64,000 nt of DNA from an uncultured Lachnospiraceae bacterium (GTDB lineage: Bacteria > Bacillota > Clostridia > Lachnospirales > Lachnospiraceae). This document shows positions 1-64,000 of the stretch, piece after piece. The position numbers and the translations under genes were made by a program. Position 1 is the first letter of the stretch. Each line of letters opens with the position of its first letter. The stretch spans positions 1 to 64,000 of the forward strand of contig CANQDS010000003.1 of assembly GCA_947593655.1 (NCBI GenBank), in the 5' to 3' direction. Below the pieces are notes generated by a model. It saw only the letters and a program-made list of their open reading frames with translations, was not told where the DNA came from and searched no databases.

Positions 1-262
1 GATATTGAAAAATTCTGAAAAAATGTAGAATTAATGATTTTACGGAAAAAAGTGTTTACTACATCATTTGAAAAAGAGCTTTGATATGATAAAGTTAAAA
101 GTAAGGTTTACAATGGATATGCTGTTTTGTGCGGGTAGCTTTCTTGTGGAAAGTTGCCCGTTTTGTTTTAAAGGAGCAAATTATTAAAACAAGCAAGTCA
201 GTCACCAGGTTGTCACATTCTTCTGATATAATGAAAACAAAAACGAGAGGCGGCTGGTTGAC

Positions 263-934
263 ATGATAGAATTATATTATGCGGAGGACGATGCCAATAT
301 TGCAAATGTGGTAAAGGAATATCTGGAGCAAAAAGACATGAAAGTGCAGATATATCATACAATTTTAGAAATCAAACAGGCTTTGGAAAAGCATATGGCA
401 GCGGTTGTTCTGCTTGACTGGAATATGCCGGATGGTCATGGAGACAGCCTGTGCCAGTGGATTCGCAATCGTTGGAAGGAACTTCCGATCATTTTTCTTA
501 CTGTCCGCGGGGACAGTTCTGATATTGTTTCCGGATTTAAGAATGGAGCGGATGACTATGTGGTAAAGCCGTTTGCGTTAGAAGTATTGTATTCGAGGAT
601 TCTTGCAGTACTACGCAGAACCGGGAATGTAACAGAACAATACCTTTCCTGTGATGAGATTAAAATGGATCAAAACCGTCATGCCGTCTTTTGCCGTTCA
701 GAGGAAATCGCATTAAGCGAGGCTGAGTATCAGCTTTTATGGTATCTGATGCAAAACAAGGGAAAAACAGTTACCAGGGCAAAAATTTTAGAAAAGGTAT
801 GGGATGTGAATGGCAGTTATGTGAATGATAATACTTTGACTGTCACAATGAAACGCCTTCGGGACAAGCTTTCGCAGCCAACGTGCCTGAAAACGATCAG
901 AAGCGTGGGCTACCGCATGGAGGATACGATATGA
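263..934 (+). CDS. OmpR/PhoB-family response regulator
   Basis: N-terminal receiver domain (YYAEDDANI, VVLLDWNMPDGHG, VVKPF) and C-terminal winged-helix (TVTMKRLRDKL...IRSVGYRM). Confidence 0.95.
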   Translation: MIELYYAEDDANIANVVKEYLEQKDMKVQIYHTILEIKQALEKHMAAVVLLDWNMPDGHGDSLCQWIRNRWKELPIIFLTVRGDSSDIVSGFKNGADDYVVKPFALEVLYSRILAVLRRTGNVTEQYLSCDEIKMDQNRHAVFCRSEEIALSEAEYQLLWYLMQNKGKTVTRAKILEKVWDVNGSYVNDNTLTVTMKRLRDKLSQPTCLKTIRSVGYRMEDTI

Positions 935-2283
935 ACAGCCGTAGGAATGTATTTGTTACTTTAGGTTTTGTATTATCAGTCAGTTTCATTGCTGCCGCTA
1001 TTGCTGTATGGCTGGTTTCCTGTTATTACAGTAAGACATCCTTTGATCTGGTAAATGCAATCTGCTGCGAAGTGATCGAACAAGAGCCGGGAACCCAGAA
1101 AATCATAGCTGCCGCATTAAAGGAATATACCAAAGGGGATCCGGACGGCTTTTTAGAAGATGATCTATTGTCGTTGCTTGGATACCGTGTGTCTGATTTT
1201 TCGGACATTTCATGCAGACAACTTGTTTTCTTTGCAGCAGCCGGATGGTTGATTGGGATTTTGCTTTTCTTTTTTACTTTTCTTTATCGGAACAGGATGG
1301 AAAATCACAGGATCAGAAATTTAGCGGCTTATCTGGAACAGGTAAACAGCGGCAAAGCATTGATCCTATCCGTTTCCGGAGAGGATGATTTTTCCAGATT
1401 AGAGGATGAAATTTATAAGACCGTGACATTTCTTTATCAGACAAAAGAGCAGGCAGTGCAGACGAAAAATGATTTTGCGGAGAATTTATCCAATATCGCA
1501 CACCAAATCAAAACGCCGATTACCGCTATTTCCTTGTCTGTCCAGAGGATAAAACAGAACTTTGATGATGCAGCTGCGGAATGGAAGGAGAAGCATAATA
1601 CCATGGAGCAGAAGGAGATCTGCACAGTCTTGGAACAGAAGGAAAACCATAATACCATGGAGCAGAAGGAAATCTGCACAGCCTTAGAGCAGGTGGAAAA
1701 ACAGCTTACGCGACTGATCTATCTGGAAAACTCTTTGCTGATCTTGTCCCGGCTTGACGCAGGAACGCTGCTTTTACAAAAAGAGGAAACCGATGTTTTT
1801 ACTCTCCTTGCTCTTGCAGCGGATAATCTTCAGGAGTTTTTCTTGGCTTCAAATACTTCCATTGAGATACCGGAACAAGGGGAAATGTTCATTTCAGCGG
1901 ATATGGACTGGACAATGGAAGCCATCATGAATCTCATGAAAAACTGTATGGAACATAATGAAGGGGGAACGGTTCATTGTTCTTACACTCAGAATCCATT
2001 GTATACGGAGATCCTGATCTGGGATGAGGGAGAAGGATTTGCAAAGGAAGATTTGCCGCACATCTTTGAACGGTTTTATCGAGGGAAAAATGCAAGTGAG
2101 GGAGGTATAGGAATCGGACTTGCTTTGGCAAAAGAGATCATAGAACGCCAGAACGGGACGATACGGGCAAAAAACAAACCCGGCGACGGAGCTTTTTTTG
2201 AGATCCGCTTTTATACCTTGGTACTTGATAATGAAGTGGAAAAGGAAATGAATATCGCAGGAATATTTTCGAAAAAATTGTGA
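931..2283 (+). CDS. Sensor histidine kinase (partner of the preceding response regulator)
   Basis: Two N-terminal TM segments, H-box NIAHQIKTPITAIS, N/G boxes (NLMKNCMEHN, DEGEGF, GIGIGLALAKEI). ATG at 931 (MNSRRNV) is preferred over 883. Confidence 0.93.
   Translation: MNSRRNVFVTLGFVLSVSFIAAAIAVWLVSCYYSKTSFDLVNAICCEVIEQEPGTQKIIAAALKEYTKGDPDGFLEDDLLSLLGYRVSDFSDISCRQLVFFAAAGWLIGILLFFFTFLYRNRMENHRIRNLAAYLEQVNSGKALILSVSGEDDFSRLEDEIYKTVTFLYQTKEQAVQTKNDFAENLSNIAHQIKTPITAISLSVQRIKQNFDDAAAEWKEKHNTMEQKEICTVLEQKENHNTMEQKEICTALEQVEKQLTRLIYLENSLLILSRLDAGTLLLQKEETDVFTLLALAADNLQEFFLASNTSIEIPEQGEMFISADMDWTMEAIMNLMKNCMEHNEGGTVHCSYTQNPLYTEILIWDEGEGFAKEDLPHIFERFYRGKNASEGGIGIGLALAKEIIERQNGTIRAKNKPGDGAFFEIRFYTLVLDNEVEKEMNIAGIFSKKL
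1594..1690 (+). repeat. 54-bp in-frame tandem duplication (2 copies, second partial) inside the histidine kinase gene
   Basis: cataataccatggagcagaaggagatctgcacag... recurs at 1648 with a 54-bp offset; encodes HNTMEQKEICTVLEQKEN / HNTMEQKEICTALEQ. Confidence 0.9.
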
Positions 2284-2317
2284 AAAGCTGTTGGCGGATG
2301 GGAAGGAGAAAATTGAA

Positions 2318-2998
2318 ATGGAAATCCTAAAATGTGAGAAAGTCAGGAAAGTATATGGTTCCGGAGGCAATCAAGTGACAGCGCTTGACGGGATTGATCT
2401 GTCTGTGAGCAAAGGAGAATTTGTAGCAATTCTTGGAGCTTCCGGTTCAGGCAAGTCCACGCTTTTGCATATTCTTGGAAGTGTGGACAAGGCTACCGAT
2501 GGAAAGGTCATCATAGATGGAACCGACCTCTCCAAATTGAATCAGACACAGGCGGCAATCTTTCGTCGCAGGAAAGTAGGGATCGTTTATCAGTTTTATA
2601 ATCTGATTCCCACGCTCACAGCGGGGAAAAACATTTTAATGCCACTTGTGCTTGATAAGAAAAAGCCCAATAAAGAGTACTTTGATAAGATTGCAGGATC
2701 TCTTGGAATTGCTGATAAGCTTGAGGCGTTGCCAAATCAGCTCTCTGGTGGCGAACAGCAGAGAGTCGCGATCGCACGTTCTCTGATCTACCGTCCGGCT
2801 CTTCTTCTGGCAGACGAGCCGACCGGAAATTTAGACCAGAAGAATTCGAAAGAAGTCGTTGATATGCTGAAGCTTTCCAATCGCAATCTGGGGCAAACAA
2901 TTCTGCTGATTACCCATGATGAAAAGGTTGCTATGGAGGCAGAGCGGATTCTTACAGTTGAGGATGGACATATCATCAGTGATGAACGGCGGAGGTAG
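2318..2998 (+). CDS. ABC transporter ATP-binding protein (BceA/MacB-like)
   Basis: Walker A GASGSGKST, signature LSGGEQQRVAIARSL, Walker B LLADEPTGNLD. Confidence 0.95.
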   Translation: MEILKCEKVRKVYGSGGNQVTALDGIDLSVSKGEFVAILGASGSGKSTLLHILGSVDKATDGKVIIDGTDLSKLNQTQAAIFRRRKVGIVYQFYNLIPTLTAGKNILMPLVLDKKKPNKEYFDKIAGSLGIADKLEALPNQLSGGEQQRVAIARSLIYRPALLLADEPTGNLDQKNSKEVVDMLKLSNRNLGQTILLITHDEKVAMEAERILTVEDGHIISDERRR

Positions 2999-5229
2999 TG
3001 GAAATGTGGAAAGATTATTCATCAAGTTATATGAAAAACAACCGCACAGCCGGTTTATCCGTTATGATAGCGGCGTTTATTTCTGCCCTGCTCTTATCCC
3101 TGCTGTGCGGATTATTCTATAACGCCTGGAAATATGAGGTGGAACGGATCGAATTAAATCAGGGCGGCTGGCATAGCCGTATCATTGGGGAACTCAGTCC
3201 GGAGGATCTGGAAATAATTAAAAACTTTGCAAATGTAGAGAATGCTGTGGTAAATGAGAAAGGGTTAAAAGGAACAGAAACGACAATAGATATTTATTTT
3301 AGCGATAAAAAAGCTGTGTTTTCAGATATGCCTCATATTGCGGAACTGCTCGGCATCGGGCAGGAAAAAATTGTTTATCATTATGAACTTCTTGCCATGT
3401 ACCTGATCCGCGATTCCAGCGACACCGCTCCAAGGCTTTTGTTCCCGCTGTTTATTTTGATTACGCTTGCAGCATCTTTCTCACTGATTATCATTATCCA
3501 TAATTCTTTTGCAGTGACCATGAATGCAAGAATTCATCAGTTTGGCATTTTTTCCAGTATTGGAGCTGCGCCGAAACAGATCCGAACTTGTCTTTTGCAG
3601 GAAGCGGCTGTCCTCTGCGCGGGACCGGTCATAACAGGCAATCTGCTGGGAATTGCAGGAAGCGCCGGTCTTATCAATCTGAGCAATACCATGTTGGGCG
3701 GCGATGTCTCTGGACGGTATGAGGCCTCCTTTGGCTATCACCCGCTGGTTTTGCTGCTGACCTTGTTTGTAACGATCCTGACGATATGGATTTCCGCATG
3801 GCTTCCAGCAAGAAAGTTAAGCAGGTTGACGCCTCTCGAAGCGATAAAGAATACTGATGAATTACAATTAAAGCGTAAAAAAAGTTCCCGTTTGCTCTCA
3901 TTATTATTCGGAATAGAAGGGGAATTAGCCGGCAACGCATTGAAAGCACAAAAGAAAGCTCTGCGGACAGCATCCCTGTCGCTTATATTTTCATTCCTCG
4001 CATTTTCGCTTATGCAGTGTTTCTTCTCCCTTTCCCGGATCAGCACAAGGGAAACCTATTTCGAGCGTTATCAGGACGTGTGGGACATTATGACCGCTGT
4101 GAAAGATACTGATGTGGACAATTTTGCAGAAACGGCGGCGGTACAGGCGCTTGACGGGATAAAAAGCGCCATTGTTTATCAGAAGGCTTCTGCCAAAAGA
4201 ATGATCTCCGAAGAAGAAATGAGCGAAGATATGAAGTCTTTTGGCGGCTTTTCTAAGGCGCCTGCGAACGATGTGTCGCAGGTGGATGGCGGCTGGCTTG
4301 TAAATGCACCGATCGTTATTATGGATGATCAGAGTTTTGCCGCTTATTGTGAACAGATCGGCATTACGCCTCAGCTTGACGGAGCGGTAATCTTAAATCA
4401 GATCCGTGATGTGGCAAACCCTGATTTCCGGCATCCTGTTTTCATGCCTTATATCAAGACACCTGGTGCTGGCGAAAATGCAGTGAGTGTTTTAAGGCAG
4501 TCCGGCAAAGAGGAAATGACGGCGGAAGTCCCTGTCCTGTCTTATACGCGGGAGGTTCCTCTGTTAAGGGAGGAATATGCAAAGCTGGATTATTATGAGC
4601 TGGTGCATTTTATTCCTGTGTCCTTATGGAAAGAAATCAAGGGGCAGATCGGGGGAACAGAGAAAGACAGTTACATCTGCATCCGTGGAAAAGATGGCGC
4701 GGTACTGGAAGAATTAAATACGATACAGGATGAAATCACGCGGCTTGTCGATGGGAAATATGCCATAGAACAAGAAAACCGTATTCAGGAATATGAAACA
4801 AATAACAGACAGATACAGGGAATGATGGCTGTTTTCGGAGGTTTTTGCATTCTGCTTGCGATGATCGGCATTGGCAATGTGTTTTCCAATACGCTGGGAT
4901 TTGTGCGTCAAAGAAGAAGGGAATTTGCCAGATATCTGTCGATAGGGCTGACGCCGAAAGACTTAAAAAAGATGTTCTGTACTGAAGCGCTTGTAATCGC
5001 CGGGTGCCCGATCTTAATCAGTATTCCGATTGTTATTGTTTCAGTAAGATTCATGTTGCAGACAAGTTATATGGAGGCTGGCTTATTTTTGAAGGAAGCG
5101 CCATATGTTCCGATTTTATTGTTCCTGCTGGCGATTCTGGCTTCCGTGGCGCTGGCGTATTTTCTGGCATGGCGGAGTGTACGAAAGATCAGTCTGGCAG
5201 AGGTGCTTAAGGACGATACAATGATGTAA
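2998..5229 (+). CDS. FtsX-type ABC transporter permease (BceB-like)
   Basis: Multiple TM segments, FtsX-like halves (FGIFSSIGAAPKQIR, FARYLSIGLTPKDLK), large central extracytoplasmic region; overlaps the ATPase gene. Confidence 0.92.
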   Translation: MEMWKDYSSSYMKNNRTAGLSVMIAAFISALLLSLLCGLFYNAWKYEVERIELNQGGWHSRIIGELSPEDLEIIKNFANVENAVVNEKGLKGTETTIDIYFSDKKAVFSDMPHIAELLGIGQEKIVYHYELLAMYLIRDSSDTAPRLLFPLFILITLAASFSLIIIIHNSFAVTMNARIHQFGIFSSIGAAPKQIRTCLLQEAAVLCAGPVITGNLLGIAGSAGLINLSNTMLGGDVSGRYEASFGYHPLVLLLTLFVTILTIWISAWLPARKLSRLTPLEAIKNTDELQLKRKKSSRLLSLLFGIEGELAGNALKAQKKALRTASLSLIFSFLAFSLMQCFFSLSRISTRETYFERYQDVWDIMTAVKDTDVDNFAETAAVQALDGIKSAIVYQKASAKRMISEEEMSEDMKSFGGFSKAPANDVSQVDGGWLVNAPIVIMDDQSFAAYCEQIGITPQLDGAVILNQIRDVANPDFRHPVFMPYIKTPGAGENAVSVLRQSGKEEMTAEVPVLSYTREVPLLREEYAKLDYYELVHFIPVSLWKEIKGQIGGTEKDSYICIRGKDGAVLEELNTIQDEITRLVDGKYAIEQENRIQEYETNNRQIQGMMAVFGGFCILLAMIGIGNVFSNTLGFVRQRRREFARYLSIGLTPKDLKKMFCTEALVIAGCPILISIPIVIVSVRFMLQTSYMEAGLFLKEAPYVPILLFLLAILASVALAYFLAWRSVRKISLAEVLKDDTMM

Positions 5230-5312
5230 AAAATATGGCTAATATATAATTAAGATAGTGCATATCTTTATGATATTAACTGCGCAGAAAAATACGTAAA
5301 GGAGACTGTATG

Positions 5313-5697
5313 ATGAGTACTATTAAATTTTTAAATGAGAACTATTGGTGAGAAAGGATTCTTAACATTTTTAGCAGCACAGATTAATATGAACTGTAAT
5401 TCTATGTTGATGAATGGTACGAAAGTTGCGAACTACATATACCTTGATACACAGGTGAATAAAGCAATTAGTGATGATGCACCGAATGTATATTTTGGAA
5501 AGGTATTGAAGCAGTGTGAAGGTGGAAATATCGTGCTTGGAAATATTGCAGATAAAGACTTGCTTACGACAAATCTTGAAGAGAACTGTATTCCACAAAA
5601 TATTATGAATATGACAGTTGAGAACTATGATGAATTTTTAACTGAGAGACGTAAAATGATGGCAGCGTTGATACAGAAGTATTATGAGAGGCTGTAA
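5313..5697 (+). pseudogene. Probable C-terminal remnant of a DUF262/DUF1524-like protein
   Basis: Short ORF MSTIKFLNENYW* followed in another frame by FLTFLAAQI...NKAISDDAPNVYFGKVLKQC...NCIPQNI...YDEFLTERRKMMAALIQKYYERL; looks like a frameshifted C-terminal piece. Family call is from memory of similar tails. Confidence 0.35.
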
Positions 5698-5934
5698 ATT
5701 TTTTGGGCACTAACTTCCGATAACAAAAATTATGTGGAAGTAAGAAAAGAAATTTGTTGTATGGGTGGTTTGATTAGCAAAAGTAAAGATTGCAGATGGT
5801 CGTATTAATTTGAAAGGTAATTTTGTGTCCAGAGAGAAGAATCACCGTTACATGACTATCTGCAACTGCATTTCTCATAATGCTGATTATCGGAAGAAAA
5901 CATTTTTTCTCATTTTCCGTTCAATTTACATTCA

Positions 5935-6294
5935 ATGTGGGTTGGATGGATTTTTTATATTCTATACCTACAAATAAAAACGCCTACAGGTAAATTGCAG
6001 GCCGAGAGCAGAAAAGGCAGGTACAGAATATGTACGAAGAATTCACAGGACAAGCCGGTTGTAATCGGAAATGACCACGGGTTTTCACTTATGCAAACCA
6101 AGCATCACATTATCATCAGTTTTGCACCGGAAGACAATATTATCATGCAGGAGGCAAATCCTGATTTTAAGACAGATAAAGATATGATTCGTGGCACCAA
6201 TAAAACCATATCCTTTCGGATGCTGCATATGAAGAAGTCCATTCGTGGGAAATCTTTGGGTGAAAGTTATGAAAGGGGAGTTCGGGTTCGATAA
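5935..6294 (+). pseudogene. Possible ParM/StbA-like (plasmid-segregation actin-like) remnant
   Basis: NSQDKPVVIGNDHGFSLMQTKHHI resembles the N-terminal phosphate-1 region of Firmicute ParM-like proteins; the rest is degenerate. Confidence 0.35.
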
Positions 6295-6404
6295 GGGTGA
6301 GCAGGGGTTGCCCTATATTGTGGTGCAAACCTCGCAGATTTCTCAACTGGAAGTATTATAGCATTTTTGAGTGAATTGCCAATAATATGAAAAAAACATA
6401 ATTT

Positions 6405-6441
6405 TAACTTTTTAACTTTACAAATGAAGTTAAAAAAGTTA
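6405..6441. promoter_or_regulatory. Near-perfect palindrome overlapping a putative promoter upstream of the AAA ATPase
   Basis: TAACTTTTTAACTTTA-caaa-TGAAGTTAAAAAAGTTA; candidate promoter TTTACA (6417) -17 bp- TAGTAT (6440). Confidence 0.6.
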
Positions 6442-6467
6442 GTATAGACCTATAAGGAGGGGGGCTT

Positions 6468-8261
6468 ATGACAAACGAAGAATATAACAAGATTATTGCC
6501 GAAATTGAAACACTGCCAACAGGTGGTATTACTTATAAAAAGATAAATGGAAAAGAGTATGCTTATTATCAATGGCGTGAGGATGGAAAGCAACATACCA
6601 GAAGGACGAAGGATGAAGAGTTAGAACAGCTTTCTAAGCAAATCGAACGAAGGAAAGTACTTCAAAACTTAATAAAAAACATAGACAATCAGGAAAAAAA
6701 TGAAGAAAAGCCGGTTTTGCAGTTTCGATGCACAGTAAGAATTGGAGAGGATTTGGAGCGTTTTGTAAAACCAGTGGCAAAGTGGGTAAAACGTGAATGT
6801 TATCAGCAACTTCATGATTATGTTTATGGAGATATACATGATAGAGTGTATATTTTGTATGGTCTTAGGAGAACAGGTAAAACAACACTGATTCGTCAGT
6901 TAATATCTGAGATGGATGCATCAATGAGAAGTAAAGCAGTGTTCATTCAGATACAGGATAGCAAGACCTTGGATGATGTAAATCAGGATTTAAAGGTTTT
7001 GGAGGAAAAAGGTTATCGTTATGTGTTTATCGATGAGGTTACACTGTTGAATGATTTTATCGAAGGTGCAGCATTGTTTTCTGATGTATTTGCAGCAAGT
7101 GGAATGAAGATAGTACTTTCCGGTACTGATTCCTTAGGCTTTATGTTTACAGAAGATGAGGAGTTGTATGACAGGTGCATTATGTGTCATACAACATTTA
7201 TTCCATATCGTGAATTTGAGAGAGTGCTAGGAATTGTGGGTATTGATGATTTCATTCGATATGGCGGAACGATGAGCCTTGGTGGAAAGCAGTATAATGA
7301 CACTGCCATGATTTTTGCCACTAAGAAGAGTACCGACGAGTACATTGACAGTGCCATTGCGAGAAATATTCAGCATTCCTTAAAAAACTATAAGTATGAA
7401 GGTCATTTCCGTTCATTGCGGGATTTGTATGAGAAAAATGAATTAACCAACGCAATTAACAGAATTGTGGAGGATATGAACCATAGATTCACTATGGAGG
7501 TATTGACCAGAGATTTTAAATCAAATGATTTAAGAATTTCAGCAAGCAATTTGCGAAAAGATCGGGAAGAACCGACAGATATTCTCGATCGTATTGATAT
7601 TCTTAAAGTGAATGAAATGCTGAAATCTTTGCTGGAAATCAAGGATAAGGAAGAACAAAAGGTTGAAATCCAAGATGCACATCGTTACGAAATAAAAGAA
7701 TATTTGGATTTGCTTGACTTAACTGTGGAGATAGAAAGCAGATGGATGTCTGATTATAATCGAAGAGAATCCAGAACAGCATTTTCGCAGCCTGGTATGC
7801 GTTATTCCCAAGCAGAGGCACTTATCAAATCGCTTATGCAGGATGATATGTTTAGAGATCTATCCTTTGAAGAGCGAAAGAGAGTAACTGAAAGAATAAT
7901 CGATGAAATTAAAAACAGAATGATGGAGGATATTCTTCTTTTGGAGACAAAGCTTTCTAAAAAGAAATGTGAAGTGTTCCGCTTGCAGTTCGCGATTGGC
8001 GAATTCGATATGGTGGTGTTTAATCCGGATGAGGGCACTTGTGAAATCTATGAAATTAAGCATAGTAAAGAAGTTGTTCCCCAGCAGTGTAAGCATTTGT
8101 TAGATAAACAAAAATGCAAGGATACGGAATTTAGATACGGCACAATTACTGGAAAATATGTGATTTATCGTGGTGCCACAACATCCCTTGTTCAGGAAGG
8201 AGTGGAGACACAAGAAGATGTGATGTATCTGAATGTGGAAGAGTATTTGAAAAATTTATAG
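6468..8261 (+). CDS. AAA ATPase with PD-(D/E)XK-like C-terminus and DUF6788-like N-terminal segment
   Basis: Walker A GLRRTGKTT, Walker B YVFIDEV, sensor LSGTDS, C-terminal GEFDMVVFNPDEGTCEIYEIKHS; N-terminus LPTGGITYKKINGKEYAYYQWREDGKQ. Confidence 0.8.
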   Translation: MTNEEYNKIIAEIETLPTGGITYKKINGKEYAYYQWREDGKQHTRRTKDEELEQLSKQIERRKVLQNLIKNIDNQEKNEEKPVLQFRCTVRIGEDLERFVKPVAKWVKRECYQQLHDYVYGDIHDRVYILYGLRRTGKTTLIRQLISEMDASMRSKAVFIQIQDSKTLDDVNQDLKVLEEKGYRYVFIDEVTLLNDFIEGAALFSDVFAASGMKIVLSGTDSLGFMFTEDEELYDRCIMCHTTFIPYREFERVLGIVGIDDFIRYGGTMSLGGKQYNDTAMIFATKKSTDEYIDSAIARNIQHSLKNYKYEGHFRSLRDLYEKNELTNAINRIVEDMNHRFTMEVLTRDFKSNDLRISASNLRKDREEPTDILDRIDILKVNEMLKSLLEIKDKEEQKVEIQDAHRYEIKEYLDLLDLTVEIESRWMSDYNRRESRTAFSQPGMRYSQAEALIKSLMQDDMFRDLSFEERKRVTERIIDEIKNRMMEDILLLETKLSKKKCEVFRLQFAIGEFDMVVFNPDEGTCEIYEIKHSKEVVPQQCKHLLDKQKCKDTEFRYGTITGKYVIYRGATTSLVQEGVETQEDVMYLNVEEYLKNL

Positions 8262-8393
8262 AGTGTAGTTTGGATAAATGGAAAGGATGATGCAATGAGT
8301 AAAATATGATGAAGCGGCATTGATAAAGCTGATAGGTTTGCAACAGGAAATGATAGATTGGATAAAAGCGTATATTATTTGGCATGCTGAAAT

Positions 8394-8507
8394 CGCCTAA
8401 TACATATTTTTTCGCATAATTTGATAATACATTAGGCGGGAACTGGAAAAATATTGATTATCGCCTAAAGGAGTGGTATAATTAGGCGAAAAGAGAGGAA
8501 CTAGGCG
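8394..8507. promoter_or_regulatory. Array of five CGCCTAA/TTAGGCG sites in the promoter/leader of the Fic gene
   Basis: CGCCTAA 8394-8400, TTAGGCG 8432-8438, CGCCTAA 8462-8468, TTAGGCG 8482-8488, CTAGGCG 8501-8507; degenerate ttcgcataat at 8411. Promoter TTGATT (8454-8459) -17 bp- TATAAT (8477-8482). Confidence 0.85.
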
Positions 8508-8508
8508 A

Positions 8509-9558
8509 ATGCGGATTTTTAATTATGCTAATTTAAAAAATTACAGATGGGATTCGGAAATTCTTGGATTGGTAGCACAGATCCATGAGTTTAAAGGTAA
8601 ACAGGAATTATATCTTAAGCAGAAACCGGCCGCACTGGAAAAACTGATCGAGATAGCAAAAATACAAAGTACGGAGGCTTCCAATAAGATTGAAGGCATT
8701 GTTACGACAAGCACCAGGCTTCAGCAGCTTGTTATGGAAAAGACAACGCCAAGGAATAGAGATGAAGAAGAAATTATGGGGTATCGGGATGTTTTAAATA
8801 CGATCCATGAGAGCTATGAATATATCCCGATTCGTTCCTCTTATATTTTGCAGCTCCACCGGGATTTATATCAATATTCACAGAAGGATATCGGGGGAAG
8901 GTTTAAGAATACGCAGAATGTGATAGCTGAAAACCACCCGGATGGAACCCAGACAGTGCGATTTATCCCTTTGGTGCCTTATGAGACACCGGAGGCAATC
9001 GATTCCATCTGCAATAATTTCAATCAGGCAATCGATGCCTGCATCGTGGATCCGCTGGTATTAATTCCGATCTTCATCAATGATTTTCTGTGCATCCATC
9101 CATTCAATGATGGAAATGGCCGGATGTCCCGTCTGCTTACCACGCTTCTTTTATATCGGTGCGGATATGTTGTGGGGAGATATATCAGCTTGGAGAGTAA
9201 GATAGAAAAGACGAAAGAAAAATATTACGATGTATTGGAACAGTGCGGAAATGGCTGGCACGAGAATGAAAATGATCCGGCGCCATTTATAAAATATATA
9301 CTTGGGATTGTGCTGGCAGCTTATAGAGATTTTGAGACTCGAATTAGTCTAGTGGAGGATAAACTGCCCGCAATAGAAATGGTCAGAAAAGCAGTTTTTG
9401 AAAAAATCGGCAAATTTACGAAGAGTGAGATCATGGAACTTGTGCCGTCCCTGTCTAAGGCTTCCGTAGAAAATTCGTTGACACAGTTGATGAAAGACGG
9501 GGTTATTGACAGGCATGGAAAAGGAAAAGCGACATTCTATACAAGGGCAGATGTGTAG
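8509..9558 (+). CDS. Fic family protein with C-terminal winged-helix-like domain
   Basis: Fic motif HPFNDGNGRMSR, N-terminal inhibitory motif SNKIEG (class II), C-terminal GKFTKSEIMELVPSLSKASVENSLTQLMKDGVIDRHGKGKATFY. Confidence 0.93.
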   Translation: MRIFNYANLKNYRWDSEILGLVAQIHEFKGKQELYLKQKPAALEKLIEIAKIQSTEASNKIEGIVTTSTRLQQLVMEKTTPRNRDEEEIMGYRDVLNTIHESYEYIPIRSSYILQLHRDLYQYSQKDIGGRFKNTQNVIAENHPDGTQTVRFIPLVPYETPEAIDSICNNFNQAIDACIVDPLVLIPIFINDFLCIHPFNDGNGRMSRLLTTLLLYRCGYVVGRYISLESKIEKTKEKYYDVLEQCGNGWHENENDPAPFIKYILGIVLAAYRDFETRISLVEDKLPAIEMVRKAVFEKIGKFTKSEIMELVPSLSKASVENSLTQLMKDGVIDRHGKGKATFYTRADV

Positions 9559-9632
9559 GAAAATAACGAGTCCGTTTTTGGGGCACCTAGTGTGATAGAC
9601 TGCTCTTATTAAAGGAAAGAAAGGAGAATTTT

Positions 9633-10112
9633 ATGATAAAAATACTTTTCATCTGCCACGGCAACATCTGCCGTTCCCCCATGGCAGAATTTATTTTCAA
9701 AGACCTGACCGCAAAACGCGGCCTTTCCGGTCGCTTCCACATCGAATCCGCCGCCACGAGTTCCGAAGAACTCGGCAATCCGGTCTACCCGCCGGCGAAA
9801 GCGGAGCTTGCGAAGCACGGGATCAGCTGCAAAGGCAAAACGGCGCGGAGGATCCGCAGAGCGGATTACGAAGAATTTGACTACCTGATTGCGATGGAAG
9901 AATATAATATCCGCAATATGAAACGGGAATTTCCGCAGGATCCGAAGCACAAGATCTTCCGGCTTCTGGATTTCACGGATCAGCCGAAAGATATCGACGA
10001 TCCGTGGTATACGCGGCAGTTCGATCTTGCATACCGCGAGATTGAAACCGGTTGTGAAGCCCTGCTGGAATATCTCGGTTTTCCGGCGGAAGAAAGAAAG
10101 GAAAACGCATAA
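9633..10112 (+). CDS. Low-molecular-weight protein-tyrosine phosphatase
   Basis: CX5R loop CHGNICRSPMAEF and late DDPW. Confidence 0.95.
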   Translation: MIKILFICHGNICRSPMAEFIFKDLTAKRGLSGRFHIESAATSSEELGNPVYPPAKAELAKHGISCKGKTARRIRRADYEEFDYLIAMEEYNIRNMKREFPQDPKHKIFRLLDFTDQPKDIDDPWYTRQFDLAYREIETGCEALLEYLGFPAEERKENA

Positions 10113-10703
10113 ATGCTGTATGACAGGGACATACGGGAGCCGCTTTTTGAATTTCTGGAAGAAACATACGGCAAGATCCGGATCATCGAAGAAAAGCAGA
10201 TGGGGCGATCGCGCGCGGACGCCGTCATGGTTGCACCGGACGCGCTCTATGGGATCGAAATCAAAAGCGACGCGGACTCTTATGCAAGGCTGCAGAGGCA
10301 GGTCAGGGATTATGACCGTTTTTTTGATTATAATTATATTGTAGCGGGAACCAGACATGCCTATCATGTTCAGGAGCATGTTCCCCAGTGGTGGGGGATG
10401 ATCACGGTGGAAGAGGAAAACGGAAAAGCGGATTTTTATGTATTGCGGAAACCCGCCCCGAATCCCGGACTGAACCCGAAAGATAAGCTCAGCCTGTTAT
10501 GGAGGCCGGAACTGGCGCATATCCAGCAGTTGAACCAGATGCCGAAATACCGGGAAAAGAGCAAACGTTTTGTGATCGAAAAAATCCTGCAGAAAACAAA
10601 GCCGGAAATCCTGCGCGCGCAGATCAGCGAAGAATTATTTGAGCGGGATTACACGGCCGTATCGGAAAAAATCCAAACAGAAAATAGAGGAAAAAGAACA
10701 TGA
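10113..10703 (+). CDS. sce7726-like protein (possible PD-(D/E)XK-type fold)
   Basis: RDIREPLFEFL...GRSRADAVMVAPDALYGIEIKSDADSYARLQRQ. Confidence 0.6.
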   Translation: MLYDRDIREPLFEFLEETYGKIRIIEEKQMGRSRADAVMVAPDALYGIEIKSDADSYARLQRQVRDYDRFFDYNYIVAGTRHAYHVQEHVPQWWGMITVEEENGKADFYVLRKPAPNPGLNPKDKLSLLWRPELAHIQQLNQMPKYREKSKRFVIEKILQKTKPEILRAQISEELFERDYTAVSEKIQTENRGKRT

Positions 10704-11152
10704 AATATAAAACAACGAACGAATGGAACCATTTTGTATTTTCGGAAGCATATGTAGGCGATCTTCAGGCGGCGAGCGGATTTTTCCACATCGTACTCGA
10801 CAACGTGATCATTCTCCCGGAAAATTCCTGCAACCGGGACATCCGTCGGATGCGCGCCAACGAGCTGCTGTTTAAGATTGAAAACATGGCGGTGGAAGCG
10901 CTGATCGAGGAAGGCTTCAAGCGCTATGACGCGAACGGAAAATTGCTGGAAACGTCAGAAGACCGGCCGATCGGCGCCGATGCTTACGGGGAAACGCTGA
11001 AAAGTCTGATCGGCGGAAGCGTTTATTCTCTGGAAAAACAGGAAAATACCTACGTATTTACGATCGACGCCCCAAACGAGCGCACGTATGAAGTACGGAT
11101 AGCCGGAACCGGGGATACGGAAGAATGGGAGAGGTTTTTGAATCTTGAGTAA
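10700..11152 (+). CDS. Hypothetical protein in dinB operon
   Basis: ORF overlapping both neighbours, same strand; no family recognised. Confidence 0.75.
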   Translation: MKYKTTNEWNHFVFSEAYVGDLQAASGFFHIVLDNVIILPENSCNRDIRRMRANELLFKIENMAVEALIEEGFKRYDANGKLLETSEDRPIGADAYGETLKSLIGGSVYSLEKQENTYVFTIDAPNERTYEVRIAGTGDTEEWERFLNLE

Positions 11153-12338
11153 AAGGATCATTTTTCACATCGATGTCAACAGCGCCTATCTTTCTTGGGA
11201 AGCGGCGGACCGTCTGAAACATGGCGAAACGGTGGATCTTCGGACGATCCCGTCCGCGGTCGGCGGCGACATCGAAACGCGCCACGGCGTGATACTTGCC
11301 AAGTCGATACCGGCGAAAAAATATAAGATCACGACCGGAGAACCGGTGGTGGATGCGCTGCGCAAATGCCCGCAGCTGGTTCTCGTAAAACCGAACCACG
11401 AATTGTACCGGACCAATTCCCGCGCTTTTATGGAGATTCTGAACCAGTATACCGATGTCGTGGAGCAGTTCAGCGTCGATGAAGCGTTCATGGACATGAC
11501 GGGAACCGCCCGGCTGTACAGTGATCCGGTCCAGACTGCGGAGCAGATCAAAGACCGGATCTGCCGGGAACTGGGCTTTACGGTCAACGTGGGGATTTCC
11601 TCCAATAAGCTGCTGGCCAAAATGGCGAGTGATTTTGAGAAACCGAACCGTGTTCATACGCTCTTTCCGGAGGAGATTGAAAAAAAGATGTGGCCGCTTC
11701 CGGTCGGCAGTCTTTTTTTCGCGGGGCGGTCGGCGGAGCGCACCCTGTACCGGATGGGAATCCGCACGATCGGGGATCTGGCCCATGCGGACCGCAGAGC
11801 GATCGAAAAAGCGTTAAAAAAGCACGGCGAGATCCTCTGGCAGTATGCGAACGGGCTGGATGATTCCCCGGTGGAAAACGAACCGGCGGATAACAAGGAA
11901 TACGGAAATTCCACGACCATTCCGTATGATGTCACGGATCGGCAGACTGCGGAGCACATTCTGCTTTCCCTGACGGATCATGTCTGCATGAGGCTTCGGA
12001 AAGACGGCGTCCGGATCGAAACGGTAACGGTTCAGATCCGCTACAGCGACCTGACGCGAAGCTCGCACCAGTGCGCGCTGGAAACGGCGACGGATATCAC
12101 GCAGGAAATCTACCGGAAAGTGTGCGCCCTGTTTCAGGAAATGTGGGACAAAAGACCGATCCGTCTGCTCGGCGTTTCCGGAAAAGTCAGTCAGGGCGCC
12201 GACAGCCGCCAGCTGAACCTGTTCGACGATACGGATTATGAAAAACTGGAAAAACTGGATCAGGCGATGGATCAGATCCGCAGAAAATACGGTTCCGGAG
12301 CGGTCTGCCGGGCCTCTTTCCTCGAACAGAAGCACTGA
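11145..12338 (+). CDS. dinB: DNA polymerase IV (Y-family)
   Basis: MSKRIIFHIDVNSAYLSWEA, SVDEAFMDMTG, VGISSNKLLAKMASDFEKPN. Confidence 0.96.
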   Translation: MSKRIIFHIDVNSAYLSWEAADRLKHGETVDLRTIPSAVGGDIETRHGVILAKSIPAKKYKITTGEPVVDALRKCPQLVLVKPNHELYRTNSRAFMEILNQYTDVVEQFSVDEAFMDMTGTARLYSDPVQTAEQIKDRICRELGFTVNVGISSNKLLAKMASDFEKPNRVHTLFPEEIEKKMWPLPVGSLFFAGRSAERTLYRMGIRTIGDLAHADRRAIEKALKKHGEILWQYANGLDDSPVENEPADNKEYGNSTTIPYDVTDRQTAEHILLSLTDHVCMRLRKDGVRIETVTVQIRYSDLTRSSHQCALETATDITQEIYRKVCALFQEMWDKRPIRLLGVSGKVSQGADSRQLNLFDDTDYEKLEKLDQAMDQIRRKYGSGAVCRASFLEQKH

Positions 12339-12364
12339 TGGAAAGCATTTTTTTAGAAAAAATC

Positions 12365-12758
12365 TTGCAATACTTGAAATGTTGTGGTATAAGTATGCAT
12401 ATCATAAATGATGCAAAGCGTTGAAGGAGACTCTTATCTTCAGACATCGACAGGAATACGGCGTCACCGACTGAGAGCGCCGTTTGAAAGAGGAGACAAA
12501 GGGAACGCTCCGGAGCAGACCGGCTGAACCGGATGCAGAAGCAAAAGGCCGACAGGACAACAGGAAGCGGCATTTCTGCGGCGCAAGTAGGCAGGTACGT
12601 ATGTGCACGTTACGCACAAGAGTGGAAGGAAGGACTGCGGTCCGGACTTCAATGCGGGTGGTACCGCGGGAATGAAGATTTGTCCCGCCCCGGAACAGGA
12701 TTTTTTCTGTTCCGGGGCGTTTGTTTTTTATTTAACAGGAAAAGGAGTGACAGCAGCA
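12365..12758 (+). ncRNA. T-box leader of the aspS-gatCAB operon, with promoter and terminator
   Basis: Promoter TTGCAA (12365) -17- TATAAG (12388); T-box core GGGTGGTACCGCGGG (12656-12670); terminator cgccccggaacag...ctgttccggggcg + T-run. Confidence 0.9.
12686..12730 (+). terminator. T-box intrinsic terminator
   Basis: 13-bp stem cgccccggaacag/ctgttccggggcg followed by tttgtttttta. Confidence 0.9.
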
Positions 12759-14090
12759 ATGGAATTTATCAGTGGGATCAGCAAAAAAGAAGCGCTGGAG
12801 ATCGGCGAGATCCTTGCCGGAGATTACGAAGGAAAAAATATCAAGATCCGCGGAGCCGTTCATACGATCCGCGACATGGGCGACGTGGCGTTTCTGGTGC
12901 TGCGCAAGCGCGAAGGGCTGGTACAGTGCGTTTACGAAGAAGGAAGATCGCAGTTTTCCCTGAAAGAATTAAAAGAAGGGGACACAGTGGAAGCGGACGG
13001 AACTTATCAGACCGAGGACCGCGCGCCGAACGGCTTTGAACTGCGCCTCGATCATGTCCGGATCCTTTCGGAACCGGCGGAGCCGATGCCGCTTCCGATC
13101 GCGAAATGGAAGCTCAACACTTCGCTGGAAGCGAAGCTCAACAACCGCGCGGTTGCTCTGCGCAATCTTAAGGAGCGTGCGGTTTTCCGCATTCAGGAAG
13201 GCATTACGAGAGGGTTCCGCGATTTTTTGTACGGGGAAGGCTTCACCGAGATCCATACGCCGAAGCTCGGGGCGAAAAGCGCGGAGGGCGGCGCGAATCT
13301 CTTTAAACTGGAGTATTTCCATCATCCGGCCATTCTCCAGCAGAGCCCGCAGTTTTACAAACAGATGATGGTGGGCGTCTTTGACCGCGTATTCGAAACG
13401 GCGCCGGTCTTCCGTGCCGAGAAGCACAATACCAAGCGCCATCTGAACGAATATACCAGTCTGGATCTGGAAATGGGTTATATCGATGATTTTACGGATA
13501 TTATGGCAATGGAAACGGGATTTCTGCAGTACACCATGCGGCTTTTACGATTGGAGTACGCAAGGGAGATCAAGCTGCTGGATCTGACGCTTCCGGATGT
13601 GGAACGGATTCCGGCGGTGCGCTTTGACGAGGCAAAGCAGAAAGTTTCGGAAAAATATGACCGCGCCATCCGCAATCCGTATGATCTGGAGCCGGAGGAG
13701 GAACAACTGATCGGCAGGTATTTTAAGGAAGAATGCGGCAGCGATTTTGTATTTGTCACGCATTATCCGTCCAAAAAGCGTCCGTTTTATGCGATGGATG
13801 ATCCGGAGGATGAAACGTATACGCTGAGCTTTGACCTGCTGTACAAGGGTTTGGAAATCACAACGGGCGGACAGCGGATCCACGATTACCATATGCTGCT
13901 GGAAAAAATCGCAAAACGCGGGATGGAAACGGAAGGCATGGAACATTATCTGTCGGCGTTTCGATACGGGATGCCGCCGCATGGCGGTCTTGGGATCGGC
14001 TTGGAGCGTCTGACGATGCAGCTGATCGGAGAAGAAAACGTGCGCGAGGCGACGCTGTTTCCGCGGGATTTAAGCAGATTAGAGCCGTAG
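12759..14090 (+). CDS. aspS: Aspartyl-tRNA synthetase, archaeal-type (probably non-discriminating, Asp/Asn)
   Basis: Class II motifs (FAETAPVFRAE, GLGIGLERLTMQ), OB-fold N-terminus, archaeal-type HxxE-containing architecture; followed by gatC/A/B. ATG 12759 preferred over 12603. Confidence 0.9.
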   Translation: MEFISGISKKEALEIGEILAGDYEGKNIKIRGAVHTIRDMGDVAFLVLRKREGLVQCVYEEGRSQFSLKELKEGDTVEADGTYQTEDRAPNGFELRLDHVRILSEPAEPMPLPIAKWKLNTSLEAKLNNRAVALRNLKERAVFRIQEGITRGFRDFLYGEGFTEIHTPKLGAKSAEGGANLFKLEYFHHPAILQQSPQFYKQMMVGVFDRVFETAPVFRAEKHNTKRHLNEYTSLDLEMGYIDDFTDIMAMETGFLQYTMRLLRLEYAREIKLLDLTLPDVERIPAVRFDEAKQKVSEKYDRAIRNPYDLEPEEEQLIGRYFKEECGSDFVFVTHYPSKKRPFYAMDDPEDETYTLSFDLLYKGLEITTGGQRIHDYHMLLEKIAKRGMETEGMEHYLSAFRYGMPPHGGLGIGLERLTMQLIGEENVREATLFPRDLSRLEP

Positions 14091-14115
14091 GACGTCAGAA
14101 AAGGAGGAAAATATT

Positions 14116-15030
14116 TTGAAGCATATCGGAACGCAAACGCTTACAACCGAACATTTAACACTCCGGTGTTTTACCATAGAGGACGCGGAGTATATGTATG
14201 AAAACTGGGCAAAAGATCCGGAAGTAACCACGTTTTTGTCATGGCGGGAATATAAAAGCGTCGCAGAGGTACAGGAAATTTTGTCCCAATGGATCGCAGA
14301 GTATGAGCGTTTGGATTATTACAACTGGGCGATCGAATTAAACGAGCTGGAGCAGCCGATCGGAAGCATCAGCGTCACTCATGTGCTGGAGCAGATTCAG
14401 GCGGCGGAGGTCGGCTATTGTCTTGGAAAAGAGTATTGGAACAAGGGTTACATGTCGGAGGCGCTGGCAAGGGTGGTGCAATTCCTTTTTGAAGAGGCTG
14501 GCGTAAACCGGATTCAGGCGCAGCATGACAAGGCAAACCTGTATTCCGGAAAAGTGCTGGAGAAATGCGGATTTCTCTATGAAGGAACGCGGCTTCAGGG
14601 CGGTTATAACAACACCGGTATCTGTGACCTGTGCCTGTACGGGATCGTGCGGGAAGCGGAAATTTCTCCGGAGGAAACAGAGGAGGTCGAGGAAACGCAC
14701 AACACCGTTACTAAGGTAGCGGCGGAAGACGGAACCATGAAAAACGTCATTTCGGATGATACGATCGAATACGTCGGAATTCTGGCAAAGCTGGAATTAA
14801 TGGAAGAAGAAAAAGAGCAGGCGAAAAAAGATATGGGCGAGATGCTCGATTACATCGATCAGTTAAACGAACTGGACACCTCCGGCGTAGAGCCGATGTC
14901 GCATGTTTTTCCGGTTCATAATGTGTTCCGCGACGATTTGGTAACAAATGGGGACGGAAGCGCGGATACGCTGGCAAATGCCCCGCTGCAAAAGAACGGC
15001 GGCTTTCAAGTGCCAAAGACGATCGGTTGA
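14116..15030 (+). CDS. GNAT acetyltransferase fused to GatC (Asp-tRNA(Asn)/Glu-tRNA(Gln) amidotransferase subunit C)
   Basis: N-terminal RimJ/RimL-type GNAT (LTLRCFTIEDAEYMYENW, YWNKGYMSEAL, KVLEKCGF); C-terminal GatC (DDTIEYVGILAKLELMEEE...YIDQLNELDTSGVEPMSHVFP..NVFRDD...LANAP). Uninterrupted ORF, TTG start after aaggagg. Confidence 0.92.
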   Translation: MKHIGTQTLTTEHLTLRCFTIEDAEYMYENWAKDPEVTTFLSWREYKSVAEVQEILSQWIAEYERLDYYNWAIELNELEQPIGSISVTHVLEQIQAAEVGYCLGKEYWNKGYMSEALARVVQFLFEEAGVNRIQAQHDKANLYSGKVLEKCGFLYEGTRLQGGYNNTGICDLCLYGIVREAEISPEETEEVEETHNTVTKVAAEDGTMKNVISDDTIEYVGILAKLELMEEEKEQAKKDMGEMLDYIDQLNELDTSGVEPMSHVFPVHNVFRDDLVTNGDGSADTLANAPLQKNGGFQVPKTIG

Positions 15031-16691
15031 ACGATGCAGAATGGGAGGATGCAAAAATGAGTTTAATGAGTATGACGGCAGTAGAGCTTGGCAGAAAAAT
15101 AAAAAACCGAGAGGTTACGGCGGAAGAAGCGGCGCGCGCCGCATTGGAGGCGATTCACGCAAAGGAAGGGCAGATCGGCAGTTTTGTTACGGTTGAGGAA
15201 GAAAAGGCGCTGGCGCGTGCAAAAGAGGTGCAGAAGGGCATTGACGACGGCACGTTTGCCGGTCCGCTGGCGGGCGTTCCGGTAGCGGTCAAAGACAATA
15301 TGTGTACCAAAGGGATTTTAACCACTTGTTCTTCAAAAATTCTGGGGAATTTTGTACCGGCCTATACGGCGGAAGCGGTAAAACGGCTGGAGGCTGCGGG
15401 AGCGGTCATCCTCGGCAAAACCAATATGGATGAATTCGCGATGGGAAGCACGACGGAAACCTCGGCATTTCAGGCGACGAAAAACCCCTGGAATACGGCG
15501 CATGTGCCGGGCGGTTCGTCCGGCGGCTCCTGTGCGGCGGTTGCGGCGGAAGAATGTCCGTATGCGCTCGGCTCCGATACCGGCGGTTCCATCCGCCAGC
15601 CAAGCGCATTCTGCGGCGTGACCGGAATCAAGCCGACCTACGGTACCGTATCGCGTTACGGTCTGATCGCATACGGTTCCTCACTCGACCAGATCGGGCC
15701 GATCGCGAAGGATGTTTCCGATTGCGCGGCCGTTTTGGAAATCATCGCCGCGTATGATAAAAAAGATTCGACGTCGGTAAAACGGGAGGATCTGAAATTT
15801 ACGGACGCCCTGCTCGACGATGTAAAAGGCATGAAGATCGGAATTCCGAGAGATTACTTCGGGGAAGGCATTGATCCTGAGGTCAAGGAAGCGGTGCTTG
15901 CGGCGGCAAAGACGCTGGAGGAGAAAGGCGCGTCGGTCGAGGAATTTGACCTCGGACTGGTCAAATACGCCATTCCTGCCTACTATGTCATTGCCTGCGC
16001 GGAGGCAAGCTCCAATCTGGCGCGGTTCGACGGTGTCAAATACGGCTATCGGACGCAGCATTACGAAGGTCTGCACAACATGTACAAAAAATCCCGTTCC
16101 GAAGGCTTTGGCGCGGAGGTTAAGCGGCGGATCATGCTGGGTTCCTTTGTTTTAAGCTCCGGTTATTACGATGCGTACTATTTGAAAGCGCTGCGCGTCA
16201 AAGCGCTGATCAAAAAGGCGTTTGACGATGCGTTTGCCAAATATGATGTGATCTTGGGACCGGCGGCTCCGACTACGGCTCCGAAGCTGGGAGAAAGTTT
16301 AAGCGATCCGATTAAAATGTATCTGGGCGATATTTATACGGTTTCGGTCAATCTGGCGGGACTTCCGGGAATTTCCCTTCCATGCGGCATGGATTCCAAA
16401 GGACTTCCGATCGGAATGCAGTTGATCGGCGACTGCTTCAAGGAGAAAAACATCATCCGTGCGGCATACGCCTTTGAACAGACCAGATCGTACCGGCACA
16501 GCCCGCTCTCCGGCGCTGCGCAGCAGAAGAACGGGGAGTGCAGAGATCGCGCTGCGCAGCAGAAGAATGAGGAACGCAGGGATAGCGCGGCGCAGCGGAA
16601 GAACGGGGAATGCAGAGATCGCGCGGCGCAGCAGAAGAATGAGGAATGCAGAGATAGCGCGGCGCAGGAAGGAGGAAAATGCGATGAGTAA
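15027..16691 (+). CDS. gatA: Asp/Glu-tRNA amidotransferase subunit A
   Basis: Amidase signature (VPVAVKDNMCTKG, GKTNMDEFAMGSTTE, PGGSSGGSCAAVAA, GSDTGGSIRQPSAFCG). Confidence 0.96.
   Translation: MNDAEWEDAKMSLMSMTAVELGRKIKNREVTAEEAARAALEAIHAKEGQIGSFVTVEEEKALARAKEVQKGIDDGTFAGPLAGVPVAVKDNMCTKGILTTCSSKILGNFVPAYTAEAVKRLEAAGAVILGKTNMDEFAMGSTTETSAFQATKNPWNTAHVPGGSSGGSCAAVAAEECPYALGSDTGGSIRQPSAFCGVTGIKPTYGTVSRYGLIAYGSSLDQIGPIAKDVSDCAAVLEIIAAYDKKDSTSVKREDLKFTDALLDDVKGMKIGIPRDYFGEGIDPEVKEAVLAAAKTLEEKGASVEEFDLGLVKYAIPAYYVIACAEASSNLARFDGVKYGYRTQHYEGLHNMYKKSRSEGFGAEVKRRIMLGSFVLSSGYYDAYYLKALRVKALIKKAFDDAFAKYDVILGPAAPTTAPKLGESLSDPIKMYLGDIYTVSVNLAGLPGISLPCGMDSKGLPIGMQLIGDCFKEKNIIRAAYAFEQTRSYRHSPLSGAAQQKNGECRDRAAQQKNEERRDSAAQRKNGECRDRAAQQKNEECRDSAAQEGGKCDE
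16513..16675 (+). repeat. 36-bp tandem repeat (4 full units + partial) forming the GatA C-terminal tail
   Basis: Units start at 16513, 16549, 16585, 16621, 16657; encode AAQQKNGECRDR / AAQQKNEERRDS / AAQRKNGECRDR / AAQQKNEECRDS. Confidence 0.93.
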
Positions 16692-18123
16692 AAATTATGA
16701 AACCGTGATCGGACTGGAAGTGCATGTGGAACTGGCTACGAAAACCAAGATCTTCTGCGGCTGTTCCACAGCGTTCGGCGGAGCGCCGAACACGCACACC
16801 TGTCCGGTGTGTACGGGAATGCCGGGTTCGCTCCCGGTCTTAAATAAACAGGTCGTGGAATACGCGGTCGCGGTCGGGCTTGCGACCAACTGCACGATCA
16901 CCCAGTACAGCAAATTTGACCGGAAAAACTATTTTTATCCGGACAACCCGCAGAACTATCAGATTTCCCAGCTTTACCTTCCGATCTGCCGGAATGGAAG
17001 CGTGGAGATCGAAACGTCCGCGGGCAAAAAGAACGTCCGGATCCACGAGATCCACATGGAAGAGGACGCCGGAAAACTCGTGCATGACGAGTGGGAGGAC
17101 GTTTCCATCGTCGATTTCAACCGTTCGGGCGTGCCGCTGATCGAGATCGTTTCCGAGCCGGATATGCGTTCCGCGGAGGAAGTCATCGCGTATCTGGAAA
17201 CGCTGCGCCAGACGATCCAGTATCTGGGCGCTTCCGACTGCAAATTAAACGAAGGCTCCATGCGCGCCGACGTCAACCTGTCGGTTCGTGAAGCAGGATC
17301 TGCGCAGTTCGGAACCAGAACCGAGATGAAGAACTTAAACTCTTTCAAAGCGATCACCCATGCCATCGAAGGCGAGCGGGAGCGCCAGATCGAACTTCTG
17401 GAAATGGGCAGAAGTGTTATTCAGGAAACGCGCCGCTGGGACGACAACAAGGAATCCTCTTATGCGATGCGTTCCAAAGAGGATGCGCAGGATTACCGTT
17501 ATTTTCCGGAACCGGATCTGGTGCCGGTCATCGTATCGGACGAATGGATCGAAGAGATCCGTTCCCGCCAGCCGGAACTGCGTCCGCAGAAGCTGGAGCG
17601 CTACAAGAAAGAGTACGATATTCCGGAATACGACGCAAAGATCCTGACCGGATCCAAGCGCATGGCGGATCTGTTCGAGGCCGCGACGGCGATCTGCCAG
17701 AAACCGAAGAAGGTTTCCAACTGGCTGATGGTGGAAACGATGCGCCTTTTAAAGGAAAACGAGATGGATGTCGACGATCTTTCGTTTTCGCCGGAACATC
17801 TGGCGAAGCTGATCGAACTGACCGACGCGCAGGTGATCAACAGCAGCGTTGCCAAGGAGGTCTTTGAAGCGGTTTTCCGCGAGGATGCGGATCCGGAGGC
17901 TTATGTCGAGGAAAAAGGCCTTAAGATGGTAAACGACGAAGGGGCGCTGCAGAGCGTGATCGCACAGGTGATCGCGGACAATCCGCAGTCGGTTGCGGAT
18001 TACCGCGGCGGCAAGGAGAAGGCGATCGGTTTTCTGGTCGGCCAGACCATGAAAGCGATGAAAGGAAAGGCCGATCCGGCGATGGTCAACCGGATTTTAA
18101 AGGAACAGCTGCAAAATTCATAG
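16684..18123 (+). CDS. gatB: Asp/Glu-tRNA amidotransferase subunit B
   Basis: ETVIGLEVHVELATKTKIFCGC, PVCTGMPGSLPVLN, DFNRSGVPLIEIVSEPD. Starts at ATG 16684, overlapping gatA by 8 bp. Confidence 0.96.
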   Translation: MSKNYETVIGLEVHVELATKTKIFCGCSTAFGGAPNTHTCPVCTGMPGSLPVLNKQVVEYAVAVGLATNCTITQYSKFDRKNYFYPDNPQNYQISQLYLPICRNGSVEIETSAGKKNVRIHEIHMEEDAGKLVHDEWEDVSIVDFNRSGVPLIEIVSEPDMRSAEEVIAYLETLRQTIQYLGASDCKLNEGSMRADVNLSVREAGSAQFGTRTEMKNLNSFKAITHAIEGERERQIELLEMGRSVIQETRRWDDNKESSYAMRSKEDAQDYRYFPEPDLVPVIVSDEWIEEIRSRQPELRPQKLERYKKEYDIPEYDAKILTGSKRMADLFEAATAICQKPKKVSNWLMVETMRLLKENEMDVDDLSFSPEHLAKLIELTDAQVINSSVAKEVFEAVFREDADPEAYVEEKGLKMVNDEGALQSVIAQVIADNPQSVADYRGGKEKAIGFLVGQTMKAMKGKADPAMVNRILKEQLQNS

Positions 18124-18203
18124 AATCTTAATAGTTTCTTTCAGGAAAATTATTTATAATAGAAGCAGCAGCCGGTAAGGCGGCGGGAAAGGAAGGGAAC
18201 AGG

Positions 18204-19163
18204 ATGTACGATGAACAGGCGCTTGCCGTGATCCGGGAGGTACAGAAAGCGGTGACAGGGAAGGACGACTGCATCCGGAAGGCGTTTGCCGCGATCCTGG
18301 CGGGCGGCCATATTCTGATCGAGGACGTGCCGGGAGTCGGGAAGACGACGCTTGCGCTTGCGTTTTCGCGGGCGATGGATTTAGACAACCACAGGGTTCA
18401 GTTTACCCCGGACGTCATGCCGGCGGATATTTTAGGCTTCAGCATGTATCAGAAGACCACGGGACAGTTTGTCTATCATCCGGGCACGATCATGTGCAAC
18501 CTGTTTCTGGCGGATGAGATCAACCGGACCTCCCCGAAAACGCAGTCCGCGCTTCTGGAAGTCATGGAAGAGGGCGTTGTCACGGTGGACGGCATCGGCC
18601 GCGAAGTTCCGAAGCCGTTTATCGTGATGGCGACGCAGAACCCGAAGGGCAGCGCGGGAACGCAGCTTCTGCCGGAATCCCAGCTGGACCGTTTTATGAT
18701 CTGCATGAGCATGGGCTATCCGGATCTGAAAGCGGAAGTCGAGATTGCCCGCGGGAAAAGCCTGCGTTTTCAGGCCAAACAGGTGCAGCGCGTGCTGACG
18801 GCCGCCCAGCTTCTGCAGATGCAGAGTTATGTGGAAGAAATTTTCATGCATGAGAGCATTTACAAATACATTGTCAAACTGATGAGCGCAACAAGGGAAA
18901 ACCCGTACATCGATCTGGGCATCAGCCCGCGCGGAACGATCGCCTGCGTGCGGATGGTGAAAGCGTGGGCGTTTCTTCAGAACCGGAATTACTGCGTGCC
19001 GGAGGATGTGGAGGATGTCTTTTTCGATGTAACGAAGCACCGGATCGTGTTAAACACCAAGGCGCGCGTTTCCCGTGTTCCGGTAGAAAACGTCTTGTCC
19101 GGCATTTTATCGGAGATCCGCCAGCCCACGTCCTATATGGAGAAAGCGGGGAGCCGTGCTTAG
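18204..19163 (+). CDS. MoxR-family AAA ATPase
   Basis: EDVPGVGKTTLALAFSRAM, FLADEINRTSPKTQSALLEVMEE. Confidence 0.95.
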   Translation: MYDEQALAVIREVQKAVTGKDDCIRKAFAAILAGGHILIEDVPGVGKTTLALAFSRAMDLDNHRVQFTPDVMPADILGFSMYQKTTGQFVYHPGTIMCNLFLADEINRTSPKTQSALLEVMEEGVVTVDGIGREVPKPFIVMATQNPKGSAGTQLLPESQLDRFMICMSMGYPDLKAEVEIARGKSLRFQAKQVQRVLTAAQLLQMQSYVEEIFMHESIYKYIVKLMSATRENPYIDLGISPRGTIACVRMVKAWAFLQNRNYCVPEDVEDVFFDVTKHRIVLNTKARVSRVPVENVLSGILSEIRQPTSYMEKAGSRA

Positions 19164-20253
19164 CTTTATCCGGGGATTGGCGCTGGCGGGCGTTCTCTTT
19201 TATGTGGCGCTGATCTACCATAGCACATCGATCGCATTGCTCGGGATCTTGTTTTCCCTGTTGTGGCTTGCGGCTTTTGTCAGCCTGTGCTTTCAAAGGA
19301 GCCGGATGGGATTTTCCCTCGTTGTTCCGATCGCGATCGCGGAGCCGGGGCGCCCGGCGGAGGTTCAGGTCCGGGTGAAAAACCGCGGCCGCATGGCCTG
19401 TATGAAGATGAAGTTCCGGCTGGACGCGGGAAACCGCATGGAAAGGCGCACCTGCCGGAAATGGCTGTCTGCCGGAAATGCATTCCCCGGGAAAAACTGT
19501 TATGCGTTTTCTTTATCCCTGCCGGGCGCGGGCTCTTACCGGATCCGGCTGGGAAAAGTCCGGATCTACGACATGACCGGGCTTTTTTATCTGGAATGGA
19601 AAAGCGCATACGCATCATCCGTTTCCGTACTGCCGGAGATCGCGTCCGTTCCGGTGCGCCTGACCGGCGCGGTCCGCAATTTTTACGGAGATGCGGATGT
19701 TTATGATGAACAGCGTTCAGGTAATGACAGCAGCGAGACGTTTGTGATCCGCCCGTTCCGCGACGGGGATAAGATCCAGAGTATCCACTGGAAGCTGAGC
19801 GCAAAGACCGACGAATGGATGGTGCGGGAACGGAGCCTGCCGAAAGCGTGCCCGGTGGTGCTTTTTCTGGAATACCGGAAGAAGAAACAGAGCCGGGATC
19901 CCGCGCTGCTCTGGCAGATCGCGGCGGGAATCTCGTTTTCCCTGATGGATCAGGGATGCCCGCATTATGCCTGCTGGTTCAGCAGCAGCAGAAAGGGCAT
20001 CGTCCGTCTTCGGGTAGACGACGAAGAGAGCTTTTATCTGTTCCTGACCTGGTGCATGGAAGATCTGGCGCCGCTGCCGGGCGGCAGCTTAAAGGCGCTT
20101 TATCAGGAAAATCATCCGGGCGAGCGCTGGGTATATGACCTTCGCCTGATCGACCGGCCGCCGGCCGTGCTCATCAAAAACGGCGAACCTGCGGCGGCTT
20201 TCCATTCGAACCGCTGGAAGCAGGAACTGGAAGAAACTGAACTAATATTATAA
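19156..20253 (+). CDS. DUF58 domain-containing protein
   Basis: Two N-terminal TM, FVIRPFRDGDKIQSIHWKLSAKTDEWMVRE; follows moxR. Confidence 0.9.
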   Translation: MLSFIRGLALAGVLFYVALIYHSTSIALLGILFSLLWLAAFVSLCFQRSRMGFSLVVPIAIAEPGRPAEVQVRVKNRGRMACMKMKFRLDAGNRMERRTCRKWLSAGNAFPGKNCYAFSLSLPGAGSYRIRLGKVRIYDMTGLFYLEWKSAYASSVSVLPEIASVPVRLTGAVRNFYGDADVYDEQRSGNDSSETFVIRPFRDGDKIQSIHWKLSAKTDEWMVRERSLPKACPVVLFLEYRKKKQSRDPALLWQIAAGISFSLMDQGCPHYACWFSSSRKGIVRLRVDDEESFYLFLTWCMEDLAPLPGGSLKALYQENHPGERWVYDLRLIDRPPAVLIKNGEPAAAFHSNRWKQELEETELIL

Positions 20254-20326
20254 ATAGTATGCCTTACCTGCCTATATCCGAATAAATCCGGTACAGGCAA
20301 ATTCGGCATACGATCAAGCAATCGAT

Positions 20327-22776
20327 ATGAAAAAGAAAACCGCTCTGCACTGGGATTACCGTGCAGAAACAAGAGGGACAATCAAATATCTGCTGGCGCT
20401 CTGCCTGTTCGGCGGGCTGATGCTTTGGTCCGCGCTCTATATGCTCTACGACCTGTTTCCGGAGTTTCGGCTGAACGGAAAAGGCGTTCTTCTGGCGGAG
20501 CTTTCCGCGGCGGCGCTGGTGCTGTTCCACCGGGGCTTTCTCCGCTATGCGCAGAGGAAAAGGATTCCTGTCCTGTCCTCGTTATGGATCCTGGCTCCGG
20601 TGTCCGGGATCTATCTGCTTGGATTCCTGCTCTGCTATCTGACGAACCGGAAGATCCTGACAGACGGGACGCTGGGAATCGGAGCGGTTTTCCTCAAAGC
20701 GTGGAATTCCTATTACAAGACCGCCCTGCCTCTTCCGAAACAGAATACGGCAGCCATACCGGAAGCGCTTGCATTCTGGCTGCTTCTGCTGTTTACGGTA
20801 TTCTGGCTCTTGGCGGAAATCTGGCAGAAGGCGCTTTTTTTGACGGCGCTGCCGGTTACGGCGCTTGCCGCCGGGCTTCTGGTTGGGAAAGCTCCGGGCT
20901 GGCAGGGGATCGCGCTTTTTGTATTCGGGATCCTTCTCGAAGAAGCCGGGGAAGGGGAACATTACGCAGCTAACCGCCTGAAACGGAAAGAGATCCACCG
21001 GCTCCGGCAGCAGACGGTTCCGCGCCTTGCGGTGCTGCTTGTGTGCCTTGTCATGCTTCTTACGGCGGAGCACCTGTTTTCCCGCCCGGTGGGGCAGCTG
21101 ATGGAAAAATCGCCGGACATGTTGAAATTCCAGAAGAATCTGGAAACGCAGCTCACATCGGCATTTGTATCGCCGCTTACAACGAACCGGGAGAATGTCA
21201 GCAACCGCACGCCGGAGTATTCGGGCAGAGAAGTCATGACGGTGGAGCTTTCGCAAAAACCGGAAGGGAGCGTTTATCTGCGCAATTTCTACGGCACGGA
21301 TTATGAGGACGGAAGCTGGAACTGCGATCTTGCGTCATTCCAGAGCGCTGCGGAAAAGGAGGGCTTTGATCCGACGGAAGCGGCGCTTGTCGTGAGCGGG
21401 CACCCCGGACAGATCCTGTTAGAACAGAAAGAGGAGGAATTGGAATACCGGATTTCCTATAGACGCGGGCTCGGACGGGAAGCCGCGCTTCCTTATTATA
21501 TATATCCGGAAGAATCGGACGGCCTTTCCTTTTTCGGGGAAGGGCGGGCGAAACGGAAGCTGTTTTCGGGAAAGCTGGCCTTTCGGGGATCGTATCTTGC
21601 CGACGGGGAACTGATGGATCTGGAGATGTTTGCTCTGGACACCGAACCGGATGACGAAGAACGGGAGATCTTAAACTGGTATGACGGATATGCAAGGAAT
21701 TATCTGCAAGATTCCGACCGGGTTCCGTCGGCAGCGGATCCGTATCTCTTTTATCCGTATTATGATTATGTCTCGGAGAATGATTTGGCGGGCGTAAAAC
21801 CGTATCTGCAGAACTGGGAACGGATCTATCTGGCCTCCGTTGTCTGCGATTCGCTGAGGCAGAAGTGCAGTTATCATTTAAAGCTGCAGCCTTTGCCGGA
21901 CGGGATGGACGCCGTGGAGTATTTTCTTTCGGAAAGCCAGGAAGGATATTGTATGCATTTTGCGAGTGCGGGAACGCTGCTCCTTCGGGCATTCGGGGTT
22001 CCGGCGCGTTACGCATCCGGCTATATCGTAAAGCGGAGTGAATTTGAACAGGGTTCAGATGGAAAATTTACCGCAAGTGTCAAGGATTGGAACGCACATG
22101 CGTGGACGGAGATCTATCTGGACGGCATCGGCTGGGTACCGATCGAGATGACGCCGGGCTATGAACCGGGAAGAAGCTCGCTTCCGACGGTTTCGGACGG
22201 GGACGACAGGACGGATTCCGTTTCTGAACCGGAATCAGAATCGGAGAATACCAGACGGAAGAACCGGAGACGGAGGCAGAAACGGAACCGGAATCAGAAT
22301 CGGAAACAGAAGCCGAGACGGAGACGGAAAACGAAGCCGGGGGAGATCCGTCACAGATCGGAACCGGATCAAAAGGCGGTGCGGGAACGTTTGGAAGCAT
22401 CGGGAAAGGCGTCCTGTATGCGGTACTGCTTCTGCTTCTGGCGTTTCTGCTGATCCGGCAGGGCATCCGGTTCAAGAGGCGCTATCGGATGCAGCTGGAG
22501 CTGGAATTTTCCAGACGGCAGTACCGGAAAGCGGTCAGACGGATCAGCCGCCGGATCTATCAGCGCCTGCGGCGCACCGGCAGAATCCGCGGACGGATGC
22601 CGACAAACAGGGAATACGAACGGCTGCTTGCGGAGTGTTTTCCGCAGATTGTCAAAGAGGACTGGAGCCGGTACATGCAGATCACAGGGAAAGCCGCTTT
22701 TTCCGCGGACGGCGTGGAAGAAGAGGAGGCGCGCTTCTGCTGGCGCATTTACCAGGAAATTATGAAAGAAAAATGA
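20327..22776 (+). pseudogene. Transglutaminase-like membrane protein (TgpA-like); frame interrupted between 22228 and 22451
   Basis: Frame-0 ORF 20327-22453 has N-terminal TMs and catalytic core EGYCMHFASAGTLLLRAFGVPARYASGY...NAHAWTEIYLDGIGWVPIEMTP, then turns into a basic nonsense tail. The -1 frame continues as TEEPETEAETEPESESETEAETETENEAGG...GVLYAVLLLLLAFLLIRQGIRFKRRYRMQLELEFSRRQYRKA... to 22776. Confidence 0.8.
22226..22304 (+). repeat. 20-bp direct repeats (22226-22245, 22285-22304), offset 59 bp, at the transglutaminase frameshift
   Basis: gaaccggaatcagaatcgga exact in both copies. Confidence 0.92.
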
Positions 22777-22902
22777 AAAGAGTGCTCTGTGGCTTGAATT
22801 TCGGGAAAACGTGTCTTATAATACTTTCATCGGCGGACGCTGATCCGTCGTCCGGCCGAAAGATACAAGGAATCAGGAAAAGGAACAGGTGGGGAAACCG
22901 TT

Positions 22903-24345
22903 ATGTCAGAGAACAATAATAACGAAGAGTTACATAAGGAGTCGGGAGAATACGAGGACGTCTGCTATATCTGCCGCCGTCCGGAGCACACGGCGGGCAG
23001 GATGATCCGCATTCAGGCGGGAATCTGCATCTGCAGGGATTGTATGCAGAAGACCTTTGATTCCATGAACAGCGGCGGGATCAATTTCAGCGACATGCTG
23101 AACATGAACAATATCAACATGGAGAAAATGCCGAAGATGCCGAACATGCCGAATATCAGCATGATCAATTTATCGGATCTTGCGGGCGGGATCCCGGAAC
23201 GCCAGAAGCTGAAGAAGAAAAAGCCGAAGGAGAAGAAGGAAGCTCCGGTGCTTGATATCCATTCGATCCCGGCTCCGCACAAGATCAAGGAGAGCCTGGA
23301 CGATTATGTGGTCGGACAGGAGCACGCCAAGAAAGTAATGGCGGTTGCAGTTTACAATCACTATAAGCGCGTGATGTCCGATACGGACGACGGCGTGGAG
23401 ATCGAGAAATCCAATATGCTGATGATCGGGCCGACCGGATGCGGCAAGACGTATCTGGTGAAGACACTGGCCCGCCTTCTCGATGTGCCGCTTGCCATTA
23501 CAGACGCCACTTCCCTGACGGAAGCCGGTTATATCGGCGACGATATCGAGAGCGTGGTCAGCAAACTGCTGGCGGCGGCGGACAACGATGTCGAGCGCGC
23601 CGAGCACGGCATCATCTTTATTGATGAGATCGACAAGATCGCCAAGAAGCGCAATACCAACCAGAGGGACGTCAGCGGCGAATCCGTCCAGCAGGGAATG
23701 TTGAAGCTTTTGGAAGGGGCGGAAGTGGAAGTGCCGGTCGGCGCGAGCAGCAAGAACGCCATGGTTCCGATGACGACGGTGGATACGAGGAATATCCTCT
23801 TTATCTGCGGCGGCGCGTTCCCGGAACTTGAAGAGATCATTAAAGAGCGTCTGAATAAAGAAGCCTCGATCGGCTTTCAGGCGGATCTGAAGGATAAATA
23901 CGACGGCGACGAGAATATCCTGCAGCAGGTAGCCGTAGAAGATGTACGCAAATTCGGCATGATCCCGGAGTTTTTAGGAAGGCTTCCGGTGATGTTCGCC
24001 TTAGAAGCGCTGACGGAGGATATGCTCGTCCGCATCCTCGCGGAACCGAAGAATGCGATCGTCCGCCAGTACCAGAAGCTGCTGGCAATGGATGAAGTCA
24101 AGCTGATGTTCGAGGACGAGGCGCTCCACGCCATCGCGGTGAAAGCCAAGGAGAAGAAAGTCGGAGCGCGGGCGCTGCGGGCGATCATCGAAGAATTTAT
24201 GCTGGATATCATGTATGAGATCCCGAAGGACGACAATATCGGCACCGTGACGATTACGAGAGATTATGTGGAGAAGAAAGGCGGGCCGCTGATCCAGATG
24301 CGCGGCATTCCGGCGCTGCCGGGGAAAGCGGGAGCATCGGGCTAA
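22903..24345 (+). CDS. clpX: ATP-dependent Clp protease ATP-binding subunit ClpX, with Met/Asn-rich linker
   Basis: Zinc finger CYICRRPEH...CICRDC, IGPTGCGKTYLVKTLA, GYIGDDIESVVSKLL, IIFIDEIDKI; insert NMNNINMEKMPKMPNMPNISMINL. Confidence 0.93.
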   Translation: MSENNNNEELHKESGEYEDVCYICRRPEHTAGRMIRIQAGICICRDCMQKTFDSMNSGGINFSDMLNMNNINMEKMPKMPNMPNISMINLSDLAGGIPERQKLKKKKPKEKKEAPVLDIHSIPAPHKIKESLDDYVVGQEHAKKVMAVAVYNHYKRVMSDTDDGVEIEKSNMLMIGPTGCGKTYLVKTLARLLDVPLAITDATSLTEAGYIGDDIESVVSKLLAAADNDVERAEHGIIFIDEIDKIAKKRNTNQRDVSGESVQQGMLKLLEGAEVEVPVGASSKNAMVPMTTVDTRNILFICGGAFPELEEIIKERLNKEASIGFQADLKDKYDGDENILQQVAVEDVRKFGMIPEFLGRLPVMFALEALTEDMLVRILAEPKNAIVRQYQKLLAMDEVKLMFEDEALHAIAVKAKEKKVGARALRAIIEEFMLDIMYEIPKDDNIGTVTITRDYVEKKGGPLIQMRGIPALPGKAGASG

Positions 24346-24366
24346 AGTTTTATCAGGTTTTACAGG

Positions 24367-24395
24367 ACGGCATGATTTCGGTCATGCCGTTTTTG
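24367..24395 (+). terminator. Intrinsic terminator after clpX
   Basis: acggcatga-tttcgg-tcatgccgt + ttttg. Confidence 0.8.
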
Positions 24396-24562
24396 CGTCA
24401 TGGAAATTCTGCCGGGTTGCCGAGTTATAAATTGCCGTGCCGCAAAAAGTCCTCGACGGCTGCAAGGTTTCATGATCGTATGCGGAACCGAAAGGAACGC
24501 GCCGCCGCTTCCCGGCATATCATAATAGGAAGAAGCAACGACAAGGAAATGCAAAATATCCT

Positions 24563-25825
24563 ATGAAGAATCTGCACTACTTACAACAGGAAGCAGCAGA
24601 GAAAGGGCAGCTTCGGATCCGCGTCAATGCCCGGTCCGGCGGCCTGCCGGTCAAAAATGCGCGGATTGCGGTTTCGTATACGGGAAATCCATCACAGACC
24701 ATCGAGGAGGTAACGACGGATGAATCGGGAAACAGTGAGATCCTTACTCTGGATGCTCCGCCGCTTGAATATTCCCTGGAGCCGTCCGAACAGCAGCCGT
24801 ACTCCGAATACACGATCGAAGTCACGGCTCCGGGATACCGTTCCGTCAATATTTCGGGAATTGACGTCCTGCCGGAGGAAATGTCGCTTCAGAACGTCGA
24901 AATGGATCCCGAAGATGCGGCGGGAGATCCGCTCGAAAATATTGTGATCCCGGCGCATACGCTCTACGCGGAATATCCGCCGAAGATCCCGGAGGAAGAG
25001 ATCAAAAACGTCAACGACACGGGCGAGATCGTTTTAAGCAGAGTCGTGATCCCGGAATATGTGGTCGTACACGACGGAGCGCCGTCCGACAGCACGGCGG
25101 CGGATTACTATGTGCGCTACCGGGACTATATCAAAAACGTCGCATCGAGCGAGATCTATGCAACGTGGCCGGACGCGGCGATCCGGGCCAATGTGCTTGC
25201 CATCATGTCGTTTACCTTGAACCGGGTATATACCGAATGGTATCGGGGAAAAGGGTATCAGTTTACGATCACCTCTTCCACGGCATACGACCATAAATTC
25301 ATGCCGGACAGGAATTATTTTGCGACAATATCCGGGATTGTGGATGAAATGTTTGAAAATTACCTCTCGCGCCCGGACGTCACGCAGCCGATCCTGACAC
25401 AGTACTGCGACGGGCAGAAAGTGACCTGCCCGAACTGGATGACACAGTGGGGCAGCAAATATCTGGCGGATCAGGGATATTCCGCGATCGAGATCCTCCG
25501 CAATTATTACGGAAATAATCTTTACATCAACACGGCGGAAGGCATTTCCGGCGTTCCGGCATCGTGGCCGGGGTATACGCTGACGCCCGGATCCACCGGA
25601 AACAAAGTGCGCCAGCTTCAGGAGCAGCTTGCCCGGATCTCGAAAGCCTATCCGGCGATACCGTCGGTGACGCCGGACGGGATCTACGGAAACAGCACCC
25701 GTCAGGCAGTGCAGCAGTTCCAGTCGGTGTTCGGCCTGCCGGTGACGGGAGAAGTGGACTACAAGACCTGGTACGAAATCTCGGCGATTTACGTCGCGGT
25801 TACGCGGATCGCGGAGCTGTCATAA
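24563..25825 (+). CDS. sleC: SleC-like spore cortex-lytic enzyme (SpoIID-like core + C-terminal peptidoglycan-binding domain)
   Basis: N-terminal RIRVNARSGGLPVKNARIAVSYTG; core SEIYATWPDAAIRANVLAIMSFTLNRVYTEWYRGKGYQFTITSSTAYDHKF, TQYCDGQKVTCPNWMTQWGS; PG-binding repeat near the C-terminus. Matches remembered SleC architecture. Confidence 0.75.
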   Translation: MKNLHYLQQEAAEKGQLRIRVNARSGGLPVKNARIAVSYTGNPSQTIEEVTTDESGNSEILTLDAPPLEYSLEPSEQQPYSEYTIEVTAPGYRSVNISGIDVLPEEMSLQNVEMDPEDAAGDPLENIVIPAHTLYAEYPPKIPEEEIKNVNDTGEIVLSRVVIPEYVVVHDGAPSDSTAADYYVRYRDYIKNVASSEIYATWPDAAIRANVLAIMSFTLNRVYTEWYRGKGYQFTITSSTAYDHKFMPDRNYFATISGIVDEMFENYLSRPDVTQPILTQYCDGQKVTCPNWMTQWGSKYLADQGYSAIEILRNYYGNNLYINTAEGISGVPASWPGYTLTPGSTGNKVRQLQEQLARISKAYPAIPSVTPDGIYGNSTRQAVQQFQSVFGLPVTGEVDYKTWYEISAIYVAVTRIAELS

Positions 25826-25860
25826 AACAACAACTGTTTTCGATACGAAAGAGGCGGAAT

Positions 25861-27621
25861 ATGGAACGATGGGTAGTCATCAATAAAAAAGCGGATTTTT
25901 CCGCGATCGGGGAAAAATTCGGGATCGATCCGGTCACGGCAAGGCTGATCCGGAACCGGGATATCGTTGAAAACGAGGATATCCGCCGCTATCTGCAGGG
26001 CGGAATGGCGGATCTGTATGATCCGCACCTGTTGAAGGATGCGGTTCATCTCGTGGAAATTTTGCAGGATAAAATTCAAAAAAAGCTGCCGATCCGCATT
26101 ATCGGGGATTATGATATCGACGGAGTCATGGCTTCTTACATTTTGAAAAAAGCGCTGCTGCGCTGCGGAGCGGACGTCAGCGTGCAGATCCCGGATCGGA
26201 AAAAAGACGGCTACGGCTTAAACCGCGCCCTGATCGAGCAGGCGAAACAGGACGGCATGGATACGATCCTAACCTGCGACAACGGGATTTCCGCCCTGCC
26301 GGAGATCGCCTATGCGAAATCGCTTTCGATGACGGTGCTCGTCACGGACCACCACGAGCTGCCGTTTACGGAGGAGGAGGGCCAGAGACGCGAGCTGCGC
26401 AGCGAAGCGGACGCGGTCGTAAATCCGCACCGGCCGGACTGCCCTTATCCGAACAAAGAGCTCTGCGGCGCGGCCGTCGCATGGAAGATTGTCTGCCTTC
26501 TCTATGAGAAAACGGGCATCGATCCGCGGGAAGCGGAAGAATTTCTGGAAAATGCCGCTTTTGCAACGGTGGGGGACATCATGTGCCTCCAGGGCGAGAA
26601 CCGGATCCTGGTCAAAGAGGGGCTAAAGCGCATCCATCATACCCAAAATGAAGGAATGAAAGCGCTGATCACGCGCTGCGGGCTTCTGCCGGAGCAGGTC
26701 GGCGCCTATCATTTCGGGTATGTGCTCGGGCCGTGCATCAACGCCAGCGGAAGGCTCGATACGGCAAAACGCGCGCTGGATCTGCTTTTGACGGAAGATC
26801 CGGCCGAAGCAGGACGGGCGGCGGAGGAACTGGTCATTTTAAACGAGGAGCGCAAGGCGATGACGGACCGCGGGGTGGAACTGGCGCGGGAAGTCTATGA
26901 ACGGGAAGGATACGACGCCGATCCGGTTGCCGTGATCGAGCTGCCGCAAACCGATGAAAGCATTGCCGGGATCATCGCCGGAAGGATCCGGGAGGAATAT
27001 CACAAACCGGTTTTTATCCTGACGCAGGGCGAGGGCTGCGTGAAAGGCTCCGGCCGTTCGATCGAAGCCTATTCCATGTACGAAGAGCTGTGCCGCTGCG
27101 GGGATCTTCTGCTGAAATTCGGCGGCCATCCGATGGCGGCCGGACTTTCCATGCAGGAAGAGCATGTAGGGGAACTGCGGCGGCGGCTGAATGAAAACTG
27201 CCGCCTGACAAAAGAGGATCTGATGCCGAAGATCCGGATCGACGTGCCGATGCCGGTGGACTATGCGAATTTGGAACTGGTGCGGGAATTTTCCCTTCTG
27301 GCTCCGTTCGGGAAAGGGAACGGACAGCCGGTTTTTGCGGACAGGGATCTGCGGATCGCGCGGATGTGGATCGTCGGAAAAAACAAAAACGTGCTGCGCC
27401 TTAAGCTGGTTTCTTCGGGCGGAAAGCCCCTGCAGGCCATTTATTTTGGGAATATCGACAATTTCTGTGACTATTTTTCCAGAAAATTTGGAAAAACAGA
27501 GGTAGAGCTTGCGATGAACGGGCAGGAAAATAAGATCTTGCTATCGATCGTGTATGCGCCGAAGATCAACGTCTACCGGGACTGCGAAAGCCTGCAGTTT
27601 GAAATTCAGTATTACCGTTAA
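25861..27621 (+). CDS. recJ: Single-stranded-DNA-specific exonuclease RecJ
   Basis: IIGDYDIDGVMASYIL, VTDHHE, INASGRLDTA, DHH/DHHA1 signatures (KGSGRSIEAYSMYE, FGGHPMAAGLSM). ATG 25861 preferred over 25564. Confidence 0.93.
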   Translation: MERWVVINKKADFSAIGEKFGIDPVTARLIRNRDIVENEDIRRYLQGGMADLYDPHLLKDAVHLVEILQDKIQKKLPIRIIGDYDIDGVMASYILKKALLRCGADVSVQIPDRKKDGYGLNRALIEQAKQDGMDTILTCDNGISALPEIAYAKSLSMTVLVTDHHELPFTEEEGQRRELRSEADAVVNPHRPDCPYPNKELCGAAVAWKIVCLLYEKTGIDPREAEEFLENAAFATVGDIMCLQGENRILVKEGLKRIHHTQNEGMKALITRCGLLPEQVGAYHFGYVLGPCINASGRLDTAKRALDLLLTEDPAEAGRAAEELVILNEERKAMTDRGVELAREVYEREGYDADPVAVIELPQTDESIAGIIAGRIREEYHKPVFILTQGEGCVKGSGRSIEAYSMYEELCRCGDLLLKFGGHPMAAGLSMQEEHVGELRRRLNENCRLTKEDLMPKIRIDVPMPVDYANLELVREFSLLAPFGKGNGQPVFADRDLRIARMWIVGKNKNVLRLKLVSSGGKPLQAIYFGNIDNFCDYFSRKFGKTEVELAMNGQENKILLSIVYAPKINVYRDCESLQFEIQYYR

Positions 27622-27679
27622 GAAGCTGTTGCGAAAAGAGTTCGGTCATTGTAAAATAGAAGAGATGGAGGCAATTACA

Positions 27680-28639
27680 ATGTTTGGAAATAAGAAAAAG
27701 ATCAGTCAGGAAGAATATGACCGGATGCAGGGCTCTCTGGAACGGGGCGGGCAGATCATCGGCCAGCTGGTGGAAAAGAAGGGGAACGTCGAGGCGGATT
27801 TTGCGGAGACGCGGGAATCCCAGCGGCAGATGTGGACAGACTTACAGCAGATCTCGGAGAATCTGAAATCGGTGTCGGAAGCCGCCAACCAGAACGCGGA
27901 ATCGGCGGTGGAACTCTCCCGCGTGATGAAGGAGCACCGGAACGGCCTGCAGCAGGCGGAGCGGGAATATATCGGAGTCTGTGAGAAATTAAGGCAGCAG
28001 ACGGAGGAAACGGAGCGTCTGGTGGAGGAGAATAAGCATTTTACCACTCCTTCCAAGTATTTAAACGAACTGCCGGACACACTGAAAGAACAGAATCAAT
28101 CTTATCTGGAGAAGCTGGCGGGGATGCTGGAATACGGAAAGCAGATGACGGTGCTGGCGCTGAATGCGGCGATCGAGGCCGGGAGAATGGGGGAATCCGG
28201 CCGTCAGTTTGTAGCCGCGGCGGAAGATGTCCGCGTCTGCGCGATGCAGTATGAAGAAGCGGCAAGGGGGCTGCGGGAAGAGATCCTTGCGAAAAACGAT
28301 CAGATCCATGAACTGGAAGAGACGGTGCACCATCTGGTCGGCCTGTTGAAAGACAACAATGTTTCCACGGCGAAGCTGATGCGCTCCTGCCAGAACAACC
28401 TTAAGCATGTGGAGCAGTCCTCCACGGTACGCATTTTTTCCGATGATGTTGCGCCGATGAAGGAGCTTCTGGGGAAAATGCGGAGTACCGAGGAGGAAAT
28501 GGTCAAATACGGGGAGCGCAACCAGATGCAGATCGGGGATATCGAGGAAGAGATCCGCACGCAGGAAAGGAATATGCAGGATATCGAGGATACGATCACT
28601 TCGGTGATTACGGCGGCGGCGCATTATCGTCTGCACTGA
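27680..28639 (+). CDS. Soluble MCP-like signalling protein
   Basis: No TM; coiled coil with MCP-signalling-like [26 protein letters not shown]. Confidence 0.75.
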   Translation: MFGNKKKISQEEYDRMQGSLERGGQIIGQLVEKKGNVEADFAETRESQRQMWTDLQQISENLKSVSEAANQNAESAVELSRVMKEHRNGLQQAEREYIGVCEKLRQQTEETERLVEENKHFTTPSKYLNELPDTLKEQNQSYLEKLAGMLEYGKQMTVLALNAAIEAGRMGESGRQFVAAAEDVRVCAMQYEEAARGLREEILAKNDQIHELEETVHHLVGLLKDNNVSTAKLMRSCQNNLKHVEQSSTVRIFSDDVAPMKELLGKMRSTEEEMVKYGERNQMQIGDIEEEIRTQERNMQDIEDTITSVITAAAHYRLH

Positions 28640-28675
28640 CCGGCGTATCGGATCATTAGGAGAAGGGGGGAGGCT

Positions 28676-29617
28676 ATGATCACAGAAGAGTTTTCTTTCC
28701 CGTCCAAAGACGGGAGGACAAAAGTACATGCGGTCCGGTGGATGCCGGATTCCGGAGAATTTCATGCGATTCTCCAGATCACGCATGGGATGCAGGAATA
28801 TATCGAGCGTTATATTCCGTTTGCAGAGTATCTGACCAAACAGGGGGTTCTGGTCGTCGGGCATGACCACGTCGGCCACGGAGAATCGGTCGTTTCGAAA
28901 GAAGAATGGGGGTATTTCGGAAGGCCGGTGCCGAGCAAGATCCTGACCGGGGACATGCATACGCTCCGGAGGTCGGTGCAGAATGTGTACCCGGGCGTAC
29001 CGTATTTTATGCTCGGGCACAGCATGGGTTCGTATCTGCTGCGCAAATATCTGGCGTCCCATGCGAAGGGGCTGCGCGGAGCGGTCATTATGGGAACCGG
29101 ATTTGAACCCGTCAATAAGACGAAAATGGGCATGGCGACGGTGAAGGCGATCGCGGCCCTGCGCGGCTGGCACTACCGGAGCCGCTTCGTGGCAAACGCT
29201 GCGTTTGGCAAACCGTACCGGCGTTATGACCTGACCGGAAAGGATCCGGCGAACAGCTGGCTGACGAAGGATGAAAAGATCGTAAAGCAATACTATTCGG
29301 ATCCGAAGTGCTGCTTTACGTTCACCTTAAACGGCTATATGGGCCTGTTTGAGGCGGCGCTGGTTTCCTGCAGCCGGGAGGGCGTTGCGCGGATTCCGAA
29401 AGATCTGCCGCTTTTTCTGGTGTCCGGGGCGGATGACCCGGTCGGGAATATGGGCGCGGGCGTCCGGAAAGTCTATCATATGATGCGGGACGCGGGGATC
29501 GAGGATGTGACCTATAAGCTGTATGAGAACGACCGGCATGAGATCCTCAACGAAACGGATCGGCAGAAGGTGTACGAAGATATATACGCCTGGCTGCATG
29601 TGCGGGAACTGACCTAG
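28676..29617 (+). CDS. Alpha/beta hydrolase (monoacylglycerol lipase / serine aminopeptidase S33-like)
   Basis: HGMQEYIERY, GHDHVGHGES, GHSMGSYLLR, DDPVG, NDRHEILNE. Confidence 0.92.
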   Translation: MITEEFSFPSKDGRTKVHAVRWMPDSGEFHAILQITHGMQEYIERYIPFAEYLTKQGVLVVGHDHVGHGESVVSKEEWGYFGRPVPSKILTGDMHTLRRSVQNVYPGVPYFMLGHSMGSYLLRKYLASHAKGLRGAVIMGTGFEPVNKTKMGMATVKAIAALRGWHYRSRFVANAAFGKPYRRYDLTGKDPANSWLTKDEKIVKQYYSDPKCCFTFTLNGYMGLFEAALVSCSREGVARIPKDLPLFLVSGADDPVGNMGAGVRKVYHMMRDAGIEDVTYKLYENDRHEILNETDRQKVYEDIYAWLHVRELT

Positions 29618-29843
29618 TAAATAGGATGGCCGGCAAAAAGGGGTTCGGCTCAAAGCTGGCTGGTGCAAAAGGCGGCCCGGCATAAAATGGCCGGGCCGGA
29701 AGATGAAACAACGATGATATTGCGAAAAAGAAAAAGCGCCGCAGCGGGGAAATCGTTCCCTTCTGCGGCAGTCTTTTGGCGGATGCGCACCTCGCTGTGC
29801 AATTCCGCTCGGGCGCCAAGCATCCGGCAAGCCGGATCTTGGA

Positions 29844-30539
29844 TCAGAAAGCCGCGGCTTTCCCCCATTTGTGTTTATAAACCACCCAGTACATGATGCC
29901 GGCCAAAAGGAACGCGGTAAAGACATCGAAGGTGGAATGCTGCTTCAAAAACATCGTTGCGAGAATGATGCTTACGGTAAGGACAAAGGTTAAGATCTTT
30001 GCAATCCGGTGCCCTTGAAACTCCCGGCTCTGCGCAACCGCAAAGAAAACGCCGAGCGAGTTGTACACATGGATGCTTGGAAACAGGTTCGTCGCCGTGT
30101 CGGCGGAGTAAAGCAATTCGCACAGCATTGTGTAGAAATTATGGTGCGCGAAATAATAAGGCCGCAGATAATGCCCGTTCGGATAGATCGTCGAAATGAT
30201 CAGAAAGATCGTCATTCCGGCAAACAGGAACGCGCATAACCGGTAGTATTCGCTCTTGTTGTGGAGTGCGAAGTAAGCGATCCCCCATGCCACGAAACCG
30301 AACCACAGCAGGTACGGAATGATGAAATATTCGCAGAACGGGATCTTGTCGTCCAATGCGGTGTGGATGATATGGAAATCCGTGGTGACTGTTTTCTCTA
30401 CATATTGAAACCACGCCAGATAGAAAATGAAATAGGTCAGTATCAGCAGATGCTTATACTTTTCATAGAAATCAAGAACCAGTGTTTTTGTTTTCTGCAT
30501 TTTGATCATCCTCCTGTCTGCTGCATTATAGCACAGCAT
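29844..30539 (-). CDS. PAP2-family phosphatase (membrane)
   Basis: Multiple TM; PSIHVYNSLG and KQHSTFDVFTAFLLA. Confidence 0.85.
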   Translation of the reverse strand: MLCYNAADRRMIKMQKTKTLVLDFYEKYKHLLILTYFIFYLAWFQYVEKTVTTDFHIIHTALDDKIPFCEYFIIPYLLWFGFVAWGIAYFALHNKSEYYRLCAFLFAGMTIFLIISTIYPNGHYLRPYYFAHHNFYTMLCELLYSADTATNLFPSIHVYNSLGVFFAVAQSREFQGHRIAKILTFVLTVSIILATMFLKQHSTFDVFTAFLLAGIMYWVVYKHKWGKAAAF

Positions 30540-30654
30540 TTTTTCATCGACAATTCTATTTTGCGTATCTTAAGAAATATTATGAAAATCTTAATAATTC
30601 GTTCGATTTTGGGTGCGCCGTTTGTGCAAAACTACAATTCTTTTTATCCGTTTA

Positions 30655-30682
30655 TTGACTTTCCAAAACATGCTAGTATAAT
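30655..30682 (+). promoter_or_regulatory. Putative sigma-A promoter of the L,D-transpeptidase gene
   Basis: TTGACT (30655-30660) -16 bp- TATAAT (30677-30682). Confidence 0.7.
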
Positions 30683-30759
30683 GAATAATACGCAGAAAAG
30701 GCCGGTGCGCGCCGATGGGGCCGCCGGGCGGATACCGGTTTACGAAAGGATGAAGGAAT

Positions 30760-32403
30760 ATGAAGAAACTTACGATGAAGGAACTGACACTGAAAAAAAA
30801 GCTTCTGATCGCTGCGGCTGCGCTGGCGGGAATCCTGATTCTGGTCTATGTCGGGTTCTCTGTTTATTTTATGAGGCATTTTCATTTTCATACGACAATC
30901 AATGGAATGGATGTTTCCGGCTATTCGGTAGAGCGGGTCAAGAAAGAGACAGAGGAGCGCGTATCCGCCTATGAGCTTCAGATCGAAGAACGCGGCGGGG
31001 AAACCGAACAGTTAAAGGGCGCGGATTTTTCCCTGAAACCGGAATGGGACGACAGTTTAAAAGAGCTGATGGATCGGCAGAACGGTTTTACATGGGCGGC
31101 TCATTTATTTCAAAAAGACAATCTGGAGAACCAGACGCTTGTTTCTTACGACAGCGGGGAACTGAAATCCGCAGTCGATGCCCTCTCCTGCATGGATGCC
31201 GAAAAGCAGGTCGCGCCGGTCGATGCGACGGTGTCGGATTATCAGGAAAACGAGGGATATACGCTGGTTCCGGCGGTTCAGGGAACGACGGTTGAGGAAA
31301 GCAGCATGTTAAGCGGCGTGGAAGATGCGGTCAACGGGCTTTCCGAGCGGTTTTCGCTGGAAGATGCGGACTGCTATGTAAAACCGGCCGTAGACGACGA
31401 CGATGAGAAGCTGTTAGCAACCATTGATACGCTGAACAAATATGCGGACAGCGTGATCACGTTTCAGGTAGGGGACAGTACACAGGTGCTGGATATTTCC
31501 ACTTTTCACGACTGGATTTCCCTGTCTGAAGATATGGAGCCGGTGATCGACGAGGAAAAAGTGGATGCTTATGTCAAATCCCTTGCGGACACCTATAATA
31601 CCTGTTACGGCGCAAAGAACCTGATGACATCTTACGGCGTTTCGGTCAGCATTTCCAACAGCCACTATGGCTGGAAAGTCGATAACGACGCGGAGAAGGC
31701 CGCAATTCTGGAAGAGATCCGTTCCGGAGAGCAGACCAGCCGCGACCTCCACTATTCGATGACGGCGCAGAGCCATAGCGGGAACGATTACGGCAATTCG
31801 TATGTGGAGATCAACCTGACCGCGCAGCATTTGTTCTTATATGTAAACGGCGGCCTTGTTACAGAGAGCGATTTTGTGTCGGGGAATCTTTCCAACGGCA
31901 ATTATACGCCGACGGGCGTTTTCGGCGTGACTTATACCGAGCGGAATGCGACGCTCAGGGGGCCGGGCTACGTGCAGCCGGTTGCGTTCTGGATGCCGTT
32001 CAACGGGGATGTCGGGATGCACGACGCAACATTCCGCGGGGATTTCGGCGGCACGATCTATAAGCGCAACGGTTCCCACGGCTGCATCAACCTCCCGTAC
32101 GGTGCGGCGCAGACGATCTTTGAACATGTATCGGCCGGCTTTCCGGTTCTGGTGTACGAACTGCCGGGAACGGAAACCGCCAAGGGAATTGCCATGGATC
32201 AGGGATACGCCGTATCCAAGGAAATCCGGGAGATCGGTGACGTGACGCTGGAATCCGAGGGCGCGATCGCATCTGCACGCGCAAATTACGATGCGCTTTC
32301 CGATCAGGCAAAAGCATATGTCACGAACTATGACGTGCTGGCCTATGCAGAGGAGACGCTCGAAAGGCTGAAAGAGGAAGCAGAGGCGGCTGTGGTGCAG
32401 TAA
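30760..32403 (+). CDS. L,D-transpeptidase (YkuD) with N-terminal PG-binding-4-like region
   Basis: Catalytic HGCINLPYGAAQTIF, GDVGMHDATFRGDFGG, single N-terminal TM. Confidence 0.93.
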   Translation: MKKLTMKELTLKKKLLIAAAALAGILILVYVGFSVYFMRHFHFHTTINGMDVSGYSVERVKKETEERVSAYELQIEERGGETEQLKGADFSLKPEWDDSLKELMDRQNGFTWAAHLFQKDNLENQTLVSYDSGELKSAVDALSCMDAEKQVAPVDATVSDYQENEGYTLVPAVQGTTVEESSMLSGVEDAVNGLSERFSLEDADCYVKPAVDDDDEKLLATIDTLNKYADSVITFQVGDSTQVLDISTFHDWISLSEDMEPVIDEEKVDAYVKSLADTYNTCYGAKNLMTSYGVSVSISNSHYGWKVDNDAEKAAILEEIRSGEQTSRDLHYSMTAQSHSGNDYGNSYVEINLTAQHLFLYVNGGLVTESDFVSGNLSNGNYTPTGVFGVTYTERNATLRGPGYVQPVAFWMPFNGDVGMHDATFRGDFGGTIYKRNGSHGCINLPYGAAQTIFEHVSAGFPVLVYELPGTETAKGIAMDQGYAVSKEIREIGDVTLESEGAIASARANYDALSDQAKAYVTNYDVLAYAEETLERLKEEAEAAVVQ

Positions 32404-32507
32404 ACGGGATTAGGCCGTAAAGCAGCGGATCTGTTTGTATGAAAACAATTCGCTGCTTTTTCTTTATCCTTTTGTATGCCTTTATTTTATAGAGAAGAGG
32501 TTGATCG

Positions 32508-33165
32508 ATGATGGAAAAATTACTGAAAAACCGGATTCCACGGCATCAAAGCCCTGCGGGAATGTTCGGATATCCGGATCGAAAACAGCGATATCATATC
32601 AAAGGAATTCGGCTGGTCGGTCAGAAACATGATCATGAAAGATACCTCCGCGCAGAGTGAATATTTTATGATGAGATCTGAAAATCTGCAGTTTGAAAAC
32701 GTAAAGCTGGACGGAAAATATTCGTTCCAATATATCACGGATGCCGTCTTTGAAAATTGCGATTTTAACACAAAGGACGCTTTCTGGCACGCCAGAAACG
32801 TTGTTGTCAGAAACAGCATGATCCGGGGCGAGTATCTTGCCTGGTACTGCGAGAATGTCACGTTTGAAAACTGCACGATCATCGGAACCCAGCCGCTCTG
32901 CTATTGCAAAAAACTCAGACTGGTCGACTGCAGAATGATCGATACCGACCTTGCTTTTGAAAAATCCGAGGTAGAGGCGACTGTAACCACGCGGGTGGAC
33001 AGCATCAAAAACCCTTTGCGCGGGACGATCGTCGTTCCGGAGGTCGGGGAAGTCATCCGGGACGATGACAGGGCCGAAGGCAGGGTGATCATCAAAGGAT
33101 CGGGAAAGGCTGGAAACGCCTTGAAAAATGGTGGTGCGGACATTATAATGAATTTAACAGAATAA
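32508..33165 (+). pseudogene. DUF3737-family protein, 5'-truncated and frameshifted
   Basis: ATG 32508 (MMEKLLKN) is out of frame with GFHGIKALRECSDIRIENSDIISKEFGWSVRNMIMKDTSAQSEYFMMRSENLQF...AFEKSEVEATVTTRVDSIKNPLRGTIVVPEVGEVIRDD. Confidence 0.7.
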
Positions 33166-33190
33166 AAAGGAGCGGCGGAATGGAAAAAGC

Positions 33191-33634
33191 GTGCATATCT
33201 ATACTTTTGAAAACCGCTGTATTCAGGAATTGGATCTGCCTCTCGGCGATGAAACAACAAAGATCATCTTGAATACAAAGGGAACCAAGGATGATGTTTC
33301 GCCGGAAATGAAGAAGCTGTTGGATTATATTGACGGAGAGGAACCGAAAGACAGTTACACCAGAGAACTGGATGAAGCGGTGAAGTCAGCCAGAAAGAAT
33401 GAGAAATGGAGATTGGATTATATGACGCTGCAGATGCATTATCAGGAACAATTTGAACAGGGAATCGAAAAAGGGATCGAACAGGGAATCGAACAGGGAA
33501 ACAAGCAGTCAGCACTCCGTATGCTTCAGGACGGAGGACTGTCGCTGGAGAAAATTGCGCTGTATTCCGGGCTTACGATTGAACAGGTACAGGAACTTGA
33601 AAAGGAACTGGAAAAGGAGCTCCAGCCGGTGTAA
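33191..33634 (+). pseudogene. C-terminal remnant of an Rpn-family (PD-(D/E)XK transposase-like) nuclease
   Basis: YTFENRCIQELDLPLGDETTKIILNTKGTKDDVSPEMKKLLDYIDG...GIEKGIEQGIEQGNKQSALRMLQDGGLSLEKIALYSGLTIEQVQEL; nuclease core missing. Confidence 0.75.
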
Positions 33635-33673
33635 AGAACCCTGCTCATTACGTTTATACGAGGGAGGAATGAG

Positions 33674-34552
33674 ATGTACGAATTAATTTTAGCTGCCGGC
33701 AATAGTTACTATATCCAGAGTCCTGCGAAGATCGGGCTTGTCCGTTTGAACGAGACGGATGTCTGTCTGATCGACAGCGGCAGTGATAAAGAGGCCGGGC
33801 GCAAGGTCCGGCAGATTCTGGATGCGAACGGATGGAAGCTGACGGCCATTTTCAACACCCATTCGAACGCCGATCATATTGGCGGGAACCGGTATCTGCA
33901 GACGCAGACGGGCTGCAGGATCTATGCGCCGGGGATAGAGTGCGATTTTACGAGGCATCCGGTTCTCGAGCCGTCTTTCCTGTACGGCGGCTATCCATGC
34001 GGGGAGCTCCGCCACAAATTTCTGCTGGCGAAAGAAAGCGACGCCGGGGAACTGACCGGGGAGGTTCTGCCGGAAGGGTTTGAGATGATCCGTCTGCCGG
34101 GGCATTTTTTTGACATGGTGGGATTCCGGACGCCGGATCAGGTGGTCTATCTCGCAGACTGTCTGGCAAGCCGCGAAACGCTGGAGAAGTACCGGATTGG
34201 ATTTATCTATGATGTGGGCGCCTATCTGGAAACGCTTGCCATGGTAAAGACGCTGCAGGCGGAACTGTTCGTTCCCGCCCATGCGGAGGCTGCCGAGGAT
34301 ATTTCGGAACTGGCGCAGTACAACATCGACCGGGTATGGGAGATCGCCGGAAAGATCATCGAACTCTGCAGAGAGCCGCTTTGTTTTGAAAGCATTCTGC
34401 AGCGGCTGTTTACCGATTATTCTCTTCATATGGATTTTGAACAGTACGTTTTGATCGGGAGCACCGTCCGTTCGTATCTGTCTTGGCTGAAAGACACCGG
34501 CCGGCTGCATGCGCATTTTGAAAACAATCTGCTCTTGTGGGAGAGGAGCTAA
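33674..34552 (+). CDS. MBL-fold metallo-hydrolase
   Basis: FNTHSNADHIGGNRYLQ, LPGHFFDMVGFRTPDQVVYLADCL, VPAHAEA. Confidence 0.88.
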   Translation: MYELILAAGNSYYIQSPAKIGLVRLNETDVCLIDSGSDKEAGRKVRQILDANGWKLTAIFNTHSNADHIGGNRYLQTQTGCRIYAPGIECDFTRHPVLEPSFLYGGYPCGELRHKFLLAKESDAGELTGEVLPEGFEMIRLPGHFFDMVGFRTPDQVVYLADCLASRETLEKYRIGFIYDVGAYLETLAMVKTLQAELFVPAHAEAAEDISELAQYNIDRVWEIAGKIIELCREPLCFESILQRLFTDYSLHMDFEQYVLIGSTVRSYLSWLKDTGRLHAHFENNLLLWERS

Positions 34553-34642
34553 ATCTTTATGAGACCTATTGCCATACTCATTCCGGCAGTTTAAGAACAA
34601 GATGGATCATTTCTTACGGGCTGTAAGGCGGATGAACCATAA

Positions 34643-34678
34643 ATATAAAAAAACCAGGGAGCCGTACACGGCTCCCTG
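34643..34678 (-). terminator. Terminator of the GH53 gene
   Basis: cagggagccg-taca-cggctccctg; A-run on + strand gives a U-tract on -. Confidence 0.8.
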
Positions 34679-34685
34679 ACTTATA

Positions 34686-36203
34686 TCATTCCGGTTCAAC
34701 TTCTACCAGCCGGAAGTTTTTGATCCGGCCGAACACCGGAGGCGTGTCCATTGTAAGCCCCACGCGGATCTGTCCCGCCGGAAGCTCGACGGTTTCCAGT
34801 TCGTTGGTCACGAAGCTGACGTCCGCCGGGTAGATCTGCCGGGAGTAAGACGTTTCGCCGTTGCAGGTGATCACCGAAAGATACAAAAAGATCTTTACGT
34901 TGGTGGTATTCGTGCCGCGGTAATCCACGGAGAGCTTATAGCGTCCGGCGCGGTCTACGTGGATATCACGGTACAGGTGCAGCTTGTAATTCTGGACGGA
35001 GGAAACATAGACCTCGTTATTGTCCGTTTTGATGGTCACATCGCCGTCCGGTTCGATCCACCAGCCCTCTCCGCCCGCGGAGAAGTCGCCGTTCGGGATC
35101 AGGTTCGTCCCGGCCGGAGGGATCTGCGCCTCGTCTACGGCATAGAGGCTCTCGATATAGGCGTCGAGATCCGGGATCGGCGGATGCTCCGGATCAAAAT
35201 CGCGAAGTGCGGCAAGCGCCGGAAGCGCTTTGCAGTCGCGGTCCATCAGGCTCATGTTCTCTCCCCATGTGCCGTAGCCGCGGTCCGCCAGGCACAGCGG
35301 TTCCCAGTAATAGACGCCGCCTCCCATATGATCCGGCATGGAAGCTGCGATCTGCAGGACGATCTGCAGGGATTTTGCCTGTTCCTCGATCCCGGCCGGA
35401 AGGCCGGCGTTGCGCATGATCTCCTCCGGAACCTGTCCGCCGTCGCAGATCCGCCACGGATGCGCCGTCTCAACGACATAGACCGGGACCTTGTAGCGCT
35501 CGATCAGCTGGCGCATGGAATCGCGCAGATCCATAAACGTTCCGTGCCAGAAGGAATAGAACGAGATCCCGATCGCATCGATCGGATCAAGACCCGCGGC
35601 AAAAACGGCATCGAACCAGTCGCGCAGATAGTAGAAGCGGCCGCCCTGATCGAGATGGATCATAACATCGATGTCCGGAGAGATATCGCGCACAGCGCGG
35701 ATCCCGGCATTTAGCAGAGTGGCGATATTGCTGTACTGCGGGTAGGCACCGTCCGGAAAAAGAAGCCCGCTGCGGATCTCGTTGCCGATCTGGACCATAT
35801 CCGGAAGGCAGCCCTCTTCGCGCAGCCGGGAAAGGACGTCATGGGTGAAATCATAGACCGCCTGCGTAAGTTCCGGGAAAGACAGATTCTCCCATGCGCG
35901 CGGTTTCCGCTGCCGGGCGGGATCCGCCCAGAAATCCGAGTAGTGGAAATCCAGAAAGAAATGCAGGTTGTGCGCCTTGATGCGCTTTCCCATAGCGATC
36001 GTATCGGAAAGGCCGCAGAAGCCCCGCGCTTCCGGAACCGCGGTCGGATCGTTCCAGATCCGGAGGCGGATGGAGTTGACGCCGTGCGCCGCAAGAAGCG
36101 CAATCGGTTCCATCTGTTTGCCCTGTTCGTCAAAAAACACTTCATTGGCAGCAAGATACTCCGGCAGGGAAGAAATATCCGCTCCTTTTAAAAAATTTTT
36201 CAT
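34686..36203 (-). CDS. Glycosyl hydrolase family 53 (arabinogalactan endo-beta-1,4-galactanase-like), no signal peptide seen
   Basis: GADISSLPEY, DFHYSDFWADPARQRKP, QIGNEI, VVETAHPW; C-terminal carbohydrate-binding-like NGDFSAGGEGWWIEPDG domain. Confidence 0.88.
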   Translation of the reverse strand: MKNFLKGADISSLPEYLAANEVFFDEQGKQMEPIALLAAHGVNSIRLRIWNDPTAVPEARGFCGLSDTIAMGKRIKAHNLHFFLDFHYSDFWADPARQRKPRAWENLSFPELTQAVYDFTHDVLSRLREEGCLPDMVQIGNEIRSGLLFPDGAYPQYSNIATLLNAGIRAVRDISPDIDVMIHLDQGGRFYYLRDWFDAVFAAGLDPIDAIGISFYSFWHGTFMDLRDSMRQLIERYKVPVYVVETAHPWRICDGGQVPEEIMRNAGLPAGIEEQAKSLQIVLQIAASMPDHMGGGVYYWEPLCLADRGYGTWGENMSLMDRDCKALPALAALRDFDPEHPPIPDLDAYIESLYAVDEAQIPPAGTNLIPNGDFSAGGEGWWIEPDGDVTIKTDNNEVYVSSVQNYKLHLYRDIHVDRAGRYKLSVDYRGTNTTNVKIFLYLSVITCNGETSYSRQIYPADVSFVTNELETVELPAGQIRVGLTMDTPPVFGRIKNFRLVEVEPE

Positions 36204-36304
36204 ATTTGATAGATTCTCCTCGAAAAAATTGTTATAGTTATTATAGCATTATTTTTTGAATGAGCAAATAACCTTTTTCGGGAAAATACGTTTAGGAGGA
36301 AAAT

Positions 36305-37393
36305 ATGAAGATTATACACTGTGCAGATCTGCACCTCGATTCAAAGATGTCGTCGAATTTTTCCCGCGATCAGGCAAAGGAGCGTAGGCAGGAGCTTCTG
36401 CGGACCTTTGTCCATATGGTGGACTACGCCGCGATGCACGGCGTGCGCCTGATCCTGATCGCCGGAGATCTGTTTGATACGCGGAATGTGTCGGCGATGG
36501 CGCGGAATATGGTGCGGGATGTGATCGAGAACCATCCGCAGATCGATTTTCTGTATCTGCGGGGCAACCACGACGATGACAATTTCCTGGCGAAGCTGAA
36601 AGAAGTGCCGGACAACCTGAAGCTGTTCGGGGACCGCTGGACTTCCTACACCTACGGGAACATCGTGATCTCAGGGCTGGAGCTTTCGCGCGAGAATCAG
36701 GCATACGCCTACAACTCGCTCGTGCTGCCGCATGACACCTACAATATCGTCATGCTGCACGGGCAGGTCGAGGATTACCGGAGTAAAAACCGCGCGGAGC
36801 AGATCAGCTTAAACGATCTTAAGAATAAGAATATCGACTATCTGGCGCTGGGGCATATCCACACCTACCAGAGCCAGAAGCTGGATAACCGCGGCGTGTA
36901 CTGCTATCCGGGCTGTCTGGAAGGGCGGGGCTTCGATGAATGCGGGGAGAAAGGCTTCGTGGTGCTGGACATCGACGAAGAGACGCTCAACGCGGAAGCG
37001 CGTTTTTCCAGCGTATCCTCGCGCACGATCTATACGCTTCCGGTGGATATCACGGGGGTGATGACGACGAACGAGGCCGCACGGCGCATCGAAGAGGAGA
37101 TCAACCGCGTCCACTATTCGGCAAGGAGCCTCGTCAAGATCCTGCTGACCGGGAGCATGGATGTGGAATGCGAGCTCAACTGCGACTATCTGCTGGATCT
37201 GTTTGCCGATTACTACTATCTGGTCCGGATCGAAGACGCGACAAGCCTTCAGATCCGCTACAGCGACTATGAAAAGGATGCATCGTTAAAAGGAGAGTTT
37301 ATCCGCACGGTACTCGCGTCGGATATGGAGGAATCCCAGAAGTCGGAAGTGATCCGCTGCGGGCTTTTGGCATTGTCAGGAGAGGAGATATAA
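36305..37393 (+). CDS. SbcD/YhaO-like metallophosphoesterase (DNA repair exonuclease)
   Basis: HCADLHLDSKM, IAGDLFDTRNV, LRGNHDDDN, MLHGQVEDY, LGHIHTYQ. Confidence 0.92.
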   Translation: MKIIHCADLHLDSKMSSNFSRDQAKERRQELLRTFVHMVDYAAMHGVRLILIAGDLFDTRNVSAMARNMVRDVIENHPQIDFLYLRGNHDDDNFLAKLKEVPDNLKLFGDRWTSYTYGNIVISGLELSRENQAYAYNSLVLPHDTYNIVMLHGQVEDYRSKNRAEQISLNDLKNKNIDYLALGHIHTYQSQKLDNRGVYCYPGCLEGRGFDECGEKGFVVLDIDEETLNAEARFSSVSSRTIYTLPVDITGVMTTNEAARRIEEEINRVHYSARSLVKILLTGSMDVECELNCDYLLDLFADYYYLVRIEDATSLQIRYSDYEKDASLKGEFIRTVLASDMEESQKSEVIRCGLLALSGEEI

Positions 37394-37396
37394 GAC

Positions 37397-39799
37397 GTGA
37401 TTTTACGAAGCTGCTATATAGAAAATTTTGGAAAAATATCGGAACTGCGCGTGGATTTTCATGACGGGATCAATGTCATCAAAGAGCCGAACGCCTGGGG
37501 CAAGAGCACGCTCGCCGCGTTTATCAAGGTCATGTTCTTCGGCTTCGATTCCCGCAAAGAACCGGGCGCGTTTGAGAAAGAGCGGACACGTTACCGGCCG
37601 TGGCAGGGCGGCGTCTACGGGGGAGAACTGGATTTTACGCTGGGGAGCCGGACGTACCGGATCAGCCGGACGTTCGGAAAGACGGAGAAAAGCGATGAAT
37701 TTCATATCTATGATCTGTCTACGAACCTCGAAAGCGTGGATTTCAGCAGCAACATCGGCGAGGAGATCTTCGACCTCGACAGCGCTTCGTTCAAACGCAG
37801 CATTTTTATCGCGCAGAACGACTGCGAGAGCCATACCTCGGACGCGATCAACGCCAAGCTCGGAAATCTGGCCGAAAATACGAATGACATCAACAACTAT
37901 GAAACGGCGAAGGAGCGCCTGAAGAGCGCCGCAAACCAGCTTTCACCGAACCGTTCGACCGGCAGCCTGAAAAAGCGCCGCAACCATCTGACCGAACTGG
38001 AAGAGGATCTGAAGAGCTTCGATGCGGCGGACGCGGCGATGGCGGAACTGAATTCCCTTTTGAAGGATTCGGAGAAGAAAAAGGAAGAGCTTTCCCAGCA
38101 GAGGGATTTTTACGTCAAGGAACTGCGCCGCGCCAGCGAAGAGAGCAGGCGCAGCGAGCAGAAGAAGATCTACCAGTCGCTCTGTGAGGATTATGAGGAA
38201 AAACAGGAAGTGGCGGCGGCGATCGAAGAGCTTTTCCCGAACGGGATTCCGGAAGAAGAGGAATTGAACGCGAGGGCGAAGACCGCGCGCAGGCTGGAGG
38301 AGGATCTGGCGCTCTTAAAGCACAGCCAGATGACGGTCGGGGATATGGAAGAGCACAGCCGGCTTTCCGAGATGTTTTCCGGTTCGATCCCGACGGGGGA
38401 GAGCATCGACGAGACGCTGAAAAAATGGTCCGAAGTGCCGCGGATGCGGGAGGAGCGCACGCGCCTTTTAACCCAGCTGACCGAACGGGAGAAGACCGCG
38501 CCGCAGGAGGAAAGTTTTCCGAAAGAAAAGGCCAAAAAGACGAACAGCCTGATGAATCTGGGAATCATTCTGGAAATCCTGGGGCTGGCGGTCGTCATTC
38601 TGGGATTTGTCCTCCGGAAAAAATTTGTCTATTCCGATTTTCTGCCGTTTCTGGGCATCGGGCTTCTGGTGATCGCCACGATCCTGGTATTTGACGGGAT
38701 CCATAAGAAGCGCCAGAGCGAAAAGGAGATCTACGTCCGCCAGCTGGAGTGGAAAAAGGACAGGCACACGATGGAAAAAGATATCCACGATCTGCAGCGG
38801 CAGAGCAGCGAGACGGAGGAGCGCATCCGGGAGATCACGGCGGGAACCAAGGCGTTTCTGGAAGGATACCGGATTTTCTGCGATGCGGATCAGTATGCGC
38901 AGATGCTGTTTGAATTAAAGGGAAATGTACAGGAATACAAGAGTCTGGCGAAGCGGCAGGAAGTCTGCGAAGAAGCCTCGAAGCGCTGCAAGGAGCAGCG
39001 GGCCGCCTTAGATTCGTTCGGGCGCACCTACGGCCTGATGTTCGGCGACGATATTGCCGGTGACATCACCCTGCTGCAGACGGAATCGGCGCGGGCGCGG
39101 CTGGCGCTGGCGGAGGCGCAGAAGGCGAAGCGCCGGAAAGAGGCGTTTGAAGCGGAAACCAATGTGGAAGAGCTGTTTGAGGTTTCGCAGGATGCGGACA
39201 GCTTAGAGGAGATCAACCGCCAGATCCATGTGCTGGACGAGGAAGTCGAGAAGGTCCGCAAGGGCATCGAACTGTATTCCCGCCAGATGGAAGATCTTCA
39301 GGAGCAGATGGATCTTCGGGATGAAAAGGAGCAGGAGCTGAACGATAACCGCATTCTTCAGGAAGAGGAAACCAGAAAGTACGGCATCGTCATGCTGACG
39401 CAGGAGTATCTGCAGCGCGCCAAGGAGCAGTTTACCGCGCGTTACATGGAGCCGCTTTCCAATGCGTTCCGCAAATATTACCGTCTGCTGGCGGGGAGCG
39501 AAGAGGACGACTGGATGATCGACGCCAATATTTCGGTGCGCCGCAAGGAGCAGGGCGAACTGCGGGAAACCAAGTGGCTTTCCGCCGGATATCAGGATCT
39601 GCTCGGGATCTGTATGCGGCTGGCGCTGGTAGACGCCATGTATCAGGAAGAAAAGCCGTTTCTGGTGCTCGACGATCCGTTTGTCAATCTGGATGAGGAG
39701 AAAACGGCGCACGGAATGGAACTGCTGAAAAAAGTGGCGGAAGAATACCAGACGATCTACTTTACCTGTCATCAGAGCCGCCAGCCCGGCATAGAATGA
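37397..39799 (+). CDS. YhaN/SbcC-like AAA ATPase with central TM hairpin
   Basis: EPNAWGKSTLAAFIKVMFFG, long coiled coils, LVLDDPFVNLDEEKT; two TM helices NLGIILEILGLAVVILGFVL and LPFLGIGLLVIATILVF. Confidence 0.88.
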   Translation: MILRSCYIENFGKISELRVDFHDGINVIKEPNAWGKSTLAAFIKVMFFGFDSRKEPGAFEKERTRYRPWQGGVYGGELDFTLGSRTYRISRTFGKTEKSDEFHIYDLSTNLESVDFSSNIGEEIFDLDSASFKRSIFIAQNDCESHTSDAINAKLGNLAENTNDINNYETAKERLKSAANQLSPNRSTGSLKKRRNHLTELEEDLKSFDAADAAMAELNSLLKDSEKKKEELSQQRDFYVKELRRASEESRRSEQKKIYQSLCEDYEEKQEVAAAIEELFPNGIPEEEELNARAKTARRLEEDLALLKHSQMTVGDMEEHSRLSEMFSGSIPTGESIDETLKKWSEVPRMREERTRLLTQLTEREKTAPQEESFPKEKAKKTNSLMNLGIILEILGLAVVILGFVLRKKFVYSDFLPFLGIGLLVIATILVFDGIHKKRQSEKEIYVRQLEWKKDRHTMEKDIHDLQRQSSETEERIREITAGTKAFLEGYRIFCDADQYAQMLFELKGNVQEYKSLAKRQEVCEEASKRCKEQRAALDSFGRTYGLMFGDDIAGDITLLQTESARARLALAEAQKAKRRKEAFEAETNVEELFEVSQDADSLEEINRQIHVLDEEVEKVRKGIELYSRQMEDLQEQMDLRDEKEQELNDNRILQEEETRKYGIVMLTQEYLQRAKEQFTARYMEPLSNAFRKYYRLLAGSEEDDWMIDANISVRRKEQGELRETKWLSAGYQDLLGICMRLALVDAMYQEEKPFLVLDDPFVNLDEEKTAHGMELLKKVAEEYQTIYFTCHQSRQPGIE

Positions 39800-39828
39800 T
39801 GTGACAGCAGAACGAGGCAGAAAAGTCA

Positions 39829-41598
39829 ATGGATTGCAGCACCGTCATTCCTTCCGAAGAAACCTATGAATTTATTGTAGCGGCCGATGAGGCGCAGGGG
39901 CAGAGCTTTCTGCCGGAGTGTATCCAGCGGATCAACAGCAGATATTCGGTGTGGTATTACAACCGCGCCGGACTGCCCCGGATGTCCGTCGACGCTTATA
40001 CCTATTCCGCGATCCCGAAGTGTTTCGGGCTGGTAGAGAGCACGGGGCTTGAGGTCAGCGGAATCCTGAAATTACAGAATCAACCCGCCCTGTCTTTAAA
40101 CGGACAGGGTGTTTTTATCGCCGTGATCGATACCGGGATCCGGATCGCCGATGATGCGTTCCGCAGCAGCGACGGGAGCACGCGGATCTTTTCCGTATGG
40201 GATCAGACGCAGACGGCGGCCGGGGCGGGCATGGATGGTGCCGGACGGGATGGCATAGGGCTGGATGGTGCCGGAGCGAATGGTGCAGGAACATCCGGCA
40301 CCATCCGCCTCGCTCCTCCGGAAGGTTTTCTCTACGGAGTGGAATATAGCCGGGAGCAGATCAACGCGGCTTTAAGGGGCGAAGATCCGGACGGATCCGG
40401 GATCGGACGGGATGAGAACGGGCACGGAACGTTTCTGGCAAGTCTGGCGTGCGGGAGCAGGGACGCCCGGAACGGTTTTACGGGCGCGGCCCCGTATTCC
40501 GAACTGATCGTAGTAAAACTCAAAGAAGCGAAGCGGTATCTGCGGGAGTTTTATTTTATCCCGGAGGATACGCCCGCGTATGCGGAAAGCGATATCATGG
40601 CGGCGGTTTCCTATGCCGACGGGATCGCCCGGAGGGAAGGGCGGCCGCTTGTGATCTTTCTGGGGCTGGGAACCAACAACGGAAACCACGCGGGTTCGGC
40701 CCCGCTCTGCAGCTATCTGGATGAACTCTCTTCGGTCCGCCACCGCGCAGTCGTTGCGGCGTCCGGAAACGAAGCGGGGCGGAGGCACCATTTTTCCGGA
40801 ATGGCGGATTCCATCGGGCAGCCGTATCAGGTGGAGATCAATGTCGAGGCGGATATTCCCGGTTTTTATGCGGAAATATGGGTGCCCGCGCCGGAACTGT
40901 CCGCCGTATCCGTGCAGTCCCCAACCGGGGAAGTCGTGCCGAAGAGCATTCCGGCCGTCGGCGGCAGCCGGAATTATACGTTTGTGTTTGAAAATACAAA
41001 GCTCTCCATCGATTACCGGACCGCGGGAAATCTCAGGCGGGATCAGCTGATCTTTCTGCGCTTTACCGATGTGGTGCGCGGGATCTGGGTGATCAACGTG
41101 TATCCGAAGAATCTGGTGAACGGGAATTTTAATATCTGGCTTCCAATGTCGGAAATGCTTTCGCAGGACGTCTTTTTCCTGAAACCGGATCCCAAGATCA
41201 CGCTGACCATGCCTTCGGATTCCCGGCTGGCGATCTCGGTGGGCGGCTATAACAGCGCGACGGAATCGCTGTATCTGGATTCCGGCCGGGGATTTACGGC
41301 GGACGGCGTCATTAAACCGGATTTTCTGGCTCCGGCGGTCAATCTGCTGGGAAAAGGGCTGCGCGGCGGCTATGTGGATTTTACGGGAACGAGCGCGGCC
41401 AGCGCGATCACGGCGGGCGCGTGCGCTCAGATCCTGGAATGGGCGGTGACGCGGGGAAATGCCGTCGGGATCAATTCCGTGGATATCAGGAATCTTTTGA
41501 TCCGCGGGTGCGAACGGAATCCGCAGCAGGAGTATCCGTCGCCGGAACAGGGATTTGGGTATCTGGATGTGTACCGCGCGTTTCTGAGCCTGCGCTGA
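39829..41598 (+). CDS. Subtilisin-like S8 protease, Csp-like (spore germination protease family)
   Basis: Triad regions VFIAVIDTGIR (D), NGHGTFLASLACG (H), DFTGTSAASAITAG (S) all present; large insert between strands typical of Csp proteins. Confidence 0.85.
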   Translation: MDCSTVIPSEETYEFIVAADEAQGQSFLPECIQRINSRYSVWYYNRAGLPRMSVDAYTYSAIPKCFGLVESTGLEVSGILKLQNQPALSLNGQGVFIAVIDTGIRIADDAFRSSDGSTRIFSVWDQTQTAAGAGMDGAGRDGIGLDGAGANGAGTSGTIRLAPPEGFLYGVEYSREQINAALRGEDPDGSGIGRDENGHGTFLASLACGSRDARNGFTGAAPYSELIVVKLKEAKRYLREFYFIPEDTPAYAESDIMAAVSYADGIARREGRPLVIFLGLGTNNGNHAGSAPLCSYLDELSSVRHRAVVAASGNEAGRRHHFSGMADSIGQPYQVEINVEADIPGFYAEIWVPAPELSAVSVQSPTGEVVPKSIPAVGGSRNYTFVFENTKLSIDYRTAGNLRRDQLIFLRFTDVVRGIWVINVYPKNLVNGNFNIWLPMSEMLSQDVFFLKPDPKITLTMPSDSRLAISVGGYNSATESLYLDSGRGFTADGVIKPDFLAPAVNLLGKGLRGGYVDFTGTSAASAITAGACAQILEWAVTRGNAVGINSVDIRNLLIRGCERNPQQEYPSPEQGFGYLDVYRAFLSLR

Positions 41599-41622
41599 GT
41601 GCTTTCCGCCAAAAGGGAAAAT

Positions 41623-41654
41623 GGCTGCCGCACTAAGTAATTCGTGCGGCAGCC
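41623..41654. terminator. Bidirectional terminator between Csp-like and KAS III-like genes
   Basis: ggctgccgcac...gtgcggcagcc, 11-bp perfect stem. Confidence 0.75.
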
Positions 41655-41733
41655 CCTTGGCTTCCAATCCACTAAAAATGTACTGAAAATAGACGGGTGC
41701 AATCATAGCAAAAAAACATACAGAATTTATTCT

Positions 41734-42735
41734 TTAGTACTGATATAAGAGGCAGATACAGGTTGTGCCTGCACCCACTGTCCAAAAGACGATATAATCG
41801 CCAATGGATAATTCATTTTCTTCTACTGCTCTGGCAAAAGCAAGGAAAGGGCTGGTCGTGCCAGTATAGCCGAATTCGTCTCCAACGAATGTAAATTTAT
41901 GAATGTCCTCGTGCAGTTGCTCACATACATACTCAATATTTTTCTGTGCAAATTGGGATAAGAAATATTTTTTAATGTTGCTTGTTGTTAATTCATTTCT
42001 GAATAAAGTATCTTCAATGGATATTTTGGCGCTATAAAATGCGCCGTCTAAGTCAAAATTTGTCCATTTTACGAGCTTATCTTCTGTCTTAAGATTTTTA
42101 TCATGTATAACGCGTGTCATGCCTTTTGCTGGAAGCAATATTTTGTCATGGTTGCTGGAATTAGTATAGACATCTGAATCTATAAATCCGCGTTCTGTGT
42201 TAAATACGTTTTCCAGCATAACCGCACATGCGGAGTCTCCGAAATTTGAATAAGAAATGGCTTCCGTATAACGGGAATATCGATTCAACTGATCAGAGCC
42301 TACAAGTAGCGCGTACTTAACATTAGGGTTATTACGCATGGTTCGTGCAATCTGCTCTAGTGCGACCAGCATTCCGGCACAATTAGCATTCAAGTCGTAT
42401 ACCATACATTTTTGCCCTGCGCTCAATAAAGAATGCAGTTTTAATGCGTTGGAAGGAGCGATATATTCAGGTGTGCCGGAAGAAAATACCAACATATTTA
42501 ACTGTGAGGCTTTCACATGCGTTTTTTCCAGAACATCTTTTGCAGCATTATATCCCATAGTCAACATAGTTTCATTTGGGTTTTCTGAAATATAGCGGTT
42601 ATGCCGCCCGGTTGCTTGTAAGAGTCCGCTGATATCCGTTCCAAGTTCCTTAAAATGTTCAATGAAATATTCGTTATCTACTTTATGTTCCGGGTGGTAA
42701 TAAGCAACGCCCATAATCAAACAATTATTTTGCAT
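41734..42735 (-). CDS. KAS III (FabH-like) family protein with atypical active site
   Basis: Cys motif DLNANCAGMLVAL; C-terminal GDEFGYTGTTSPFLAFARAVEENELSIGDYIVFWTVGAGTTC. Confidence 0.85.
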   Translation of the reverse strand: MQNNCLIMGVAYYHPEHKVDNEYFIEHFKELGTDISGLLQATGRHNRYISENPNETMLTMGYNAAKDVLEKTHVKASQLNMLVFSSGTPEYIAPSNALKLHSLLSAGQKCMVYDLNANCAGMLVALEQIARTMRNNPNVKYALLVGSDQLNRYSRYTEAISYSNFGDSACAVMLENVFNTERGFIDSDVYTNSSNHDKILLPAKGMTRVIHDKNLKTEDKLVKWTNFDLDGAFYSAKISIEDTLFRNELTTSNIKKYFLSQFAQKNIEYVCEQLHEDIHKFTFVGDEFGYTGTTSPFLAFARAVEENELSIGDYIVFWTVGAGTTCICLLYQY

Positions 42736-42779
42736 GTAAGCAGCCCCTTTCTCGTTATCATAATGATATGCATAAAATC

Positions 42780-44255
42780 TTATGCATCCTGAACATTGGT
42801 GTTTAAGATACCGGAGAGATGATCAATACTTTTTTGCACAGATACCATAGCTTCAATTACGGTTTCTACAGATGTCACCTGTTCTTCTGTGGAAGCGCTG
42901 ATTTTTCTAGTTGATTCGGCAGACTTTTCGGAGATTTCTGCCAGTTTTTGTATAGAAACAATCATTGTTTCTTTTAAGGATGTGATGTTGTTTAATTCGG
43001 CGTTGACTTCGCCGATTGCATGGATAACATCCTCTGAAGATTGTATCATGACTTTGAATACATCAACAGTGGCGTTCAGCTGTTCGGAAGATGCAGAAAC
43101 AATGGAGCTGTTGTAACTCATCATATCTTTTGTAGAACCGACGATCTCAACAATCTCTTTTAAAATCTCATCAATCCGCTGTGTAGATTCAGTGGACTGT
43201 TCGGAAAGCTTCTTTATTTCATTTGCCACAACTGCAAAGCCTTTGCCGGCATCTCCGGCCCGCGCTGCTTCAATCGCTGCATTAAGCGCGAGCAGATTTG
43301 TCTGTTCTGCAATGCTTGTGATCGTGTCAATGATACTGCTGATCAATGTGGATTTTTCGGATAATAACTCAATTTCTTTCAAGGCGTTTTCGGTGGATTC
43401 GATATTTTCTTTAAATTTATCCGTCAGTTCCTGAATAGCGGCAATGCCGACGTTGTTATTATCACGCAGCGTATTCATATGCGCCACAGCCTCATCTGCC
43501 TTATTTTCTGATACGATCAGTTTTTCCGCCAGCTCGTTAAAGATATTCAGGCTGCCATTCACTTCTGATGTTTGTGCATCCGAATCAGAAGCGATGCCGC
43601 AGGCAGCATTCGTAATCTCCTGTGATAGTCCGCCAAGGTCATTGAGAGAGCCATGAATGCTGGATGATGAATCTTCCAGAATTTCAAATGCCGAGCGGAC
43701 CTTGTTTAGAACAGATGCGCTTTCTTCCTCTTTTGACTCTACATCCATAAACAGCTGATAGGTGCGCATGGAAATGATATATGCGGTCATTACGCCAAGC
43801 AGGTATACCAGCATAATGAATACCCATACCGAGAGATTATGCATTAAAAGGTAGGATTTTGGAAATATGATCATCGCCAGAGCGTTTACCGTAATCGTAA
43901 CAATCGCGTTAGCAATGACCGCTTTCTTTTCATAATATGCAATCGACATGACAAGAATCAGAAAATACGCCTGTGTCATTGCACCGAATTTTCCATCGTT
44001 GCCGACCACAATGACAATCGCTCCCACGACCGGCATGATGGAAACATAGAGATACTTGGCGCAGGCACCTAGCGGCTTTTCAAAAGCCCGGATCAAAATG
44101 CTGAACAGGCACATCAGAAAAACAACTGCATCTCGTATCGTTCCGTTCAGAAAAAGCATGACAAAAGCAAAGGCGACAATCGGTATTGCCAGATTAGATA
44201 AAAACATGATCGTATTCATTCTCTGCTCTTCATTTTTCACTACATCTACTTGCAT
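42780..44255 (-). CDS. Methyl-accepting chemotaxis protein with multi-TM (about 6) N-terminal sensor, no periplasmic domain seen
   Basis: [40 protein letters not shown]-terminal hydrophobic block. Confidence 0.93.
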
Positions 44256-44869
44256 GGTATATTCTCCTCTCTCATATAAAATATTACATAGTGATTTCGC
44301 AGTTCTTCATAAGAGTTCGTCTTTCTAATTAAGAAGCATTCCCCTCAACTATTATTACCGCCATGAAAACTGCAAGCAGAGTTCATAATACGGTCAGATA
44401 CAGACGGAACAGCTTCCGCAGAGAGAATGTAATTGCCGTTGCTGAACAGTCATGCAATGCCATGATGGAACTGGACGTACCCGTGTATCCATATTTTCTT
44501 AACAATTATAGCAATTTAAGCCATATTTTGTCAACGATATGTATAATAATAATAATAATAATAGAAAATTTCGAAAAAATGTAGCAAATGAGGATTGAAT
44601 TTGTCGGAATTGAGTGTGTATTGTAAAGGTAAGCGGATTTCTGTATAATGGAAACATGTCCTCCCGCCCGTTTCATTCGCAAAGCCGCGCTAACGCGCCT
44701 GCCTTTGCCCATAAACTGGAGAATCTTAAATTTTCGGAAATCTTAAATTTTCATGAATTTGTTGGTATTTGGGGGCAGGTTGTTATATAATAGTAATATT
44801 AATTTATCCAATCGGGAAAAGAACCGGGGAACGGGGCTTGGAACCGATGGAAGAGTACGGAGAGATTTC

Positions 44870-46201
44870 ATGACAATGAAAGATTTAAACAGTTATGCAG
44901 CAGAAAAACAGCAGATGTGTATTGATAATGATACGATATCCAATACGCTTTTTCAGGAGTACGGCGTCAACCGCGGTTTGCGCGATGAAAACGGCAGGGG
45001 CGTTTTAACGGGGCTGACACGGATCTCGCGGATCGATTCTTTTAAGGAAGAGAACGGGAAACAGGTTCCGTGCGACGGGGAATTGTGGTATCGCGGATAT
45101 AATGTCCGGACGCTGGTGCGCACGCTCGGGAAAGAGGAATACGGCTTTGAAAAGACGGCGTACCTTCTTTTGTTCGGAGATCTGCCGAACCAGCAGGAAC
45201 TTCTGGAATTTTCCGGGGTGCTCGGCAGAAGCCGCACGCTCCCGACGAATTTTACGCGGGATGTGATCATGAAAGCGCCGTCGAAAGATATTATGAATTC
45301 CATGACGCGGAGCATTCTAACGCTTGCGTCGTATGACGGGAATGCGTCGATGGGCGGGATCGACAACTGCATCCGCCAGTGCATCCAGCTGATCGCGATC
45401 TTCCCGATGCTTGCGGTTTACGGCTACCACGCCTACAACCACTACGAGAACGATTCGAGCATGTACATACACCGGCCGGATCCGATGCTGTCCACGGCGG
45501 AGAATTTCCTTCGGATGCTGCGCCCGGACAACGCCTACAGTCCGCTGGAAGCGAAGGTTTTGGATGTGGCGCTGATGCTTCACATGGAGCACGGCGGCGG
45601 AAATAATTCGACTTTTACCACAAGGGTGGTGACTTCCGCAGGAACGGACACCTATTCGGCGATCGCTGCGGCGATGTCCTCCCTGAAAGGGCCGAAGCAC
45701 GGCGGCGCGAATATCAAGGTAATGGAAATGATGAACGATATCCGTTCCCATGTCAAAGACTGGGAGGACCGGGACGAGGTACGTTCTTATCTGTCCAAAA
45801 TGCTGGACGGGGAAGTGTTTGACCGCAAGGGCCTGATCTATGGAATGGGACATGCCGTGTACTCCCTTTCGGATCCGAGGGAGCGCATCTTCCGGGCTTA
45901 TGTGGAGCGGCTGGCCGCTGCCAAGCATGAGGAGAAAAACATGAACCTCTACAATTTGATCGAAGAGCTTGCGCCGGAACTGATCGCAGAGAAGCGCCAT
46001 ATCTTCAAAGGCGTCAGCCCGAACGTCGATTTTTACAGCGGTTTTGTTTATGAAATGCTGGGAATCCCGATGGAGCTTTATACGCCGCTGTTTGCGATCG
46101 CGCGGATCGTAGGCTGGAGCGCGCACCGTCTGGAGGAAATGGTCGGGATGAATAAGATCATCCGCCCGGCTTATAAGAGTGTGATGGAGGAGAAAGAATA
46201 G
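44870..46201 (+). CDS. Citrate synthase
   Basis: ELWYRGYNVRTL, EHGGGNNSTFTTRVVTSAGTDTYSAIAAAMSSLKGPKHGGAN, GMGHAVY. ATG 44870 (MTMKDL) preferred over 44753. Confidence 0.93.
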   Translation: MTMKDLNSYAAEKQQMCIDNDTISNTLFQEYGVNRGLRDENGRGVLTGLTRISRIDSFKEENGKQVPCDGELWYRGYNVRTLVRTLGKEEYGFEKTAYLLLFGDLPNQQELLEFSGVLGRSRTLPTNFTRDVIMKAPSKDIMNSMTRSILTLASYDGNASMGGIDNCIRQCIQLIAIFPMLAVYGYHAYNHYENDSSMYIHRPDPMLSTAENFLRMLRPDNAYSPLEAKVLDVALMLHMEHGGGNNSTFTTRVVTSAGTDTYSAIAAAMSSLKGPKHGGANIKVMEMMNDIRSHVKDWEDRDEVRSYLSKMLDGEVFDRKGLIYGMGHAVYSLSDPRERIFRAYVERLAAAKHEEKNMNLYNLIEELAPELIAEKRHIFKGVSPNVDFYSGFVYEMLGIPMELYTPLFAIARIVGWSAHRLEEMVGMNKIIRPAYKSVMEEKE

Positions 46202-46202
46202 A

Positions 46203-47450
46203 ATGGGAACAGCACAGGAAGAAGATTTTTACAAACAGGCGGACGGCGGCGTATGCGCCGCGCAGGGATTTACGGCGAACGGGATCCATTGCGGGCTTTA
46301 TCCGGATCCAGAGAAAAACGATCTGGGACTTATTTTTTCGGAAACGGAGTGCAATGCCGCGGCCGTCTATACGACGAATAAAGTAAAAGGCGCGCCGATC
46401 CTCGTGACGAAGAAGCATCTGGCGCAGACCGGCGGCCGGGCGCGCGCCGTGGTCGTAAACAGCCGGAATGCCAATACCTGTAATGCGGACGGGGAGGAAA
46501 AGGCGCAGAAAATGTGTGAACTTGCAGCGGCAGCGCTGGAAATCGCGCCGGAGCAGGTTCTTGTCGCATCGACCGGCGTTATTGGTCAGCCGCTTCCGAT
46601 CGAACCGATCGCAGAGCATATCCGCCTGCTGGCGGAAGGACTGGACGCCGGAAACCACGCCGCGGCGGCGCGGGCGATCATGACGACGGATACGTTTCCT
46701 AAGGAAACGGCGGTTTGTTTTCCGCTGGGAGGGAAAAACTGTACGATCGGCGGCATGGCAAAAGGGAGCGGCATGATCCATCCGAACATGGCGACGACGC
46801 TGAATTTTATCACGACCGATGCGGCACTTTCGGCGGAAATGCTGCAGAAAGCGCTGTCGGAGATCGTGAAGGTCACTTATAACTGCTTAAGCATTGACGG
46901 GGATACTTCCACGAACGACATGGTAAGCCTGATGGCGAACGGCCTTGCCGGAAACGACGAGATCACCGGCGAAGGCAGCGACTATGAGATTTTCAAACAG
47001 GGGCTTTATCTGGTAATGATGCGGCTGACAAGAATGCTTGCAAAGGACGGGGAAGGCGCCAGCAAGCTGCTGGAATGTACCTGCAAGGGCGCGCCGGACA
47101 AAGAAACCGCGATCATCGTGGCCAAGAGCGTGATCCGTTCCCCGCTGCTGAAATGCGCGATGTTCGGGGAAGATGCGAACTGGGGCAGGATCTTATGCGC
47201 CATCGGCTATGCGGACGCGGAATTTGACATCGGCCGGGTAAGCGTGGAACTGGCATCTGCAAAAGGCGCTATTGCCGTCTGCCGGAACGGATCGGGCGTG
47301 GCGTTTTCCGAGGAAAAAGCAAAAGAGATCCTGGGCGAGGATGAAATTTTTATCCGGATCGACCTGCATCAGGGGGATGCGGACGCGACGGCCTGGGGCT
47401 GCGATCTGACCTATGATTATGTAAAGATCAACGGGGATTACCGTTCGTAG
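46203..47450 (+). CDS. argJ: Bifunctional ornithine/glutamate N-acetyltransferase ArgJ
   Basis: GFTANGIHCGL, VVVNSRNANTCNADGE, ASTGVIGQPL, MAKGSGMIHPNMATTLNFITTDA. Confidence 0.95.
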   Translation: MGTAQEEDFYKQADGGVCAAQGFTANGIHCGLYPDPEKNDLGLIFSETECNAAAVYTTNKVKGAPILVTKKHLAQTGGRARAVVVNSRNANTCNADGEEKAQKMCELAAAALEIAPEQVLVASTGVIGQPLPIEPIAEHIRLLAEGLDAGNHAAAARAIMTTDTFPKETAVCFPLGGKNCTIGGMAKGSGMIHPNMATTLNFITTDAALSAEMLQKALSEIVKVTYNCLSIDGDTSTNDMVSLMANGLAGNDEITGEGSDYEIFKQGLYLVMMRLTRMLAKDGEGASKLLECTCKGAPDKETAIIVAKSVIRSPLLKCAMFGEDANWGRILCAIGYADAEFDIGRVSVELASAKGAIAVCRNGSGVAFSEEKAKEILGEDEIFIRIDLHQGDADATAWGCDLTYDYVKINGDYRS

Positions 47451-47523
47451 CAAAGAGGAAGCGGCTGCATGGCGGCGTCCGGCGCGTCATGTACGCCTGT
47501 TGAGATTTCAGGAGGAAATGAAC

Positions 47524-48324
47524 ATGGAGAAAAAAATAGCATTTATCGGCTGCGGCAATATGGGCGGCGCGATGATCCGGGGGATCCTCGATTCCGGGAA
47601 ATGCAGCCCGGCGCAGCTGATGGCCGCGGACGCATCGGCCGAACTTCTGGCCGCCCGGAAAGAAGAATTTCATATTTTAACGGCGGCGGACAACCGGGAG
47701 GCGGCGGAGTTTGCGGATATCCTTTTCCTTGCGGTAAAACCGCAGTATTATGCGGCCGTGATCGCGGAGATCCGGGATGCGGTAAAGCCTAAGCAGATCA
47801 TCGTAACGATCGCGCCCGGCAAAACGCTGGACTGGTTAAAAGAGCAGTTCGGGAAAACGGTAAAGATCATCCGCACCATGCCGAATACGCCGGCGATGGT
47901 GAAAGCGGGAATGATGGGGATCTGCGCCAACGAATGGGTAACGGAAGAAGAATCCGCCCTCGTGCGCGGGCTCTGCTCCGGTTTTTCGGAAACGGAGATC
48001 GTACCGGAAAATCTGATGGATGTCGTGACGGCTGTCAGCGGCAGTTCCCCGGCCTATGTGTTTCTGTTTATCGAAGCGATGGCGGACGCTGCGGTCGCAG
48101 GAGGAATGGCGCGCGCGCAGGCGTATAAATTTGCGGCGCAGGCCGTGCTGGGAAGCGCGAAGATGGTTCTTGAAACGGGAAAGCATCCGGGCGAACTGAA
48201 GGATATGGTATGTTCCCCGGCGGGTACGACCATTCAGGCCGTGCGCGTGCTTGAAGAGAAGGGGCTGCGCAGCGCGGTCATAGAAGCGATGGAAAAATGC
48301 CTCGATATTTCCAGAGGAATGTAG
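47524..48324 (+). CDS. proC: Pyrroline-5-carboxylate reductase
   Basis: IAFIGCGNMGGAMIRGIL, RTMPNTPAMVKAGM, VTAVSGSSPAYVFLFIEAMADA, SPAGTTIQAVRVLEE. Confidence 0.95.
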   Translation: MEKKIAFIGCGNMGGAMIRGILDSGKCSPAQLMAADASAELLAARKEEFHILTAADNREAAEFADILFLAVKPQYYAAVIAEIRDAVKPKQIIVTIAPGKTLDWLKEQFGKTVKIIRTMPNTPAMVKAGMMGICANEWVTEEESALVRGLCSGFSETEIVPENLMDVVTAVSGSSPAYVFLFIEAMADAAVAGGMARAQAYKFAAQAVLGSAKMVLETGKHPGELKDMVCSPAGTTIQAVRVLEEKGLRSAVIEAMEKCLDISRGM

Positions 48325-48423
48325 CCGCAAACGAATAGCTTGCATTTTTTACGGCATATCGTTAGAATAGAAGCAGCGTTGGAGCAGATTGATATTCAAG
48401 TACAATGATTAAGGAGAAAGAAC

Positions 48424-48666
48424 ATGAGTCAGGCAAAAGTAGACCGTTATAAACAGGAGAAAGCAAACCGTAAAAAGACGATGGCGAGAAACCGCGTGAA
48501 GCGCATCTGCGGCATGGTTCTGGGATGGGCGATCGCAGCGCTTATTCTGTGCTGGGCGGGTTATAACGGATACCGGTATTATGAGAGCCACAGGCCGACA
48601 GAAACGTTTTTCTGCGACACTTCGGATCTGAGCGATTATATTCAGGCGTTAAACAGCGAAGAATAA
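48424..48666 (+). CDS. Small single-TM hypothetical protein
   Basis: 80-aa ORF with RBS (aaggagaaagaac), basic N-terminus, one TM. Confidence 0.7.
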   Translation: MSQAKVDRYKQEKANRKKTMARNRVKRICGMVLGWAIAALILCWAGYNGYRYYESHRPTETFFCDTSDLSDYIQALNSEE

Positions 48667-48701
48667 GAGAAAAGGAAAAACGGATGTTTTAAACGCATCA
48701 G

Positions 48702-48735
48702 ACGGGACTGCGGCAAGAAGCGCAGTCCCGTTTTT
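48702..48735. terminator. Intrinsic terminator (convergent genes)
   Basis: acgggactgcg-gcaagaag-cgcagtcccgt + T-run. Confidence 0.85.
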
Positions 48736-48742
48736 GAAACCA

Positions 48743-49696
48743 TTATTTCAGCGTAATGCTGTTGTTTAAAACCGGCGTACTGTACAGAAATAAGACATCC
48801 TGCCCATCGAACGTAAGGAAGCGGTCCAGTATCGCGGGGGAAAGATAGCGGATGTCCACCAGCGTGACCGTCCGGTATCCTTCCGCCAGAAGCGGCGCAA
48901 GGCTGCTTGCAAAGGAATCGCGGAACAGGATCAGTTCTTTGTCCGAAGCGGCCGCCGGATTCTGGATGGCAAGAAGGGCTTTCGGACCGGACAGAAACAT
49001 CTCGTATGGATTATCGCCCGAAAGCCGGTCCAGATCGTAGACCGGGAGCCGGGAATCGGTTTCGTAATCGTAGACATGGCAGTTTTTTAACGCATCGTTT
49101 TCCAGATAGCAGATTTCGTCCGGCGGCAGCGGGATCAGGGTTTTTCCGGAATAAGATCCGTAAAAAGGAACGTCCGCCGTGACCGTTTCATAAGAAGCCG
49201 CAAGCGGCGTGTTCATGGCGGATGCCAGAAGGGCGGCGGTATCCAGAATCCGATCCTGCCGCCAGTGGGAATCCGTGCGGTAATAGTCGGACAGTTCGAG
49301 TGTCTGGGTAATGTCGATGTATGCGGCAAAATCCGTTTGTGCCTTAAGGTCGGCGATCAGTTTCTCATAATCTATCGAAGGCTGATCGGATCCCGGCGCG
49401 GCAAAATAATTTTTGTCCGGAATAACGGAAAGGTAAATGTGCATGTTTTTGCCGGCCAGATAGCGGTCGTAAATAAAACGGAAGCGGTCCGCCGCAAACG
49501 AAACGGAGCTGGCATTCAGGGATTCCGCTTTGAACGCATATCCGCCCGCCAGATAAACTCCGCCGCTGTCGACCAGCGGAGCCCTTCCGGCAAGCCCTTC
49601 GGCGGAACGCTGCACAGTCTTTCCTCCGGCCGCCGCAGCGGCCAGAAGAAAAAGCCCCAGACAGAGGATGAGGACATGGCGTGTTCTTTTTTTCAT
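48743..49696 (-). CDS. DHHW-family protein (exported, AlgX/SGNH-like)
   Basis: N-terminal TM/signal; TDSHWRQDRIL motif, LILFRDSFASSLAPLL. Confidence 0.75.
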   Translation of the reverse strand: MKKRTRHVLILCLGLFLLAAAAAGGKTVQRSAEGLAGRAPLVDSGGVYLAGGYAFKAESLNASSVSFAADRFRFIYDRYLAGKNMHIYLSVIPDKNYFAAPGSDQPSIDYEKLIADLKAQTDFAAYIDITQTLELSDYYRTDSHWRQDRILDTAALLASAMNTPLAASYETVTADVPFYGSYSGKTLIPLPPDEICYLENDALKNCHVYDYETDSRLPVYDLDRLSGDNPYEMFLSGPKALLAIQNPAAASDKELILFRDSFASSLAPLLAEGYRTVTLVDIRYLSPAILDRFLTFDGQDVLFLYSTPVLNNSITLK

Positions 49697-49705
49697 GGCG
49701 GCACG

Positions 49706-50275
49706 CTATGCGATCGGTTCGTCACAGACGATCTGTGCCGAAGGATAGGCTTCCATCAGTTTGTCCTGAAACGTATCCATGATCGCGTTCTCCCCGAAAA
49801 ACGCCACGATATACTGGTCGATCGTTACGATGACCAGCTTGTCCGGAAAACCGCACATCCACTGGCGCTGCAGGATGTTGTCTTTGACCGCCGCGGCGAG
49901 ATCGGCGGTTTCATCGGCATTTTTCGCCTCGTAAGCGCCGCAGGTGAACGTGGTGGCGTTCATCATGTGCATGAGCGATGCCGCGCCGGAAAGGCTGTCC
50001 GCTTTTGCCGCCGGGAAACCGAGCGTTGAGTCGAGGATTTCAGTGTCGTCCAGACCGAACCGGCCCGGAGCGTCCATGACGGCGTTTTCCTCGGTCATAT
50101 CGCCGCCCGCGGCAGGAAATTTCTCGTCGTCCGCGTAGCTGTTCCAGACGGTGGTCAGAAGATCCAGCGGATCTCTGACGGCAGACGGCCCGGAGGTTTT
50201 GCCGCTTCCGCTGCCGCAGGCTGCCAGTGAGAGGGCAAGCAGGGCGGACAGAAGCAGGGTTAACGTTTTTTTCAT
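49706..50275 (-). CDS. DUF4358-like lipoprotein
   Basis: Lipobox LSLAACGSGSG; adjacent to the DHHW gene on the same strand. Confidence 0.7.
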   Translation of the reverse strand: MKKTLTLLLSALLALSLAACGSGSGKTSGPSAVRDPLDLLTTVWNSYADDEKFPAAGGDMTEENAVMDAPGRFGLDDTEILDSTLGFPAAKADSLSGAASLMHMMNATTFTCGAYEAKNADETADLAAAVKDNILQRQWMCGFPDKLVIVTIDQYIVAFFGENAIMDTFQDKLMEAYPSAQIVCDEPIA

Positions 50276-50474
50276 AATGATTCTCCCCTTCCTGAAATGT
50301 GATTGATAAGGTTATTATACCAGAGATTGCCGGATTGGAAACGTTTTTATGAAAAAATGCTTGCCATTCTTTCGGAATTGTGTTAAATTATCAATGTTGT
50401 GAATAAAGGCGATGGTCCTCTGTTGCGAACCGGAGTAGCATTAAGAACATCAAATAGAATCAGGAGGTCACAAG

Positions 50475-50828
50475 ATGAACGCAAGCGAGATCATTAAGAG
50501 CATTGAAGCGGAACAGTTAAAGGAAGAAGTTCCGCAGTTTTCCGTAGGCGATACCGTGAAGGTATACTGCAAGATCAAGGAAGGAAACCGCGAGAGGATC
50601 CAGATCTTTGAGGGAACCGTGTTAAAGAAGCAGGGCGGAAGCAACCGCGCGACTTTTACGGTAAGGAAGCTTTCCAACGGCGTGGGCGTTGAGAAGACCT
50701 GGCCGCTGCATTCCCCGAACGTGGAGAAAGTCGAGGTTGTCCGCAGAGGTAAGGTAAGACGCGCGAAGCTGTTTTATTTAAGAGGACGCGTCGGCAAGAG
50801 CGCGAAAGTCAAAGAGAAAGTGGGCTAA
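50475..50828 (+). CDS. rplS: 50S ribosomal protein L19
   Basis: [34 protein letters not shown]...[25 protein letters not shown]. Confidence 0.98.
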
Positions 50829-50959
50829 GAACAGGCGAAAAGAGCCGGTACGGAAGCGTATCGGTTCTTTTTTCTTTTCTTTTAGGTTTTCCGGGGAAAA
50901 CATCTTTTCCAACGCCGAAAAATATAGTAAGATGGTGTTAGCGCCGGGGCATCGGAGCC

Positions 50960-51601
50960 ATGCCTGCGGCCGGCCGGGAAACCGGCGTCAGGAATCGGAG
51001 CAAAGGAGCAGTTTACGTGAGAAGAAGGCGCAACGGGCTGAATTTTGGGAAACAAAGGAAAAAATTTAACATGCCCCTGTTTAAAGAAGTGTTATCGTGG
51101 ATCGGAGAGATCATCATTGTCATCGGGATCGCCTATGTGTGCATCAGTTTTTTCGGATTCCGCACCAACGTCGTCGGCCAGTCGATGGAGGAAAGCCTCT
51201 CCGGCGGAGAGCAGATCCTGGTCAATCGTTTCGTCTATCTGGTATTTCATCCGAAAGCGGGCGACGTCATCGTTTTTCTGCCGAACGGCAACGAAAAATC
51301 CCATTATTATGTGCGCCGGGTGATCGGCGTGCCGGGCGATACCGTGCAGATTAAAGAAGGGGCGGTTTATATCAACGGGGAGCTTTTGCAGGAAAGCACG
51401 GACGTCGCATCCATCGAGGATCCGGGGATGGCGTCGGTGCCGATCGAACTGGGGGACGACGAGTATTTTGTTCTGGGCGATAACCGCAACAACAGCGAGG
51501 ACAGCCGCTTTGCCAATATCGGAATGGTGAAGAAAGATTACATCATCGGGAAAGCGTGGTTTCATTTTGCCTCTTTAGGGGATATGGGAAGAGTCCGATA
51601 A
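50960..51601 (+). CDS. lepB: Signal peptidase I
   Basis: VVGQSMEESL (Ser), YVRRVIGVPGD (Lys region), YFVLGDNRNNSEDSR. Confidence 0.93.
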   Translation: MPAAGRETGVRNRSKGAVYVRRRRNGLNFGKQRKKFNMPLFKEVLSWIGEIIIVIGIAYVCISFFGFRTNVVGQSMEESLSGGEQILVNRFVYLVFHPKAGDVIVFLPNGNEKSHYYVRRVIGVPGDTVQIKEGAVYINGELLQESTDVASIEDPGMASVPIELGDDEYFVLGDNRNNSEDSRFANIGMVKKDYIIGKAWFHFASLGDMGRVR

Positions 51602-51624
51602 ATAAAGAAAGAAGGAAACAGCAT

Positions 51625-52521
51625 ATGAATTATCAGTGGTATCCGGGGCATATGACGAAAGCGAAGCGGCAGATGCAGGAAGACATGAAGCTGATCGATC
51701 TGGTCATTGAACTGGTGGATGCAAGGATTCCGTTAAGCAGCCGGAATCCGGATATTGACGAACTTGGGAAAAATAAATACCGCATGATCCTGATGAACAA
51801 ATCCGATCTGGCGGATCCGGCGAAGACCGCGGCGTGGAGCGCGTATTTTCAGGAAAAGGGCTGCTATACCGTCTGTCTGGATGCGCGGAGCAGAAACGGG
51901 ATGAAGAAGGTCAATGACGTGATCATGCAGGCGTGCCGGGAGAAGATCGAGCGCGACCGGAAGCGGGGCATTCAGAACCGCCCGGTGCGGGCGATGGTCG
52001 TCGGAATTCCGAATGTCGGGAAGTCCACGTTTATCAATTCCTTTGCGGGAAAAGCGTGCGCAAAGACCGGGAACCGTCCGGGCGTGACGAAAGGGAAACA
52101 GTGGATCCGGCTGAATAAGAACGTAGAGCTTTTAGATACGCCGGGGATCCTCTGGCCGAAATTCGAGGATCAGGAAGTCGGGCTGAGGCTTGCGCTGATC
52201 GGCTCCATCCGGGATGAGATCCTGAACACGGATGAACTGGCGCTGGAACTGATCGGCATTTTTAAGAGGGATTATCCGGGGCTTCTGCACGAGCGCTACG
52301 GCACCGATGAGGCGGCGGAAGCGCTTCAGATCTTAGAGCAGATCGCCAAGAACCGGAAATGCGTTTCCAAGGGCGGCGTGTATGATTACAGCAAGGCGGC
52401 GGCTCTGGCCATCGAGGATTTCCGGAGCGGAAAGATCGGCGCTGTCACATTGGAGGCGGCTCCAAACGCCGGTCAGGCACGGGCGGACGCAGAGGGCGTC
52501 CGGCAGGGAGGATCGGAATAA
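51625..52521 (+). CDS. rbgA: Ribosome biogenesis GTPase RbgA (YlqF)
   Basis: YPGHMTKAKRQM, MNKSDL, GIPNVGKSTFINSFAGK (circularly permuted), DTPGILWP. Confidence 0.96.
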   Translation: MNYQWYPGHMTKAKRQMQEDMKLIDLVIELVDARIPLSSRNPDIDELGKNKYRMILMNKSDLADPAKTAAWSAYFQEKGCYTVCLDARSRNGMKKVNDVIMQACREKIERDRKRGIQNRPVRAMVVGIPNVGKSTFINSFAGKACAKTGNRPGVTKGKQWIRLNKNVELLDTPGILWPKFEDQEVGLRLALIGSIRDEILNTDELALELIGIFKRDYPGLLHERYGTDEAAEALQILEQIAKNRKCVSKGGVYDYSKAAALAIEDFRSGKIGAVTLEAAPNAGQARADAEGVRQGGSE

Positions 52522-52522
52522 C

Positions 52523-53293
52523 ATGAACGGAGAACGAAAGAAGATCGATGAGATCCGGCGGGAACGGAAGGAAACGCCGATCGAAGAGCTGCCGGAATTT
52601 ATCAGGCGCTATGAGGACGACGCCCGGCAGGGCGTCCAATCGCTGGTGCAGGGCGCAAGAGACGCACTCGGAAAGCTTGAGGCGGAGAAGGAGCGCACCG
52701 AACGTTTGAAGCGCTACGAAAAGGAATACCGGGATTATCAATGGATCTGCGGTATTGATGAAGCGGGGCGCGGCCCGCTCGCAGGACCCGTCGTGGCGGG
52801 CGCGGTGATCCTGCCGAAGGACTGCGATATCCTTTATATCAACGATTCCAAGAAGCTGAGCGCCGCAAAAAGAGAGGAGCTTTACGATGTGATCATGGAG
52901 AAAGCCGTTGCGGCGGCCGTTGGCATGGCCTCCCCGCAGAGGATCGATGAGATCAACATTCTGCAGGCGACGTATGAGGCGATGCGCGAAGCCGTTTCCC
53001 GGCTGGAGATAACGCCGGATCTGCTGTTAAACGATGCGGTGACGATTCCGCAGATATCGATCCCGCAGGTTCCGATCATAAAAGGCGATGCCAAAAGCAT
53101 TTCCATCGGAGCGGCCAGCATCCTTGCCAAGGTGACGAGGGACCGGATCATGGCGGAATACGACAAGACATGGCCGCAGTACGGCTTTGCGTCCCATAAG
53201 GGCTATGGTTCGAAGGAGCATATCGCGGCGTTGAAAAAGTACGGTCCGGCGCCGATCCACCGGGCTACTTATATAAAGAAGTTTATTGATTGA
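52523..53293 (+). CDS. rnhB: Ribonuclease HII
   Basis: ICGIDEAGRGPLAGPVVAGAVILP, INDSKKLS, VTRDRIMAEYDK. Confidence 0.96.
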   Translation: MNGERKKIDEIRRERKETPIEELPEFIRRYEDDARQGVQSLVQGARDALGKLEAEKERTERLKRYEKEYRDYQWICGIDEAGRGPLAGPVVAGAVILPKDCDILYINDSKKLSAAKREELYDVIMEKAVAAAVGMASPQRIDEINILQATYEAMREAVSRLEITPDLLLNDAVTIPQISIPQVPIIKGDAKSISIGAASILAKVTRDRIMAEYDKTWPQYGFASHKGYGSKEHIAALKKYGPAPIHRATYIKKFID

Positions 53294-53295
53294 GT

Positions 53296-53480
53296 CGCGG
53301 CTGTGTGCGGCAGAGGGATACTGGGAACATGAATCCCGCGACTGCGTGCGGCAGAGGGATACCGGGAACATGAATCCCGCGACTGCGTGCGGCAGAGGGA
53401 TACCGGGAACATGAATTCCGCGACTGCGTGCGGCAGAGGGATACCGGGAACATGGATCCCGCGGCTGCGGGCCGCCCGCA
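53296..53480 (+). repeat. 41-bp tandem repeat (4 units + partial) between rnhB and the FliK-like gene
   Basis: Units start at 53296, 53337, 53378, 53419, (partial) 53460: cgcgactgcgtgcggcagagggataccgggaacatgaatcc. Confidence 0.95.
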
Positions 53481-53511
53481 GGAAAACGCGGGAATTTCGG
53501 GAGGGAGCAAG

Positions 53512-55290
53512 ATGCAGATATCGGATTTACTCGGATATTACGGCAATTCAGCAGGAAAAGAAGCCTTAACGGGAACGAAGGGCGTGGAACGTCTGGTTTC
53601 CGGCTTAAGGGAGATGAGCGCCGGGAATATTTTTGAGGGCACGGTCAATTCCGTCAAAAACGGACAGGTCGTTTTGGGGCTTTCCAACGGACAGGAAGTG
53701 ACCGCGCGGATGGAAGGCAAAGTCGCCGTTACCGTGGGGCAGTCCATGTTTTTCCAGGTCAAGTCGAACGACGGTTCCATGATCGCCATCCGGCCGTTTA
53801 CCATGGCGGGGAACAGCGTGAACCTGACGTTGTTAGATGCGCTGAAAGCAGCCGCGCTGCCGGTCGATGCGAAAAATCTTTCGATGGTCAATACGATGAT
53901 GGAGGAGCAGATGTCGGTGGACCGCAACAGCCTTATGCAGATGGCGCGTCTGATCCAGAATCATCCGGACATCGACGTGCGGACGCTCGTGCAGCTGCAG
54001 AAGCTGCATCTTCCGATCACTCCGGAATTTGCCTCCCAGTTTGAAAATTATCTGGACGATAAGCAGGCAATCGGGAAAGCGCTCGAAGATTTCATGCTGG
54101 AGCTTCCGTCGGCGCTTTCCAATGAAGAACTGCCGATCGGCAGTCTGCGGCAGATGGGCGCGCAGATCCTTTCGATCCTTACGGAGGGGCTTCCGGAGGA
54201 AAATGCCGCCGATATGGGAAACGCCCAGACAGAGAACGGCGTAGCGCCGGAAAACAATACGCAGATCAACGATGCCGGGAAAAACGGCGCGCAGGAACTT
54301 TCGGAAGCGGGACAAAAAACAGGCGCGGTCAGGCTTTCCGAAGGAGCGAAACAGGGTGCGGCCGGACTTTCCGGAGGAGCGCAGGGTGCGGCCGGATCTT
54401 TTGAAGGGGCGCAGGATGCAGCCGGACTTTCCCGGAATACGCAGCAGGCCGTGCCTCATACGCTGGCGGCTATTCTCGGAAAAGAAGGAGTTTCCTCGCT
54501 GACGGAACAGCTGGCTTCGGTCATGAAAGATATTGAAAGCAGCCTCTGGTTTGCGGGAAATACGCTCGATCCGAAGCAGAGCGCAGTCGCCGTGCTGAAC
54601 GAACTGCAGCGCCAGCTTGCGGGCCGGATGGTGACGGATAAGGGGGCGCTGCTGAAACTGTTTTCCGGGAAAGAGTTTCAGGCGCTGGTAAAGGATGCGA
54701 TGGAGCAGCAGTGGATGATCCGTCCCGAGGAGCTTTCCAAAGGGGAGCAGATGCGCAGCCTATACGATCATCTGGAAAACCAGCTGGACCGGATGGAAAA
54801 TGTTATGAAGGCGTCCGGGCAGGTTTCGGAGAACATCACGCAGCTTGCCGCGGAGATCCACAGCAATATTGATTTTATGAATCAGGTGAACCAGACCTAT
54901 ACGTATGTGCAGATCCCGCTGAAAATGTCGGGGCAGAATGCCAGCGGGGAACTGTATGTGTATACGAAGAAGAAAGATCTCAAGGAGAACAGCGGCGATC
55001 TGACGGCGTTTCTGCATCTGGATATGGATCATCTGGGCTCGACGGATGTTTCGGTCCGCATGCATGGAAGGGAGATCGCGACGAAGTTTTATTTTGACGA
55101 CGACGAATCGTTTTCCCTTGTGGAAAAACACCTTCCGGAGTTGGAGCGGCGTCTGGCCGAAAAAGGCTACCGCTGCACGCTTTCCGTGGCAAACGAAGGG
55201 AAGAAGGTCAATTTTGTCGAGGATTTTCTGAAAAAAGACCAGCCTTCCGCGGGCCTGCTGCACCGGTATTCCTTTGATATGAGGGCATAG
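53512..55290 (+). CDS. YlqG / FliK-like (flagellar hook-length control-like) protein
   Basis: C-terminal FliK-like region (IPLKMSGQNASGELYVYTKKKD...FLHLDMDHLGSTDVSVRMHGREIATKFYFDD); position in rbgA-rnhB-ylqG-ylqH order. ATG 53512 preferred over starts inside the 41-bp repeats. Confidence 0.75.
   Translation: MQISDLLGYYGNSAGKEALTGTKGVERLVSGLREMSAGNIFEGTVNSVKNGQVVLGLSNGQEVTARMEGKVAVTVGQSMFFQVKSNDGSMIAIRPFTMAGNSVNLTLLDALKAAALPVDAKNLSMVNTMMEEQMSVDRNSLMQMARLIQNHPDIDVRTLVQLQKLHLPITPEFASQFENYLDDKQAIGKALEDFMLELPSALSNEELPIGSLRQMGAQILSILTEGLPEENAADMGNAQTENGVAPENNTQINDAGKNGAQELSEAGQKTGAVRLSEGAKQGAAGLSGGAQGAAGSFEGAQDAAGLSRNTQQAVPHTLAAILGKEGVSSLTEQLASVMKDIESSLWFAGNTLDPKQSAVAVLNELQRQLAGRMVTDKGALLKLFSGKEFQALVKDAMEQQWMIRPEELSKGEQMRSLYDHLENQLDRMENVMKASGQVSENITQLAAEIHSNIDFMNQVNQTYTYVQIPLKMSGQNASGELYVYTKKKDLKENSGDLTAFLHLDMDHLGSTDVSVRMHGREIATKFYFDDDESFSLVEKHLPELERRLAEKGYRCTLSVANEGKKVNFVEDFLKKDQPSAGLLHRYSFDMRA
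54331..54440 (+). repeat. Degenerate ~30-33-bp Gly/Ala-rich repeat in the FliK-like linker
   Basis: LSEGAKQGAAG / LSGGAQGAAG / SFEGAQDAAG / LSRNTQQA. Confidence 0.75.
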
Positions 55291-55297
55291 TTCGGAT

Positions 55298-55636
55298 ATG
55301 GATGACAGAAAATATTTTCGTCCGCTGTATAACGGAAAAGAAGGAAAAGAAAATAAAGAAAAGGGGCGCACGGCGGTTGCGATCGCTTATGAGCCGGGCG
55401 AGATGGCGCCGAAGATCCTGGCGACGGGAAAAGGCGTGGTTGCGGATAAGATCATTGAGAGAGCGAAGGAGAGCAATGTTCCGCTCTATAAGGACAATAA
55501 GCTGGCCGATACGCTTTCTAAGCTGCAGATCGGGGATATGATCCCGCCGGAATTATATGAAGTCGTTGCGGAAATCCTTGTTTTCGTGGATCAGATGGAC
55601 CGCATGAAGGCAAAAATTTCCGGGATGAAGCAGTAG
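55298..55636 (+). CDS. YlqH / FlhB C-terminal-like (FlhX) protein
   Basis: RTAVAIAYEPGEMAPKILATGKGVVADKIIERAKESNVPLYKDNKLADTLSKLQIGDMIPPELYEVVAEILVFV. Confidence 0.9.
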   Translation: MDDRKYFRPLYNGKEGKENKEKGRTAVAIAYEPGEMAPKILATGKGVVADKIIERAKESNVPLYKDNKLADTLSKLQIGDMIPPELYEVVAEILVFVDQMDRMKAKISGMKQ

Positions 55637-55651
55637 AGAAGGAGCGCGTGC

Positions 55652-56002
55652 ATGAATAAACGGGAACTGGGAACGCTTTATGAAAAGCGGGCGGCTTCTT
55701 ATCTGGAGGAACACGGCTACCGGGTGAAAGCGCAGAATTACCGCTGCCGGACGGGCGAGATCGATCTGATCGCCGAAGAGGACGGCTGTCTGTGCTTTGT
55801 GGAGGTTAAGTACCGCTCCGGCGCCCGTTTCGGGGCGGCATCCGAGGCGGTGGATGCCAGAAAACAGCATACGATCATTATGACGGCGCGTTATTATCTG
55901 CAGCAGCAGGGGTATTGCGATGAAACGCCCTGCCGTTTTGATGTCGTTGCATTTGACGGGGAACGGATCGAGCTGATCCGGAATGCGTTTGAGATAGTTT
56001 GA
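55652..56002 (+). CDS. YraN family (UPF0102) endonuclease-like protein
   Basis: KRAASYLEEHGYRVKAQNYRCRTGEIDLIAEEDGCLCFVEVKYRSG. Confidence 0.95.
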   Translation: MNKRELGTLYEKRAASYLEEHGYRVKAQNYRCRTGEIDLIAEEDGCLCFVEVKYRSGARFGAASEAVDARKQHTIIMTARYYLQQQGYCDETPCRFDVVAFDGERIELIRNAFEIV

Positions 56003-56012
56003 GGGATAGGAA

Positions 56013-56891
56013 ATGGACGACAGGGAATGGATCCGGAAAAATGAAAAAGAAGTCCTAAGGCTGGACCGCGTTCCGATTTCGAGAGGACGCAAACTGCCGC
56101 TTCTGCGCTTTCCGCTTCTGGAGGAGGCGGGGACGGGGATCGCGGTTCATGCGTTTACCACGCGGGAGGGCGGCGCCAGCAGAGGAATCTTTTCGACGAT
56201 GAACTTAAGTTTTTCGCGGGGAGACGACCGGGAGGCGGTTCTGGAAAACTACCGCAGGCTGGCGGAGGCGCTCGGAACGAAGCCGGAAGATTTTGTGTGC
56301 TCCGACCAGACGCATACGACAAACGTAAAAAGAGTCGGCGCCGCGGAGCGCGGCATGGGAATTTTCAAAGAGCGCGCTTATCAGGATGTTGACGGGCTGA
56401 TCACGGATGAGCCGGGAATCGTGCTTTCTACTTTTTATGCGGACTGCGTTCCGCTGTTTTTCATCGATCCGGTCCACCGGGCGATCGGGCTTTCCCATTC
56501 CGGGTGGCGGGGAACCGTCCGCCGCATGGGGGAACAGACACTGCTTGCGATGAAGCGGGAGTTTGGAACGAGGCCGCAGGATGTGGCCGCGGCGGTCGGG
56601 CCGTCGATCTGCCGGGACTGCTATGAGGTCAGCGAAGACGTGGCGGAGGAGTTTGCGCGGGAATTTGCGGGGCATGAAGCGGAAATCCTTACAGACAAAG
56701 GCGGCGGAAAGTACCTTCTGGATCTGTGGAAAAGCAACGCGATCGTTTTAAAAGATGCGGGGATTCTGCCGGAGCATCTGGCGGTCACGGATATCTGCAC
56801 CTGCTGTAATGAGCGCCTGCTGTTTTCGCATCGGGCGAGCGGCGGAAAACGCGGGAATCTGGGGGCTTTTCTGATGCTAAAGGAGCCGTAA
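56013..56891 (+). CDS. YfiH-type laccase-domain / purine nucleoside phosphorylase-like protein
   Basis: FTTREGGASRGIFSTMNLS, DQTHTTNV, YADCVPLFFIDPVHRAIGLSHSGWRGTV. Confidence 0.95.
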   Translation: MDDREWIRKNEKEVLRLDRVPISRGRKLPLLRFPLLEEAGTGIAVHAFTTREGGASRGIFSTMNLSFSRGDDREAVLENYRRLAEALGTKPEDFVCSDQTHTTNVKRVGAAERGMGIFKERAYQDVDGLITDEPGIVLSTFYADCVPLFFIDPVHRAIGLSHSGWRGTVRRMGEQTLLAMKREFGTRPQDVAAAVGPSICRDCYEVSEDVAEEFAREFAGHEAEILTDKGGGKYLLDLWKSNAIVLKDAGILPEHLAVTDICTCCNERLLFSHRASGGKRGNLGAFLMLKEP

Positions 56892-57038
56892 GTGTCATTT
56901 CGTGAAGAATTCGCCTGATAGGAAAGTGTCATTTCGTGAAGAATTCACCCGATAGGAAAGTGTCATTTCGTGGGAATTTCGCTTGCGAGAAAGTGTCATT
57001 CCGTGATAATCTCCCTTGTATAAAAGTGTCATTTCGTG
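56890..57038 (+). repeat. Five direct repeats AAGTGTCATTTCGTG (33/34-bp period) upstream of the DUF4143-type ATPase
   Basis: Starts 56890, 56924, 56958, 56991 (one mismatch, ttccgtg), 57024; spacings 34, 34, 33, 33. Confidence 0.93.
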
Positions 57039-57069
57039 ATAAGATAGATAATAGAAGGGAGGGATCATC

Positions 57070-58407
57070 GTGAAACGAAAGATTTATGATCGTCTGCTGG
57101 AATGGAAGGAAAAGGATCAGGGAAGCTGCGCGCTGCTGCTTGACGGGGCAAGGCGCGTCGGCAAAAGCTATATTGCAGAGCAGTTCGGCAGGAACGAGTA
57201 TCAAAGCTATATCCTGATTGATTTTGCGCATCTTCCGCGAGAAGTCCGGGCGATGTTTGAAAATGACATCAATGATCTTGACCTTTTTTTCAGTAAACTG
57301 GCGGCATATTACCGGACGGAACTGTATCCGCGGAATTCTCTTTTCATTTTTGATGAAGTGCAGAGATATCCGGCGGCGCGGGAGCTGATCAAATATCTGG
57401 CGGCGGACGGGCGGTATGATTATCTGGAAACCGGTTCGCTGATCTCTCTGCGCATGAATGTTGAGGATATCGTGATCCCCTCGGAAGAGGAGCATGTCGA
57501 GATGTTTCCGATGGATTTTGAGGAATTTCTCTGGGCGATGGGAGACGAAACGACGGTTCCGTTTTTGCGGGAGTGTTTTGAGAAGATGCAGCCTTTGGGG
57601 CAGGCGCTGCACCGAAGGGTAATGAATGATTTCCGCCAGTACATTCTGGTGGGCGGGATGCCGCAGGCCGTGGAGGCGTATATCCGCACGAAGAGTTTTG
57701 AGGATACGGATCGGATCAAAAAGCGCATCCTGACGCTGTACCGGGAGGATGTTACGAAATTCGCGAAGGGGTATGAGGCCAGAGTCCTTTCGATTTTTGA
57801 TGAAATGCCGTCGCAGCTTGCAAAGACGGAGAAAAAATACAAGCTGGCGGATATTGATAAAAACGCGCGCTTCCGGGAATACGAGAACGCTTTTCTCTGG
57901 CTGGCGGAAGCGATGATCGTCAATGACTGTTATAATGCTACGGAACCGACCGTCGGCTTGTCCATGAGCGGGGATCATACGACACGGAAATGTTATATGG
58001 CGGATACGGGGCTTCTGGTGACGCATTCTTTCATGGACGACCAGTTTGCCGATAATGAGCTTTACCGGGAGATCCTGCTGGACCGTCTGCATGTCAATGA
58101 GGGAATGCTGCTGGAAAATATTGTGGCGCAGGAATTGCGTGCGCACGGGCACAGGCTCTTCTTTTATTCCCGTTCGGATCCGGAGAACCGGGCGAACAGC
58201 ATGGAAATTGATTTCCTGATCCGGAAGCAGCGGAAGATCTGTCCGGTGGAAGTGAAGTCGGGGGCGTACCGCAGGCACTCTTCTCTGGACAAATTCCGGA
58301 GCCGTTTCGGGGGAAAGATCGGGCAGGCCTATATTCTGTATACAAAAGATATCCTGCTGAAAGAAGACGTAGTTCATCTGCCGGTTTATATGGCGATGTT
58401 TTTATAA
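57070..58407 (+). CDS. AAA_14/DUF4143-type ATPase
   Basis: GARRVGKSYIAEQF, SLFIFDEVQRYP, YLETGSLISL, C-terminal EIDFLIRKQRKICPVEVKSG. GTG start after gggaggg. Confidence 0.92.
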   Translation: MKRKIYDRLLEWKEKDQGSCALLLDGARRVGKSYIAEQFGRNEYQSYILIDFAHLPREVRAMFENDINDLDLFFSKLAAYYRTELYPRNSLFIFDEVQRYPAARELIKYLAADGRYDYLETGSLISLRMNVEDIVIPSEEEHVEMFPMDFEEFLWAMGDETTVPFLRECFEKMQPLGQALHRRVMNDFRQYILVGGMPQAVEAYIRTKSFEDTDRIKKRILTLYREDVTKFAKGYEARVLSIFDEMPSQLAKTEKKYKLADIDKNARFREYENAFLWLAEAMIVNDCYNATEPTVGLSMSGDHTTRKCYMADTGLLVTHSFMDDQFADNELYREILLDRLHVNEGMLLENIVAQELRAHGHRLFFYSRSDPENRANSMEIDFLIRKQRKICPVEVKSGAYRRHSSLDKFRSRFGGKIGQAYILYTKDILLKEDVVHLPVYMAMFL

Positions 58408-58497
58408 TGAATTTTAAGAAAATCATAAGAAATTATTTCGTTCATCTTAAAAGAATAACGGGAATGATATGCTATACTAAGCGTATCCATAACATTA

Positions 58498-58536
58498 GTA
58501 CACCTGATAGCTGATCGTTATTGGGTGTGCTTTTTT
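58498..58536 (+). terminator. Possible leader terminator/attenuator upstream of the GntR gene
   Basis: GTACACC ... GGTGTGC + TTTTTT, between promoter-like TATACT and the GTG start. Confidence 0.5.
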
Positions 58537-58558
58537 GCAGAAAGGGAGGGAGATCTGT

Positions 58559-58936
58559 GTGGTAACTTTGAATTATCGGGACGCGAAGCCCATTTATGAG
58601 CAGATCAAGGACGGCATCCGCCGTCTGGTCATTACGGATTCGCTGCTGCCGGATGAGAAACTGCCGTCCGTCCGGGAACTGGCGGCGAAACTTGCCATCA
58701 ATCCCAATACGATCGCAAGGGCGTATAAAGATCTGGAAAACGAAGGTTATATTTATGCCTTAAGCGGAAAAGGGACGTTTGCTGCGGCGAAAGCAGAAGG
58801 CAGAGAGCGGCGCACGAGCGAACTTCTGGAAGAGTTCGACGAGATCGTGACCGAGCTGATCTATCTTTCGGTCCGGCCGGAGGTACTGCAGGAGCGCGTG
58901 CATCTGCTGGAAATGAAAAGGGGGGGTAAATCGTGA
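58559..58936 (+). CDS. GntR-family regulator (YtrA-like)
   Basis: KPIYEQIKDGIRRLVITDSLLPDEKLPSVRELAAKLAINPNTIARAYKDLENEGYIYALSGKGTF. Confidence 0.95.
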   Translation: MVTLNYRDAKPIYEQIKDGIRRLVITDSLLPDEKLPSVRELAAKLAINPNTIARAYKDLENEGYIYALSGKGTFAAAKAEGRERRTSELLEEFDEIVTELIYLSVRPEVLQERVHLLEMKRGGKS

Positions 58937-59838
58937 TACAGGTAAACCATGTTGTGAAATCATTCGGCGATTTTTGTGCATTAAACGGCGTGGACATGAA
59001 CGTTGAAAAAGGAAGCATTTACGGGCTGGTCGGGCCGAACGGAGCGGGAAAATCCACGATCATCCGCCATCTGACCGGCGTGTACCGCCAGGATTCGGGC
59101 GAGATCTTTGTGGATGGGGAGCCGGTGTATGAGAACCGGAAGGTGAAAGCAAAAATCTCTTATATCCCGGACGAATTATTTTATTTTCTGCAGGCGGATA
59201 CGCTGGAAATGATGCGCTATTATAAAGGGATCTATCCGTCTTTTGACGGGAAAATGTTTTACCGGATGCAGGAGTTTTTTCCGGGGATCAATCTCCGGCG
59301 CAATATCCGCAGGCTTTCCAAGGGGATGCAGAAGCAGGTTGCGTTCTGGCTGGCGGTCTGCTGCAGGCCGGATCTTCTGATCCTGGATGAACCGGTGGAC
59401 GGGCTTGATCCGGTGATGCGGCGCCAGATCTGGAGCATTCTGGTGTCCGAAGTGGAGGAGCGGCGGATGACTGTGCTGGTCAGCTCCCACAATCTGCGCG
59501 AGCTGGAAGATGTCTGCGACCATGTCGGGATCATGAACAAGGGAAAGATCATGATCGAACGGTCGTTAAGCGAGCTGCAGGGCAATATTTCGAAAATCCA
59601 GGTGGCGTGCGTGACGGGAATGCCGAAGCTGCCGAAAGAATTTCCGGTTCTTCATATGTCAAATACCGGGCGCGTTTATACCCTGATCGTCAAGGGTGAT
59701 CCGAAAGAGGCGGTGAATGCGATCACGGTGGAAGGCGGGCAGATGAATGTCGTTGACATCCTTCCGCTGACGCTGGAGGAAATCTTTATCTATGAGATGG
59801 GAGGAGCGGATTATGAAGTCAAAGATATCCTGTTTTAA
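58933..59838 (+). CDS. ABC transporter ATP-binding protein
   Basis: VGPNGAGKSTIIRHL, RLSKGMQKQVAFWLAV, LILDEPVDGLDP. Confidence 0.95.
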   Translation: MIQVNHVVKSFGDFCALNGVDMNVEKGSIYGLVGPNGAGKSTIIRHLTGVYRQDSGEIFVDGEPVYENRKVKAKISYIPDELFYFLQADTLEMMRYYKGIYPSFDGKMFYRMQEFFPGINLRRNIRRLSKGMQKQVAFWLAVCCRPDLLILDEPVDGLDPVMRRQIWSILVSEVEERRMTVLVSSHNLRELEDVCDHVGIMNKGKIMIERSLSELQGNISKIQVACVTGMPKLPKEFPVLHMSNTGRVYTLIVKGDPKEAVNAITVEGGQMNVVDILPLTLEEIFIYEMGGADYEVKDILF

Positions 59839-61681
59839 TAAAACGATTTTTTTGAAAAATGTCACTCTGTACTGGCCGATCTGGGGGCTTTATCTCCTGT
59901 ACCTGATGATCGCGGTGCCGGGTTCGCTGTGGCTCCAGCTCGAGATCGGGCAAAACGGCATGTGGGAGATAGATGCCAACGAAGTTTTTAGTATTCTCGA
60001 AGGAGTCATCAATCCTTCGATCGGGATGTGGGCGACTTTTTTCATGGCGATCGTTACGGGAATGGCGCTGCACAATTACCTGTTTAATGCGAAAAATACA
60101 AATATGATCCATGCGCTTCCGGTCAACAGGGGTGAGCTTTTCGGAACCAATCTGGCCAGCGGGCTGTGTTTTCTCTTTGTTCCGCAGATCCTGGCATTCG
60201 TCGTCAGCGTGCTGGTATGCCTGACTTACCATGTGGCGCATGTGCAGTATCTGGGAAGCTGGCTTTTGGTCATGATGGGAACCGCGTTTGCCATTTACAG
60301 CATCGTTGTGTTCTGTGCGATGATCACCGGGCAGCTGTTCGCGCTGCCGTTTATCGTGATCGCTCTGAATTTCGCTTATCTGCTGTTCTGGTGGATGGAT
60401 GCGCTTTTGATGGAGATCATGGGATACGGCATGTTGATCGCTCCGGAACTGGATGGAGCCGGCCTTAACCTGATCAGCTGGCTGTCGCCGATGTATTGTC
60501 TGGACAGTCACGTTTATTTTACTCCGGAATACTCGGCCAAGGCGAACGGGGATATACTCTATACCGGTTTTTCCCTGCACGGGGCAGGCGTTCTGGCGGT
60601 CTATGCGGGCGCGGGGATTTTGTTTCTGGCGGCGGCATATCTGATCTACCGGAAACGGCAGCTCGAGCAGGCGGGAGAACTGTTTACAACGGCTCCTGCA
60701 AGGCTGCTCTTCCGCTGGGGCTGCGGGTTTTTCTTCGGGTATTTTATCGCGATGTTTGCCATAGAGATCTTAGAGGCGGTGCAGATCCCGTGGAATCTGT
60801 TTGTAATGCTCGTGTTTGTGCTCCTGTTCGGCTGGATGTTCTATCTGTTTGCAGAAATGCTGGTGCGGAAAAATTTCCGTGTTTTCAAGAAAAGAATGCT
60901 GGTCGAAAGCGGGATCTTTCTGGTATTTCTGCTGCTTACTTTCGGCGGGATGAAGCTGCAGGCGCATATGCAGGAGCAGTATGTGCCGGATGCGGATGAG
61001 ATCGCGTCGGCTTCGATCTCCGATCAGATCGAGGTCCGCTGCAGCGGCGGGGATGCGGAAAAGGTGCTGGAATTCCACCGGGAAATCTTAAAGAATAAGG
61101 AGAAATTCCAAAATCTTTCCTGGGAACAGCTCACCGACGATGTGTGGGTGAATTATACGTTAAAGAACGGCAAGCGTATCGAGCGCGTTTATACGATCCC
61201 TGTGGAGGGAGAAGACAGCGGATTATATCAGAAACTGATTGCGATGGAGCTGGAACCGGAGAATTTCCTTACGGGACTGCTGGGCAGAGATTATACGGAT
61301 CTTGGCCGGTATGCATCGGGGCTCATGGAATTTTACGATCCGGAAACCGACTGGTATGACAGCAGGGAATTCAGTGCGGATACCGCGAAAAAGATCGCGG
61401 AGGCGCTGATCGCGGACGCCAGGACCGGCGCGCTCCAGAAATACAATCTGACGGTTATCGGCGAAACAGAGGAGGACACGGGCTTTCAGGAAACGATCTC
61501 GCTGGACTATACGTTTGAGGAAGAGGAGTACGACTGGATGGGAAACACGGTGATAAACGCTGTGACTTCTTCTTATTATATCGGTTTTGGAGAGGACTGC
61601 ACGAATCTGTTGTCCGCGCTGGTGGAGACGGGCGTGATCGAGTCGGAAGAGGAATTGACGCCTGTTGATATGAATTATTAG
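59813..61681 (+). CDS. ABC transporter permease (partner of preceding ATPase)
   Basis: Multiple TM segments, overlaps the ATPase gene end, C-terminal extracytoplasmic domain. Confidence 0.85.
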   Translation: MKSKISCFNKTIFLKNVTLYWPIWGLYLLYLMIAVPGSLWLQLEIGQNGMWEIDANEVFSILEGVINPSIGMWATFFMAIVTGMALHNYLFNAKNTNMIHALPVNRGELFGTNLASGLCFLFVPQILAFVVSVLVCLTYHVAHVQYLGSWLLVMMGTAFAIYSIVVFCAMITGQLFALPFIVIALNFAYLLFWWMDALLMEIMGYGMLIAPELDGAGLNLISWLSPMYCLDSHVYFTPEYSAKANGDILYTGFSLHGAGVLAVYAGAGILFLAAAYLIYRKRQLEQAGELFTTAPARLLFRWGCGFFFGYFIAMFAIEILEAVQIPWNLFVMLVFVLLFGWMFYLFAEMLVRKNFRVFKKRMLVESGIFLVFLLLTFGGMKLQAHMQEQYVPDADEIASASISDQIEVRCSGGDAEKVLEFHREILKNKEKFQNLSWEQLTDDVWVNYTLKNGKRIERVYTIPVEGEDSGLYQKLIAMELEPENFLTGLLGRDYTDLGRYASGLMEFYDPETDWYDSREFSADTAKKIAEALIADARTGALQKYNLTVIGETEEDTGFQETISLDYTFEEEEYDWMGNTVINAVTSSYYIGFGEDCTNLLSALVETGVIESEEELTPVDMNY

Positions 61682-61709
61682 AACCGGTTTTCGAGATTTG
61701 CAGGTTCCG

Positions 61710-61771
61710 CAGGCCCGGATCTTGGGACAGTACGATCGAAAGGATCGGCTGTACCGACTGATCCGGGCCTG
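61710..61771. repeat. 12-bp perfect inverted repeat with internally structured loop
   Basis: caggcccggatc (61710-61721) / gatccgggcctg (61760-61771); inner cgatc-gaaag-gatcg. Confidence 0.75.
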
Positions 61772-61782
61772 TTGGTTGGATA

Positions 61783-61928
61783 TGTGGAAAATTAAATCTT
61801 GTCAAAAGACGGATGAATGCTATCCTAAGGCATTACGGGACATCAAAGAAGCTCCGGATATTTTGTATTATGTTGGAGATCTTGCTGTCTGTGAAAATGT
61901 AATAATTGCTGTAGTCGGAAAAGGTTGA
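61783..61928 (+). pseudogene. Probable DprA N-terminal-region remnant
   Basis: ECYPKALRDIKEAPDILYYVGDLAVCENVIIAVVGKG* resembles DprA YPxxLRxIxxAPxVLYxxGDL...AIVGSR, ending just where the Rossmann core should begin. Confidence 0.6.
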
Positions 61929-62088
61929 CAATCATAAAGCAAGTGCTGTTTCGAGTACGGAATCATTCTTTTTTCGTCTGCGGATTTGTCCGATTCTCGA
62001 GAAAAAGATTGCGCGGCAGAAATAATGATGGTAAAATAAGCAATAAATAGTACTTTTTACATTATGACGAAAGAAAAGGGGGATAACC

Positions 62089-64000
62089 ATGTCTTTTAAG
62101 AAAATGGGTACGAAGATCATCGTCGTTATTCTGCCGATCATGCTTCTTGCGCAGATTGTGCTGACGGTCATTTCCGCCGTTTCCAGCAGCGCGCTGATCA
62201 ACGAGGAGATGGCAAGCAATATGAACTCGGAGCTGTCCTACAATCAGGCGCAGATCGAGCGGTATCTCGACGGAGTCCGGACGATGGCGACAACGATTTC
62301 CATGAGCGTTGCGGATACCTATCAGAACACCGAACTTCCGGAGTATGAGGAAATGCTCGCCAATATTATTCAGACGAACGATATTGTTTTGGGAAGCGGG
62401 CTTTGGTTTGAACCGTATGTGTACGATCCCGAGGAGGAATATGTCGGGCCGTATGTATACAAGGACGGAGGCAGTATTCAGGTTACATACGATTACAGCA
62501 ACGCGGAGTATGACTATTTTTCACAGGAGTATTATACGAACGCCATGAATTCCGATGTTGCGGTGATCACCGATCCCTATTATGATCCGACTACCGATAC
62601 GATCATGTCATCCTGCTCGGTGCCGATCATCGACGGCGGGAAGAAGATCGGATGCGTGACGGTCGATATTGAGCTGACGACGATTCAGCAGCTTGTGGAA
62701 AATGTCACGATCGGCGAGCAGGGTTCGGCGATCCTGACGACCGGAAGCGGCGTTTATCTGGCCGGTGTGGACGACGAGAAGATTGCTTCTGCGATGAATA
62801 TTGCAGAGGATGAAAATGCGTCTCTTGCGGCAGCGGGAGCAGAGATCCTGGCCAATAAGACCGGTACGTGTGCGTATGAGCAGGGCGGAAAGCGTTATCA
62901 GCTGTACTACGGTTCGCTGGAAGAACTGAACTGGAAGTTCATTCTGCAGATCTCCAGGGCAGAGATGCAGCAGCCGCTTTATCAGTTGATCGGAAAGCTG
63001 ATCTTTGTCTGTGTGATCGCGGTTCTGCTCGTGTTTGTCGTGATTCTGCTGCAGGCCGGAGGCATTACCAAAAGCATTTCCAAAGTACAGTCATTTGCCG
63101 GCGAGCTGGCAGGCGGCAACTATGCCGTTACCGCGCTTGAAATTAAAGGACGGGATGAAATCGCGGATATGGGGAATTCCTTAAACGAGATGTACGGGAA
63201 CAACCGGAATATGATCAGCAATATTTCGCAGCACGCGGCGGAGATTAACACGTCGAGCGAGAGGCTGAACGATTCAGCGGCGCATTTGAAGAATGAGTTT
63301 GACAGCATCACGAGGTATATGTCGCAGGTCAATGACGCCGTTTTAGGTACGTCTTCTTCGACGGAGGAGCTGTATGCATCCGTGGAGCAGATCACCGCTT
63401 CCGCTGACCGGCTTGCGGAGGAGACGGAACACAGCCTTGGTCTGGCACATGAAATTCACAACCGTGCGGCAGATGTTAAGAAGAACAGCCAGCAGTCATT
63501 TGAGATGACCAGTACGTTAAGACAGAATTACGAAAAAGAGCTTGCGGAGAGCATCGAGCGTGCAAAGGTTGTGGAGAATATCGATGGAATGGCAAAGATG
63601 ATCTCCGATATCGCGGAGCAGATCTCTCTGCTTTCGCTGAATGCTTCCATTGAGGCGGCGCGGGCCGGTGATTCCGGGCGCGGTTTCGCGGTAGTTGCGA
63701 CGGAGATCGGAAACCTCGCGAACGATACGGCTGTTGCGGTTTCGGGCATCCAGAAGACCATTTCCGAGGTTCAGGCGGCGTTCGAGAGCCTGGCCGGGAA
63801 CGCAAGGCAGATGCTTGGTTTTGTAGCGGACACGGTAACGCCGGATTACCGCAGTTTCGTGGAAATAGCCGGTCAGTACGGCAAAGATGCGGAGAGTATC
63901 ACGGAATTTTCGGAGCGGCTCTCCCATATGGCGGAGAGCATCCGCGAAAATATGGAGCAGGTGACGGGAGCGCTGCAGACGATCACGGAATCCACACAGG
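62089..64000 (+). CDS. Methyl-accepting chemotaxis protein with Cache-like sensor (runs off the window end)
   Basis: [25 protein letters not shown]..., extracytoplasmic dCache-like region, HAMP-like, MCP core [36 protein letters not shown]. No stop before 64000. Confidence 0.9.

Follow-up and report, generated by a model that had tools for sequence, protein, structure and literature searches.

Fic enzymes with DNA-binding domains

Helix-turn-helix (HTH) domains were noted on Fic enzymes in 2009, when HTH-Fic fusions were likened to autoregulated toxin-antitoxin operons (PMC2686095). CccR of Yersinia pseudotuberculosis, a class II Fic, binds its own promoter and represses it via an inverted repeat near the -35/-10 elements, for which the dimer is needed (PMC9755527); it is the one Fic-HTH enzyme for which our literature search found a specific operator. 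In Coxiella burnetii CbFic2, activity is regulated by DNA binding: (de)AMPylation is stimulated by DNA, a precedent for DNA influencing catalysis by a Fic enzyme, and the authors suggest that operator-induced CccR dimers might deAMPylate (PMC10628234). SoFic of Shewanella oneidensis is already listed as a defence gene. What is new here is the array of putative operator sites described below, the family spread widely across Gram-positive bacteria that shares its design, and the relationship between operator and DNA-reading helix.

The locus lies in a 64-kb stretch of DNA (the window) from an uncultured Lachnospiraceae bacterium, where a fic gene of 349 codons occupies positions 8509-9558 of the forward strand. 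Its product matches the Pfam Fic model (57.8 bits over cut-off) and carries the active-site motif HPFNDGNGRMSR at residues 197-208 (9097-9132), which conforms to the HPFx(D/E)GN(G/K)R signature with its downstream Arg. Across 35 homologues S207 is nearly invariant and the remaining residues of the motif are invariant. N-terminal to the Fic core lies an inhibitory helix of the (S/T)xxxE(G/N) type (S58-NKI-E62-G63; 8680-8697), in which S58, E62 and G63 are invariant in the same homologues. Both motifs are thus intact, and together they support the class II assignment made in the original prediction. The prediction had also proposed a winged-helix-like C-terminal domain, and such a domain is indeed present in the AlphaFold2 model (mean pLDDT 88.9, mostly 83-93 in this region) at residues 288-346 (9370-9546), with helices at 288-298, 305-311 and 317-329 and wing strands at 333-336 and 343-346; 23 of 35 members have a hit to the Pfam winged-helix family PF22168 (E<=0.1). 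The protein therefore has the C-terminal winged HTH of CccR-type Fic enzymes. In the model, the predicted recognition helix (residues 317-329; 9457-9495) is in the right place, and K317, A318, E321, N322 and T325 are its candidate specificity residues.

The array at the fic promoter and its conserved geometry

Short repeats are clustered immediately upstream of fic (8390-8510). The heptamer TTAGGCG occurs exactly four times in the window, at 8394(-), 8432(+), 8462(-) and 8482(+). This whole-window count is not elevated (shuffle mean, 7.7); however, all four copies fall within 95 bp (8394-8488), where about 0.011 would be expected. Allowing one mismatch adds 8412-8419(-) and 8501-8508(+), giving six 8-bp sites, which we regard as putative operator half-sites. 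The first (8393-8400, minus strand) is an exact TTAGGCGA, kept by near homologues at about -116; the second (8412-8419, minus), TTATGCGA, has one mismatch and is also found in near homologues. The third (8432-8439, plus), TTAGGCGG, has one mismatch in eight with the heptamer exact, while the fourth (8461-8468, minus) and fifth (8482-8489, plus) are again exact copies of TTAGGCGA. The sixth (8501-8508, plus), CTAGGCGA, has one mismatch and abuts the start codon; several relatives (L006, L008-L011, L015 and others) have TTAGGCGA at its position. A literature search for this word returned nothing relevant.

The original prediction counted five heptamers, four of which are exact; the copy at 8501 is CTAGGCG, with one mismatch, and ends one base short of the ATG at 8509, as had been stated. 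The degenerate copy placed at 8411 does exist, but as the in-register half-site 2, 19 bp from its neighbour, half-site 1. The orientations do not simply alternate, as had been described for the first four sites, the order of all six being -,-,+,-,+,+ (starts at 8393, 8412, 8432, 8461, 8482 and 8501). They are instead mirror-symmetric about 8450.5, half-site 2 being paired with 8482-8489, and the coordinates of each pair add up to the same value, give or take one base. At this centre 57.6% of base pairs are symmetric, compared with a mean of 27.2% (sd 6.3) at other centres.

The predicted promoter, TTGATT-17-TATAAT, was confirmed at 8454-8482 on the forward strand, with an extended -10 (TG), and homologues have the same promoter. 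As foreseen, one site falls in its spacer and one on the end of the -10: the inverted pair 8461-8489, hereafter the core dyad, has its arms 21 bp apart, the left arm inside the -35/-10 spacer and the right arm beginning at the last T of the -10. An inverted repeat at the -35/-10 region of its own promoter is accordingly present in the sequence, as in CccR.

The original prediction was open to refutation by a search for the motif upstream of related fic genes, and it survived one. Our sample comprised 131 dereplicated representatives (85% clusters) with 36-100% identity to the window Fic. Dinucleotide shuffles would give a dyad of 20-22 bp with >=8/9 matches in 9.6 of their promoters; it was found in 98 and is lacking in the other 33, and the enrichment persists in each identity band (57-100%, 45-57% and 30-45%). 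A spacing spectrum computed without presupposing any word or promoter gave peaks for inverted pairs at 22-24 (between 9-mer starts; 76-77 of 131 promoters vs 2-3 shuffled) and for direct repeats at 20 bp (45 of 131 vs 4), with a second direct-repeat peak at 53 (23 of 131 vs 2). These peaks indicate that many of the promoters contain a pair of modules separated by about five helical turns, with a two-turn dyad as the basis of each. Within the array, conservation is highest at the core dyad, and the upstream module has been lost in some near homologues (L007), suggesting that it may not be essential.

Homologues at 60-96% identity, which range from Lachnospiraceae to Enterococcus columbae, Aliicoccus persicus and Anaerococcus, carry TTAGGCGA at about -116(-), -97(-), -77(+), -67(-), -48(-), -27(+) and -8(+) from the ATG. 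Across the family the geometry is constant and the word varies: besides TTAGGCGA we found TTAAGGGA, TTGGGAGA, TTGGTCGA and TGATGCAGA, as well as TTAAGGGAA, TTGGGAGAA, TTAGGAGAA, TTGGTCGAA, TTGGACGAA, TTATGCGAA, TGACTAAAT, ATATGCAGA and others. Where one genome encodes two family members (L092/L232, L094/L233, L234/L235, L090/L237, L210/L245 and L211/L243), the two mostly carry different words (5 of these 6 pairs), a difference that would prevent cross-talk.

This layout bears on the sign of any regulation. The sites upstream of the -35 (8393-8439) are placed as those of an activator might be, and Fic could bind the array so as to switch its gene on. We consider this highly unlikely: the best-conserved pair occupies the spacer and the -10, where repressor sites are typically found, the promoter is already near consensus with its extended -10, and CccR represses from a comparable position.

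Co-variation of the operator word with the recognition helix

When the C-terminal ends of the homologues were sorted by operator word, a pattern in the recognition helix became evident: the word changes with residues 317-325 of the winged helix, as placed by the AlphaFold model. KASVEN or RASVEN is paired with TTAGGCGA, (I/V)SSIEG with TTAAGGGA, SSSVEA/S with TTGGGAGA, KTSIGN with TTGGTCGA, RSSVAA or RSSALAA with TTGGACGA, RQTIEK with ATAGGAGA and RTSVFN with TTGAACTCA. Among 125 sequences, E321 and G at motif position 5 are both present in 118 and both absent in 7, with 0 exceptions. A318 agrees with 'AG' at positions 3-4 in 117 of 125. Residue 322 follows position 6, N322 occurring with C6, G322 with G6, and A/S322 mostly with A6.

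Plain mutual information over all homologues was swamped by phylogeny, Fic-core columns scoring like the helix, and was set aside for a tree-based co-change test on a tree of residues 1-280 only, that is, without the winged helix. E321 and G5 each change 3 times on this tree, on the same 3 branches; A318 changes 10 times and 'AG' 14 times, 4 of these on the same branch. With weighting by changes per branch, all 349 columns are led by N322, and the winged HTH (residues 288-346) supplies 10 of the 20 highest-ranking ones (p 4e-4). Likewise, the best predictor of the word among 27 windows of 13 residues is 313-325, the next two also being in the winged HTH. Window 313-325 beats the 280-residue core in mean (0.535 vs 0.697); for the helix taken as 315-327, the difference from the whole core is not significant (p 0.43).

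These comparative data refute the idea that the array arose by chance or acts at the RNA level as a 5' leader structure, to which we give practically no credence. The inverted repeats could pair in RNA, but transcription is expected to start downstream of most sites, and chance is excluded by the conservation of the array and its co-variation with the protein. The word co-changes with the DNA-reading helix in more than 100 related genes, and the enzyme therefore very probably represses its own gene. Autoregulation through the C-terminal winged helix, as originally proposed, is strongly supported by the conserved geometry and by the match between word and helix. The array would then be the fic operator and the class II Fic protein its repressor, an explanation in which we have high confidence.

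Operator binding, dimer stoichiometry, the repressive sign and cooperativity are what we infer from these patterns, as follows. At the core dyad (8461-8489), two successive major grooves facing the same side of the DNA would each receive one C-terminal winged helix of a Fic dimer, which would thereby cover the spacer and the -10 and block RNA polymerase. To both sides, further dimers could follow at steps of 19-20 bp, including at 8501, and also at the mirror module 8393-8439, some 51 bp upstream. Such multi-dimer occupancy would yield steep, cooperative autorepression. Each homologue has its own half-site word, presumably read by residues 317, 318, 321, 322 and 325, with the geometry kept.

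Genomic context, coupling to AMPylation and known systems

The exact TTAGGCG dyad of this spacing occurs once in the genome of origin (87% complete), at fic, as does the one tandem site pair of that genome. Among 200 family genomes only two such dyads were found, both at a fic promoter, one of them in genome G078 (fic at C5:121870-122913). This rarity suggests that the Fic protein is dedicated to its own gene. The corresponding search for the TTAAGGGA dyad at gaps 12-14 gave no match and is uninformative, the needed gap being 15. The viral contigs form a very large collection; for 80 loci with a TTAGGCG dyad among them, tblastn detected no Fic gene, and most of the matches can be put down to chance. 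Two TTAGGCGA sites on contig 26 of the genome of origin, near a second Fic fragment, lie inside an ATPase coding sequence and were dismissed as chance. The fragment itself (L271, 3470-3942) is a short Fic stretch in a frame of 93-97 aa with an HTH-like C-terminal tail, and looks like the truncated remnant of another Fic family.

The fic gene is a solitary cassette without a conserved neighbour family. No conserved adjacent antitoxin gene was found among the homologues, which are most often flanked by prophage genes and by unrelated ATPases. We also rejected an operon with either the ATPase upstream or the phosphatase downstream, since the neighbours differ between homologues. The upstream gene in the window (6468-8261) encodes an AAA ATPase (PF13173), for which PADLOC gave weak candidate-defence hits (PDC-S01, 5e-11); a different set of ATPases, forming one blastp family that excludes it, adjoins fic in L013, L022, L030 and L057. 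Downstream, at 9633-10112, lies a low-molecular-weight phosphotyrosine phosphatase gene, which also follows fic at varying distance in L003 and L007, where the upstream genes differ; the fic/phosphatase region looks like an insertion hotspot. Several homologues adjoin a prophage terminase gene (L143, L145, L151, L153, L155, L167, L169 and L173); most of these sit between the terminase and portal genes, so that SoFic-like genes recur there as cargo. In one prophage (L286; IMG/VR 2642422560_000004, 717-770), a three-site TTAGGCGA array of fic-like geometry is located just downstream of the terminase; no fic is detectable beside it, although related prophages carry fic there, and this orphan operator is perhaps a deletion scar or a decoy.

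Control of fic by another host protein acting at these sites, whether a global regulator or one encoded nearby, is very improbable. Promoters are often under the control of other factors, and the gene upstream encodes an ATPase in which no DNA-binding domain is recognised. Yet fic keeps its array while flanked by unrelated genes in different genomes, the word goes with the recognition helix of Fic and not with the species, and the dyad is absent elsewhere in the genome, unlike the site of a global regulator.

It is plausible, by analogy with CbFic2, that AMPylation is coupled to operator binding, as the original prediction suggested. A stronger version makes the array chiefly an enzymatic ligand on which Fic assembles into oligomers with the inhibitory helix held in its active state or with deAMPylation prevailing, transcriptional control being secondary. 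CbFic2 dimers are induced, and their (de)AMPylation stimulated, by 20 bp DNA, an effect that the authors also suggest for CccR bound to its promoter (PMC10628234); moreover, five to six sites exceed the needs of simple repression. On the other hand, every clade places the sites on promoter elements, which a pure ligand would not need, and a single array cannot hold many molecules. We regard this version as unlikely. Somewhat less remote, though still improbable, is a combined role, in which the array would be both a transcriptional off switch and an allosteric antitoxin, bound Fic being held as an inactive or deAMPylating oligomer and freed when occupancy is lost. If so, a phage that degrades or outcompetes host DNA, for example, would free active Fic, and the system would amount to a toxin encoded by one gene and countered by a DNA antitoxin, its fast-changing operator word insulating it from relatives.

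With autorepression as the favoured reading, a whole family with readable operators would make the DNA targets of many Fic-wHTH proteins predictable from sequence, and the co-variation offers a specificity code testable with few point mutations. Cognate DNA would also make an operator-driven AMPylation/deAMPylation switch directly testable, since CbFic2 could be tried only with random DNA.

Among described systems, CccR resembles the window Fic in its class II inhibitory motif (S59/E63 in CccR), C-terminal HTH and -35/-10 inverted repeat, the two being compared by description. Its operator, AGATAATCAT-N26-ATGATAATCT, is a single pair 36 bp apart, whereas here an 8-bp word forms a 21-bp dyad within six sites; CccR is also a T6SS effector, and the window Fic gives no sign of such a role. 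CbFic2 (PDB 8cil) is likewise a class II Fic with a C-terminal winged helix and matches in fold, at about 19% identity in the fold alignment; it was assayed with random DNA, no operator being known for it (PMC10628234). SoFic (PDB 3eqx, 3zcn) matches in fold over the full length and is also a solitary gene, and residues 39-345 align with the PADLOC SoFic model (2e-39); the score against the NCBIfam SoFic equivalog is 65.6 bits, far below the cut-off of 550, and DNA binding is not shown for SoFic (PMC10628234). The closest solved relative is a Bordetella bronchiseptica Fic (PDB 8uqu; E 1e-89 over residues 12-343), which superimposes on the window Fic core with a TM of 0.93 and of which only the N-terminal domain is solved; we found no description of an operator in the literature on 8UQU. 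Finally, as in operons of the phd-doc type, expression of the toxin would be held down via an operator in its own promoter; unlike in those operons, the enzyme, the inhibitory helix and the DNA-binding domain are here combined in one polypeptide, without a partner gene.
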